The position numbers and the translations under genes are program-made. Below, in pieces: positions 1 to 64,000 of a stretch of DNA of 64,000 nt. The notes under the pieces are model-generated. The model had not been told where the DNA came from, did no database searches, and saw only the letters and a program-made list of their open reading frames with translations. Location of the stretch: assembly GCA_033807695.1 (NCBI GenBank), contig CM066303.1, forward strand, positions 1,984,001 to 2,048,000, written 5' to 3'. How positions within the stretch are numbered: the stretch's first letter is position 1; each line of letters begins with the position of its first letter. The stretch is from Daedaleopsis sinensis. Lineage: Eukaryota; Basidiomycota; Agaricomycetes; Polyporales; Polyporaceae.

Positions 1-1640
1 TGCGAGGGTTCCCGGAAGGAAAACCCAACGCCGTTGTACATCGCGCCGATGCGGGCGTGCACTAGAAAGAAGACAAGAAGTCAGCAAGAATACCAAGAGA
101 AGAAGGGGGAAGGTACTGACCTTTGACCGTCCCCTGGACGCTCAGGTGGTCGTACGCGCAAGAGAAGCTTTTCCCCTTCTTCTTGCAGAAGTTGCAGCGG
201 AACGCGGAAGGGTCCGGACGTCTGCAGGTGACCCCGGCGCGACGGCACTCGTCGCAGTCGCCCTCGATCTGCACGGCGCTGGACAACTCCACGGAACCTT
301 GGCGAGTGGAAGGAGGCTTCTTGTTGCGCTTCTTGACCCTAGGCGACAACTCGACGACGGGAGGCGGACGTTTGCGGGGCGAGGTGCGGGACTTCTTCTT
401 AGGAGGCTCCTCCTCCTCGAGTTGGTCGACTTCTTCTTCGCCTTCATCGTCGACCTCGCCCTCGGCATCGCGGTCGGAATCGTCCGCGGGAGGAGAAACC
501 GCCTTACGCTTTCCCTTGTCGACGGGCTTCTTGGGCGGCTCGCTCTCATCGGTGCTGAAGAAGAGGGGCGTCTTCTTCCTCTTCAGCGGCAGCTGAGACA
601 GCGGAGGAGGAGGAGGTTGGTCAGGCGAGAGGGGGGAGCGTGTGCGGAAACGACGAGGAGAGTCGCGCTGGGCAGCGTCGGCCAGAGGCTCGTCGTCAGA
701 AGCTTCCTCGTCGGGAACGTACTCGACACCAGTGACCATCGCAGCCAGGAAGGCGTCGCCAGGAAGGGCATCGGGGTCAGACGAAGGCGCGGTTGACGAG
801 GAAGTGGGGCGTGTGACGAGCATCCTCGTGAGACGCTTCTTGTCGAGGACCGGGACGTAACGCATGCCGGACAGCAAAGGCAAGAACTGGTCGACGCGAG
901 TGTCGATGGTTTCACGAGAGGCGCGCATGTCGGGCGGGTAATCGGCGACCTCCATCCAGCGTGGCTGGATGATCTCGTGGTACCAATTCACTGCAAGGAA
1001 GAAGCGGTCTTAGTCAAGCAAGAGTGAGGGCGAAGAACGTGAGTACTTACGCTCGAAGAAGCCCAGCCGAAGGCGGTGAGCCTGGAAGGCGATGTCGATC
1101 TCCAGCGGGGACTCCGTGACGGTGCTCGAAACCGCGAACAGCCGCAACCGGCGAGAAGTCAGCGCGTACGAGCGAAAGAACTCCGAGACCAGGGAGGGCG
1201 GCGCGTAAAACTCGAACGTCGGGAGCGCGGCGAGGAGCAGGGGATCCAGGTACCAATTCCACTCTGGGACGAGACGGTGCTGCGAAAAAGGAATGTGTCA
1301 GCGAGACAAGACTTGGAAGGCCGGGACGGCGTACCAGAGCCATGACGATACGATCAAACATGGCCTTGAACGTGCCATATGAGAACGTAGCGAGCTGGTC
1401 GTCGGTGTACTCTTCCAAGATCGCCCGGAAGTCGCTGATCGTCAGCGGAGCGGCGTCCTGATCGCGAAGCTCGTCAGGCGTAGTAGGAACGGGCTCCTCA
1501 CAGCCAAGTCGATCGGATTCACGCGTGAATTGCAACGGGAGCCACTTGAACAGCTCCTTGGGGATCGGTCGCCGAGGAGCATCGGAAGACGAGCGAGTGG
1601 CGGCGACGTTGGAAGACGAGCGACGGTTGGAAGCGGACAT
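1..1640 (-). CDS. Zn2Cys6-cluster protein, partial at window edge
   Basis: Unknown function. Proposed exons 1640-1335, 1279-1051, 990-121 and 61-<1, joined by GT-AG introns of 55, 60 and 59 bp that keep one frame; the gene continues beyond base 1, so at least 488 residues are present. The start is the first ATG (MSASNRR). The N-terminal 250 residues are ordinary globular sequence. Residues 290-420 are disordered, with proline, lysine and long acidic runs. Six cysteines at about 424, 427, 434, 444, 447 and 456 have spacing C-x2-C-x6-C-x9-C-x2-C-x8-C, which fits the fungal Zn2Cys6 binuclear cluster, although that domain is usually N-terminal. Last of three co-directional genes (1-3101). A DNA-binding or mobile-element-encoded role is inference only. 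Confidence 0.7.
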
Positions 1641-1705
1641 GGTGGGCGATGGATGAGAAGACGAGAGGAGAATGCACGAAGGTGGACAACCAGAAGGCCA
1701 AAACG

Positions 1706-1713
1706 TTTATTAA
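1706..1713 (-). promoter_or_regulatory. TATA-like box of the Zn2Cys6 gene
   Basis: Reads TTAATAAA on the minus strand, 66 bp before the ATG at 1640. Weak match, but correctly placed and in line with stronger boxes in front of the two upstream genes. Confidence 0.4.
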
Positions 1714-1813
1714 GGGCGACAGTCAGAAGAACGTGAAGGGAACCGTGAAGTACAACGTCCAAATGCGGTAATCTAAGCGCTCTCCGCGCGACGGCGATCG
1801 AGGGCGGCCCCAA

Positions 1814-2468
1814 TCAGTCGCACATCAAAGGAATAGAACCGAAGACTTCATCCTCTTCTGACAGAGAGGACGGCGACCTTTCCAGCTTCTTGATGGCCGC
1901 GTGGAGGGCGGACTGCTCAATACGCACCCCGCGCAGTTCAGCGGCGACCAATTCCAGACGCGCGAGTACTTCCGAAAAATGAACGCGGTACCGGTCGTCG
2001 CGCGCCAGGTCGCGCATGACCTCCAAGAGTTGAAGTTCGTGTTGCAGAGTGGCATGCACTGAGTCCAGGAAGTGGAGGCGGTACGGCAGGCGGTGCGTCT
2101 GGACCAGGTCGACAAGGAACGCCTCAAGGCCGTTGGAGAAGAAACACTGGTCGATGGCGATGGACACGCGGGCAAGTAGGTCGGAAACGCCGACGAGAAG
2201 GCCGTCATGAAGCATGCTCCAACCATACTGGGAAGGTGTCAATCAAGCACGAGAAGCATCAGGCCGAGAAGCTCACCAAAAGTTGTCCTAAACGGGAAAG
2301 CGCGTGTTCATACACAATGCGGGGACAGCCGTGGTCGACGGATACCGTCTCGAAGAACTCGATTTGCTCAACAATGTGCGCACGAAGCGGGGAGAGGAGT
2401 TCAAGGGCCAACTCGCGGTGCGAGCTGACTTGGAGGGCGAGCGTACGCGGGAGGACGGTCGACGACAT
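1814..2468 (-). CDS. Hypothetical protein, 201 aa, two exons
   Basis: Exons 2468-2277 and 2227-1814 are joined by a 49-bp GTGAGC...CCAG intron; the splice gives GQLL-YGWSMLHD in frame. Start is the ATG of MSSTVLPRT, which leaves the TATA box 43 bp upstream; a longer non-ATG extension would run through that box. The protein looks mostly helical and Leu/Glu-rich, without cysteine clusters, membrane segments or a motif I recognise. It lies 62 bp downstream of the 169-aa gene and 173 bp upstream of the Zn2Cys6 gene, all on the same strand. The tight spacing suggests that the three belong to one unit, possibly an element. Function unknown. Confidence 0.6.
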
Positions 2469-2510
2469 GAAAAATGGAAGTTGATGAACTTCGAAGGCAG
2501 TTACAGCGGC

Positions 2511-2516
2511 TTTATA
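2511..2516 (-). promoter_or_regulatory. TATA box of the 201-aa gene
   Basis: TATAAA on the minus strand, 43 bp before the ATG at 2468 and only 15 bp beyond the stop codon of the upstream gene, so the promoter must overlap the 3' end of that gene. Confidence 0.55.
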
Positions 2517-2530
2517 CGACACGCGGCTAC

Positions 2531-3101
2531 TCAAAAGTGGATGTCCTCTCGGAGGCTGGCAAACTCCTGATCTATCTCCTCCATTTCCTTTTCGACCTTC
2601 CGGATCCGGGCATCAACCAGAATAGACTCCGTGATCAAGGATCCTCCGGCGCGATTGAGGACGCGGCGCGCGCAGAGTTGCTTCCGGAGCCGCTGCTGAC
2701 AGGCAATGCGACGAGCATCGAGGTCGGCCCGACGAGCGCACCGACGGGACCGGGCGACAAGCTCTTGGAAAAGGAAGAGCTGACGGTCAGCCAAGGCAGG
2801 CCAGCCCTCGGTGATCGTATTCTCGGTCCGTTTCACGAAGTCCGCGGCAACCTCGCCATCGTCCCCCAAGGTGATCAAAGTGTCCTGCCATGAAGACAGT
2901 CAGCCACGAAGACGAGGGCCTACACGCGGAAGGAGGACGACGTACCACCAGTTCAGCGATATGGTCGTAAGAATCGTAGATGATTCCAACGTCCTCTTCA
3001 GTACGAGCGGCAGCAAGAGCCTCGAACTCAGAGATCGCGACTTCAAGCTGACGGACAGTCTCCGTGAGGATGGGGACGTTGAGGAAGATGAAGGCAGACA
3101 T
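2531..3101 (-). CDS. Hypothetical helical protein, 169 aa, two exons
   Basis: Exons 3101-2946 and 2884-2531 with a 61-bp intron (GTACGT...GGCAG) join as HIAELV-DTLITLGDDG in frame. Start is the only nearby ATG (MSAFIFLNV), 36 bp downstream of a clear TATA box. The protein is Arg/Glu/Leu-rich and probably all helical; the last 25 residues (RIRKVEKEMEEIDQEFASL) look like a short coiled coil. No enzyme motif is seen. First of three head-to-tail genes; nothing in the sequence gives a function. A shared origin with the next two genes is inferred from spacing and strand only. Confidence 0.6.
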
Positions 3102-3136
3102 TGCGAAGGATGAAAACCGAGGATGGAACGAGGGAG

Positions 3137-3144
3137 TTTATATA
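3137..3144 (-). promoter_or_regulatory. TATA box of the 169-aa gene
   Basis: TATATAAA on the minus strand, 36 bp before the ATG at 3101; strong match and standard position for a basidiomycete core promoter with a very short leader. Confidence 0.6.
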
Positions 3145-4081
3145 CGCGCAAACCGAGGACGGTTCGAATGCAAGTGGGGGGGAGGTGATGAGCCTCAGGA
3201 CCAGCTAGGCCCCGGAAACACCACGCAGCCCATCACTATTCGCGCCCGTCAGTCAATTCACGCAGTATGAAGACGAGCGGCTTCACAAGGAAGGCGAGCG
3301 ACTACCGAAGGAGCGAGTACGGAGACATGCCATTCCAAGGGTCGAAGGAGCCGATGCCGAGCTGTCGGCGGCTGACCGAGGTCGCCAGAGCTCTAGCCAG
3401 GACAGAGGAGGTGATCGATCGAGGGTCTGGTCTAGGCGACCGCCACGGAGTCCAGCAATTGGTACGAAGGTCGTCGGAAGAGGCCCGGAAGACAAGGGAG
3501 TGAGGGGGACGGCCTTCCGAGGCCTATGAAGACGAGCGGATGGACTTCAGACGCGATCACGTGGTGACGCGCCACAAGACTAAGCGCTCTCGTGACCGCG
3601 GATGCAAGTCGAGCGGCGACGTGATAGGCTCGGTGCAAACACCTACCTAACCACCGGAGTGCGCCGTAGGGGTTCAGGAGAGGAGGATCGCGACGTGAGC
3701 GTGGGAGGAGCAGGGTTTCCTATGATTGGACGATTGGTAGGATAGTTGTAGTTTATTTGGTGACGATTTGTACAGTATATAAGCCAGCGGGATTGCGGCC
3801 CAGCAAAGCAGCGCAGTAGCTCCAGAGATCGAGTCCGAGTCCAAGAATCATCTAGTCGACACTCAATTGAAGACCGTCCGTCTTCAAACCTCCTCTTGCA
3901 GACTAGCCTCACCCACGGAAGTTGCTTGACTTCCATCTGAAGTTGCTCAACTTCCTTGTCTATCGTCGACGGGCTACGTGAAGAAGAGCGACTACACCGG
4001 GAACCTGTCCTCCACCTCGCAACCTACTAGGTAGCTGATCTCGTGCTCGTTTGGGTGTGTGTTTCGCCCAGCGACCCAGAG
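3145..4081. other. Intergenic stretch with LTR-like promoter
   Basis: No supported gene. Plus-strand TATATAAG at 3776-3783 follows an AT-rich stretch and is followed by a leader-like region, an arrangement typical of fungal Gypsy LTRs. I could not fix TG...CA ends or a target duplication, so solo LTR is a guess. Two adjacent hairpins lie at 3917-3934 and 3939-3954 (perfect palindrome GAAGTTGCTCAACTTC). The right end meets the point where the LINE ORF2 stops, so an insertion here may have removed the LINE 3' half. A 78-codon plus-strand ORF at 3267-3503 is not convincing. Confidence 0.35.
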
Positions 4082-5305
4082 TTACCCCATCAGCGAGCGG
4101 CCACCGTCCGTGGAACCTGTTTTGAGAAAGCGGTTAGCATCCCAGATCATCTTCTCGTCGACGGAGTCGATCCAGGCATTCCAGTGGCCCCCCTTCGCTG
4201 TACGAATGGCGTCAGTATAGCGGTTCCTGTAGCGGCGGTACTCAGCGTGCGCGGGGTGTGCGCGCTCCCCCCGGTGTCCGTGCGCCACCCTACCGAGCCT
4301 CTCCTTCTCCTTTCGCATGCTGGTCAACTCCTTCGACCACCATCTCTTCGCGTAGGGCATGTCCGGGGAGAGCGGGGCGTGCTCCTCGATAGTGGTTTGC
4401 AGGTCGTCCATGAGAGCATCGAGAGTCGAGTCGAAGTCCTGGGGTGACGCAATCGCGGCGGGGAGGGCCCGGGCTCCTAGTCGCGTAGCGAGTGACTTGT
4501 TGAAGTCGACCCAGTCCACTTTGCGGAAGTCGCGCCGGACCCGCGGTACTGCTTCTTCAGTAGGCAAGTCGAAAACTGTGAGAATGGGGAAGTGGTCAGT
4601 CAAGATTGGGCGCAGGTCCTCTGCGACTCTGCATGACTGCACGTGCTCGAGTAGCGGCTCGGAGCAGAAAACGTTGTCGGGGCGGGTCCTGGACTTCGTG
4701 TTCATAGACTCGAGTGTGGCCAGGGAGGGGGGTAACGCCATTTCCATGCCGAGGTCCGCAACCCGATTAATCAGTAGCTCTGCGCGGGATAGATTAGCCC
4801 TCGAGAAGAGTTGATGGTTCGCCGGGTCGTCCCAGTTGGGGTGGTGTCGATTAAAGTCGCCTAGCCAGACGAAGTGGTGCTCGCCGTCTCCGGCCGCCAC
4901 GAGTGTCCGAGCCGCCCTCGCGGCCGCATGTATGGCGGTGTCGTGCGCGCCGTCCACATAAAAGTTGAAGAGATGGACCGTCGCGCCCGCCGTCTTGATC
5001 GAGACCCCCGTGAGGTCCGGGTGCGGGATGCTGACTGGTGTCCACGTGTTCGTCAAGATCCGCGTGTTGATGAGGAGGACCGAGCGTGTGCGACCCGCGG
5101 TGTCCCTGTCACGTACCGCCGGGTACACCGTTCTCCAGTGCGGGGTGCTACGGGTGAGACGGAGGTGGTCAATGTATGGTTCTTGAATCGCGATGACGTC
5201 GTAGTCGGATGGGAGCGCGCTGTGAAGAAGTTCGAGTTGGCCGTCTAACGATCTGTTAATGTTCTGCTGCCAGACGCGGAGGATAGGTGCAACCACGGCT
5301 TTCAA
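4082..5305 (-). CDS. LINE ORF2, APE-type endonuclease only (RT absent)
   Basis: About 407 residues of the exonuclease-endonuclease-phosphatase fold, the enzyme that nicks target DNA to prime reverse transcription. Visible catalytic motifs: QQNIN (N15/N17), IQEPY (E42), WLGDFNRHHPNWDD (D150, N152, H154-155) and LTDHFP (D237, H238), all in the usual order. The ORF ends with FLKTGSTDGGRSLMG and a TAA stop, exactly where reverse transcriptase should follow, so the element cannot move on its own. No ATG opens the frame: its first codon overlaps the ORF1 stop (TTGA, 5305-5302), which suggests stop-restart translation or readthrough coupling in the intact parent. Confidence 0.85.
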   Translation of the reverse strand: MKAVVAPILRVWQQNINRSLDGQLELLHSALPSDYDVIAIQEPYIDHLRLTRSTPHWRTVYPAVRDRDTAGRTRSVLLINTRILTNTWTPVSIPHPDLTGVSIKTAGATVHLFNFYVDGAHDTAIHAAARAARTLVAAGDGEHHFVWLGDFNRHHPNWDDPANHQLFSRANLSRAELLINRVADLGMEMALPPSLATLESMNTKSRTRPDNVFCSEPLLEHVQSCRVAEDLRPILTDHFPILTVFDLPTEEAVPRVRRDFRKVDWVDFNKSLATRLGARALPAAIASPQDFDSTLDALMDDLQTTIEEHAPLSPDMPYAKRWWSKELTSMRKEKERLGRVAHGHRGERAHPAHAEYRRYRNRYTDAIRTAKGGHWNAWIDSVDEKMIWDANRFLKTGSTDGGRSLMG

Positions 5306-6990
5306 TACGTGGTGGGGGGCGGGTCCCTGGGGGGTGCGCCGAAGAAGGTGTCGAGGTTAACTTGGCGAGGGCCCTGAGCTGCCCGGTCGGAGGGGAACCT
5401 ATGCGCGATATGGTCCCACAAAGAGGGGGGAGGAGGCGCGCGGAGCATGGACTCCTCATCCGTGACCCATGTGTCGGGGTCGCTCGTGACGAAGTACCTA
5501 AAACCGTTGTCAGCGCGTCGAGCGGCGTAGTCACGCACCTTTTTGCGGTACGCAGGACAGGCGCGGTCCCATGCTGCGTGGCCGTCCTCTTCGCAGTTGA
5601 CGCAGCGGAAGAGGGCGGGCTCCTTGACCGTACACTGATGGGTGGGGTGGTGGCTGGCGCAGACCGCGCAGATCGGGTGGCGGCACGGACATTCTCTGGC
5701 CAGGTGGCCGTCGTAAGCTTGGCAGTTGAGGCATCTAGCCGGCTCCTTGATATCGCGCCGCACTATAACCTTGCGACCAGCGAGCGTGAGGCCCTTGAGG
5801 GCGTGATTAGCTTGGTCGACGCTGGTGAATATCAGTTTCAGGTATGCGGTGCGCTGGCCCGGATAGCGCTTCTCGATGAGCCTGATCCACTCGGCACGAA
5901 CGATGGCTCCGTCTTGAAGGCCGTGTGCGCGTTCAACCTCGCGCAGCGTCTCCGCGTCGTTCGGGGTAAACCCGACCGGGACAAACTCTGCTACTAGCTC
6001 GTACGTGCGCTCGATGATCTTGGCGCTGGTACCCATCTTCCTGGTAAAGGAGGTGTTGACGTGCGGTTTGAGCAGCCAGCGGGCCATGTCGCGAGATGTG
6101 AGGGTGTAAACGACGTCGCCGTGTCGCTGTACTTTTGCGGAGTCGATCGCCGCGTCCTTCGGTGCCGTGAGCCCCTCGCTGGCCATGATGTCGATCGCTT
6201 GTCGAGCTCGCTCCAGTGCCTCCCGGTCCGTCAGCCTGGACCCGCTTGCGTCCGTGATGGCGGCCCCTCGCACCAGCACCTGCCGCTGGAGTAGATCTGC
6301 GAGGTCCACCGCCCGACGTGTTCGGGCGGGAGCAGTGTCTAACGAGACGTGGGAGAGGGAGGGGGGCGCACCTGGGGCGTCCTGAGAGCCCTTCAACGTC
6401 TGTAGCTCCTCCCGTGCTCCTGCCAAAGCCTCCGCAGCCGCCTCCAGGCCCTTCCTCGCTTCTGCCATCTGCCCCGAGCACTCCACCATCACTCTTCTCG
6501 CGGCATCCATCCCTTCCGCCCCGGATGTGATTTCTTGCTCGACTCTGTCGGTGTGTGCGTCTAGGCGGAGCGTCAGCTGGGTTTCGATCTTCTCGGCGAC
6601 CGTCGCGACGAGAGTTCCATCTAGTTTCTTGTAAGGTATGGCCTTCGCCAGGTGGGCGAAAGCGATGAGGCTTTTCCGCGCGAGGTCGGCGGTCGGCGCG
6701 GAGAAAGCGAGATGGAGAAGGCCGGTGACCAGCGAGGCGTCCGTGATAGCGTCGTCACCTTCCGGGACCAGAGTCCGCTTGCGTAGGAAGTCGAGGGAGA
6801 CGTCGAGGTCCGGGAGATGTTCCTCCGCGTCTCGGAAAAGTTGACGCTGTGTCTTCGCTGTCGTCGTCGTCCCCGCCGCCGCTCGAGCCGGCGCCGGTGC
6901 TGAGCTGGCACTGGCGCCTATTCGTCGTCTCAGTTGTCGCGTCGCCTCGTTCGCCGGAGTCGACTTTCCAGCCTGCCCGTTGTTGGTCAT
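5302..6990 (-). CDS. LINE ORF1, gag-like nucleic-acid-binding protein
   Basis: 562 residues from the ATG of MTNNGQAGKST; the open frame reaches 7080, but that extension runs into an inserted MITE, so the 6990 start is preferred. Residues 1-60 are Ala/Thr/Ser-rich. The middle is helical with an RNA-recognition-like region. The C-terminal zinc knuckles are C420-x2-C423-x5-H429-x4-C434, then a Cys/His-rich spacer, then C463-x2-C466-x4-H471-x6-C478. These knuckles are the hallmark of LINE ORF1 and bind element RNA. The frame is intact, so loss of the element is recent or limited to its 3' half. Confidence 0.85.
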   Translation of the reverse strand: MTNNGQAGKSTPANEATRQLRRRIGASASSAPAPARAAAGTTTTAKTQRQLFRDAEEHLPDLDVSLDFLRKRTLVPEGDDAITDASLVTGLLHLAFSAPTADLARKSLIAFAHLAKAIPYKKLDGTLVATVAEKIETQLTLRLDAHTDRVEQEITSGAEGMDAARRVMVECSGQMAEARKGLEAAAEALAGAREELQTLKGSQDAPGAPPSLSHVSLDTAPARTRRAVDLADLLQRQVLVRGAAITDASGSRLTDREALERARQAIDIMASEGLTAPKDAAIDSAKVQRHGDVVYTLTSRDMARWLLKPHVNTSFTRKMGTSAKIIERTYELVAEFVPVGFTPNDAETLREVERAHGLQDGAIVRAEWIRLIEKRYPGQRTAYLKLIFTSVDQANHALKGLTLAGRKVIVRRDIKEPARCLNCQAYDGHLARECPCRHPICAVCASHHPTHQCTVKEPALFRCVNCEEDGHAAWDRACPAYRKKVRDYAARRADNGFRYFVTSDPDTWVTDEESMLRAPPPPSLWDHIAHRFPSDRAAQGPRQVNLDTFFGAPPRDPPPTTY

Positions 6991-7010
6991 GGTCGCCAGA
7001 ATGTAGACTA

Positions 7011-7499
7011 CAGCTGGTGTCAAAATTAATGCCCGACAGACGCTGATGACGCAAAACACGCCAGCGCAACATTTGTGCATGAACGGATGTGTACTCTGTA
7101 AAAAATAGCTACATCCCCCTTGGTATCTCAGTAAGCTTTATTTCTGCTCTTGAAAGCTTCATGAAACATTTAGGAGGCGAAGGCATGCGTGCTCGTCCAC
7201 ACAGAGTATGTTTTGGAGAGCAGGTTTGGGCGCCTGAGAGCACCCATCTGAGCGTCTACAGCAGTCTTTGCTAGACGCCTGAGACGTGTCGCTATCCTTC
7301 GTCATTGTACGAAGTCTCCCAGAGGCATAGGCCTCTCAAACTCACAGATTGATCTCACATGTCACTAGTAGAGTGTAGATATTGTCTATAATTTGTCACA
7401 GACCGGGATACGAATTGTTGTGCTGTCACTTGTAGATTTTTGTCGACTCGCGCGTTTGCGTGCTCGGCGTTTGTCGGGCATTAATTTTGACACCAGCTG
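7011..7499. mobile_element. Tc1/mariner-like MITE, 489 bp
   Basis: Terminal inverted repeats start CAGCTGGTGTCAAAATTAAT and remain matched for about 35 bp, then more loosely to about 60 bp. Both ends are flanked by TA (7009-7010 and 7500-7501), the classic target duplication of Tc1/mariner/pogo elements. No transposase ORF, so non-autonomous. It lies 20 bp upstream of the LINE ORF1 ATG, inside the likely LINE 5' leader. Confidence 0.85.
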
Positions 7500-7538
7500 T
7501 AAGAGTATGTAAACTAGCTATCTAATACCAGAGAGCCA

Positions 7539-7548
7539 GGTATGCCGC
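7539..7548. repeat. Target-site duplication, left
   Basis: GGTATGCCGC directly before the left terminus of the 6-kb element; the identical 10 bp follow its right terminus at 13569-13578. Confidence 0.85.
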
Positions 7549-7677
7549 TAGTCTCGTGACCAGACGTTCGGAGCACGAAGCGGAGATGAAAAACAGCGTG
7601 AATCAGTGCTCCTGAACGTCTGGTGGCTTTCCCCCTGTGACACCCCCCATGGTGACCCTGTAGTGACATTTGTGACA
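7549..7677 (+). repeat. Left terminal inverted repeat with foldback hairpin
   Basis: The outer block (7549-7574) and inner block (7608-7650) match the right terminus in reverse. Within the terminus CCAGACGTTCGGAGC (7560-7574) pairs with GCTCCTGAACGTCTGG (7608-7623), giving a 15-bp stem with one bulge and a 33-nt loop. Four GTGAC motifs follow between 7636 and 7677. Confidence 0.85.
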
Positions 7678-7722
7678 ATCCAGCTTGTTCTCCGACATCT
7701 CCGAGCTGCTTCTTTCGCGTCT

Positions 7723-10532
7723 ATGTCTGCCGATGCTGGCTTCCCACCCGATACTACCCCCGACGATCTGCTCAGTGGATGGGGATCTCTCTTCGATGAG
7801 AACGATGAGGACGCTGATACGTTAAACCGAGACACCGAATACGAGAGCGACCGACTTTCTGATGCCTCCGATTGGGATCCTGTGGAGGTCCGAGATGAAG
7901 AAGTCCCCCGCTTTCCGCCCATTCACCTTGCCCAAACCCGTGTACTCCGGGAACGTCTCGGTTCCGCCAACAAGGCAGAACGTGTTGTTGCTATTCTGGA
8001 GTACATGGAATCCCTTGATATGAATGTTCCCATCTTCTTGGATGCTCTAAGCTGGGGAGATGATTCATGTATCTCGAACGCCAAAATCCAGTATGCCCGC
8101 ACAGCTCTTATGCTCAGTGAAGAGCTTCCAGGTATCCTTGACCGATGGCACAAAGTTCCACAAGCAAGTACCTCTCGCCACCATCATGTCCGTCCTCAAG
8201 GTGCACGCAAAGCTCTTGAGAAGTTCGCGCTGGACTGCGTAGCAAACATTATGGACCGTGAGCTAGAAGCAACTGCCACAATCTTCCGCTCATCCAAGGA
8301 ATCCCTCTCCGAAGAGGGACTGAAGAGCTTCCAGTTCCGCGACGTTGCTAGGCAGCTGCAAAAAGAGTCTGGTGCTCCCAATACGTACCGTCTAATCCAC
8401 GGTGCAATGCATCGTGCTCTACGCCGTCGAGGTGTCTCCGAAGGTGCAGATAGCCATCATCATGGACCAAGCCGCAAGCATACAGAGTCCGTGAGTGTTT
8501 TAGAGTATTGGATCAAGTTAATGCGTGTAAGCATGAGCCGAACTCGTTACAGTGCTGAATAGTTGTTAGGCAACGGTCATGATGTTCAGCGAGCTACAAT
8601 ACATGCGTTGCAATAGCCTCACTGCGTGGACAAAACCCCTGACTGTGTTCCTCAAAGCCAAGGGGGTGTCTGCAAAGGCACTGGACCTCCTCCATATCTT
8701 GGGTGTCACGATGAGTCACAGCTGGAGTGTGCGCGCATACGCTCAAATATCTGCTCACGCTATGGAGAAAATCCAGATGCTTATCCTCGTACTACTCTGG
8801 TGGCTTGCATATGACAACGTGAACTTCGCGTTCCGTGTCTTCTCCCAACGTATCGACAACCAGTCGCATTTCGACTCGGGTACCACAGGATCGATATTTG
8901 TCAAGCCATTTGCTGCGCCGTCTCCTCCCTTGCGGAGTGACACATTACGGGAGCAACGCATCACAGGACGGCAGAGTCCCATCACCCTGAACGAGATTGT
9001 ATCTCTTGAGGTGCAAGCAGGGCCTCGTATCCACTCTCATATTGTCGACACTGTTCTACGCATGCTGCTAGACTGCCCCGAGTTCAATCTCAAGTCGTAT
9101 ATCGAGAATGACCACGCTACCCTGTCCCCTCCTCCTCCAGTCCATCGACTTCCAAGCGGGCCTCTACACATCACCAAGCAGTATGTTCTCGGCACGGTCC
9201 ACATTGACGAGTCGAGCTATGAAGGGACAGACGATCTAATCAAAGAATGGTTTCGTCAGCTTCAACTCAATGGCATAGAAGAGCAGGTTCGCACGGGACT
9301 GGATCGGGTCGTCGTTTGGATCGGGGATCAACTCACCGTGGAGCGTCTTCGTGGCCTCTGGAACTTCCATTGCGAGGATCGTAATGCATTTGACCGCCTC
9401 GATTGGCTTGTGGTGGTTTTCGGATGGTTCCATTTGCTTATGGCGTTCGCGAACTCGCTCCATCGCCAGTACTTCGGGTCCACATCGGGGAAGGGCCTGC
9501 GTCAGGCATTCGCACTGCTCAACCGTAAGGGGCTTCAGTCAGTGCAGATCAAAGGACCGTTTCATCATCACTTACACGAAGGCATTCTTCACGTCGCGGA
9601 AGCACACATTCTGGACTGCTGGCTGAAGGTCGGGGAGGTTGAGAAGCTGGAGGACCTTCGGGACCGATCGCCTGCGCAGCTCAAGGAGCTGGCCGAGCGC
9701 CTTGTGGAGATGTATGCGTCGAACGACGCTGTCGAAGACCTAGAGGCCAAGATGGATGATCAGCGCGATGAGGTTCTGCAACATGCAATCATGTGGAACC
9801 GAGACGTACTGTATTACATCGTCCTCCACCGCGCTATGCAGACAGGAGACATCGGGATGATGGAAGACCTCCTTCCTCATTTGTTCTTGCGCTTTTCGGG
9901 AGGCGGGAACCATAAGTACGCGGTCGAGTGCCTGGAGCTACTACAAGGCCTTCATCGCGAATGGCCGGAGGACGTAAAGTAAGTTATTATCTGTGTGACG
10001 TCATGGATTAAGACTCACCACATCGTCATGCAGGCATCACGTTCGCGAGAATTGCTGGCTTGTCAACTTGAAGGGTGGTCCAGAAGACTTCGCGGCAATA
10101 GACTTGGTGATTGAACATACTGTGAAGGAGGTGAAAGTGACATACCGCCCTCAAGGACCGCACGCTTCGTGGGACTTGATGAAAGCACGCGCACCCGCGA
10201 TCCCCACGCTCCGCACCCTGGATGAAGATTTCAATCGTCAATTCCCAACAATCTACCGTGGTACTAGGCATACCTCACCTGCGAAAGCGAGGGATGTGAA
10301 GAAACTCATGGAGTTTTATCACCACGCGCGGCTGCATGACTACGATCCGGGGCGCGAGGCTGCCGATTCTATCAAGGAGGTTGTCAGCGATGGATATAAC
10401 ACGGCAAACACAAGTCTCTTACCAAAGTGGAAACAACGGCGAGCACCATACCAGCGCGCATCAACGGAGAAGTGGCCTGAAGACGTTCTATCGCACACTG
10501 GGGCCGCCTACCACGAGCGTGGAGCAGAGTGA
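7723..10532 (+). CDS. DUF6589-like protein, proposed transposase, 891 aa
   Basis: Three exons: 7723-8490, 8570-9978, 10034-10532; introns of 79 and 55 bp keep the frame (HTES-ATVMMF and EDVK-HHVREN). Start is the ATG of MSADAGFPPD just inside the left terminus; an upstream in-frame start would lie in the inverted repeat. The N-terminus (to about 70) is acidic. Residues 270-800 match what I recall of DUF6589, a basidiomycete family: WIGDQLT (D509), VVFGWFHLLMAFANSLH (540-555), FHHHLHEGILHVAEAH (E600), GGGNHKYAVECLELLQGLHREWP (about 700-722). D338 after a hydrophobic strand, D509 after another and a later Glu would suit a DDE/RNase H fold, and GWFH resembles the Cys/His motif of Mutator transposases. 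Catalytic role is inference. Confidence 0.8.
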
Positions 10533-10548
10533 CTCTTCTAGAAGTGCT

Positions 10549-13353
10549 TCATGAGTCGTCCTCGGGGTATGATGAATGGAAATCTGGAGCAGGGAGAGGA
10601 GGGAGGGGAGCACCGGAGGTCGGAGAGACGATCACAACGGACGATGAAGGGCTTGGGTAGACACCGGGGTGAGCGAGCAAGGAGGCAGTGTTGGGCGTCT
10701 GAGACGTCGAGGCTGCTGTAGACGAAGTGGATGGCCAGGCATGAAATACAGATGCGAATGGTAAGGGTGAGGGAGCAGGAGGATAGTAGTACATACTATA
10801 CGGATATGCGTACTGTGTAGGGGGGGATGTAGACGGCGGAGCCGCTGAAGGGGCGTTCAAAGCAGCGGATGGGTGCATGGGTCCGGCATAAGAGCCCACA
10901 GTCTGCGCCCACTGCTTGTGTACTTTCGCTGCTTGCTTTGCGGCAGCTTCTTGAGCGCGCCGCTGCAGTGTCTGGGCTTTCCGCACTTCACGGGCGGCCA
11001 GCGTAGCAGCCCGGCGCCGTGAATCCTCGTCCTCATCGAGATGTTTGACAATCTGGAGCACTTCGTCGCCATGATCGTCAAGCTGTGGCCAAGGAGGTTT
11101 GAGAAGCGAACGGAGATCCACGATGGTCTTGACACCACGTCGATGGGAGGCAATCGTCTTGAGGTTCGGTTCTGGAAGAAGGTTCACGGCCTTCAAGGAT
11201 GTGAAGCGATAGCGGGCACGGCGTGTCTTGAGACGCCAATCCCGGAGGGCATTCTGCACGGTCCTAAGATGTTCTCCACCACGCCGCTTGGGGGAGAGAC
11301 GGCCCAGTGCCTCAGGTTGACGACTGGGTCTCTGCGGTGTCCCAGGACTCGGAGGCCCGGGTTGAATGTTCTCCTGACCGCCGTCCTATCCATATCAGCA
11401 TTTTCTCACCTAGTAGAGCAGTGTGATACGTACCTGCGCCGTTTGAGAACCATTCTCCTCTTCATTCCTGTCGTCCTCGCCCTCGCCCTGATCCAACGCC
11501 TCCTCCGAGATCTCATTGATTGCAGGAGCGGCCACTTCTGGCATCGCGGCGCTAGTAGCTTCGTGACGGAGCGGTGACATGGCTGGGCAGCCCGAGTCTG
11601 TCTCCACAGAGACAGTAGAGGGGGTAGATGGGCACTGTGCCGCACAACTGTCGCAGCACAATAGCGGGGGGTGTTCTGGGTGAGAGTGGGAGTCAGGAAG
11701 TCACATCCGCCTGCCAGACGAAGGTTCACACCGCTGGCGCCTAATGTTACGTACCTGTAGCGCGCGGGGGGTTGTCGAAGTACCTGTCTGCAACAGCTCT
11801 TCGACAACCCTCCGTCTCGATCCACAGCCGGAGACTATCTTCGATTTCTTTCTTGTACTTAACTTTTGGCTCCTCTCTGGCAAGTTCCTCCTCGATTTCC
11901 TCGAACTCGGAGTCGGATCCAGGGTCGTCTGCCACGACGTTCAGTGCCGTACCAGTCTTGCGACCGTTCTCCCGGCTGCCGACCCTTTGGACCACTGACC
12001 GCTCAACAAGCATCACTGCCCGAGCCTGAAGTGCTGGTGAACGTCCAGCTCGGCCGGCACGCTGAAGCCAGATGCCAAGATTCTCCGGCACTCCAAACTG
12101 AACAGCAAGGGCAATATCTGGTACGTCCATGCCCTGACCAAACAAACTGTCAGATCGTCCATGATGCACAACTGGCAGTCGGCTCACCATGGCTGCAGCT
12201 TCAGTTGCAACGAGGATCCGGATCTTCCCTGTCCGGAACAACTCCCACTCGTCGGCGCGAGAGAAATCGGACCTCTTGGCGTGCAGTATACCAATCTGGT
12301 CTCGCAGCGCATCTCCGACAACCTCACGCAAGCGATGCGCGACCGCGTGACTCTTTGGGATTGTGTTGACAAAGATTATAGTGCGCGGTAAGTCAGATTT
12401 CGTTTGTGCGCCTTTGACAACGAAGTCGACCGCGCTATAGTCTGTTGCAGACCTCATATACCGCATCTCTTGCATGATGTTTGCGCGGTCATTTCCAAGA
12501 TTGAGGTGGAACGAGCGATGTGCCCGGATGCCGAGGTTCGAACGGGTGAGGTCGAGGGCTAGTGGAGTGAAGGTTGCTGACGTCGCCAGGACAGGTACCG
12601 GACACGGCACGAGTGCTCGTAGTCCCTCCAAGCTGCCATACTGCTTCCGGAAATCGTGTCCCCACTGCATGATACAGTGAGCCTCGTCGACAATGAACGC
12701 GCCGATGCGCACAGCGAATTTGGGCTTCGATAACAGTGCTCGAAACCTCGGATGTTCGGTCATCTCAGGAGATGTAAGTACTATCCGGTACTTCCCCTGC
12801 TCTATTTCCTATAGTTATCGTGTTAGTCCCGCTTCGAGCTCATGACATTGCTCATAGACACACCTCTAACAGCCTCTCCTTATATGTCCCTCCATTGACG
12901 GCTACAGCTGGAACCTCCAACTTTGCGAAACGCAGAACCTGCACGAAAAGGGGGTCCCACCATACCATGTCAGTGAACGCTCACAGCCGGAAGATGTCCA
13001 ATTTGAAGTCCCACTTGGTCGGCCTCGAGGGCATTCAAAGGTGAGATCACAAAATATATCTTCTTGTCTTCTACAAAACTGGGCATGATAAACGGCATAG
13101 TTTTTCCGCACCCGGTTCCGGCGATGACTGTACAGTCGAGTCCCAGCAATATAGCCTCTGCAACATCCAGCTGCCAGGGATGTGGACTCTTGCCGTCCAT
13201 CCTCTCCTCGAATGTCCGTGTCATCTTTGACCTGACAGCGACGGAACTATATCCGTGCGTCGCTTGCGCGGCGTCGCGTGCGGCTTGCAAGACTTCGTAC
13301 GACCGGGCGGTTTCCACTTCATGCGAGAGCACGCGAGAGGCGGCAGGTGCCAT
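10549..13353 (-). CDS. RecQ-like ATP-dependent DNA helicase, 830 aa
   Basis: Six exons: 13353-13015, 12938-12864, 12808-12188, 12133-11755, 11675-11434, 11385-10549, all with frame-keeping GT-AG introns of 48-79 bp. Superfamily 2 motifs in order: Q61 motif, Walker A GTGCGKT (79-85), ISPLNALEADQ, TSPEM, DEAHCIMQW (179-187), ATSATF (about 213-218), VATEAAAMGMDVPD, QRAGRAGR (369-376). The cysteine-rich ETEGC...CCDSCAAQC (478-486) segment resembles the RecQ zinc subdomain. The C-terminal 340 residues are not RecQ: a basic helical part, then a Pro/Ser/Tyr-rich tail. RecQ unwinds DNA 3'-5'; here it may help excision or repair of the element. Lying inside the inverted repeats argues against a host gene. 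Confidence 0.85.
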
Positions 13354-13439
13354 AGTGGTGTTGTACAGCGACAGAATAGGGAAGCAGTTGTCGTAGATGT
13401 GGAAGCTATGAAAGATTCGCGCTCATGCATTGTCCGGAA

Positions 13440-13568
13440 TGCTCGGACGACTGCTCGCTGTTGTCACACACGTCACCAACCGGGGGGTCACGGGGGGAAA
13501 GCTACCAGACGTTCAGGAGCGCGGGTACTCCCGCATTTTCACGCTCCGAACGGCTGGTTCCGAGACTA
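13440..13568 (-). repeat. Right terminal inverted repeat with foldback hairpin
   Basis: Mirror of the left terminus. CCAGACGTTCAGGAGC (13505-13520) pairs with GCTCCGAACGGCTGG (13543-13557). The loop holds a second palindrome GCGGGTACTCCCGC (13521-13534). Three GTGAC motifs on the minus strand lie just inside. Confidence 0.85.
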
Positions 13569-13578
13569 GGTATGCCGC
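13569..13578. repeat. Target-site duplication, right
   Basis: GGTATGCCGC, identical to 7539-7548. Confidence 0.85.
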
Positions 13579-14390
13579 ACGCTAACAGCCTCCCCTGTAA
13601 GGCTGGAGCGTGGGAAATATCCGGGTGGTGGTGGTAGCAGATCAAGAAGGGTCCCATGCGCAAGTTCAACATGATCAAGGTGCGCCATATCTCTGAAGCT
13701 TCCTTTGTTTTGATGTACACTGCGGCGCGCGCTTGATTTTACCTGACACTTCTTGTCGACAGGCCCACAGGGTGAACACATTGGTCCATTCGAAAGCGTA
13801 TTCCGAAGACGAGTTTTTCGCGACGCAGCCTTTGCATCCGTATCTCGAAGGTCAGAGTCGTATCTGTTGCTGAGGAAAATATATTAACGGACGTCCATGC
13901 TAGCCCTTGGTTCCTCGTTGAACGCTTCCCCCGTCCGCAACGTCCGGCCCTGGGGGGCGTATCATGATATAGGCTGGCTGGCGATCCTGCCCTGGGATAT
14001 TGGACGACAGTCAGCTGCTCCGCGATACCTTCCAGTCGACGTGTACTGCTGCATTTCTGGATGAAGAGCGGCGTTGTAATTGTGAGCGAACGTAAATGGT
14101 CCTCGCATCTAGGGCTGTTCATGATGCTGTGGGGTCGAATAGGAATGTCAAGGCCTATCCTCATTCTTCGCTGCCCATCCGTGGCTCCCTGAAGTGTAAG
14201 TGGTTGTTGAACGTTGCAGGCTAGGCCTATGGCTCGTACAGGTCAGACGGCTTTCAGAGGATGTGACACCAACCTGACCTGGCGTGACTCGGTCCGTGCC
14301 CGAATCTCTCCTTCTGCCCCTCAGATGATGCATCCCTCTCGCAACAGTGCGCGATAACACAATAGTACTGACGATTTAAGCAGCATCGGA
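13579..14390. other. Intergenic, no recognisable gene
   Basis: Only short ORFs in several frames and no motif, tRNA-like fold or clear promoter. Because the 6-kb element is an insertion, this is the original right neighbour of the sequence at 7500-7548 and may be LINE leader or host DNA. Confidence 0.5.
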
Positions 14391-14940
14391 ATGATTATCG
14401 ATGGCGTACCCGATGAAGAACTAGGAGGGATGCGTTCTGGAATGGGGCTAGTACGAGGGCCGCCTACACGAACAAACACGAGTACACATGGTTCAGAAGC
14501 TGCCTTTAACAGCCTCCGACCCAAGCTCACTGCACACGGTGGCGATCTAGTTTTAAGGGTAAGTTGTGCGTAATACCCAGAACTTTAACCATGCTGACGG
14601 CTCGGATGACCAGGTTCACTGTACTGTTGGCATGCCGCCAGTCATTACTGTCCCAGCTGCCAGTCCGGGCAAGTGTGCTGGAGAACAAACGGATGGACAC
14701 AACGTGATCCAGAAAGATCCGTTGATTATCGCGAAAACGATCGAGGGTGCAGAAGAATGCTCCCGCGTACTATATTCCTTGGCGGAGCGCGGACCCTTCG
14801 AGAAGAATGAGCAGTTCATTCTTCGCCCAATGAGGCAAGAGAATTCAGAGTCAGCCTCGCCTACCAGTGCACAATTGCAAGGTGGACCAGAACGAGCATC
14901 GCCCTTTGTGCCAGTCTCGGAGGCTGACGTGTCCGCCTAG
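14391..14940 (+). CDS. Hypothetical protein, 164 aa, two exons
   Basis: Exons 14391-14558 and 14614-14940 with a 55-bp intron (GTAAGT...GACCAG, branch-like GCTGACGG) join GDLVLR-VHCTVG in frame to a TAG stop. No family recognised. Residues 1-56 contain Gly/Thr/Arg turns; the second exon is soluble-looking with a Ser/Pro/Glu-rich tail (about 140-164). Upstream exons could exist. May be a fragment; kept because the splice is clean and both exons stay open. Confidence 0.4.
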
Positions 14941-15836
14941 TGCGTAAGCAGCCAGGCATCAAGCGCCAGCCGCGGGGCCATATAAAATCCCCACCCTCTC
15001 CTCTCCTCTCTTCTCCTCATCACCACCATCGTCTCCGACACACGACAAGGTCTCTACGCCTTCACAAGGACTATGGTATCTTGAAGACCGCAACGACGCC
15101 CTCAAGGGCTCAACACCTACTCAACAGGGACCGAGCCTGAATGGCGACTACATGAAGGTACGTACTCCTCTCGACGCATCATCTCCTACGGTCGTTGATC
15201 ATCCGCAACAGGGTCTAGGTACATACATCGGCAACCTCGGTGTGCAACTGTATGTACGCTCTTCGTCGTCCTCGCCCTAACCACAGGCTAACCATCTTCC
15301 AGGTCGCATCGTGGCGCGCCGCAATCCCGGGCACCAGCGGCCATAGAGCGTGTTCCACCCCGCGGTCCTAGTGACTGCACAGCGGTGCGAGCACGCGCGT
15401 GAGCCCAGGCGTCGGCGCCCCGCTTCGGCGTCGCCGTCGTGTCCAACACGCACGGCGGCGCTGTATCACGCGGGGTGCCCCGGGACGGATACCCGCCCCC
15501 TCTCGGGGGCGGGACACCGCACGGACGCCGTAACCAACAACGTGCCTCGAAAGGGGCACGGGTCGGCGACGTACGCGCTGACAGGCACGCCGCCATGTCC
15601 GCGCTCCTCTGCGGGGGTCTGCCGACGCGGACCGCTACTGCACGAGCCCCATGGCGGGTGTGTCGGCGTCGCGTCGCCAACGGGGAGCTGTCTTGTGACG
15701 GTACGTACATCACCGCTCGACGCATGTGTTGCTGCTAATCGTGCCCGCCGCCAGGATTCTCCCCGCACAAGCTCGTGCCTCCACCCACCCCTCACAGCAC
15801 GTCGGCTGGGCTGCGACGATGTGCGCAGTGGGACCG
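14941..15836. other. Promoter-like TATA followed by GC-rich noncoding stretch
   Basis: TATAAAA at 14981-14987 is followed by a CT-rich run (about 14990-15035), a typical fungal core promoter. Downstream, GTACGT...CAG intervals at about 15160-15210 and 15702-15752 resemble introns, both containing CGACGCAT, but no frame stays open across them. A spliced noncoding RNA or decayed gene is possible. Overlapping ORFs at 15288-15847 on both strands reflect GC richness. Confidence 0.35.
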
Positions 15837-16021
15837 AGGCCGACTAGACGTAGCCGCCATCGCCCGCTGAGGCGTTGTAGGGCGCGTCGGCTGAGCGAAC
15901 CTGCCATACTCCGCATGCTGAACAGGACGCCGAGGGACCTGGGGGTGTGCTGCGCGTGCGGTCCGGGAGGCTGACTAGACGTAGCCGCCATCGCCCGCTG
16001 AGGCTTTGTAGGGCGCGTCGG
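15837..16021. repeat. Two direct copies of a 55-bp repeat
   Basis: 15837-15891 and 15967-16021 share GACTAGACGTAGCCGCCATC and the next 30 bases with three or four mismatches; spacing 130 bp. Function unknown. Confidence 0.75.
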
Positions 16022-16097
16022 CCGACCGGACTTGACAGTGAAAACTTCAAGCTTCAAGTTCAATCAACGCGCTCGAGTCATTGGCCACTGTGCATCA

Positions 16098-16333
16098 ACT
16101 GCGACGCCCTCCAAGTGTTTCTGGGCGTCGCACCGAATGGGATATGGTGCGTCTATCTCTGCTCGATCCAGCCACCCCAAGATCGCTCACGACATTTCGC
16201 AGCCATTGTACCTCAGGCCTCAACAGCGACGCCCGCCAAATACTTCTGGGCGTCGCACCGAATGGATAAAGGTGCGTCTTTCTCCACTTCATCCACAGCG
16301 ATCGCTCACGACCCCCCGCAGCGTGATCTCGAA
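16098..16333. repeat. Two 125-bp tandem repeats, each with a perfect hairpin
   Basis: 16101-16131 and 16226-16256 each contain GCGACGCCC and GGGCGTCGC around a 13-nt loop; the stem is identical, the loop differs, and both are followed by ACCGAATGG and then a related tail ending in GATCGCTCACGAC. No coding frame covers both. The rest of the stretch to 16796 shows no gene. Confidence 0.75.
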
Positions 16334-16796
16334 TGAGGACAATATGGACTTCGCGATAGTGTGCCTCAAGTAGATATTTGTATCGTTATTTAAGTACTCG
16401 ACCCTCAACGCCTCAAGCGCCGCTCGAGGTGCACCCACTTTTTCAAGCGGTGCACAGGCCCCCTTATTCAAGCGGCCACTCGAGTCAAGCACGGCCCCGA
16501 GGTACGGTCGACTGCAGCCGTTCGCGGCGCAGTTGTTCCTGGCGCAGGCCTCTTCGTGGCCCTCGGGACTAGTACCTGCCGTACGCACTTGTACGCAGGG
16601 AAGCTAACATGCGCCGAAACTCCAACGTAGTTTACTCCCTTAGTCGTGTATGAACTTTCTTACGCTGCTGCCATGTACGTCTTCACCAATGCCATGTAAT
16701 CGATACAACCATTTGCACTATTAGAATCCGAGTGTATTGCTACAAGAATCCTATTTTACATCGATGGAATGAGTACGAGACTCATGGACCGTCAAT

Positions 16797-17409
16797 TTAC
16801 TGAATCGCGATCTTCTGCGGCGCCATCTCCGGCGTCGTGCGCGGGAACCTGCGGGAACGTGATGGTCAGCACACCGTCGGCCATCGACGCCTTGATCTCC
16901 TCAGGCTGCAGACAAACCACTCAGCTTCATGCCGATGTTCGCAAATCGCACTGAGAACATACCTTGATGCCCTGAGGCAACGGCAACGCCCTAGAGAACT
17001 TGCCGAACCGGCGCTCACGCACGGCGTAGCCCTTCTCGTTGTGCTCCCTCGAGAGCGTCGACTCGCCCGAGACGGTTCGGATGTTGTCCTTGATGTCGAG
17101 CTGCACGCGCTCCTTGGTGAGCCCGGGGAGCTCGAACGTCGCGGTCACGACGTTCTTCTCGCGGTCCTCGTGCAAGTCCATCCTGTTCGACGGTGTCAGC
17201 GCCTGGCGTAGCAAGGCTAGGGGAACGATAGTGGATCGCTTACCTTGGGCGGAGGGGACGCGAGGCGGCGTTCTCATGAGTCGCGGTGCCCGACGGCCGA
17301 GCGGCGAGGACGAACAGGCGTCGGAGGAGCGCTCGTTGAACGCATCGTCAAAGAGGAGGTAGAAGTCGGCGAGAGAGTAGAACGGCTCAGTGAAGAAGGC
17401 GAACGACAT
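16797..17409 (-). CDS. Small heat-shock protein, Hsp20 family (frame disturbed)
   Basis: Cytosolic ATP-independent chaperone of the alpha-crystallin family. Exons 17409-17244, 17182-16963 and 16905-16797. The core reads MDLHEDREKNVVTATFELPG, then a GYAVRERRFGKF segment and ASMADGVLTITFP, which holds the A-x-x-x-D-G-V-L signature. Splicing at the clear 61-bp intron 17243-17183 (CTGAC branch site, CAG) does not keep the frame set by the ATG: the second half of exon 1 joins smoothly only in another frame (ASRPLRPR-MDLHED), which implies a 1-nt loss near codons 33-37. Near the C-terminus a tandem 10-bp duplication (16841-16860) shifts the expected TPEMAPQKIAIQ ending. Pseudogene, sequencing error or unspliced variant are all possible. 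Confidence 0.75.
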
Positions 17410-18262
17410 CGTGAGGGTCCCGGGAGTGGTGGCGGTTGAGCTTGGTGTGGTAGTAGGCTGTATGTAGTTTGCTCCGCAGGTAAAGGTAGATTCTGAAGTA
17501 CTTATCGCCCGTCACCGCAGCTGTAGGCTTTTAATACAGGTCGGCGGAGTGCTGGAAATGCATAACGTTTTCCCAAATTGTCTGAAGAAGGATGATTTGA
17601 CGAAGTATGAAGGCTAGATCGAGCGCTTATATCTCGGCGATTCTCGATATTTCCGAGGTCATCCACTATCCAGGAGAATTCGGAGCAGTGCTGAATGAAT
17701 GCTCCAATTCTACAGCAGCGTTATGAGAGGTTGTCTATCGCTGGTTCTGCGATGCATACACCTTTGTTCGTGCAAGTCACATTCAAGTCGTCCTCGTTGG
17801 TAACTGCCAGGCGGCGGCCGGTGAACGGTGTAGTACTAGATTAGTCTGAGGGTAAGTATGGCATACACGATGTCATGTGGGCGGAGAGTTGGCTTCATAA
17901 CGCAGCATCAATGCACCTACCTCGGTGAATGTGCAGTAACGGCTTCTGGACATCCATCAATCAGTCAGCTCACCGAATTGTGATTATTGACTGTGGCGAG
18001 GACGCTCGTGTCTCCACCTGGCGCTGAGCGTAAATAAGTCGTAGAGCCGCGCAAGCACGGCATGGCCCGCTGCTTCAAGTTAGTATCCTTGAGTACGGCA
18101 CCCATGGGCCATAAGGAATATAGACGTAGTGGTTGTGACTGGGTACCGGTTCTGGCCATGGGTCATGGTTTCGGATGTTCGTCACGGTCGCGAATGGATC
18201 CTCCGAACGCTTGCGCATACCAATACTCATCTCCAACATAAAACAACAATGTGTTCTCGTCG
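17410..18262. other. Upstream region of Hsp20 and left flank of the array
   Basis: A TATTAAAA-like box on the minus strand at about 17528-17536, 120 bp before the Hsp20 ATG, is the only promoter element I can point to. No clean heat-shock element, gene or transposon end is seen. Homology with the tandem unit starts near 18263. Confidence 0.4.
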
Positions 18263-18296
18263 TAGCCGCGAGGGACCGAACAGCACTGCACATGCA

Positions 18297-21200
18297 TCAA
18301 ATATCTCCATACGCCACCTTGCCATCCACTATCGTCGCTCTCACCGCCGTCTGCAGAATGTCGCCGAACGGCTGGCCCTCGTCCATGATGTCGCGGTCCA
18401 GAACGACAAAGTCCGCGCGTTTCCCGGGGGCCAGCGAGCCGAGCGTGTCCTCTGCGAACGCCGCGTATGCCGCGTCGAGAGTCATGCCCTTCAGTGCTTG
18501 CGCGCGGGTCAGGCGCTCGGCGGAGAACCTGCGTGCGCACTCTTGTCAGCACGTCTAGGGGTGCAGAAGGGACGAGAACGGCGCACCATCCACCTGCCCC
18601 GTGTGGGCTGTTGCCCTCGGTGTCCAGCCGAGAGACGGCAGCGTAGAAACCGAGGAGCGGATTGATGCTCTCGACCGGAAAGTCGGAGCCGAGGGGAAGA
18701 ATACCGTCGCGGGACGCTTTCAGGAGTGTCTGGTACGCGTATGCCCCCTTCATCCGCTCTGGTCCCTGCACGAAAGCTTCAGTCGTGTATTTTGGCCGGT
18801 GGAGTCACGAGCGTACCAGTCGCGTCTCCGCATACCACATATCACTTGTGCTGAGTTATCATCAGCCCTCTACTACCTACGATAGACACCGAGCGCCGCA
18901 CTCACGCATGTGTTGGCTGCACACTGTTCAGGACTGCAGGAATGTTCAGACGTGAGGCTCCATAGCCGTATAAGAGAGGTACTGACCACCGAGCTTGCCA
19001 GACCGTTCGAGGTCTTCGACCTGCATGATCTGAGAGTGCTCGTTGCGCGGCCGCCTCTTGGCGACCGCGTCCTCGTCACCGCTCTCCTTGCCAATGGCTT
19101 CGAGCACATCCAGAACAGCTTTGTTGGCGCGGTCGCCGATCGCGTGGATGTTCTAATCCTAAATGTCAACGGACTGTAGGGCACTGCAAACGGAGCAAGG
19201 ACATACGACGCCCCATCCTTTCGCCCACCAGGCGCGCGCGACCTTGCCCAGGTCTTCTTCGGAGAGACGCATGATACCGCGCACATCCGGCTTGTCCGAG
19301 TACGGAGCCAGGAGCGCGGCACCCCAAGAGCCGAGCGCTCCATCTGTGAACAGTTTCACGCTGCGCATGCGGATGCGCGATGCTGGGTCAGGGTCGTAGA
19401 CCTCGAGATTTCGCTCTTCTTCAGGTGATAGTCGGCCCGAGTCAGCCATGGCATACACGCGAATCTGAAGGTTCAACGTTCAATGCTTGTCAGGACTCAG
19501 TGTATGCGTATCATACTGTGAAACGTCAACGCACGGGAAGCTGGCCCTCTGAATCGAGTCTAGTAGGACTCGGGATGATCAAATTTGTTGGACCGACGGA
19601 GAATCCGAGACTTACTCCTTGAACAGCTCAAATTCCTCGATGCTCGTTGACGCATCATGGACGCTGGTCAGTCCTACGGCGAGCGCGTCTTTCAGGGCGC
19701 GCTCTGCATATTCGCGCATCACGCGTTTTGATCGTTTGGGCACTGGAACCAATGCTTGTGCATCATCCAGGAAAACACCGGTGGGTTCGCCGGTCGTTGG
19801 ATCGCGTATGATCTCGCCGCCGGGGACGGTAGCTGGGAGATCCTCGCCGAATTGCTCTTTGGTCAACTGAAGGGCCCGCGGAGAGAGCCAGACCGCGTGT
19901 AAGTCGACACGGTGCAAGACGATGGGTAAAGAGGCCAGGGATGGCCGAGATGCGATGTCGGCCTGTTTTGAACAGTTAGTATGACCCTGGAACGACGAGC
20001 AGACTCAGTGGCTAGGATTATGGATACATCCTGAAGGTTAGGTGGTCCTTGGCCGGGATGTATCCCCGGGTATGATCGTTGCCGGCGCCCTGAGCATGCA
20101 AAGATCATACCTGGTCGTGAAATCATCGCCATATATGGTCAAGCGGCGGGGACCATCAACCGCCCACCGACAATCCCGCCCGTGTGTGGGCGCGAAGAGG
20201 ACCAGCTCCCCTCCCTCGCTGCGCTCGGGGGGTCCCCCAAGTCCCCCGAGCCGGTCGCGCTCAGGCGGGCACTCTAAAGCCTCGTTCGCGCTAGATCTCA
20301 GGCCGGCTGCCCCCTCGGGACTTACAAAGCAGCAGAAAGCTCTGTAAAGCAACCTACCAAACCCCGACTTCTAATGCCATAAGCGAGCAGGCGTCGGGAG
20401 CCTCCCACCGATGTCGATGATGACTTAGCGGGGCATGAGAGGATGGTATACCTGATGATGTCACCAGGTAATACCATCCTCTCCTTGCTGGCGTCGGTAA
20501 CAGCTATATCCGGGGATACATCCTGAAGGATGTCAGGTAAACCTTCAGGATGTATCCCGGGCACTGAGTATCTACGAATGATGACGATGCAAGGACGTAC
20601 GGCGGTTGGGAAAGCACCGTTCGTGTCTTCCCAGCGCGTCTGATCCCAACCAACACCTTCTATCCAGGTGTCAGCGTCAGACGGGTGCTTCCGTACATAA
20701 TCTTCTACTACGTCGAGGAGTCCGGCCAAGGAGCGCACTTGATCAAGACGGAGTTGCATCTTGAAACCATACGGTAGTAAGTGCCCGTGAGCATCTGTGA
20801 AATATTAGCTCGTGCCGGCATGTTACATGGTGGCATAAAGGCGCATACCAGCCAGACCAGGGACCACGATGGAGCCTGCAGGTACATTGTAGACAGGAAG
20901 CGGCTTTTTGGCCGAAGGCTCGTTCCCATAGAATTTGCGAATGAGCTCATTCTGGTACTCGTCCCAGTACGATTGGAGTTCGGCTAGCGTTCCGAGTTCG
21001 TCACGAGCCATACACCCAACGTTACTAGTACTGACCTAAAGTCCCTGTTGCTGAGATAGTTACCTTGTCAATAAGAATGCAGTCCACTGTCGGGGTATCA
21101 AGGTCTACAGTGTAGATTTTACTGCCTTCGGCGCAGAGAGCATAAGATCCTGGCAGAGACGAGACCAGCGAGGTAGAACCTTTGGTGAGCGAGTAATAAT

Positions 21201-21327
21201 ACGTGGAAAGTCCAGCAGCTGCAGAGGCCAAGAGAGTCCAGACTATCTGCCGTTTTCCAGGTCCGTCATGATGAGATGTCGTCGCAGCCCGTTGTGGCTG
21301 CCCGGGTTTGCCAGCTCGTGAAGTCAT
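18297..21327 (-). CDS. Amidohydrolase family 3 (YtcJ-like), copy 1, 629 aa
   Basis: Metal-dependent hydrolase of the amidohydrolase superfamily; substrate unknown. Eleven exons: 21327-21036, 20983-20849, 20794-20601, 19962-19616, 19559-19535, 19464-19207, 19152-18987, 18933-18906, 18850-18817, 18765-18587, 18528-18297. Residues 28-46 form one hydrophobic helix, a likely signal anchor. Expected metal or catalytic residues are all present: H145-x-H147 (DAHGH), K368 (VKLFTDGALGS), H420 (IHAIGDRA), H456 (RNEHSQ), D521 (LGSDFPVE). Exons 5, 8 and 9 are only 25, 28 and 34 bp. The 638-bp intron between exons 3 and 4 carries a 578-bp transposon. The copy differs from the others at scattered residues but has no disruption. 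Confidence 0.92.
19999..20576. mobile_element. 578-bp MITE in the intron of amidohydrolase copy 1
   Basis: Ends carry matching inverted segments (ACTCAGTG, then GGATACATCCTGAAGGTT, about 20001-20038; reverse at about 20540-20573). Flanks AACGACGA (19991-19998) and AATGATGA (20577-20584) look like a diverged 8-bp duplication, as for hAT elements. The empty site is seen in copy 2. No ORF of note. A hairpin at about 20437-20482 (GAGGATGGTAT...ATACCATCCTC) lies inside. Confidence 0.7.
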
Positions 21328-22968
21328 CGTCGCCGGAGGAAACAAGATTCGGCAAGGATGAAGAGCATGCGAGCGCTCTCCATCCCCTGCCACGAGTCCC
21401 ACGTAGAGGGTAGCGCCCCGCGAAGAACGACCGAGATCGCCTTAGCCAAGAGTGTTGTCGAGGTAAGTACTCCATCCTGTAGGCACTCGCCATAGTGGTA
21501 CTACGAAGCGAGGAACAGTGAATACTATAGTAAGTAGCCAGAGTAATTCAGAGATGTAATATACGAGTAAAGGTAAGCAGTCGCCCTTCTAAATCACTAT
21601 GCACATGCTGCTGACTCGGAGGATAGCCTATGGACCAAATTCTATGTAGGTCCGGATCCATAGGGCGTCGTCGAGCTCCAATCCGAAACTCCTTGATAGT
21701 TTGATGCTCGCACTCAATGAATACGTGAAGCTCGTCCTTCAGCTTAATCGCCCCTTGTTACCGGCAGGAAAGGCAGTTCGTATAGTATTGGCATGGATTC
21801 GCGACAGACTCGACAGCGAATGGGTGCCAGTACATGCATCTGCACCAGTCTGCACCAGATGATACGAGGAGGAGGAGTTTAGACTCGGAGCACGTGGTTC
21901 GTAAAACAACTTGCTGCCAGTGGCGTCATGCATTTATGAGCGCTGAGCAGTTGTGGCTTTCCTTCCTGTTATGGCAATCTGCATCTCAGACTGCCCGTGG
22001 TCGGACGGTCAAGCGTCGCTCACGGAAGCGTCGCGATCTCTGCGCTCCTCAGACGGCGCCCCACGTGAAAGCGCTCTCCGCGCTCTCGCACTCGTTTGCT
22101 CTCCTCGCCCTCTGCTCTCCCCCTGCCAGCGCGTTCGGCCCCTCTCTCGCTCTCCACCTGCGTGTCCCTCACGCTCTCCACCTCTTCCTCACCCCTACTA
22201 CGACAGCATCCCCGACAACTCGTCGCGCGCGCCCCCTCCCGCTGCGCATACACTGTACCCGTCCCAGCTCGCCCATGCCCTCGACTCTCTCTCGCCGCGA
22301 CCCGGGTCTGCTGCAGAACATCTAAGTTCCCAAACTCACACCGACTTCTTCAGACGCTCACCTCCGAGCCCTTGCAGGAACATGCCGTCCGTGAGCGACT
22401 GAAAACTGTAACGACATTCGTCACTCACCACATCACCCCCCGCCGACGTCCTCGACTGATCTATCCCACCGCCGGGACAGCGCTAGGTGACTGAGTGCTG
22501 TCCCCTCCAACAAATGCGCGAATACGCATCCGCGCGATATGGCTGAAGGAGGCGCTCGTCGGGCAGTAACAATCCGCGCCGTTCGGCCGAGCCTCAGCTC
22601 GTGGGCTGTAGCGGGGAGAGGTGGGCGAGAAGCAGCCCGCGCTCCCGCAATTGGCGCGTACGGACGCCGCGCCGCGCCGCGCAAACGTCTACGTCAGGTA
22701 CGAATCGCAGTGAGCGACCGCCGACGACAGCCTAAGCTGTACAATCATCGTCCCGCCGCCCAGCCGAGAGAGCGAAGTAGCGCTTTCGCGATGGGAACGC
22801 GTCTGACGGCCCCGCCTCGGGGCTCCCTTTTCCCTCGCCTCAGGGAAGCTACGGCGCGCCGAACTCTTCGCGTCAGCCACACCCAGGTGGTGCACAGAAG
22901 GTCATCCACGACTCGACCATTCGCACTCCGCTCCGCTCTGGAGCACCTCTCGCGCCCTCCTGACATAC

Positions 22969-23240
22969 AGGGCGTGTGGGGTGCGCCAGACAACGTCCGA
23001 GTGCGCACGATTCCGGGAGGACCGCGATTATCCCTGCAGCGCCGGCCCACGAGCACGTACCGTGGACTCGTCGAGCGAGCGTGGAAGGTACGTGGTCCGC
23101 GCTCTCCCGACGTACAGAGCGTGTGGGGTGCGCCGGACAACGTCCGAGTGCGCGCGATTCCGGGAAGACCGCGACCATCCCTGCAGAGTTCTGCAGCGCC
23201 GGCCCACGAGCACGTACCGTGGACTCGTCGAGCGAGCGCG
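22969..23240. repeat. Tandem pair, about 146 bp (157 bp in units 2-4)
   Basis: GCGTGTGGGGTGCGCC recurs at about 22974 and 23120, followed by a related GATTCCGGG and GGACTCGTCGAGCGAGCG segment. Units 2, 3 and 4 have an extra 11 bp (GAGTTCTGCAG) in the first copy, giving a 157-bp period (47911 and 48068). Noncoding. Confidence 0.75.
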
Positions 23241-24711
23241 GAAGGTACGTGGCCGTCGGGCACCGTCCACGACGAGCATGACAGCGTATGAGAGCTGACT
23301 CGGCCGCGCGCAGCAGCAGCAGCTCGCACTCGCCTCTGGAGCACTATGCAGAGCGTTCGGGGGGCGCCAGAGGCGAGTGCGCGGCTCAGCGTGCTCAGGG
23401 CTCGCGGAGCAGCGCGGGCTGGTGGGAGAAACAGCCGCAAAGCACCCCGGTCTATCGTCGCGCTCGCGCCGTCGGTGCGTACCGAGTCGGCGCCGCACGC
23501 CGGATACGTCTATGTCTGGTACGAATTGCAGTCAGTGACGGACTGCCGAGAGCCTAAGATCACTCACACATGTTCCGCTTCGTGAACCATGTCTCTGCCT
23601 CAGGAGCCCCCCCGCACGCCCCGCGTCTTCCCCGTCAGCCTCGAGCGTGCTCGACATGCTGTACCACGCATGCTCTGCTCGGCCGCCGTCGGTTCTGAAG
23701 ACGTTCGGTGAGATTCGAAGCGACATCCGGCGAAATCGACCACCTACCACGCCTCACAGACTCCGGGGCACGTACTGCGCGTCCTCCATAGCTAGGTGAG
23801 TCGCTACAGACGTCTGCTAGCAGTGGGGTTGTCAGGAAATACGACGAATCTGACGCGCATGGCAGGGGACGTACGCACTCGCACCCGGAGCCAGCACGCA
23901 GTCCGCTTCGTCCGACGTCCGCCGGCGACGTCCCTACGCAGGAGTGTGAGTGTCCGGTTCGAAACACATGCATCAAATGCGTAGCTCACCTCGATCGACG
24001 CGTAGAGCACCGTCAACTGTCGCACATTTCCAAGACTGACGTATGTGAGGGCGCAGGATTCAGCCACTCAACGAGTCTGCTGGCCTGCACCCGGCGTGGT
24101 GGAACGGGGTACCGAGCACGTCCCCGTGAGCCCGCTCTCGTTCTCGCCCTGATCGCCCAGAACATGTCGACGACGCGCTCTGCGCACTCGGCTCGTCTCC
24201 GAGTCCTGTCCCCCACACACGCCCTTGCTTCCTGCCGACACCTCTCATGCCGTCATCCGGATCGCGCGCGTCTGCTCTGTACCGACAACCCTCTGCCTCT
24301 CCCCCTCCAGCACTCATCTCGTCCGACGCGACCTACGCTGTGCGACAGGCGCTATACGACTGCGACCGACACACTGTCTATGTGCACGCTCTGCGGCTGC
24401 GCGTGCGTACGCTGCCGCACCATCGTAGCGCGCCCATACCCTCTGTGGACAGGCACGACCACCCGCGTGCGGAAAACGTACGTCCCGGCCCCTCCTGTCC
24501 ACGCACACCTCTAGTGATCAATGGACCCTCCGTCCTGGACGTGTTCGGTAAGGCATCACACAAATAATCATTTCAATTAAACCACGTACCACTGTCAGAT
24601 ACGGCCCGATGGACACCTTTGCGGGATTTTCAAAGCCAGGTGAGCGTCGAGCGGCCGCTGTGGAAGGAGCACCAAGGGGCGGCAAGACCGGACGACTCGC
24701 ATCCGCGACGG

Positions 24712-25880
24712 ACCGCATCTGCAACAGACGCGATCTACCACCGTGCGTGGTCGGCGTGCACGTAACGTACGGAGTCGCGCACCGCAGTCAGGCACGATAC
24801 GACGTCCCTGCAAAGTCTCGGTGAGTGTCAGTGAGCGAGCGACCGGCGGGAGCCAAGCTATCGGCCACTCACGAAGATCTCGCTAGGTGTGCTGTGAGCC
24901 GTGAGCCGTGAGCTTGGACACTACCCCGGTCAGTCCGACGCCTCGAGCGTGGTTGTGGCAGACCGCCGTTGGCTCTGAAGAACTCCAGTAAGACATGGAG
25001 CGACGTCGACGAGGTGGGTCACCTACTACACCTCACGGCCTGCCGCGCGCGCTGCTGACGGGCCGCGCGTTGCCCATGGCCAGGTCGCCGGTTGGTGAGT
25101 GAGCAGGATATACTGTTGCTATACGAAGTCAGTGATCTACCATGCAGGCAGGGTACCGTGTACATACCTATGTCCGGGATCAAACCGCGATCGCGTCCGG
25201 CGGCCCGTGTCCGTGGACAGCAACGTCGCCGACGGCGTGCAGCAGTCCATGTGAGGTGCAGTGCCACGTCCCTGCACAGTACTGTGAGTGTCCGGTTCGA
25301 TCTAAATGAATGCATAGCTCACGGTCAAGAAGACCCCGCAACAGATGCGATCCACTGTCGTCTTCGCATAATCGGCGCGAACGTACGGAGTCGCGTAGAG
25401 CAGTGAGGCACGATACGACGTCCCTGAGAATTCTCGGTGAGTGTTAGCGAGCGAGCGACCGGTGGGAGGCCACTTACCAACACCGTGCTAGGTGACACCC
25501 CGGACACCGGTCGGCCGGACGACTCGAGCGTGGTCGTGGCCGGCTTGGTGAGACACGAAGCGACATCGGAAAAGGTGCATGACCTGCCCCTCTTCACGGC
25601 CTGCTGTGCACGCTGGTGACGGTCGCCCATCGACAAATCGCCGGCCGGTGGGTTTTGCTACACGAGCTCGGTGAATAAAGCTAATCTGGCACGCTGGTTA
25701 TGGACGCACATACCTCTGTCCGGGATTCGACTTGCGATCGCGTCCACCGGCCCGTGTCCGTGGACAGCAACGTCGGCTGCCGACGGTGTGCTGGCAGCGT
25801 CCGTGCGAGGTGCAGTGCGACGCGCCTGCACAATCTTGTGAGTCCCGATCCGATTCAATGAGTGCGTGGCTCACCTCGGC
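24712..25880. repeat. Degenerate 0.55-0.6 kb tandem repeats inside the unit
   Basis: Blocks recur with offsets of about 549-619 bp: GTCCGTGGACAGCAACGTCG (25206, 25755); ACGTACGGAGTCGCG then GACGTCCCTG (24764, 25382); CTCGAGCGTGGT (24942, 25521). A related but more distant copy lies around 23690-24000. Many blocks end in GTGAGTGT, which looks like a 5' splice site. Confidence 0.65.
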
Positions 25881-28800
25881 AGACCCGCTTATGCTGCACA
25901 CGATCGTCTGCAGTGAACCGGCGGGACTGTGAGTGTCTGACGAATGCAGGCACAAGACTGGGTACTCACCTGCAGTCCTGTGGTACGTCACAGCGCGGTA
26001 CTCGACAAGACCGGCCGCACCGTCGTGTGGATCGCGACCAGCCGAGTCGCCGGTCTACGCGCTCGGAATGGGCTCTAATCACAAGTAAGTAAGGAACGAC
26101 TGCAGACAGCATGAGTGTACGTACCTGGTGCAAGTCCCCTGGGCCGGCGTTCTAAAGCAGAGATTGTGTATTAGATCAGGCACGGTATACAATGCATAAA
26201 CGACGTACGCGCGAGTTCCGAGATTGCGATGCGTGCATGACGTCGTCGCGGACGCGCGCGACACGACGTGCGCAGTCCGGCCGACACTGTCCACGACGAG
26301 GAGGTGGGACGCAGATGGGCCGGGCAGCGTGTGTAGACTCAGAGGATGCGAGAGAAGGGGTACGGGCCCGGAGCGAGAGCGGGAGAGGGGAGGGAGAGGG
26401 GTGAGTGCCGTTCGCAGCTCACGCAGCCCGCTCCTTATACGCCCCCGGCTCGGACAGGATGGCCCGTGCACGCAGCCCCCGCTCGCACCCCCATATCCAC
26501 CGTGGGCCCCGCGCCGTCTGGGCACGGACGGGCGGACCAACCAGCGCACGCCACGGCCGGGCGTGCGACGCCAGCCTGCTAGTGCGTCTCGCGAGTCCCC
26601 GCACCATTCAGCCTACGCACCAGACGTACACGAAGTTCGCTCTTGGCGGCGTCGGCTCGCACGCGCGCGCTCGGCTCGCGTTGATTGCACCTCGGTTAGT
26701 GGCGAGCGGAGCGAGGTGCGAAATTGCGAAGATGCGGACGTCCGGGGGAGCAGGACGGGGTGCGGGGGACTGCATCCCCCGTTTTCCGCCCCCGTCTTCG
26801 AAATCTGGGGTGTTCGTTGTGCGACGGGCGAGCCGAGGTGCGCTTCCGTCGGGGTTGTGTCCTTGTGCTGGTGCTCTGTCGTACGACGCATTACTGGCGG
26901 TCGGTCGCAGAGTGCGAGGGGAGAGAGCCCCGCTCCGGGGTAGGAGTCGCGCGACATGCACTGCACTGCGCGCGAGGCCCGAGGCTCGACGTACTTATAG
27001 AAGCCCGGGGAACAGAGACGTCTGTCGAGACGACGAGTGAGCGGTGAGATGGGATAGGTGAGCAGGCGGGACCCGATCTCAGCTATCGCTGAGTACGTGC
27101 GGCCGCGCCGCCTGTACTTGGTACGCCGGTTCGCTGCATACTATCCGTGCGAACCGGTCCGAACTGAGTGGCTCTTTATGCAGATTTATGCGCGATACAC
27201 ACGCATGGACGGGTGCTCGAAATAGCGGACATCGTCCCGTGAATGGCATCGAGAGGGCGGCGCCGTGCGCTACTAAGTAGTACGAGCCGAGGCGGGATCT
27301 GATCTCTGTCCGGGTACGTGCCACCCCGACTGTACCTGTTGGAGCTCTCCGCCCAGCGTGCATGAGCTGAACCAACTCGCTCTGCATCCATACTTCTGGG
27401 TAATACACGCTTGCACGAGTGCTCGACACGGACGTCATCCGCGAGCGGCTCGCATCGCGCGCCACTGCGCCAGCCTGCTCCTTTGCACACCCGGCGCCCA
27501 CTCCTTTGTCTGTAGCCCCTCTGAGACGTCCGTGCACGACGTCTCTGTGTCCCCGGCGCACCAGTGCGCAGGTCCGGACGCGTCAATGAGGCAGACTTCG
27601 CGTCCCCGGGGTTGTGTGTGCCATGAACTGGTGCGCGATGCCCGCCCCGTCACACCCAGCAGTCTTCCGAGATGTACCATGGCCGATCCACAGGTGTAAG
27701 TATATCAATCGCTTCAATTAGTAGACTCGGGCTCACGAACTTGAATAGCACACAGCTCGGGCGCACATGCTCGGTCATCTCGGACTCATACTACCGGATC
27801 GCACACTCGCGTTGAAGGATACTGCGCGCAACTTCTCGCACTGTTCTATCAATAGCTCGTATACGTGTTCTTAGGCACACCTGCAGAGGGATTCTGCAAC
27901 GATGGTATAGAAAATCGATGGCCATACAATGCACCGAATAATAGTACTTGAATTCCGTAGACCCTGCATGTGTATGTAGTCCTCACTAATGTTCATGCTA
28001 CCAGACACAGCTACTTCATACACTGCAATTTGCGTGCACATCCAACTCGGCGCCGAGGAGGGACTGGCACTCACCTTTAACAGGAGGATACGAACATTGT
28101 GAGCCCTCAGGCTGAGAAAGCGGGGCAAATTAGGTCCATGGTGATAGTGGCGAGGAGTGGATATGTTCGGTGGATACCTGAGCTTTCTGTTTGTTCTACA
28201 GTGTGCTCGAGCTTCAGACGTCAAAGTCTAGAATATGTTCCGTGAGCGGTGATTGGAAATGACGTGAGCAGAATGATACATACCACATGCATATCCTGAG
28301 TCGTCCGGCATAAACAGGCTTACTGAGACGGCTACCACGAGGATCATCTGTGCGGTGGCAGGTCCTCTGGAGGGTATAATCATGATGCATGCCCGGATAT
28401 CCGCTGGAAACGGAAGAATGGTGTCCGGGAGTGGCATGGCAATGAGTAAGGTGTACCAAGTTGTGAGCTTAGCAGCGGGAGGTAGACAGTGTGTAGAGTG
28501 GTAGTGACATGTCAAGGGGGAGCCTCGGGACGACTCGGATGGGACCAACTCGTCTGAAGCCTCTTGCTACGTCGACTGTGACATCGTACCACTGGAGTAT
28601 TTTTGTGTGAAGCGAGTCGGCCCGGGAGTAGTCCCGCATCACAATACTTTACGCTAGGATCGGCAAACTAACCTCAAGACGCCCCAAGTAGCGAGACTGC
28701 TATGTTTCAAGAATGATGCTTCTCACTGTTCTCAGCTTCCTTCGATAGCACTTATGGGAGGACACGTACATTCAAGGGAATATGAAGGACATTGCGTGCC

Positions 28801-30060
28801 ATACTAGTAGCACGGGAGAGAGTGTAAGGATGGGTATACGGAGGATAGTGATGTCGGACTTGGTGGTCGGACCCAGTGCGGCGATCTCACACCGTTCGGA
28901 AGGATCCTACGCAGTTTTCAATTGTAGATCTGCAGATGAGGGGTTGGGACATTCAAGTTTGAAGCTTGTTCTGACACCGATCACACGGAACTTGGAGGAG
29001 TGCCAGGCATTCGGTACCGAGAGCATTGCCTGGAATCAAGCTTGCTCTGGCACCTGTTCACAGACTCCATAATCTCGTGCACAATTTGCAGGAGATGCAG
29101 TGGACTCACTGCACAGCGATGAGTAGAAAGTTAGTGAAAAGATCAATGCGGGCGGACAAGTAAGTAGTACTTGACTGAGGCGGCGCGAGGCTACGCACAA
29201 TTGATCTCAATGTTCTTGGCTTTCAGATTCAAATGTGTACGCGTAGAGTGCCGAAACTACGCTAACCTCGCGATGTTGGTGATGGTGGGAGAGAAGGAGA
29301 GCCTGAGCGCGCCTGCCCAAATGGGTATGTTCAACAAGATTGAGACGCTCGACTGCGGGTGGCTGTCCCTTTCTCTTCTCTCCAACCATCGTCAACCATG
29401 ACTGAAGAATACCTGCTCGTTTCCACATCAACATGTACGAGCTGCACAAGATCCTCGTGTACAGAGTGGATTCCGAACATGATCTGCGACGGTACGCCCA
29501 GCTTATGCACTACAGTTTGAAACTATGGCTAACCGACTCCGAGTCGTTCCCACACTAGGTATATTGAGTGGATACACGACAACCGACCTGCTTTTCTGGT
29601 CATTGGCGACACTGCTCCGTGTCTCATGATTATTTGGATGTGCACGGAGCACGGAATCGGTAATTGAACACACACCGACTCATCCATCCCAAGCTGTAGC
29701 AAGCAGCTCCATGGCCGCCTCCCTCCATGGCCATTTACTCCCCTCCTCCGACTCGTCTCGTGCTGAGCACTAGACGTGCGTCAAATGCGGCACATCCTCC
29801 ATACTATGTGCTAGATTTGAGGCAGCTCATGTCACGGAAGGTACGTGAAATTGAGCACATTGCCGACCCTCCTCCGTCGAGTCTCACACTGATTAAGGTT
29901 GCCAAGCGACCACCTTCACAGGGCAAGCACGACTCCGACACTCGGGAGCCAGCTCAGTCTCACAGTCTGCCTCGCCTCTCTCCATCACACCCCAGTTCTC
30001 CTCCCTCTCTCCCCACACCGCAGTTTGCCTATCCTCCTCCGCCGCGACACACTCTCACAC

Positions 30061-30839
30061 ATGTCTAGCACACCGCCTTTCAGCCCGTCCGAGCTCGAGG
30101 TTCCAAAACACGTTCGCGAGGAGTGGGAGCAGCTGAGCTCGGAGCGGGACCGCCGACGGGGCGAGGTGCGGGCACGGTTCACGTGGAGACTAGGTGAGCG
30201 CGATTGAACTTTGGATGCACCGCTGGCTGACAGTCTGCAGTGACTCTCACCGGGAACAGGAGAGCGTTCATGCGCTGGACTCCGTCCGAGTACCTCAGAG
30301 TCGTGCTCGGTGAGTACGGCTGCAAGGTCGTCGGGTTCTGGCCGCCGGAGGTCCCGTTTGAGAACCCGAGCAAGCTGACGGGCGGGATTGAACCGCTGCG
30401 GACGCTGCTGGACCTGTGGATGTCCGGTGCGCTGCGGATCGTCAAGATCGAGCCAGGCGACCTCGAACAGGCGGCGAGGGATCCGGAGAGCATGCTCCCG
30501 AACGGTGTGTCTCCCGCCGACATGCCCGAGCCCATGCCACAGGTGCGAGTGCTGCCGCTCGTGCTCCATCCCCACGACATGCACCCGCTCTCGCATCCTG
30601 AGGTCGATTCGGGGCTGTATGAGGTGACGACGACAGCCGGGCCGGCGACGAGGAAGCGGAGACAGCGGGGGGACGGGAAGAAACCACGGGCGCGGCCGAT
30701 CTCCCGGCGGCGACCGCGGGCGCACCTGCGCGGCGTGCTCACGAGCGAGTATGTCTACGAGGCGGCGGGGCACTCTGTGCTCTCTGACGAGTATGTCGAG
30801 CGGTGGCCTTCGGGGGCATTCAGTGTGTTTCAGGTGTAG
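30061..30839 (+). CDS. Conserved basic protein, 243 aa, unit 1 copy
   Basis: Exons 30061-30193 and 30241-30839; the 47-bp intron GTGAGC...CTGCAG keeps the frame (TWRL-VTLTGNRR). Start is the first ATG (MSSTPPFSPS) after a CT-rich leader. Residues 15-45 are charged and helical. GFWPPEVPFENPS (76-88) followed by LRTLLDLWMSGALRIVKIEP recalls a widespread Agaricomycete hypothetical family with a GWP..IPF.NPS core; I know no function for it. Residues 182-208 are strongly basic (RKRRQRGDGKKPRARP), a likely nuclear signal or nucleic-acid contact. The frame is intact in all three complete units. It is divergent from the next unit's amidohydrolase only across the minisatellite, and the two genes converge. 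Confidence 0.75.
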
Positions 30840-30956
30840 CGAGTCGTAATATATTTCAATAGCTCCCAATCAGTGTGAGGGAGTAGTAGTGAACAATCTC
30901 CTCCATCCTGTCAGTGCACCGGGAGCAGTCCTGCTCGAACACCCACCTCTCGACGC

Positions 30957-31170
30957 TCTCTATCCTCTGAGAACACCCGCCCCTCTCTATCCTCTGAGAA
31001 CACCCGCCCCTCTCTATCCTCTGAAAACAGTCACCGTTCCCTATCCCCCAAAAACACCCACCGTTCCCTATCCCCCAAAAACACCCACCGTTCTCTATCC
31101 TCCAGAGAACACCCACCGTTCTCTATCCCCCAAAAACACCCACCGTTCTCTATGCCTCTGAAAACACCAA
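30957..31170. repeat. Minisatellite, about 8 x 25-28 bp, unit 1
   Basis: Repeats of the type CTCTATCCTCTGAGAACACC with CGCCC or CACCGTT tails; internal variants are ordered (CTGAG first, CCCCAAA later). It lies just past the 243-aa gene stop and before the next unit. The remaining 30840-31339 holds no gene. Confidence 0.85.
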
Positions 31171-31359
31171 ACACCCTAACTTACGAATTCTCTCTGTGGC
31201 AGGCATAGTCTCCTCGCCTCCCTGCCGTCCGCCTGTCCCGCGACCCTGTCGGAACGCATCTCGCGACGCCAACTCGCGAGTCGCTTGGCACTGTGTATTG
31301 CTACAATAATGATACATTACACCCACACCGCCCAGGCCCTAGCCGCGAGGACACACGCA

Positions 31360-33812
31360 CTAAATACCTCCATATGCCACCTTGCCATCCACTATCATCG
31401 CTCTCACCGCCGTCTGCAGAATGTCGCCGAACGGCTGGCCCTCGTCCATGATGTCGCGGTCCAGAACGACAAAGTCCGCGCGTTTCCCGGGGGCCAGCGA
31501 GCCGAGCGTGTCCTCTGCGAACGCCGCGTATGCCGCGTCGAGAGTTATGCCCTTCAGAGCTTGCGCGCGGGTCAGGCGCTCGGCGGAGAACCTGCGTGCG
31601 CACTCTTGTCAGCACGTCTAGGGGTGAGAAGGGACGAGAACGGCGCACCATCCACCTGCCCCGTGTGGGCTGTTGCCTTCGGTGTCCAGCCGGGAGACGG
31701 CGGCGTAGAAACCGAGGAGCGGATTGATGCTCTCGACCGGAAAGTCGGAGCCGAGGGGAAGAATGCCGTCGCGGGACGCTTTCAGGAGTGTCTGGTACGC
31801 GTATGCCCCCTTCATCCGCTCTGGTCCCTGCACGAAAGCTTCAGTCGTGTATTTTGGCCGGTGGAGTCACGAGCGTACCAGTCGCGTCTCCGCATACCAC
31901 ATATCACTTGTGCTGGGTTATCATCAGCCTCTACTACCTACGATCGACACCAGGCGCCGCACTCACGCATGTGTTGGCTGTACACTGTTCAGGACTGCAT
32001 AAATGTTCAGACGTGAGACTCCATAGCCGTATAAGAGAGGCACTGACCACCGAGCTTGCCAGACCGTTCGAGGTCTTCGACCTGCATGATCTGTGAGTGC
32101 TCGTTGCGCGGCCGTCTCTTGGCGACCGCGTCCTTGTCGCCGCTCTCCTCGCCAATGGCCTCGAGCACATCCAAAACAGCTTTGTTGGCGCGGTCGCCGA
32201 TCGCGTGGATGTTCTAATCCTAAATGTCAACGGACTGTAGGGCACTGCAAACGGAGCAAGGACATACGACGCCCCATCCTTTCGCCCACCAGGCGCGCGC
32301 GACCTTGCCCAGGTCTTCTTCGGAGAGACGCATGATACCGCGCACATCCGGCTTGTCCGAGTACGGAGCCAGGAGCGCGGCACCCCAAGAGCCGAGCGCT
32401 CCATCTGTGAACAGTTTCACGCTGCGCATGCGGATGCGCGATGCTGGGTCAGGGTCGTAGATCTCGAGATTTCGCTCTTCTTCAGGTGATAGTCGGCCCG
32501 AGTCAGCCATGGCATACACGCGAATCTGAAGGTTCAACGTTCAATGCTTGTCAGGACTCAGTGTATGCGTATCATACTGTGAAACGTCAACGCACGGGAA
32601 GCTGGCCCTCTGAATCGAGTCTAGTAGGACTCGGGATGAGCAAATTTGTTGGACCGACGGAGATCCAAGACTTACTCCTTGAACAGCTCAAATTCCTCGA
32701 TGCTCGTTGACGCATCATGGACGCTGGTCAGTCCAACGGCGAGCGCGTCTTTCAGGGCTCGCTCTGCATATTCGCCCATCACGCGTTTTGATGGTTTGGG
32801 CACTGGAACCAGTGCTTGTGCATCATCCAGGAAAACACCGGTAGGCTCGCCGGTCGTTGGATCGCGTATGATCTCGCCGCCGGGGACAGTAGCTGGGAAG
32901 CCCTCGCTGAGGTGCTCTTTGGTCAACTGAAGGGCGCGCGGAGAGAGCCAGACCGCGTGTAAATCGACACGGTGCAAGACGATGGGTAAAGAGGCCAGGG
33001 ATGGTCGAGATGCAATGTCGGCCTGTGGTGAACAGTTAGTATGGCCCTGGAATGATGGCCATGCAAAAACGTACGGCGGTTGGGAAAGCACCGTTCGTGT
33101 CTTCCCAGCGCGTCTGATCCCAACCAACACCCTCTATCCAGGTGTCAGCGTCAGACGGGTGCTTCCGCACATAATCTTCTACTGTATCGAGGAGTTCGGC
33201 CAAGGAGCGCACTTCGTCAAGACGGAGTTGCATCTTGAAACCATACAGCAGTAAGTGCCCGTGAGCATCTGTGAAAGAGTAGTTGATGCCGGCATGATAC
33301 ACGTCAGTGACAGAATTAGGCGCATACCGGCCAGACCTGGGACCACGATGGAGCCTGTAGGTACATTGTAGACAGGAAGCGGCTTCTTGGCCGAAGGCTC
33401 GTTCCCATAGAATTTGCGAATGAGCTCGTTCTGGTACTCGTCCCAGTACGATTGGAGTTCGGCTAGCGTTCCCGTTCCGAGTTCGTCACGAGCCATACAC
33501 CCAACGTTACTAGTACTGACCTAAAGTCCCTGTTGCTGAGATAGTTACCTTGTCAATAAGAATGCAGTCCACTGTCGGGGTATCAAGGTCTACAGTGTAG
33601 ATTTTACTGCCTTCGGCGCAGAGAGCATAAGATCCTGGCAGAGACGAGACCAGCGAGGTAGAACCTTTGGTGAGCGAGTAATAATACGTGGAAAGTCCAG
33701 CAGCTGCAGAGGCCAAGAGAGTCCAGACTATCTGCCGTGTTCCAGATCCGTCATGATGAGATGTCGTCGCAGCCCGTTGTGGTTGCCCGGGTTTGCCAGC
33801 TCGTGAAGTCAT
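31360..33812 (-). CDS. Amidohydrolase family 3, copy 2 (no intron insertion)
   Basis: Same product as copy 1, 629 aa. Exons 33812-33521, 33462-33328, 33268-33075, 33022-32676, 32620-32596, 32525-32268, 32213-32048, 31994-31967, 31912-31879, 31827-31649, 31591-31360; every exon has exactly the length seen in copy 1. The intron between exons 3 and 4 is only 52 bp and shows the sites before the transposon insertions found in the other copies. The first intron has 6 extra bases (CGTTCC repeated). The last residue before Ile is Gly (AYGGI) against Asp in copy 1. No stop or frameshift. Confidence 0.92.
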
Positions 33813-36800
33813 CGTCGGAGGAGGAAACAAGTTTCGGCAAGGATGAAGAGCATGCCAGCGAGCGCTCTCCATCCCCTGCCACGAGTCCCACGTACTTAGA
33901 GGATAGCGCCCGGCGAAGAACGACCCAGATCACCATAGCCATGAGTGTTGTCGAGGTAAGTACTCCATCCTGTAGGCACTCGCCATAGTGGTACTACGAA
34001 GCGAGGAACAGTGAATACTATAGTAAGTAGCCAGAGTGATTCAGAGATGTAATATACGAGTAAAGGTAAGCAGTCGCCCTTCTAAATCACTATGCACATG
34101 CTGCTGACTCGGAGGATAGCCTATGGACCAAATTCTATGTAGGTCCGGATCCATAGGGCGTCGTCGAGCTCCAATCCGAAACTCCTTGATAGTTTGATGC
34201 CTCGCTCGCACTCAATGAATACGTGAAGCTCGTCCTTCAGCTTGATCGCCCCTTGTTACAGGCAGGAAAGGCAGTTCGTATAGTATTGGCATGGATTCGC
34301 GACAGACTCGAGCATCGACAGCGAATGGGTGCCAGTACATGCATCTGCACCAGTCTGCACCAGATGATACGAGGAGGAGGAGTTTAGACTCGGAGCACGT
34401 GGTTCGTAAAACAACTTGCTGCCAGTGGCGTCATGCATTTATGAGCGCTGAGCAGTTGTGGCTTTCCTTCCTGTTATGGCAATCTGCATCTCAGACTGCC
34501 CGTGGTCGGACGGTCAAGCGTCGCCCACGGAAGCGTCGCTCACGGCTCGAAGCCCGTCGTCCGCGGTCCAGATCTCTGCGCTCCTCAGACGGCGCCCCAC
34601 GTGAAAGCGCTCTCCGCGCTCTCGCACTCGTTTGCTCTCCTCGCCCTCTGCTCTCTCCCTGCCAGCGCGTTCGGCCCCTCTCTCGCTCTCCACCTGCGTG
34701 TCCCTCACGCTCTCCACCTCCCCCTCACCCCTACTACGACAGCATCCCCGACAACTCGTCGCGCGCGCCCCCTCCCGCTGCGCATACATTCCCTCAGCAT
34801 ATGCTCTCCTACCCGTCCCAGCTCGCCCATGCCCTCGACAGCACCACTGTCTCTCTCGCCGCGACCCGGGTCTGCTGCAGAACATCTAAGTTCCCAAGCT
34901 CACACCGACTTCTTCAGACGCTCACCTCCGAGCCCTTGCAGGAACATGCCGTCCGTGAGCGACTGAAAACTGTAACGACATTCGTCACTCACCACATCAC
35001 CCCCCGCCGACGTCCTCGACTGATCTATCCCACCGCCGGGACAGCGCTAGGTGACTGAGTGCTGTCCCCTCCAACAAATGCGCGAATACACATCTGCGCG
35101 ATAGGGCTGAAGGAGGCGCTCGTCGGGCAGTAACAATCCGCGCCGTTCGGCCGAGCCTCAGCTCGTGGGCCGTAGCGGGGAGAGGTGGGCGAGAAGGAGG
35201 GGAGCAGCCCGCGCTCCCGCAATTTGGCGCGTACGGACGCCGCGCCGCGCCGCGCAAACGTCTACGTCAGGTACGAATCGCAGTGAGCGACCGCCGACTG
35301 CTGACAGCCTAAGCTGTACAATCATTGTCCCGCCGCCCAGCCGAGAGAGCGAAGTAGCGCTTTCGCGATGGGAACGCGTCTGACGGCCCCGCCTCGGGGC
35401 TCCCTTTTCCCTCGCCTCAGGGAACCTACGGCGCGCCGAACTCTTCGCGGTCAGCCACACCCAGGTGGTGCACAGAAGGTCATCCACGACTCGACCATTC
35501 GCACTCCGCTCCGCTCTGGAGCACCTCTCGCGCCCTCCTGACATACAGGGCGTGTGGGGTGCGCCAGACAACGTCCGAGTGCGCGCGATTCCGGGAAGAC
35601 CGCGATCATCCCTGCAGAGTTCTGCAGCGCCGGCCCACGAGCACGTACCGTGGACTCGTCGAGCGAGCGCGGAAGGTACGTGGTCCGCGCTCTCCCGACA
35701 TACAGAGCGTGTGGGGTGCGCCGGTCCGAGTGCGCGCGATTCCGGGAAGACCGCGACCATCCCTGCAGAGTTCTGCAGCGCCGGCCCACGGCCGCGTACC
35801 GTGGACTCGTCGAGCGAGCGCGGAAGGTACGTGGCCGTCGGGCACCGTCCACGACGAGCATATCTGCTCGCTCTCGCTGGCATGACAGCGTATGAGAGCT
35901 GACTCGGCCGCGCGCAGCAGCAGCAGCTCGCACTCGCCTCTGGAGCACCATGCAGAGCATTCGGGGGGCGCCAGAGGCGAGTGCGCGGCTTAGCGTGCTC
36001 AGAGCTCGCGCAGCAGCGCGGGCTGGTGGGAGAAACGGCCGCAAAGCACCCCGGTCTATCGTCGCGCACGCGCCGTCGGCGCGTACCGAGTCGGCGCCGC
36101 ACGCCGGATACGTCTATGTCTGGTACGAATTGCAGTCAGCGACCGACTGCCGAGAGCCTAAGATCACTCACACATGTTCCGCTTCGTGAACCATGTCTCT
36201 GCCTCAGGAGCCCCCCGCACGCCCCGCGTCTTCCCCGTCAGCCTCGAGCGTGCTCGACATGCTGTACCACGCATGCTCTGCTCGGCCGCCGTCGGTTCTG
36301 AAGACGTTCGGTGAGATTCGAAGCGACATCCGACGAAATCGACGACCTACCACGCCTCACAGACTGATGGGCACGTACTGCGCGTCCTCCATAGCTAGGT
36401 GAGTCGCTACAGACGTCTGCTAGCAGTGGGGTTGTCAGGAAATACGACGAATCTGACGCGCATGGCAGGGGACGTACGCACTCGCACCCGGAGCCAGCAC
36501 GCAGTCCGCTTCGTCCGACGGCGACGTCCCTACGCAGGAGTGTGAGTGTCCGGTTCGAAACGCTTGCATCAAATGCGTAGCTCACCTCGATCGACGCGTA
36601 GAACACCGTCAACTGTCGCACATTTCCAAGACTGACGTATGTGAGGGCGCAGGATTCGGCCACTCAACGAGTCTGCTGGCCTGCACCCGGCGTGGTGGAA
36701 CGGGGTACCGAGCACGTCCCCGTGAGCCCGCTCTCGTTCTCGCCCTGATCGCCCAGGCCAGGTCGACGACGCGCTCTGCGCACTCGGCTCGTCTCCGATT

Positions 36801-39800
36801 CTTGCTCCCCACACACGCCCTTACTTCCTGCTGACACCTCTCATGCCGTCATCCGGATCCCGCGCGTCCGCTCTGTACCGGCGACCCTCTGCCCCTCTCC
36901 CTCCAGCACTCATCTCCTCCGGCGCGACCTACGCTGTGCGACAGGCGCCATGCGACGGCGAACGACAAACTGTCTATGTGCACGCTCTCCGGCTGCGTGT
37001 GCGTACGCTGCCGCACCCGTCGTGGCTCGCCCATACCCTCTGTATAGGCCACAGGGACAGGCACGACCACCCCGCGTGCGGAAAACGTATGTCCCGGCCC
37101 CTCCTGTCCACGCACACCTCTAGTGATCAATGGACCCTCCGTCCTGGACGTGTTCGGTAAGGCATCACACAAATAATCATTTCAATTAAACCACGTACCA
37201 CTGTCCGATACGGCCCGATGGACACCTTTGCGGGATTTTCAAAGCCAGGTGAGCGTCGAGCGGCCGCTGTGGAAGGAGCACCGGGGCGGCAAGACCGAAC
37301 GACTCGCATCCGCGACGGACCGCATCTGCAACAGACGCGATCTACCGCCGTGCGTGGTCGGCGTGCACGTTAACGTACGGAGTCGCGCACCGCAGTCAGG
37401 CACGATACGACGTCCCTGCAAAGTCTCGGTGAGTGTCAGTGAGCGAGCGACCGGCGGGAGCGAAGCTATCGGCCACTCACGAAGATCTCGCTAGGTGTGC
37501 TGTGAGCCGTGAGCCGTGAGCTTGGACACTACCCCGGTCAGTCCGACGCCTCGAGCGTGGTTGTGGCAGACCGCCGTTGGCTCTGAAGACCTCCAGTAAG
37601 ACATGGAGCGACGTCGACGAAGTGGGTCACCTACTACACCTCACGGCCTGCCGCGCGCGCTGCTGACGGCCGCGCGTTGCCCATGGCCAGGTCGCCGGTT
37701 GGTGAGTGAGCAGGATATACTGTTGCTATACGAAGTCAGTGATCTATCATGCAGGCAGGGTACCGTGTACACACCTATGTCCGGGATCAAACCGCGATCG
37801 CGTCCGGCGGCCCGTGTCCGTGGACAGCAACGTCGCCGACGGCGTGCAGCAGTCCATGTGAGGTGCAGTGCCACGTCCCTGCACAGTACTGTGAGTGTCC
37901 GGTTCGATCTAAATGAATGCATAGCTCACGGTCAAGAAGACCCCGCAACAGATGCGATCCACTGTCGTCTTCGCATAATCGGCGCGAATGTACGGAGTCG
38001 CGTAGAGCAGTGAGGCACGATACGACGTCCCTGACAATTCTCGGTGAGTGTTAGCGAGCGAGCGACCGGTGGGAGGCCACTTACCAACACCGTGCTAGGT
38101 GACACCCCGGACACCGGTCGGCCGGACGACTCGAGCGTGGTCGTGGCCGGCCTTGGTGAGACACGAAGCGACATCGGAAAAGGTGCATGACCTGCCCCTC
38201 AAGTTCACGGCCTGCTGTGCACGCTGGTGACGGTCGCCCATCGACAAATCGCCGGCCGGTGAGTTTTGCTACACGAGCTCGGTGAATAAAGCTAATCTGG
38301 CACGTTAGTTATGGACGCACATACCTCTGTCCGGGATTCGACTTGCGATCGCGTCCACCGGCCCGTGCCCGTGGACAGCAACGTCGGCCGCCGACGGTGT
38401 GCTGGCAGCGTCCGTGCGAGGTGCAGTGCGACGCGCCTGCACAATCTTGTGAGTCCCGGTTCGATTCAATGAGTGCGTGGCTCACCTCCGAGTCGGCAGA
38501 CCCGCGTATGCTGCACGGGATCGTCTGCAGTGAACCGGCGGGACTGTGAGTGTCTGACGAACGCAGGCACAAGACTGGGTACTCACCTGCAGTCCTGTGG
38601 TACGGCAGAACGCCGTACTCGACAAGACCGGACGCACCGTCGTGGGATCGCGACCAGTCGAGTCACCGGTCTACGCGCTCGGAATGGGCTCTAATCACAA
38701 GTAAGTAAGGAACGACTGCAGACAGCATGAGTGTACGTACCTGGTGCAAGTCCCCTGGGCCGGCGTTCTAAAGCAGAGATTGTGTATTAGATCAGGCACG
38801 GTATACAATGCATAAACGACGTACGCGCGAGTTCCGAGATTGCGATGCGTGCATGACGTCGTCGCGGACGCGCGCGACACGACGTGCGCAGTCCGGCCGA
38901 CACTGTCCACGACGAGGAGGTGGGACGCAGATGGGCCCGGAGTATGTGTGTAGGCCCAGACGAAGTGAGAGACGGGGCGAGGGAGCCCAGAGCGAGAGCG
39001 GGAGAGGGGAGGGAGAGGGGTGAGTGCCGTTCGCAGCTCACGCAGCCCGCTCCTTATACGCCCCCGGCTCGGACAGGATGGCCCGTGCACGCAGCCCCCG
39101 CTCGCACCCCCATATCCACCGTGGGCCCCGCGCCGTCTGGGCACGGACGGGCGGACCAACCAGCGCACGCCACGGCCGGGCGTGCGACGCCAGCCTGCTA
39201 GTGCGTCTCGCGAGTCCCCGCACCATTCAGCCTACGCACCAGACGTACACGAAGTTCGCTCTTGGCGGCGTCGGCTCGCACGCGCGCGCTCGGCTCGCGT
39301 TGATTGCACCTCGGTTAGTGGCGAGCGGAGCGAGGTGCGAAATTGCGAAGATGCGGACGTCCGGGGGAGCAGGACGGGGTGCGGGGGACTGCATCCCCCG
39401 TTTTCCGCCCCCGTCTTCGAAATCTGGGGTTTCCGTTGTGCGACGAGCGAGCCGAGGTGCGCTTCCGTCGGGGGTTGTGTCCTCGTGCTGGTGCTCTGTC
39501 GTACGACGCATTACTGGCGGTCGGTGGCAGAGTGCGAGGGGAGAGAGCCCCGCTCCGGGGTAGGAGTCGCGCGACATGCACTGCACTGCGCGCGAGGCCC
39601 GAGGCTCGACGTACTCATAGAAGCCCGGGGAACAGAGACGTCTGTCGAGACGACGAGTGAGCGGTGAGATGGGATAGGTGATCAGGCGGGACCCGATCTC
39701 AGCTATCGCTGAGTACGTGCGGCCGCGCCGCCTGTACTTGGTACGCCGGTTCGCTGCATACTATCCGTGCGAACCGGTCCGAGCTGACTCCCTCTTTATG

Positions 39801-42714
39801 CAAATTCACTCGTGATACACACGCACACATGAGTGCTCGACACGGTGGATTTCGTCCCGTGAATAGCATCGAGAGGGCGGCGCCGTGCGCTACGAGCCGA
39901 GGCGGGATCTGATCTCTGTCCGGGTACGTGCCACCCCGACTGTACCTGTTGGAGCTCTCCGCCCAGCGTGCATGAGCTGAACCAACTCGCTCTGCATCCA
40001 TACTTCTGGGTAATACACACGCTTGCACGAGTGCTCGACACGGACGTCATCCGCGAGCGGCTCGCATCGCGCGCCACTGCGCCAGCCTGCTCCTTTGCAC
40101 ACCCGGCGCCCACTCCTTTGTCTGTAGCCCCTCTGAGACGTCCGTGCACGACGTCTCTGTGTCCCCGGTGCACCGACGACGTCTCTGTGTCCCCGGCGCA
40201 CCAGTGCGCAGGTCCGGCGGACGCGTCAATGAGGCAGACTTCGCGTCCCGTGTGTGCCATGAACTGGTGCGCGATGCCCGCCCCGGCACACTCAGCAGTC
40301 TGCCGGGATGTACCATGACCGGTCCACAGATGTAAGTATATCAATCGCTTCAATTAGTAGACTCGGGCTCACGAACTTGAACAGCACACAGCTCGGGCGC
40401 ACATGCTCGGTCATCTCGGACTCATATTACCGGATCGCACACTCGCGATGAAGGATACTGCGCGCAACTCGCACTGTTCTATCAATAGCTCGTATACGGC
40501 GTGTTCTTAGGCACACCTGCAGATGGATTCTGCAACAATGGTATAGAAAATTGATGGCCATACAATGCACCGAATAACAGTACTTGAATTCCGTAGACCG
40601 TGCATGTGTATGTAGTCGAGTCACTAATGATCATGCTACCAGACACAGCTACTTCATATTGAACTGCATTTTGCGTGCACATCCAACTCGGCGAGGAGGG
40701 ACTGGCACTCACCTTTGAACTGCTCCAGGAGGATACGAACATTGTGAGCCCTCAGGCTGAGAAAGCGGGGCAAATTAGGTCCATGGTGATAGTGGCGAGG
40801 AGTGGATATGTTCGGTGGATACCTGAGCTTTCTGTTTGTTCTACAGTGTGCTCGAGCTTCAGACGTCAAAGTCTAGAATATGTTCCGTGAGCGGTGATTG
40901 GAAATGACGTGAGCAGAATGATACATACCACATGCATATCCCGAGTCGTCCGGCATAAACAGGCTTGCTGAGACGGCTACCACGAGGATCATCTGTGCGG
41001 TGGCAGGTCCTCCGGAGGGTATAATCATGATGCATGCCCGGATATCCACTGGAAACGAAATAATGGTGTCCGGGAGTGGCATGGCAATGAGTAGTAAGGT
41101 GTACCAAGTTGTGAGCTTACTAGCGGTGGGAGGTAGACAGTGTGTAGAGTGGTAGTGACATGTCAAGGGGGAGCCTCGGGACGACTCGGATGGGACCAAC
41201 TCGTCTGAAGCCTCTTGCTACGTCGACTGTGACATCGTACCACTGGAGTATTTTTGTGTGAAGCGAGTCGGCCCGGGAGTAGTCCCGCATCACAATACTT
41301 TACGCTAGGATCGGCAAACTAACCTCAAGACGCCCCAAGTAGCGAGACTGCTATGATTCAAGAATGATGCTCCTCACTGTTCTCAGCTTCCTTCGATAGC
41401 ACTTATGGGATGGCACGTACATTCAAGGGAACTTGAAGGACATTGTGTGCCATACTAGTAGCACGGGAGAGAGCGTAAGGATGTGATATCGGACTTGGTG
41501 GTCGGGCCCAGTGCGGCGATCTCACACCGTTCGGAAGGATCCTACGCAGTTTTCAATTGTAGATCTGGAGATGAGGGGTTGGGACATTCAAGTTCGAAGC
41601 TTGTTCTGACACCGATCACACGGAACTTGGAGGAGTGCCAGGCATTCGGTACCGAGAGCATTGCCTGGAATCAAGCTTGCTCTGGCACCTGTTCACAGAC
41701 TCCGTAATCTCGTGCACAATTTGCAGGAGAAGCAGTGGACTCACTGCATAGCGATGAGTAGAAAGTTAGTGAAAAGATCAATGCGGGCAAACAAGTAAGT
41801 AGTACTTGACTGAGGCGGCGCGAGGCTACGCACAATTGATCTCAATGTTCTTGGCTTTCAGATTCAAATGTGTACGCGTAGAGTGCCGAAACTACGCTAA
41901 CCTCGCGATGTCGGTGATGGTGGGAGAGAAGGAGAGCCTGAGCGCGCCTGCCCAAATGGGTATGTTCAACAAGATTGAGACGCTCGACTGCGGGTGGCTG
42001 TCCGTTTCTCTGCTCGTCGTCAACCACGACAGGAGAGCACTTACTGGTCTAGATAACTATGTCTGAGCTGCACGATAACATCATGTTCATTGTCCAGAGT
42101 AGATTCTGAACATGATATGCGACGGTACGCCCAGCTTATGCACTACGGTTTGAAACTATGGCTAACCGAGTTCCCACACTAGGTATATTGAATGCACGAC
42201 AACCGACCTGCTTTTCTGGTCATTGGCGACACTGCTCCGTGTCTCATGATTATTTGGATGTGCACGGAGCACAGAATCGGTAATTGGACACACACCGACT
42301 CATCCATCCCAAGCTGTAGCAAGCAGCTCCATGGCCGCCTCCCTCCATGGCCATTTACTCCCCTCCTCCGACTCGTCTCGTGCTGAGCACTAGACATGCG
42401 TCAAATGCGGCACACCCTCCGTACTATGTGCTAGATTTGAGGCAGCTCATGTCACGGAAGGTACGTGAAATTGAGCACATTGCCGACCCTCCTCCGTCGA
42501 GTCTCACACTGATTAAGGTTGCCAAGCGACCACCTTCACAGGGCAAGCACGACTCCGACACTCGGGAGCCCACCTCAGTCCCGCAGTCTGCCTTGCCTCT
42601 CTCCATCACACCGCAATTTTCCTCTTGGCCTCGAGATTCTCCTCTCCCGCACACCGCAGCCTGAGTTTGTCTCCTCACCTCGAGATCCCCCTCCGCCGCA
42701 CACTCTCAGCACAC
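33813..42714. other. Unit 2 long noncoding part
   Basis: Same order of blocks as unit 1. Differences seen: loss of 8 bp near 36520, a missing segment in the tandem pair at 35570-35830, and loss of about 45 bp near 41480 relative to unit 1. From about 37932 rightwards this unit matches unit 3 with a constant 12,402-bp offset; to the left it is more diverged. No gene is supported. Confidence 0.6.
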
Positions 42715-43493
42715 ATGTCTAGCACACCGCCTTTCAGCCCGTCCGAGCTCGAGGTTCCAAAACACGTTCGCGAGGAGTGGGAGCAGCTGAGCTCGGAGCG
42801 GGACCGCCGACGGGGCGAGGTGCGGGCACGGTTCACGTGGAGACTAGGTGAGCGCGATTGAACTTTGGATGCACCGCTGGCTGACAGTCTGCAGTGACTC
42901 TCACCGGGAACAGGAGAGCGTTCATGCGCTGGACTCCGTCCGAGTACCTCAGAGTCGTGCTCGGTGAGTACGGCTGCAAGGTCGTCGGGTTCTGGCCGCC
43001 GGAGGTCCCGTTCGAGAACCCGAGCAAGCTGACGGGCGGGATTGAACCGCTGCGGACGCTGCTGGACCTGTGGATGTCCGGTGCGCTGCGGATCGTCAAG
43101 ATCGAGCCAGGCGACCTCGAACAGGCGGCGAGGGATCCGGAGAGCATGCTCCCGAACGGTGTGTCTTCCGCCGACATGCCCGAGCCCATGCCACAGGTGC
43201 GAGTGCTGCCGCTTGTGCTCCATCCCCACGACATGCACCCGCTCTCGCATCCTAAGGTCGATTCGGGGCTGTACGAGGTGACGACGACAGCCGGGCCGGC
43301 GACGAGGAAGCGGAGACAGCGGGGGGACGGGAAGAAACCACGGGCGCGGCCGATCTCCCGGCGGCGACCGCGGGCGCACCTGCGCGGCGTGCTCACGAGC
43401 GAGTATGTCTACGAGGCGGCGGGGCACTCTGTGCTCTCTGACGAGTATGTCGAGCGGTGGCCTTCGGGGGCATTCAGTGTGTTTCAGGTGTAG
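42715..43493 (+). CDS. Conserved basic protein, 243 aa, unit 2 copy
   Basis: Exons 42715-42847 and 42895-43493, same structure as the unit 1 copy. Only a few substitutions (for example PADMPEP preceded by Ser instead of Pro, and HPKVDSG for HPEVDSG). The leader upstream differs by indels while the coding part has none, which is the pattern expected of a gene kept under selection, though the copies may simply be young. Confidence 0.75.
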
Positions 43494-43609
43494 CGAGTCG
43501 TAATATATTTCAATAGCTCTCAATCAGTGTAAGGGAGTAGTAGTGAACAATCTCCTCCATCCTGTCAGTGCACCGGGAGCAGTCCTGCTCGAACACCCAC
43601 CTCTCGACG

Positions 43610-43782
43610 CTCTGTATCCTCTGAGAACACCCGCCACTCTCTATCCTCTGAGAACACCCGCCCCTCTCTATCCTCTGAAAACGCCCACCGTTCTCTATGC
43701 TCTGAAAACAGTCACCGTTCTCTACCCACCGTTCTCTGTCCCCCAAAAACACCCACCGTTCTCTATCCTCCAGAAAACACCC
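43610..43782. repeat. Minisatellite, about 7 repeats, unit 2
   Basis: Same motif as 30957-31170 but a different number and order of variants, one repeat cut to 14 bp (CTCTACCCACCGTT). The span 43494-43945 has no gene. Confidence 0.85.
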
Positions 43783-43965
43783 TAACTTACGAATTCTCTC
43801 TGTGGCAGGCATAGTCTCCTCGCCTCTCTGCCGTCCGCCTATCCCGCGACCCTGTCGGAACGCATCTCGCGACACCAACTCGCGAGTCGCTTGGCACTGT
43901 GTATTGCTACAATAATGATACATTACACCAACACCGCCCAGGCCCTAGCCGCGAGGACACACGCA

Positions 43966-46687
43966 CTAAATACCTCCATACGCCACCTTGCCATCCACTA
44001 TCGTCGCTCTCACCGCCGTCTGCAGAATGTCGCCGAACGGCTGGCCCTCGTCCATGATGTCGCGGTCCAGAACGACAAAGTCCGCGCGTTTCCCGGGGGC
44101 CAGCGAGCCGAGCGTGTCCTCTGCGAACGCCGCGTATGCCGCGTCGAGAGTCATGCCCTTCAGAGCTTGCGCGCGGGTCAGGCGCTCGGCGGAGAACCTG
44201 CGTGCGCACTCTTGTCAGCACGTCTAGGGGTGAGAAGGGACGAGAACGGCGCACCATCCACCTGCCCCGTGTGGGCTGTTGCCCTCGGTGTCCAGCCGGG
44301 AGACGGCGGCGTAGAAACCGAGGAGCGGATTGATGCTCTCGACCGGAAAGTCGGAGCCGAGGGGAAGAATGCCGTCGCGGGACGCTTTTAGGAGTGTCTG
44401 GTACGCGTATGCCCCCTTCATCCGCTCTGGTCCCTGCACGAAAGCTTCAGTCGTGTATTTTGGCCGGTGGAGTCACGAGCGTACCAGTCGCGTCTCCGCA
44501 TACCACATATCACTTGTGCTGAGTTATCATCAGCCCTCTACTACCTACGATAGACACCGAGCGCCGCACTCACGCGTGTGTTGGCTGTACACTGTTCAGG
44601 ACTGCAGGAATGTTCAAACGTGAGGCTCCATAGCCGTATAAGAGAGGTACTGACCACCGAGCTTGCCAGACCGTTCGAGGTCTTCGACCTGCATGATCTG
44701 TGAGTGCTCGTTGCGCGGCCGTCTCTTGGCGACCGCGTCCTTGTCGCCGCTCTCCTCGCCAATGGCCTCGAGCACATCCAGAACAGCTTTGTTGGCACGG
44801 TCGCCGATCGCGTGGATGTTCTGATCCTAAATGTCAACGGACTGTAGGGCACTGCAAACGGAGCAAGGACATACGACGCCCCATCCTTTCGCCCACCAGG
44901 CGCGCGCGACCTTGCCCAGGTCTTCTTCGGAGAGACGCATGATACCGCGCACATCCGGCTTGTCCGAGTACGGAGCCAGGAGCGCGGCACCCCAAGAGCC
45001 GAGCGCCCCATCTGTGAACAGTTTCACGCTGCGCATGCGGATGCGCGAGGCTGGGTCAGGGTCGTAGATCTCGAGATTTCGCTCTTCTTCAGGTGATAGT
45101 CGGCCCGAGTCAGCCATGGCATACACGCGAATCTGAAGGTTCAACGTTCAATGCTTGTCAGGACTCAGTGTATGCGTATCATACTGTGAAACGTCAACGC
45201 ACGGGAAGCTGGCCCTCTGAATCGAGTCTAGTAGGACTCGGGATGAGCAAATTTGTTGGACCGACGGAGATCCAAGACTTACTCCTTGAACAGCTCAAAT
45301 TCCTCGATGCTCGTTGACGCATCATGGACGCTGGTCAGTCCAACGGCGAGCGCGTCTTTCAGGGCTCGCTCTGCATATTCGCCCATCACGCGTTTTGATG
45401 GTTTGGGCACTGGAACCAGTGCTTGTGCATCATCCAGGAAAACACCGGTAGGCTCGCCGGTCGTTGGATCGCGTATGATCTCGCCGCCGGGGACAGTAGC
45501 TGGGAAGCCCTCGCTGAGGTGCTCTTTGGTCAACTGAAGGGCGCGCGGAGAGAGCCAGACCGCGTGTAAGTCGACACGGTGCAAGACGATGGGTAAAGAG
45601 GCCAGGGATGGTCGAGATGCAATGTCGGCCTGTAGTGAACAGTTAGTATCACCGGGGGCGTGGTCTGATGTAACGAGTCGTTACACTGTGATTCTAGCGT
45701 GATTACAATCCAAATATGACTTTCCTTTGTCAATGTGTTCCATCCTGGATACATCGTGGTTACATGCGACTCTGAAAAGTATCCAGGATGTAACACAAAA
45801 ACACGGGATCATTTTGAATGTTTTTAGCATGCCATTGCACTGCGACAAACGAGAGAAACGTGTGGATTTTGACCACGATATGACCACGATGTAAGTGCTC
45901 GTTACATCGCTCAATGCCCCCGGTGTATGGCCCTGGAATGATGGCGATGCAGGAACGTACGGCGGTTGGGAAAGCACCGTTCGTGTCTTCCCAGCGCGTC
46001 TGATCCCAACCAACACCCTCTATCCAGGTGTCGGCGTCAGACGGGTGCTTCCGTACATAATCTTCTACTACGTCGAGGAGTCCGGCCAAGGAGCGCACTT
46101 GATCAAGACGGAGTTGCATCTTGAAACCATACGGTAGTAAGTGCCCGTGAGCATCTGTGAAATATTAGGTCGTGCCGGCATGATACATGGTGGCAGAAAG
46201 GCGCATACCAGCCAGACCAGGGACCACTATGGAGCCTGCAGGTACATTGTAGACAGGAAGCGGCTTCTTGGCCGAAGGCTCGTTCCCATAAAATTTGCGA
46301 ATGAGCTCGTTCTGGTACTCGTCCCAGTACGATTGGAGTTCGGCTAGCGTTCCAAGTTCGTCACGAGCCATACACCCAACGTTACTAGTACTGACCTAAA
46401 GTCCCTGTTGCTGAGATAGTTACCTTGTCAATAAGAATGCAGTCCACTGTCGGGGTATCAAGGTCTACAGTGTAGATTTTACTGCCTTCGGCGCAGAGAG
46501 CATAAGATCCTGGCAGAGACGAGACCAGCGAGGTAGAACCTTTGGTGAGCGAGTAATAATACGTGGAAAGTCCAGCAGCTGCAGAGGCCAAGAGAGTCCA
46601 GACTATCTGCCGTTTTCCAGATCCGTCATGATGAGATGTCGTCGCAGCCCGTTGTGGCTGCCCGGGTTTGCCAGCTCGTGAAGTCAT
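43966..46687 (-). CDS. Amidohydrolase family 3, copy 3
   Basis: 629 aa. Exons 46687-46396, 46343-46209, 46154-45961, 45629-45283, 45227-45203, 45132-44875, 44820-44655, 44601-44574, 44518-44485, 44433-44255, 44197-43966. All metal ligands as in copy 1. The intron between exons 3 and 4 (331 bp) contains a 276-bp CACTA-like MITE. Differs from copy 4 at only three positions seen (44781, 44797, 44823): two synonymous and one in an intron, changing its acceptor from TAG to CAG. Confidence 0.92.
45650..45925. mobile_element. 276-bp CACTA-like MITE in amidohydrolase copy 3
   Basis: Inverted ends CACCGGGGGC and a shared ATGTAACGAG (28 bp imperfect) with a 3-bp TAT duplication; copy 2 has a single TAT at this site. 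CAC termini with 3-bp duplications are typical of CACTA/Plavaka-type elements. No ORF. Contains internal GGATACA...TGTATCC-like inverted motifs around 45745-45790. Confidence 0.8.
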
Positions 46688-49600
46688 CGTCGCCGGAGGA
46701 AACAAGATTCGGCAAGGATGAAGAGCATGCGAGCGCTCTCCATCCCCTGCCACGAGTCCCACGTAGAGGGTAGCGCCCCGCGAAGAACGACCGAGATCGC
46801 CATAGCCAAGAGTGTTGTCGAGGTAAGTACGAGCTGAGTACTCGAACGAGCTGGCGACGTCATGGGCGCTGGCTTTCCTTCCTGTTATGGCAATCTGCAT
46901 CTCAGACTGTCCGTGGTCGGACGGTCAAGCGTCGCTCACGGAAGCGTCGCGATCTCTGCGCTCCTCAGACGGCGCCCCACGTGAAAGCGCTCTCCGCGCT
47001 CTCGCACTCGTTTGCTCTCCTCGCCCTCTGCTCTCCCCCTGCCAGCGCGTTCGGCCCCTCTCTCGCTCTCCACCTGCGTGTCCCTCTCGCTCTCCACCTG
47101 CGTGTCCCTCACGCTCTCCACCTCCCTGTCCCTCACCCCTACTACGACAGCATCCCCGACAACTCGTCGCGCGCGCCCCCTCCCGCTGCGCATACACTGT
47201 ATGCTCTCCTACCCGTCCCAGCTCGCCCATGCCCTCGACTCTCTCTCGCCGCGACCCGGGTCTGCTGCAGAACATCTAAGTTCCCAAACTCACACCGACT
47301 TCTTCAGACGCTCACCTCCGAGTCCTTCCAGGAACATGCCGTCTGTGAGCGACTGAAGACTGTAACGACATTCGTCGCTCACCACATCACCCCCCGCCGG
47401 GACAGCGCCCTTCAACAAATGCGCGAATAGACATCTGCGCGATAGTCCTCAAGAGGCGCTCGTCGGGCTGTAACGCGCTGAGGCTGGGCCGAACGGCGCG
47501 CATTGTGGGCTGTAGCGGGGAGAGGTGGGCAAAAGGAGGGGAGCAGCCCGCGCTGCTTGGAGACACAGTCCGTCGTTGCGCTCCCGCAGTTGGCGCGTAT
47601 GGACGCCGCGCCGCGCCGCGCACACGTCTACGTCAGGTACGAGTCGCAGTGAGCGACTGCCGACTGCTGACAGCCTAAGCTGTACAATCATCGTCCCTCC
47701 GCCCAGCCGAGAGAGCGAAGTAGCGCTTTCGCGATGGGAACGCGTCTGACGGCCCCGCCTCGGGGTTCCCTTTTCCCTCGCCTCAGGGAAACTACGGCGC
47801 GCCGAACTCTTCGCGGTCAGCCACACCCAGGTGGTGCACAGAAGGTCATCCACGACTCGACCATTCGCACTCCGCTCCGCTCTGGAGCACCTCTCGCGCC
47901 CTCCTGACATACAGGGCGTGTGGGGTGCGCCAGACAACGTCCGAGTGCGCGCGATTCCGGGAAGACCGCGATCATCCCTGCAGAGTTCTGCAGCGCCGGC
48001 CCACGAGCACGTACCGTGGACTCGTCGAGCGAGCGCGGAAGGTACGTGGCCCGCGCTCTCCCGACATACAGAGCGTGTGGGGTGCGCCGGACAACGTCCG
48101 AGTGCGCGCGATTCCGGGAAGACCGCGACCATCCCTGCAGAGTTCTGCAGCGCCGGCCCACGGCCGCGTACCGTGGACTCGTCGAGCGAGCGCGGAAGGT
48201 ACGTGGCCGTCGGGCACCGTCCACGACGAGCATATCTGCTCGCTCTCGCTGGCATGACAGCGTATGAGAGCTGACTCGGCCGCGCGCTGCAGCAGCAGCT
48301 CGCACTCGCCTCTGGAGCACTATGCAGAGCGTTCGGGGGGCGCCAGAGGCGAGTGCGCGACTTAGCGTGCTCAGGGCTCGCGGAGCAGCGCGGGCTGGTG
48401 GGAGAAACAGCCGCAAAGCACCCCGGTCTATCGTCGCGCTCGCGCCGTCGGCGCGTACCGAGTCGGCGCCGCACGCCGGATACGTCTATGTCTGGTACGA
48501 ATTGCAGTCAGCGACGGACTGCCGAGAGCCTAAGATCACTCACACATGTTCCGCTTCGTGAACCATGTCTCTGCCTCAGGAGCCCCCCGCACGCCCCACG
48601 TCTTCCCCGTCAGCCTCGAGCGTGCTCGACATGCTGTACCACGCATGCTCTGCTCGGCCGCCGTCGGTTCTGAAGACGTTCGGTGAGATTCGAAGCGACA
48701 TCCGGCGAAATCGACCACCTACTACGCCTCACAGACTGCTGGGCACGTACTGCGCGTCCTCCATAGCTAGGTGAGTCGCTACAGACGTCTGCTAGCAGTG
48801 GGGTTGTCAGGAAATACGACGAATCTGACGCGCATGGCAGGGGACGTACGCACTCGCACCCGGAGCCAGCACGCAGTCCGCTTCGTCCGACGTCCGCCGG
48901 CGACGTCCCTACGCAGGAGTGTGAGTGTCCGGTTCGAAACACATGCATCAAATGCGTAGCTCACCTCGATCGACGCGTAGAGCACCGTCAACTGTCGCAC
49001 ATTTCCAAGACTGACGTATGTGAGGGCGCAGGATTCGGCCACTCAACGAGTCTGCTGGCCTGCACCCGGCGTGGTGGAACGGGGTACCGAGCACGTCCCG
49101 TGAGCCCGCTCTCGTTCTCGCCCTGATCGCCCAGGCCAGGTCGACGACGCGCTCTGCGCACTCGGCTCGTCTCCGATTCTTGCTCCCCACACACGCCCTT
49201 GCTTCCTGCTGACACCTCTCATGCCGTCATCCGGATCCCGCGCGTCCGCTCTGTACCGGCGACCCTCTGCCCCTCTCCCTCCAGCACTCATCTCCTCCGG
49301 CGCGACCTACGCTGTGCGACAGGCACCATGCGACGGCGAACGACAAACTGTCTATGTGCACGCTCTCCGCTGCGTGTGCGTACGCTGCCGCACCCGTCGT
49401 GGCTCGCTCATACCCTCTGTATAGGCCACAGGGACAGGCACGACCACCCCGCGTGCGGAAAACGTATGTCCCGGCCCCTCCTGTCCACGCACACCTCCAG
49501 TGATCAATGGACCCTCCGTCCTGGACGTGTTCGGTAAGGCATCACACAAATAATCATTTCAATTAAACCACGTACCACTGTCCGATACGGCCCGATGGAC

Positions 49601-52600
49601 ACCTTTGCGGGATTTTCAAAGCCAGGTGAGCGTCGAGCGACCGCTGTGGAAGGAGCACCGGGGCGGCAAGACCGGACGACTCGCATCCGCGACGGACCGC
49701 ATCTGCAACAGACGCGATCCACCGCCGTGCGTGGTCGGCGTGCACGTTAACGTACGGAGTCGCGCACCGCAGTCAGGCACGATACGACGTCCCTGCAAAG
49801 TCTCGGTGAGTGTCAGTGAGCGAGCGACCGGCGGGAGCCAAGCTATCGGCCACTCACGAAGATCTCGCTAGGTGAGCGGTGAGCGCGTGAGCGGTGAGCT
49901 TGGACACCACCCCGGTCAGTCCGACGCCTCGAGCGTGGTTGTGGCAGACCGCCGTTGGCTCTGAAGACCTCCAGTAAGACATGGAGCGACGTCGACGAGG
50001 TGGGTCACCTACTACACCTCACGGCCTGCCGCGCGCGCTGCTGACGGCCGCGCGTTGCCCATGACCAGGTCGCCGGTTGGTGAGTGAGCAGGATATACTG
50101 TTGCTATACGAAGTCAGTGATCTATCATGCAGGCAGGGTACCGTGTACACACCTATGTCCGGGATCAAACCGCGATCGCGTCCGGCGGCCCGTGTCCGTG
50201 GACAGCAACGTCGCCGACGGCGTGCAGCAGTCCATGTGAGGTGCAGTGCCACGTCCCTGCACAGTACTGTGAGTGTCCGGTTCGATCCAAATGAGTGCAT
50301 GGCTCACCTCGGGTGGACCCGCCTATGCCACGGTCAGGAAGACCCCGCAACAGATGCGATCCACTGTCGTCTTCGCATAATCGGCGCGAACGTACGGAGT
50401 CGCGTAGAGCAGTGAGGCACGATACGACGTCCCTGAGAATTCTCGGTGAGTGTTAGCGAGCGAGCGACCGGTGGGAGGCCACTTACCAACACCGTGCTAG
50501 GTGACACCCCGGACACCGGTCGGCCGGACGACTCGAGCGTGGTCGTGGCCGGCCTTGGTGAGACACGAAGCGACATCGGAAAAGGTGCATGACCTGCCCC
50601 TCAAGTTCACGGCCTGCTGTGCACGCTGGTGACGGTCGCCCATCGACAAATCGCCGGCCGGTGAGTTTTGCTACACGAGCTCGGTGAATAAAGCTAATCT
50701 GGCACGTTAGTTATGGACGCACATACCTCTGTCCGGGATTCGACTTGCGATCGCGTCCACCGGCCCGTGCCCGTGGACAGCAACGTCGGCCGCCGACGGT
50801 GTGCTGGCAGCGTCCGTGCGAGGTGCAGTGCGACGCGCCTGCACAATCTTGTGAGTCCCGGTTCGATTCAATGAGTGCGTGGCTCACCTCCGAGTCGGCA
50901 GACCCGCGTATGCTGCACGGGATCGTCTGCAGTGAACCGGCGGGACTGTGAGTGTCTGACGAACGCAGGCACAAGACTGGGTACTCACCTGCAGTCCTGT
51001 GGTACGGCAGAACGCCGTACTCGACAAGACCGGACGCACCGTCGTGGGATCGCGACCAGTCGAGTCACCGGTCTACGCGCTCGGAATGGGCTCTAATCAC
51101 AAGTAAGTAAGGAACGACTGCAGACAGCATGAGTGTACGTACCTGGTGCAAGTCCCCTGGGCCGGCGTTCTAAAGCAGAGATTGTGTATTAGATCAGGCA
51201 CGGTATACAATGCATAAACGACGTACGCGCGAGTTCCGAGATTGCGATGCGTGCATGACGTCGTCGCGGACGCGCGCGACACGACGTGCGCAGTCCGGCC
51301 GACACTGTCCACGACGAGGAGGTGGGACGCAGATGGGCCCGGAGTATGTGTGTAGGCCCAGACGAAGTGAGAGACGGGGCGAGGGAGCCCAGAGCGAGAG
51401 CGGGAGAGGGGAGGGAGAGGGGTGAGTGCCGTTCGCAGCTCACGCAGCCCGCTCCTTATACGCCCCCGGCTCGGACAGGATGGCCCGTGCACGCAGCCCC
51501 CGCTCGCACCCCCATATCCACCGTGGGCCCCGCGCCGTCTGGGCACGGACGGGCGGACCAACCAGCGCACGCCACGGCCGGGCGTGCGACGCCAGCCTGC
51601 TAGTGCGTCTCGCGAGTCCCCGCACCATTCAGCCTACGCACCAGACGTACACGAAGTTCGCTCTTGGCGGCGTCGGCTCGCACGCGCGCGCTCGGCTCGC
51701 GTTGATTGCACCTCGGTTAGTGGCGAGCGGAGCGAGGTGCGAAATTGCGAAGATGCGGACGTCCGGGGGAGCAGGACGGGGTGCGGGGGACTGCATCCCC
51801 CGTTTTCCGCCCCCGTCTTCGAAATCTGGGGTTTCCGTTGTGCGACGAGCGAGCCGAGGTGCGCTTCCGTCGGGGGTTGTGTCCTCGTGCTGGTGCTCTG
51901 TCGTACGACGCATTACTGGCGGTCGGTGGCAGAGTGCGAGGGGAGAGAGCCCCGCTCCGGGGTAGGAGTCGCGCGACATGCACTGCACTGCGCGCGAGGC
52001 CCGAGGCTCGACGTACTCATAGAAGCCCGGGGAACAGAGACGTCTGTCGAGACGACGAGTGAGCGGTGAGATGGGATAGGTGATCAGGCGGGACCCGATC
52101 TCAGCTATCGCTGAGTACGTGCGGCCGCGCCGCCTGTACTTGGTACGCCGGTTCGCTGCATACTATCCGTGCGAACCGGTCCGAGCTGACTCCCTCTTTA
52201 TGCAAATTCACTCGTGATACACACGCACACATGAGTGCTCGACACGGTGGATTTCGTCCCGTGAATAGCATCGAGAGGGCGGCGCCGTGCGCTACGAGCC
52301 GAGGCGGGATCTGATCTCTGTCCGGGTACGTGCCACCCCGACTGTACCTGTTGGAGCTCTCCGCCCAGCGTGCATGAGCTGAACCAACTCGCTCTGCATC
52401 CATACTTCTGGGTAATACACACGCTTGCACGAGTGCTCGACACGGACGTCATCCGCGAGCGGCTCGCATCGCGCGCCACTGCGCCAGCCTGCTCCTTTGC
52501 ACACCCGGCGCCCACTCCTTTGTCTGTAGCCCCTCTGAGACGTCCGTGCACGACGTCTCTGTGTCCCCGGTGCACCGACGACGTCTCTGTGTCCCCGGCG

Positions 52601-55116
52601 CACCAGTGCGCAGGTCCGGCGGACGCGTCAATGAGGCAGACTTCGCGTCCCGTGTGTGCCATGAACTGGTGCGCGATGCCCGCCCCGGCACACTCAGCAG
52701 TCTGCCGGGATGTACCATGACCGGTCCACAGATGTAAGTATATCAATCGCTTCAATTAGTAGACTCGGGCTCACGAACTTGAACAGCACACAGCTCGGGC
52801 GCACATGCTCGGTCATCTCGGACTCATATTACCGGATCGCACACTCGCGATGAAGGATACTGCGCGCAACTCGCACTGTTCTATCAATAGCTCGTATACG
52901 GCGTGTTCTTAGGCACACCTGCAGATGGATTCTGCAACAATGGTATAGAAAATTGATGGCCATACAATGCACCGAATAACAGTACTTGAATTCCGTAGAC
53001 CGTGCATGTGTATGTAGTCGAGTCACTAATGATCATGCTACCAGACACAGCTACTTCATATTGAACTGCATTTTGCGTGCACATCCAACTCGGCGAGGAG
53101 GGACTGGCACTCACCTTTGAACTGCTCCAGGAGGATACGAACATTGTGAGCCCTCAGGCTGAGAAAGCGGGGCAAATTAGGTCCATGGTGATAGTGGCGA
53201 GGAGTGGATATGTTCGGTGGATACCTGAGCTTTCTGTTTGTTCTACAGTGTGCTCGAGCTTCAGACGTCAAAGTCTAGAATATGTTCCGTGAGCGGTGAT
53301 TGGAAATGACGTGAGCAGAATGATACATACCACATGCATATCCCGAGTCGTCCGGCATAAACAGGCTTGCTGAGACGGCTACCACGAGGATCATCTGTGC
53401 GGTGGCAGGTCCTCCGGAGGGTATAATCATGATGCATGCCCGGATATCCACTGGAAACGAAATAATGGTGTCCGGGAGTGGCATGGCAATGAGTAGTAAG
53501 GTGTACCAAGTTGTGAGCTTACTAGCGGTGGGAGGTAGACAGTGTGTAGAGTGGTAGTGACATGTCAAGGGGGAGCCTCGGGACGACTCGGATGGGACCA
53601 ACTCGTCTGAAGCCTCTTGCTACGTCGACTGTGACATCGTACCACTGGAGTATTTTTGTGTGAAGCGAGTCGGCCCGGGAGTAGTCCCGCATCACAATAC
53701 TTTACGCTAGGATCGGCAAACTAACCTCAAGACGCCCCAAGTAGCGAGACTGCTATGATTCAAGAATGATGCTCCTCACTGTTCTCAGCTTCCTTCGATA
53801 GCACTTATGGGATGGCACGTACATTCAAGGGAACTTGAAGGACATTGTGTGCCATACTAGTAGCACGGGAGAGAGCGTAAGGATGTGATATCGGACTTGG
53901 TGGTCGGGCCCAGTGCGGCGATCTCACACCGTTCGGAAGGATCCTACGCAGTTTTCAATTGTAGATCTGGAGATGAGGGGTTGGGACATTCAAGTTCGAA
54001 GCTTGTTCTGACACCGATCACACGGAACTTGGAGGAGTGCCAGGCATTCGGTACCGAGAGCATTGCCTGGAATCAAGCTTGCTCTGGCACCTGTTCACAG
54101 ACTCCGTAATCTCGTGCACAATTTGCAGGAGAAGCAGTGGACTCACTGCATAGCGATGAGTAGAAAGTTAGTGAAAAGATCAATGCGGGCAAACAAGTAA
54201 GTAGTACTTGACTGAGGCGGCGCGAGGCTACGCACAATTGATCTCAATGTTCTTGGCTTTCAGATTCAAATGTGTACGCGTAGAGTGCCGAAACTACGCT
54301 AACCTCGCGATGTCGGTGATGGTGGGAGAGAAGGAGAGCCTGAGCGCGCCTGCCCAAATGGGTATGTTCAACAAGATTGAGACGCTCGACTGCGGGTGGC
54401 TGTCCGTTTCTCTGCTCGTCGTCAACCACGACAGGAGAGCACTTACTGGTCTAGATAACTATGTCTGAGCTGCACGATAACATCATGTTCATTGTCCAGA
54501 GTAGATTCTGAACATGATATGCGACGGTACGCCCAGCTTATGCACTACGGTTTGAAACTATGGCTAACCGAGTTCCCACACTAGGTATATTGAATGCACG
54601 ACAACCGACCTGCTTTTCTGGTCATTGGCGACACTGCTCCGTGTCTCATGATTATTTGGATGTGCACGGAGCACAGAATCGGTAATTGGACACACACCGA
54701 CTCATCCATCCCAAGCTGTAGCAAGCAGCTCCATGGCCGCCTCCCTCCATGGCCATTTACTCCCCTCCTCCGACTCGTCTCGTGCTGAGCACTAGACATG
54801 CGTCAAATGCGGCACACCCTCCGTACTATGTGCTAGATTTGAGGCAGCTCATGTCACGGAAGGTACGTGAAATTGAGCACATTGCCGACCCTCCTCCGTC
54901 GAGTCTCACACTGATTAAGGTTGCCAAGCGACCACCTTCACAGGGCAAGCACGACTCCGACACTCGGGAGCCCACCTCAGTCCCGCAGTCTGCCTTGCCT
55001 CTCTCCATCACACCGCAATTTTCCTCTTGGCCTCGAGATTCTCCTCTCCCGCACACCGCAGCCTGAGTTTGTCTCCTCACCTCGAGATCCCCCTCCGCCG
55101 CACACTCTCAGCACAC
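46688..55116. other. Unit 3 long noncoding part
   Basis: As unit 1, but about 430 bp upstream of the amidohydrolase (equivalent to 21470-21950) are replaced by about 50 bp (46829-46870). An extra 22-bp copy of the CT-rich motif sits at 47080-47110. A 24-bp addition lies near 50300. No supported gene. Confidence 0.6.
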
Positions 55117-55895
55117 ATGTCTAGCACACCGCCTTTCAGCCCGTCCGAGCTCGAGGTTCCAAAACACGTTCGCGAGGAGTGGGAGCAGCTGAGCTCGGAG
55201 CGGGACCGCCGACGGGGCGAGGTGCGGGCACGGTTCACGTGGAGACTAGGTGAGCGCGATTGAACTTTGGATGCACCGCTGGCTGACAGTCTGCAGTGAC
55301 TCTCACCGGGAACAGGAGAGCGTTCATGCGCTGGACTCCGTCCGAGTACCTCAGAGTCGTGCTCGGTGAGTACGGCTGCAAGGTCGTCGGGTTCTGGCCG
55401 CCGGAGGTCCCGTTCGAGAACCCGAGCAAGCTGACGGGCGGGATTGAACCGCTGCGGACGCTGCTGGACCTGTGGATGTCCGGTGCGCTGCGGATCGTCA
55501 AGATCGAGCCAGGCGACCTCGAACAGGCGGCGAGGGATCCGGAGAGCATGCTCCCGAACGGTGTGTCTTCCGCCGACATGCCCGAGCCCATGCCACAGGT
55601 GCGAGTGCTGCCGCTTGTGCTCCATCCCCACGACATGCACCCGCTCTCGCATCCTAAGGTCGATTCGGGGCTGTACGAGGTGACGACGACAGCCGGGCCG
55701 GCGACGAGGAAGCGGAGACAGCGGGGGGACGGGAAGAAACCACGGGCGCGGCCGATCTCCCGGCGGCGACCGCGGGCGCACCTGCGCGGCGTGCTCACGA
55801 GCGAGTATGTCTACGAGGCGGCGGGGCACTCTGTGCTCTCTGACGAGTATGTCGAGCGGTGGCCTTCGGGGGCATTCAGTGTGTTTCAGGTGTAG
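55117..55895 (+). CDS. Conserved basic protein, 243 aa, unit 3 copy
   Basis: Exons 55117-55249 and 55297-55895. Matches the unit 2 copy at the protein level (offset exactly 12,402 bp). Confidence 0.75.
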
Positions 55896-56011
55896 CGAGT
55901 CGTAATATATTTCAATAGCTCTCAATCAGTGTAAGGGAGTAGTAGTGAACAATCTCCTCCATCCTGTCAGTGCACCGGGAGCAGTCCTGCTCGAACACCC
56001 ACCTCTCGACG

Positions 56012-56184
56012 CTCTGTATCCTCTGAGAACACCCGCCACTCTCTATCCTCTGAGAACACCCGCCCCTCTCTATCCTCTGAAAACGCCCACCGTTCTCTAT
56101 GCTCTGAAAACAGTCACCGTTCTCTACCCACCGTTCTCTGTCCCCCAAAAACACCCACCGTTCTCTATCCTCCAGAAAACACCC
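56012..56184. repeat. Minisatellite, unit 3
   Basis: Same repeat number and order as in unit 2, unlike unit 1. The span 55896-56347 has no gene. Confidence 0.85.
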
Positions 56185-56367
56185 TAACTTACGAATTCTC
56201 TCTGTGGCAGGCATAGTCTCCTCGCCTCTCTGCCGTCCGCCTATCCCGCGACCCTGTCGGAACGCATCTCGCGACACCAACTCGCGAGTCGCTTGGCACT
56301 GTGTATTGCTACAATAATGATACATTACACCAACACCGCCCAGGCCCTAGCCGCGAGGACACACGCA

Positions 56368-59089
56368 CTAAATACCTCCATACGCCACCTTGCCATCCAC
56401 TATCGTCGCTCTCACCGCCGTCTGCAGAATGTCGCCGAACGGCTGGCCCTCGTCCATGATGTCGCGGTCCAGAACGACAAAGTCCGCGCGTTTCCCGGGG
56501 GCCAGCGAGCCGAGCGTGTCCTCTGCGAACGCCGCGTATGCCGCGTCGAGAGTCATGCCCTTCAGAGCTTGCGCGCGGGTCAGGCGCTCGGCGGAGAACC
56601 TGCGTGCGCACTCTTGTCAGCACGTCTAGGGGTGAGAAGGGACGAGAACGGCGCACCATCCACCTGCCCCGTGTGGGCTGTTGCCCTCGGTGTCCAGCCG
56701 GGAGACGGCGGCGTAGAAACCGAGGAGCGGATTGATGCTCTCGACCGGAAAGTCGGAGCCGAGGGGAAGAATGCCGTCGCGGGACGCTTTTAGGAGTGTC
56801 TGGTACGCGTATGCCCCCTTCATCCGCTCTGGTCCCTGCACGAAAGCTTCAGTCGTGTATTTTGGCCGGTGGAGTCACGAGCGTACCAGTCGCGTCTCCG
56901 CATACCACATATCACTTGTGCTGAGTTATCATCAGCCCTCTACTACCTACGATAGACACCGAGCGCCGCACTCACGCGTGTGTTGGCTGTACACTGTTCA
57001 GGACTGCAGGAATGTTCAAACGTGAGGCTCCATAGCCGTATAAGAGAGGTACTGACCACCGAGCTTGCCAGACCGTTCGAGGTCTTCGACCTGCATGATC
57101 TGTGAGTGCTCGTTGCGCGGCCGTCTCTTGGCGACCGCGTCCTTGTCGCCGCTCTCCTCGCCAATGGCCTCGAGCACATCCAAAACAGCTTTGTTGGCGC
57201 GGTCGCCGATCGCGTGGATGTTCTAATCCTAAATGTCAACGGACTGTAGGGCACTGCAAACGGAGCAAGGACATACGACGCCCCATCCTTTCGCCCACCA
57301 GGCGCGCGCGACCTTGCCCAGGTCTTCTTCGGAGAGACGCATGATACCGCGCACATCCGGCTTGTCCGAGTACGGAGCCAGGAGCGCGGCACCCCAAGAG
57401 CCGAGCGCCCCATCTGTGAACAGTTTCACGCTGCGCATGCGGATGCGCGAGGCTGGGTCAGGGTCGTAGATCTCGAGATTTCGCTCTTCTTCAGGTGATA
57501 GTCGGCCCGAGTCAGCCATGGCATACACGCGAATCTGAAGGTTCAACGTTCAATGCTTGTCAGGACTCAGTGTATGCGTATCATACTGTGAAACGTCAAC
57601 GCACGGGAAGCTGGCCCTCTGAATCGAGTCTAGTAGGACTCGGGATGAGCAAATTTGTTGGACCGACGGAGATCCAAGACTTACTCCTTGAACAGCTCAA
57701 ATTCCTCGATGCTCGTTGACGCATCATGGACGCTGGTCAGTCCAACGGCGAGCGCGTCTTTCAGGGCTCGCTCTGCATATTCGCCCATCACGCGTTTTGA
57801 TGGTTTGGGCACTGGAACCAGTGCTTGTGCATCATCCAGGAAAACACCGGTAGGCTCGCCGGTCGTTGGATCGCGTATGATCTCGCCGCCGGGGACAGTA
57901 GCTGGGAAGCCCTCGCTGAGGTGCTCTTTGGTCAACTGAAGGGCGCGCGGAGAGAGCCAGACCGCGTGTAAGTCGACACGGTGCAAGACGATGGGTAAAG
58001 AGGCCAGGGATGGTCGAGATGCAATGTCGGCCTGTAGTGAACAGTTAGTATCACCGGGGGCGTGGTCTGATGTAACGAGTCGTTACACTGTGATTCTAGC
58101 GTGATTACAATCCAAATATGACTTTCCTTTGTCAATGTGTTCCATCCTGGATACATCGTGGTTACATGCGACTCTGAAAAGTATCCAGGATGTAACACAA
58201 AAACACGGGATCATTTTGAATGTTTTTAGCATGCCATTGCACTGCGACAAACGAGAGAAACGTGTGGATTTTGACCACGATATGACCACGATGTAAGTGC
58301 TCGTTACATCGCTCAATGCCCCCGGTGTATGGCCCTGGAATGATGGCGATGCAGGAACGTACGGCGGTTGGGAAAGCACCGTTCGTGTCTTCCCAGCGCG
58401 TCTGATCCCAACCAACACCCTCTATCCAGGTGTCGGCGTCAGACGGGTGCTTCCGTACATAATCTTCTACTACGTCGAGGAGTCCGGCCAAGGAGCGCAC
58501 TTGATCAAGACGGAGTTGCATCTTGAAACCATACGGTAGTAAGTGCCCGTGAGCATCTGTGAAATATTAGGTCGTGCCGGCATGATACATGGTGGCAGAA
58601 AGGCGCATACCAGCCAGACCAGGGACCACTATGGAGCCTGCAGGTACATTGTAGACAGGAAGCGGCTTCTTGGCCGAAGGCTCGTTCCCATAAAATTTGC
58701 GAATGAGCTCGTTCTGGTACTCGTCCCAGTACGATTGGAGTTCGGCTAGCGTTCCAAGTTCGTCACGAGCCATACACCCAACGTTACTAGTACTGACCTA
58801 AAGTCCCTGTTGCTGAGATAGTTACCTTGTCAATAAGAATGCAGTCCACTGTCGGGGTATCAAGGTCTACAGTGTAGATTTTACTGCCTTCGGCGCAGAG
58901 AGCATAAGATCCTGGCAGAGACGAGACCAGCGAGGTAGAACCTTTGGTGAGCGAGTAATAATACGTGGAAAGTCCAGCAGCTGCAGAGGCCAAGAGAGTC
59001 CAGACTATCTGCCGTTTTCCAGATCCGTCATGATGAGATGTCGTCGCAGCCCGTTGTGGCTGCCCGGGTTTGCCAGCTCGTGAAGTCAT
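56368..59089 (-). CDS. Amidohydrolase family 3, copy 4
   Basis: 629 aa. Exons 59089-58798, 58745-58611, 58556-58363, 58031-57685, 57629-57605, 57534-57277, 57222-57057, 57003-56976, 56920-56887, 56835-56657, 56599-56368. Identical in layout to copy 3, including the inserted MITE, but at three neighbouring sites (57183, 57199, 57225) it carries the bases of copy 2. Confidence 0.92.
58052..58327. mobile_element. 276-bp CACTA-like MITE in amidohydrolase copy 4
   Basis: Same element and same site as in copy 3, so it was inherited by unit duplication and not inserted again. Confidence 0.8.
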
Positions 59090-62000
59090 CGTCGCCGGAG
59101 GAAACAAGATTCGGCAAGGATGAAGAGCATGCGAGCGCTCTCCATCCCCTGCCACGAGTCCCACGTAGAGGGTAGCGCCCCGCGAAGAACGACCGAGATC
59201 GCCATAGCCAAGAGTGTTGTCGAGGTAAGTACGAGCTGAGTACTCGAACGAGCTGGCGACGTCATGGGCGCTGGCTTTCCTTCCTGTTATGGCAATCTGC
59301 ATCTCAGACTGTCCGTGGTCGGACGGTCAAGCGTCGCTCACGGAAGCGTCGCGATCTCTGCGCTCCTCAGACGGCGCCCCACGTGAAAGCGCTCTCCGCG
59401 CTCTCGCACTCGTTTGCTCTCCTCGCCCTCTGCTCTCCCCCTGCCAGCGCGTTCGGCCCCTCTCTCGCTCTCCACCTGCGTGTCCCTCTCGCTCTCCACC
59501 TGCGTGTCCCTCACGCTCTCCACCTCCCTGTCCCTCACCCCTACTACGACAGCATCCCCGACAACTCGTCGCGCGCGCCCCCTCCCGCTGCGCATACACT
59601 GTATGCTCTCCTACCCGTCCCAGCTCGCCCATGCCCTCGACTCTCTCTCGCCGCGACCCGGGTCTGCTGCAGAACATCTAAGTTCCCAAACTCACACCGA
59701 CTTCTTCAGACGCTCACCTCCGAGTCCTTCCAGGAACATGCCGTCTGTGAGCGACTGAAGACTGTAACGACATTCGTCGCTCACCACATCACCCCCCGCC
59801 GGGACAGCGCCCTTCAACAAATGCGCGAATAGACATCTGCGCGATAGTCCTCAAGAGGCGCTCGTCGGGCTGTAACGCGCTGAGGCTGGGCCGAACGGCG
59901 CGCATTGTGGGCTGTAGCGGGGAGAGGTGGGCAAAAGGAGGGGAGCAGCCCGCGCTGCTTGGAGACACAGTCCGTCGTTGCGCTCCCGCAGTTGGCGCGT
60001 ATGGACGCCGCGCCGCGCCGCGCACACGTCTACGTCAGGTACGAGTCGCAGTGAGCGACTGCCGACTGCTGACAGCCTAAGCTGTACAATCATCGTCCCT
60101 CCGCCCAGCCGAGAGAGCGAAGTAGCGCTTTCGCGATGGGAACGCGTCTGACGGCCCCGCCTCGGGGTTCCCTTTTCCCTCGCCTCAGGGAAACTACGGC
60201 GCGCCGAACTCTTCGCGGTCAGCCACACCCAGGTGGTGCACAGAAGGTCATCCACGACTCGACCATTCGCACTCCGCTCCGCTCTGGAGCACCTCTCGCG
60301 CCCTCCTGACATACAGGGCGTGTGGGGTGCGCCAGACAACGTCCGAGTGCGCGCGATTCCGGGAAGACCGCGATCATCCCTGCAGAGTTCTGCAGCGCCG
60401 GCCCACGAGCACGTACCGTGGACTCGTCGAGCGAGCGCGGAAGGTACGTGGCCCGCGCTCTCCCGACATACAGAGCGTGTGGGGTGCGCCGGACAACGTC
60501 CGAGTGCGCGCGATTCCGGGAAGACCGCGACCATCCCTGCAGAGTTCTGCAGCGCCGGCCCACGGCCGCGTACCGTGGACTCGTCGAGCGAGCGCGGAAG
60601 GTACGTGGCCGTCGGGCACCGTCCACGACGAGCATATCTGCTCGCTCTCGCTGGCATGACAGCGTATGAGAGCTGACTCGGCCGCGCGCTGCAGCAGCAG
60701 CTCGCACTCGCCTCTGGAGCACTATGCAGAGCGTTCGGGGGGCGCCAGAGGCGAGTGCGCGACTTAGCGTGCTCAGGGCTCGCGGAGCAGCGCGGGCTGG
60801 TGGGAGAAACAGCCGCAAAGCACCCCGGTCTATCGTCGCGCTCGCGCCGTCGGCGCGTACCGAGTCGGCGCCGCACGCCGGATACGTCTATGTCTGGTAC
60901 GAATTGCAGTCAGCGACGGACTGCCGAGAGCCTAAGATCACTCACACATGTTCCGCTTCGTGAACCATGTCTCTGCCTCAGGAGCCCCCCGCACGCCCCA
61001 CGTCTTCCCCGTCAGCCTCGAGCGTGCTCGACATGCTGTACCACGCATGCTCTGCTCGGCCGCCGTCGGTTCTGAAGACGTTCGGTGAGATTCGAAGCGA
61101 CATCCGGCGAAATCGACCACCTACTACGCCTCACAGACTGCTGGGCACGTACTGCGCGTCCTCCATAGCTAGGTGAGTCGCTACAGACGTCTGCTAGCAG
61201 TGGGGTTGTCAGGAAATACGACGAATCTGACGCGCATGGCAGGGGACGTACGCACTCGCACCCGGAGCCAGCACGCAGTCCGCTTCGTCCGACGTCCGCC
61301 GGCGACGTCCCTACGCAGGAGTGTGAGTGTCCGGTTCGAAACACATGCATCAAATGCGTAGCTCACCTCGATCGACGCGTAGAGCACCGTCAACTGTCGC
61401 ACATTTCCAAGACTGACGTATGTGAGGGCGCAGGATTCGGCCACTCAACGAGTCTGCTGGCCTGCACCCGGCGTGGTGGAACGGGGTACCGAGCACGTCC
61501 CGTGAGCCCGCTCTCGTTCTCGCCCTGATCGCCCAGGCCAGGTCGACGACGCGCTCTGCGCACTCGGCTCGTCTCCGATTCTTGCTCCCCACACACGCCC
61601 TTGCTTCCTGCTGACACCTCTCATGCCGTCATCCGGATCCCGCGCGTCCGCTCTGTACCGGCGACCCTCTGCCCCTCTCCCTCCAGCACTCATCTCCTCC
61701 GGCGCGACCTACGCTGTGCGACAGGCACCATGCGACGGCGAACGACAAACTGTCTATGTGCACGCTCTCCGCTGCGTGTGCGTACGCTGCCGCACCCGTC
61801 GTGGCTCGCTCATACCCTCTGTATAGGCCACAGGGACAGGCACGACCACCCCGCGTGCGGAAAACGTATGTCCCGGCCCCTCCTGTCCACGCACACCTCC
61901 AGTGATCAATGGACCCTCCGTCCTGGACGTGTTCGGTAAGGCATCACACAAATAATCATTTCAATTAAACCACGTACCACTGTCCGATACGGCCCGATGG

Positions 62001-64000
62001 ACACCTTTGCGGGATTTTCAAAGCCAGGTGAGCGTCGAGCGACCGCTGTGGAAGGAGCACCGGGGCGGCAAGACCGGACGACTCGCATCCGCGACGGACC
62101 GCATCTGCAACAGACGCGATCCACCGCCGTGCGTGGTCGGCGTGCACGTTAACGTACGGAGTCGCGCACCGCAGTCAGGCACGATACGACGTCCCTGCAA
62201 AGTCTCGGTGAGTGTCAGTGAGCGAGCGACCGGCGGGAGCCAAGCTATCGGCCACTCACGAAGATCTCGCTAGGTGAGCGGTGAGCGCGTGAGCGGTGAG
62301 CTTGGACACCACCCCGGTCAGTCCGACGCCTCGAGCGTGGTTGTGGCAGACCGCCGTTGGCTCTGAAGACCTCCAGTAAGACATGGAGCGACGTCGACGA
62401 GGTGGGTCACCTACTACACCTCACGGCCTGCCGCGCGCGCTGCTGACGGCCGCGCGTTGCCCATGACCAGGTCGCCGGTTGGTGAGTGAGCAGGATATAC
62501 TGTTGCTATACGAAGTCAGTGATCTATCATGCAGGCAGGGTACCGTGTACACACCTATGTCCGGGATCAAACCGCGATCGCGTCCGGCGGCCCGTGTCCG
62601 TGGACAGCAACGTCGCCGACGGCGTGCAGCAGTCCATGTGAGGTGCAGTGCCACGTCCCTGCACAGTACTGTGAGTGTCCGGTTCGATCCAAATGAGTGC
62701 ATGGCTCACCTCGGGTGGACCCGCCTATGCCACGGTCAGGAAGACCCCGCAACAGATGCGATCCACTGTCGTCTTCGCATAATCGGCGCGAACGTACGGA
62801 GTCGCGTAGAGCAGTGAGGCACGATACGACGTCCCTGAGAATTCTCGGTGAGTGTTAGCGAGCGAGCGACCGGTGGGAGGCCACTTACCAACACCGTGCT
62901 AGGTGACACCCCGGACACCGGTCGGCCGGACGACTCGAGCGTGGTCGTGGCCGGCCTTGGTGAGACACGAAGCGACATCGGAAAAGGTGCATGACCTGCC
63001 CCTCTTCACGGCCTGCTGTGCACGCTGGTGACGGTCGCCCATCGACAAATCGCCGGCCGGTGGGTTTTGCTACACGAGCTCGGTGAATAAAGCTAATCTG
63101 GCACGCTAGTTATGGACGCACATACCTCTGTCCGGGATTCGACTTGCGATCGCGTCTACCGGCCCGTGTCCGTGGACAGTAACGTCGGCCGCCGACGGTG
63201 TGCTGGCAGCGTCCGTGCGAGGTGCAGTGCGACGCGCCTGCACAATCTTGTGAGTCCCGGTTCGATTCAATGAGTGCGTGGCTCACCTCGGCAGACCCGC
63301 GTATGCTGCACGGGATCGTCTGCAGTGAACCGGCGGGACTGTGAGTGTCTGACGAACGCAGGCACAAGACTGGGTACTCACTTGCAGTCCTGTGGTACGG
63401 CAGAACGCCGTACTCGACAAGACCGGTCGCACCGTCGGGGGATCGCGAACAGTCGAGTTACCGGTCTACGCGCTCGGAATGGGCTCTAATCACAAGTAAG
63501 TAAGGAACGACTGCAGACAGCATGAGTGTACGTACCTGGTGCAAGTCCCCTGGGCCGGCGTTCTAAAGCAGAGATTGTGTATTAGATCAGGCACGGTATA
63601 CAATGCATAAACGACGTACGCGCGAGTTCCGAGATTGCGATGCGTGCATGACGTCGTCGCGGACGCGCGCGACACGACGTGCGCAGTCCGGCCGACACTG
63701 TCCACGACGAGGAGGTGGGACGCAGATGGGCCGGGAGTATGTGTGTAGGCCCAGACGAAGTGAGAGACGGGGCGAGGGAGCCCAGAGCGAGAGCGGGAGA
63801 GGGGAGGGAGAGGGGTGAGTGCCGTTCGCAGCTCACGCAGCCCGCTCCTTATACGCCCCCGGCTCAGACAGGATGGCCCGTGCACGCAGCCCCCGCTCGC
63901 ACCCCCATATCCACCGTGGGCCCCGCGCCGTCTGGGCACGGACGGGCGGACCAACCAGCGCACGCCACGGCCGGGCGTGCGACGCCAGCCTGCTAGTGCG
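59090..64000. other. Unit 4 noncoding part, cut by the window edge
   Basis: Follows unit 3 with a constant 12,402-bp offset to about 62980. Beyond that, small differences (CTCTTCACGG, GTGGGTTTTG) match unit 1 rather than unit 3. The unit's 243-aa gene would lie outside the window. Confidence 0.6.

Follow-up and report, generated by a model that had tools for sequence, protein, structure and literature searches.

The 6,020 bp at positions 7549-13568 of the window (the whole 64,000-nucleotide stretch of DNA analysed) are a real DNA transposon, composed of terminal inverted repeats, a target duplication and two convergent genes (Table 1). It is quite probably a helicase-encoding transposon of the Academ lineage (AcademH) in which a DUF6589 protein is the RNase H-fold DDE transposase, an assignment that matches described features of the class rather than comparing sequences.

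Between the two copies of the duplication, the element's termini read TAGTCTCG...CGAGACTA. The duplication is a perfect 10-bp repeat, as the earlier note on this DNA had said, and it occurs just twice in the 64-kb window, with no reverse-complement copies. The inverted termini, which that note had put at about 130 bp, are present, although shorter, at about 107-120 bp, and imperfect: aligned with the first 120 bp of the left end, the right end is 73% identical over 107 bp, with parts at 79% (70 nt) and 84% (32 nt). Exactly two spliced genes lie inside the element, as claimed, converging with stop codons 16 bp apart and with open frames; both are predicted gene models, with splice sites picked from the sequence. 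Together, the terminal repeats, the duplication and the two open-frame genes make an autonomous-looking transposon, in agreement with the earlier reading. The element goes beyond chance because seven more loci of the genome share its anatomy and because its joined flanks match an uninterrupted repeat.

Table 1. Features of the window element and target duplications of its relatives in the same genome
Feature	Position	Strand	Details
Left target-site duplication	7539..7548	.	GGTATGCCGC; direct sequence reading
Left terminal inverted repeat	7549..7668	+	starts TAGTCTCG
Two inverted copies of ACCAGACGTTC in left terminal repeat	element positions 11-23 and 64-76		
DUF6589 gene (candidate transposase), 891 aa	7723..10532	+	exons 7723-8490, 8570-9978, 10034-10532
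RecQ-like helicase gene, 840 aa	10549..13353	-	exons 13353-12985, 12938-12864, 12808-12188, 12133-11755, 11675-11434, 11385-10549
Right terminal inverted repeat	13462..13568	-	73% vs left over 107 bp
Right target-site duplication	13569..13578	.	GGTATGCCGC; direct sequence reading
C7 element			target duplication AGTGTTGAT
C11 element			target duplication CCATGCAAG
C6 element			target duplication CAGTACCC (8 bp)
C3 element			target duplication GTCCTGGGC (9 bp)
C8 element			target duplication GTCAAACCG
C2 element			target duplication CCACAACTC (9 bp)
C1 element			target duplication AAGTAGTTG

The search for empty sites that the earlier note had proposed returned an exact one. With the element and one duplication copy removed, the window flanks are 100% identical over 124 nt to C7:1205845-1205968, with a gapless junction, and 18 more hits to the joined flanks (76-94% identical) are also continuous through the insertion point. 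Because the joined flanks match uninterrupted copies, the insertion is precise and lies within a repeat copy; the 100% flank match suggests that it may be recent. The interrupted 124-bp repeat consists of window 7500-7548 and 13579-13653; its best copy is sharply bounded, and 19 copies elsewhere continue across the insertion point. Rfam gave no match for the empty-site locus or for window 7000-14000, so the repeat that the element interrupts belongs to no known Rfam family. The element's ends also occur in two independent short copies, one of 119 bp at C6:1276024-1276142 (duplication TCTTCTAAT) and one of 95 bp at C4:3359474-3359568 (duplication GATTGTTTC), both duplications being read by eye. 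The flanks of a third hit, at C4:3289528, are those of C4:3359474-3359568, and we took it for a duplicate of the latter rather than an independent copy.

The termini recur in the genome (51.6 Mb in 24 contigs), as a second proposed search found, with the best match at C7 (91% over 142 bp). DUF6589 stretches numbered 11 by protein search and 30 by Pfam search; merging the latter with two more from the protein search yields 17 DUF6589 loci, a lower bound, and 47 helicase stretches merge into 32 helicase loci. A convergent RecQ-like hit lies within 6 kb at 12 of the 17 DUF6589 loci (at one of the 12, C6:3.07 Mb, the hit is weak and 5.1 kb off) and is absent at five. Twenty of the 32 helicase loci lack a DUF6589 partner of this kind, which is what one would expect with some host helicases in the set. 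A second helicase query gave eight matches; near one of these, at C7:2.63 Mb, the Pfam search places no DUF6589 locus.

We examined the ends of eight pairs (window, C7, C11, C6, C3, C8, C2 and C1), a set that omits four of the 12 (C6:3.07 Mb, C3:2.56 Mb and two at C5:4.2 Mb). Besides the window pair, six were retrieved in full (C2 as two segments that overlap) and C1 at its two ends; the ends of C3, C2 and C1 emerged only with a wider search around the pairs. Every one of the eight is bounded by inverted repeats that lie beyond the two genes and by a target duplication, of 10, 9, 9, 8, 9, 9, 9 and 9 bp in turn. The 10-bp length named earlier thus holds for the window element, and 9 bp prevails among the eight. 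Orthologous loci carrying both genes without inverted repeats had been named as a finding that would refute the earlier reading; among paralogues in this genome, eight of eight examined pairs have repeats and 8-10-bp duplications. That two host genes came to stand between repeats by coincidence has a probability close to nil: RecQ helicases also occur as host genes and both genes here are intact, but the two-gene unit lies between inverted repeats at every examined locus, an empty site exists and short copies share the same ends.

Several other loci gave a different picture. At L007 matching ends were found on one strand only; L008 has a right end, but its left one is doubtful, and no duplication was found at either locus. 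In L056-L059, which are without a close convergent partner, a scan for inverted repeats spaced by over 1.5 kb found none, with L056 and L057, which adjoin on a single contig, each searched on its own. L057 (C9:3423332-3424768) has a long DUF6589 frame with no detected inverted repeats and no close convergent helicase, the nearest being 10 kb away and not convergent; it is perhaps a degenerate or co-opted copy.

The ends of the elements fall into three kinds, beginning with TAGTCTCG or TGGTCTCG (window, C7, C11, C6 and C3), CAGGCTCC (C8 and C2) or GGATAAAT (C1). Both ends of the window, C7, C11 and C6 elements have ACCAGACGT, or a sequence close to it, around position 11, with a second copy inverted at about 57-76; not all ends of the C3, C8 and C2 elements have this pair. 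Element interiors hold 0-3 sites of this type per orientation, which is near chance by an informal estimate. The paired sites are likely binding sites for the transposase. The C11 and C6 elements (L051 and L052) are ~82% identical over the body and ~97% identical when opposite ends are compared with each other, a pattern that homogenisation of the ends, or tighter constraint on them, could produce.

We now consider the proteins. A Pfam search matched PF20231 (DUF6589) to exon 2 (E 3.3e-100) and exon 3 (E 1.3e-19) of the first gene, confirming the domain that the earlier note had named. Residue conservation marks a candidate catalytic triad of D338, D509 and E709, along with H544; the two aspartates are exactly those proposed before, and the "later Glu" of that proposal is most likely Glu709. 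The fold was modelled for P0001, a relative 71% identical to the window protein, whose D333, D504 and E704 correspond to these residues. In the model, D333 lies in the first long strand, D504 just after a strand and E704 in a late helix, a placement by position within the model and by conservation.

The P0001 model, which is that of the relative and not of the window protein itself, has the RNase H-like core that the earlier note had asked about, with strands followed by a long helical stretch preceding the last acidic residue. Compared with known structures by VIA-align, its top 26 rows are all DDE recombinases, and it resembles transposases such as Hermes, the P element and RAG1; Foldseek gave the P element a probability of 0.90, yet an E-value of 8.8e-3. 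With this fold and the conserved D338, D509 and E709 in its support, DUF6589 is probably a DDE transposase, which is the new point of the analysis. The PF20231 match starts at about residue 390 and leaves the candidate first catalytic Asp (338) outside the domain, which may help explain why the family has gone unrecognised.

The best structural matches of modelled P0001, hAT (Hermes) and the P element, share its strands-then-helices arrangement before the last acidic residue at 6-11% identity in the aligned part. To our knowledge, neither carries a helicase. Duplications of hAT elements are usually 8 bp, according to PMC12730594. A Mutator-like element (MULE) that acquired a RecQ gene is very unlikely. 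No MULE domain was listed in Pfam at E <= 1, and the P0001 fold is compatible with a remote relation.

The second gene's product matches the DEAD and Helicase_C domains in Pfam, and among PDB structures it aligns best, over residues 61-392, with WRN and RecQ (E about 1e-29). When the window copy is compared with that at C7, protein identity in the exons analysed is 75-81% although most synonymous sites have reached saturation, a pattern that points to purifying selection on the two genes. By NG86, dN/dS is 0.028 for DUF6589 exon 2 and 0.045 and 0.155 for helicase exons 1 and 4; NG86 is undefined for DUF6589 exon 1 and helicase exon 3, and dS is saturated or undefined in four of the five comparisons. 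YN00 yields 0.205 for helicase exon 4, its only estimate among the five.

The pairing of the two genes extends to other fungi. Comparing the best 120 DUF6589 matches with the best 120 of 6,403 RecQ matches, we found for 32 of the 120 DUF6589 entries a RecQ entry on a contig of equal length, taken to be a shared contig, with organism names agreeing in all 32. A shared long contig is not proof of neighbouring genes; eight of the 32 contigs are shorter than 100 kb. In four pairs the gene numbers follow directly on one another (ONZ51_g5810/g5811, NLJ89_g10340/g10341, ONZ45_g13520/g13521 and PAXINDRAFT_12088/12087), and a fifth, BN946_scf184817.g5/g7, is one gene apart. For the survey that the earlier note had proposed, the results from other fungi are these shared contigs and consecutively numbered pairs; the inverted repeats were seen in this element's own genome. 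Among the matches listed, a relative from Daedaleopsis nitida, a polypore, is 88% identical over 77% of the query region, and the named DUF6589 relatives are presumably all Agaricomycetes. Nearly all named relatives in the best 120 per search are called hypothetical or uncharacterized proteins. PF20231 was found in 0 of 14 control genomes, and none of 79 pattern matches for DUF6589 in viral contigs was confirmed.

AcademH was reportedly first described in Kojima 2020 (Mobile DNA 11:15). As later papers describe it, AcademH encodes a helicase and makes 9- or 10-bp duplications (PMC10045372), and occurs at low copy in Basidiomycota, Ascomycota and Mucoromycota (PMC10799480); AcademX, its sister lineage in the Academ superfamily, has a nuclease instead of a helicase and 3- or 4-bp duplications (PMC10045372). 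Set against these descriptions, the window element is alike in each respect: a RecQ-like helicase lies inside it, its duplication is 10 bp, seven of the eight examined elements have 9 or 10 bp (the other has 8 bp), and at least 17 DUF6589 loci are present in 51.6 Mb of a basidiomycete genome. The element is most likely a new member of an already described class, its transposase being a putative homologue of that of Academ, and the "undescribed type" of the earlier note is probably wrong.

The alternative, an undescribed superfamily unrelated to Academ with a DUF6589 transposase and RecQ, is unlikely. DUF6589 is not named in the literature searched, and matches to PF20231 there are off-topic by their titles, which favours novelty; the helicase, the 9-10-bp duplications (7/8), the fungal host and the low copy number all match the descriptions of AcademH. 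In an equally doubtful version, transposase and RecQ depend on each other as two obligate components and have been passed on together throughout Agaricomycetes, in several subfamilies differing in their ends (TRGTCTCG, CAGGCTCC and GGATAAAT). A KolobokH element, that is, a Kolobok transposase with a RecQ helicase, is highly improbable. Kolobok duplications are TTAA, whereas all eight examined elements have varied 8-10-bp duplications. What KolobokH shares with the window element, according to PMC9587614, is a RecQ helicase carried by a DNA transposon found in fungi only, and one red-algal Kolobok has RecQ on the complementary strand, as here.

Set beside the direct results (the repeats, duplications, precise insertion into a repeat, two-gene recurrence, conserved residues and transposase-like P0001 model), the transposition of the element might proceed as follows. 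The DUF6589 transposase would recognise the inverted repeats, with the paired ACCAGACGT sites as its probable points of binding, and would cut or nick the element ends, which would then be joined to target DNA by strand transfers about 9 bp apart, giving the 8-10-bp duplications. The convergent RecQ-like helicase may unwind DNA at the ends, or act in subsequent strand exchange and gap repair. We infer a cut-and-paste rather than a replicative route.

The analysis suggests a function, probably that of a transposase, for the unexplained fungal family DUF6589. Many annotations would be corrected by renaming its members transposases and by treating adjoining RecQ genes as transposon helicases, not host repair genes. 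The window copy is a good candidate for testing the helicase's role in transposition because it looks intact and has a matching empty site and short relatives.

To the left of the element, window 4082-7137 carries two ORFs on the - strand. One has an endonuclease/reverse-transcriptase-type domain (PF14529); the other lacks a clear Pfam match and, on inspection by eye, shows cysteines resembling a zinc knuckle. The region probably belongs to a non-LTR retrotransposon. An inverted repeat of 47 bp (91%) lies at window 7009-7055 and 7455-7501, and the adjoining 63-66 bp (window 7439-7504) are found at 98-100% in nine other places.
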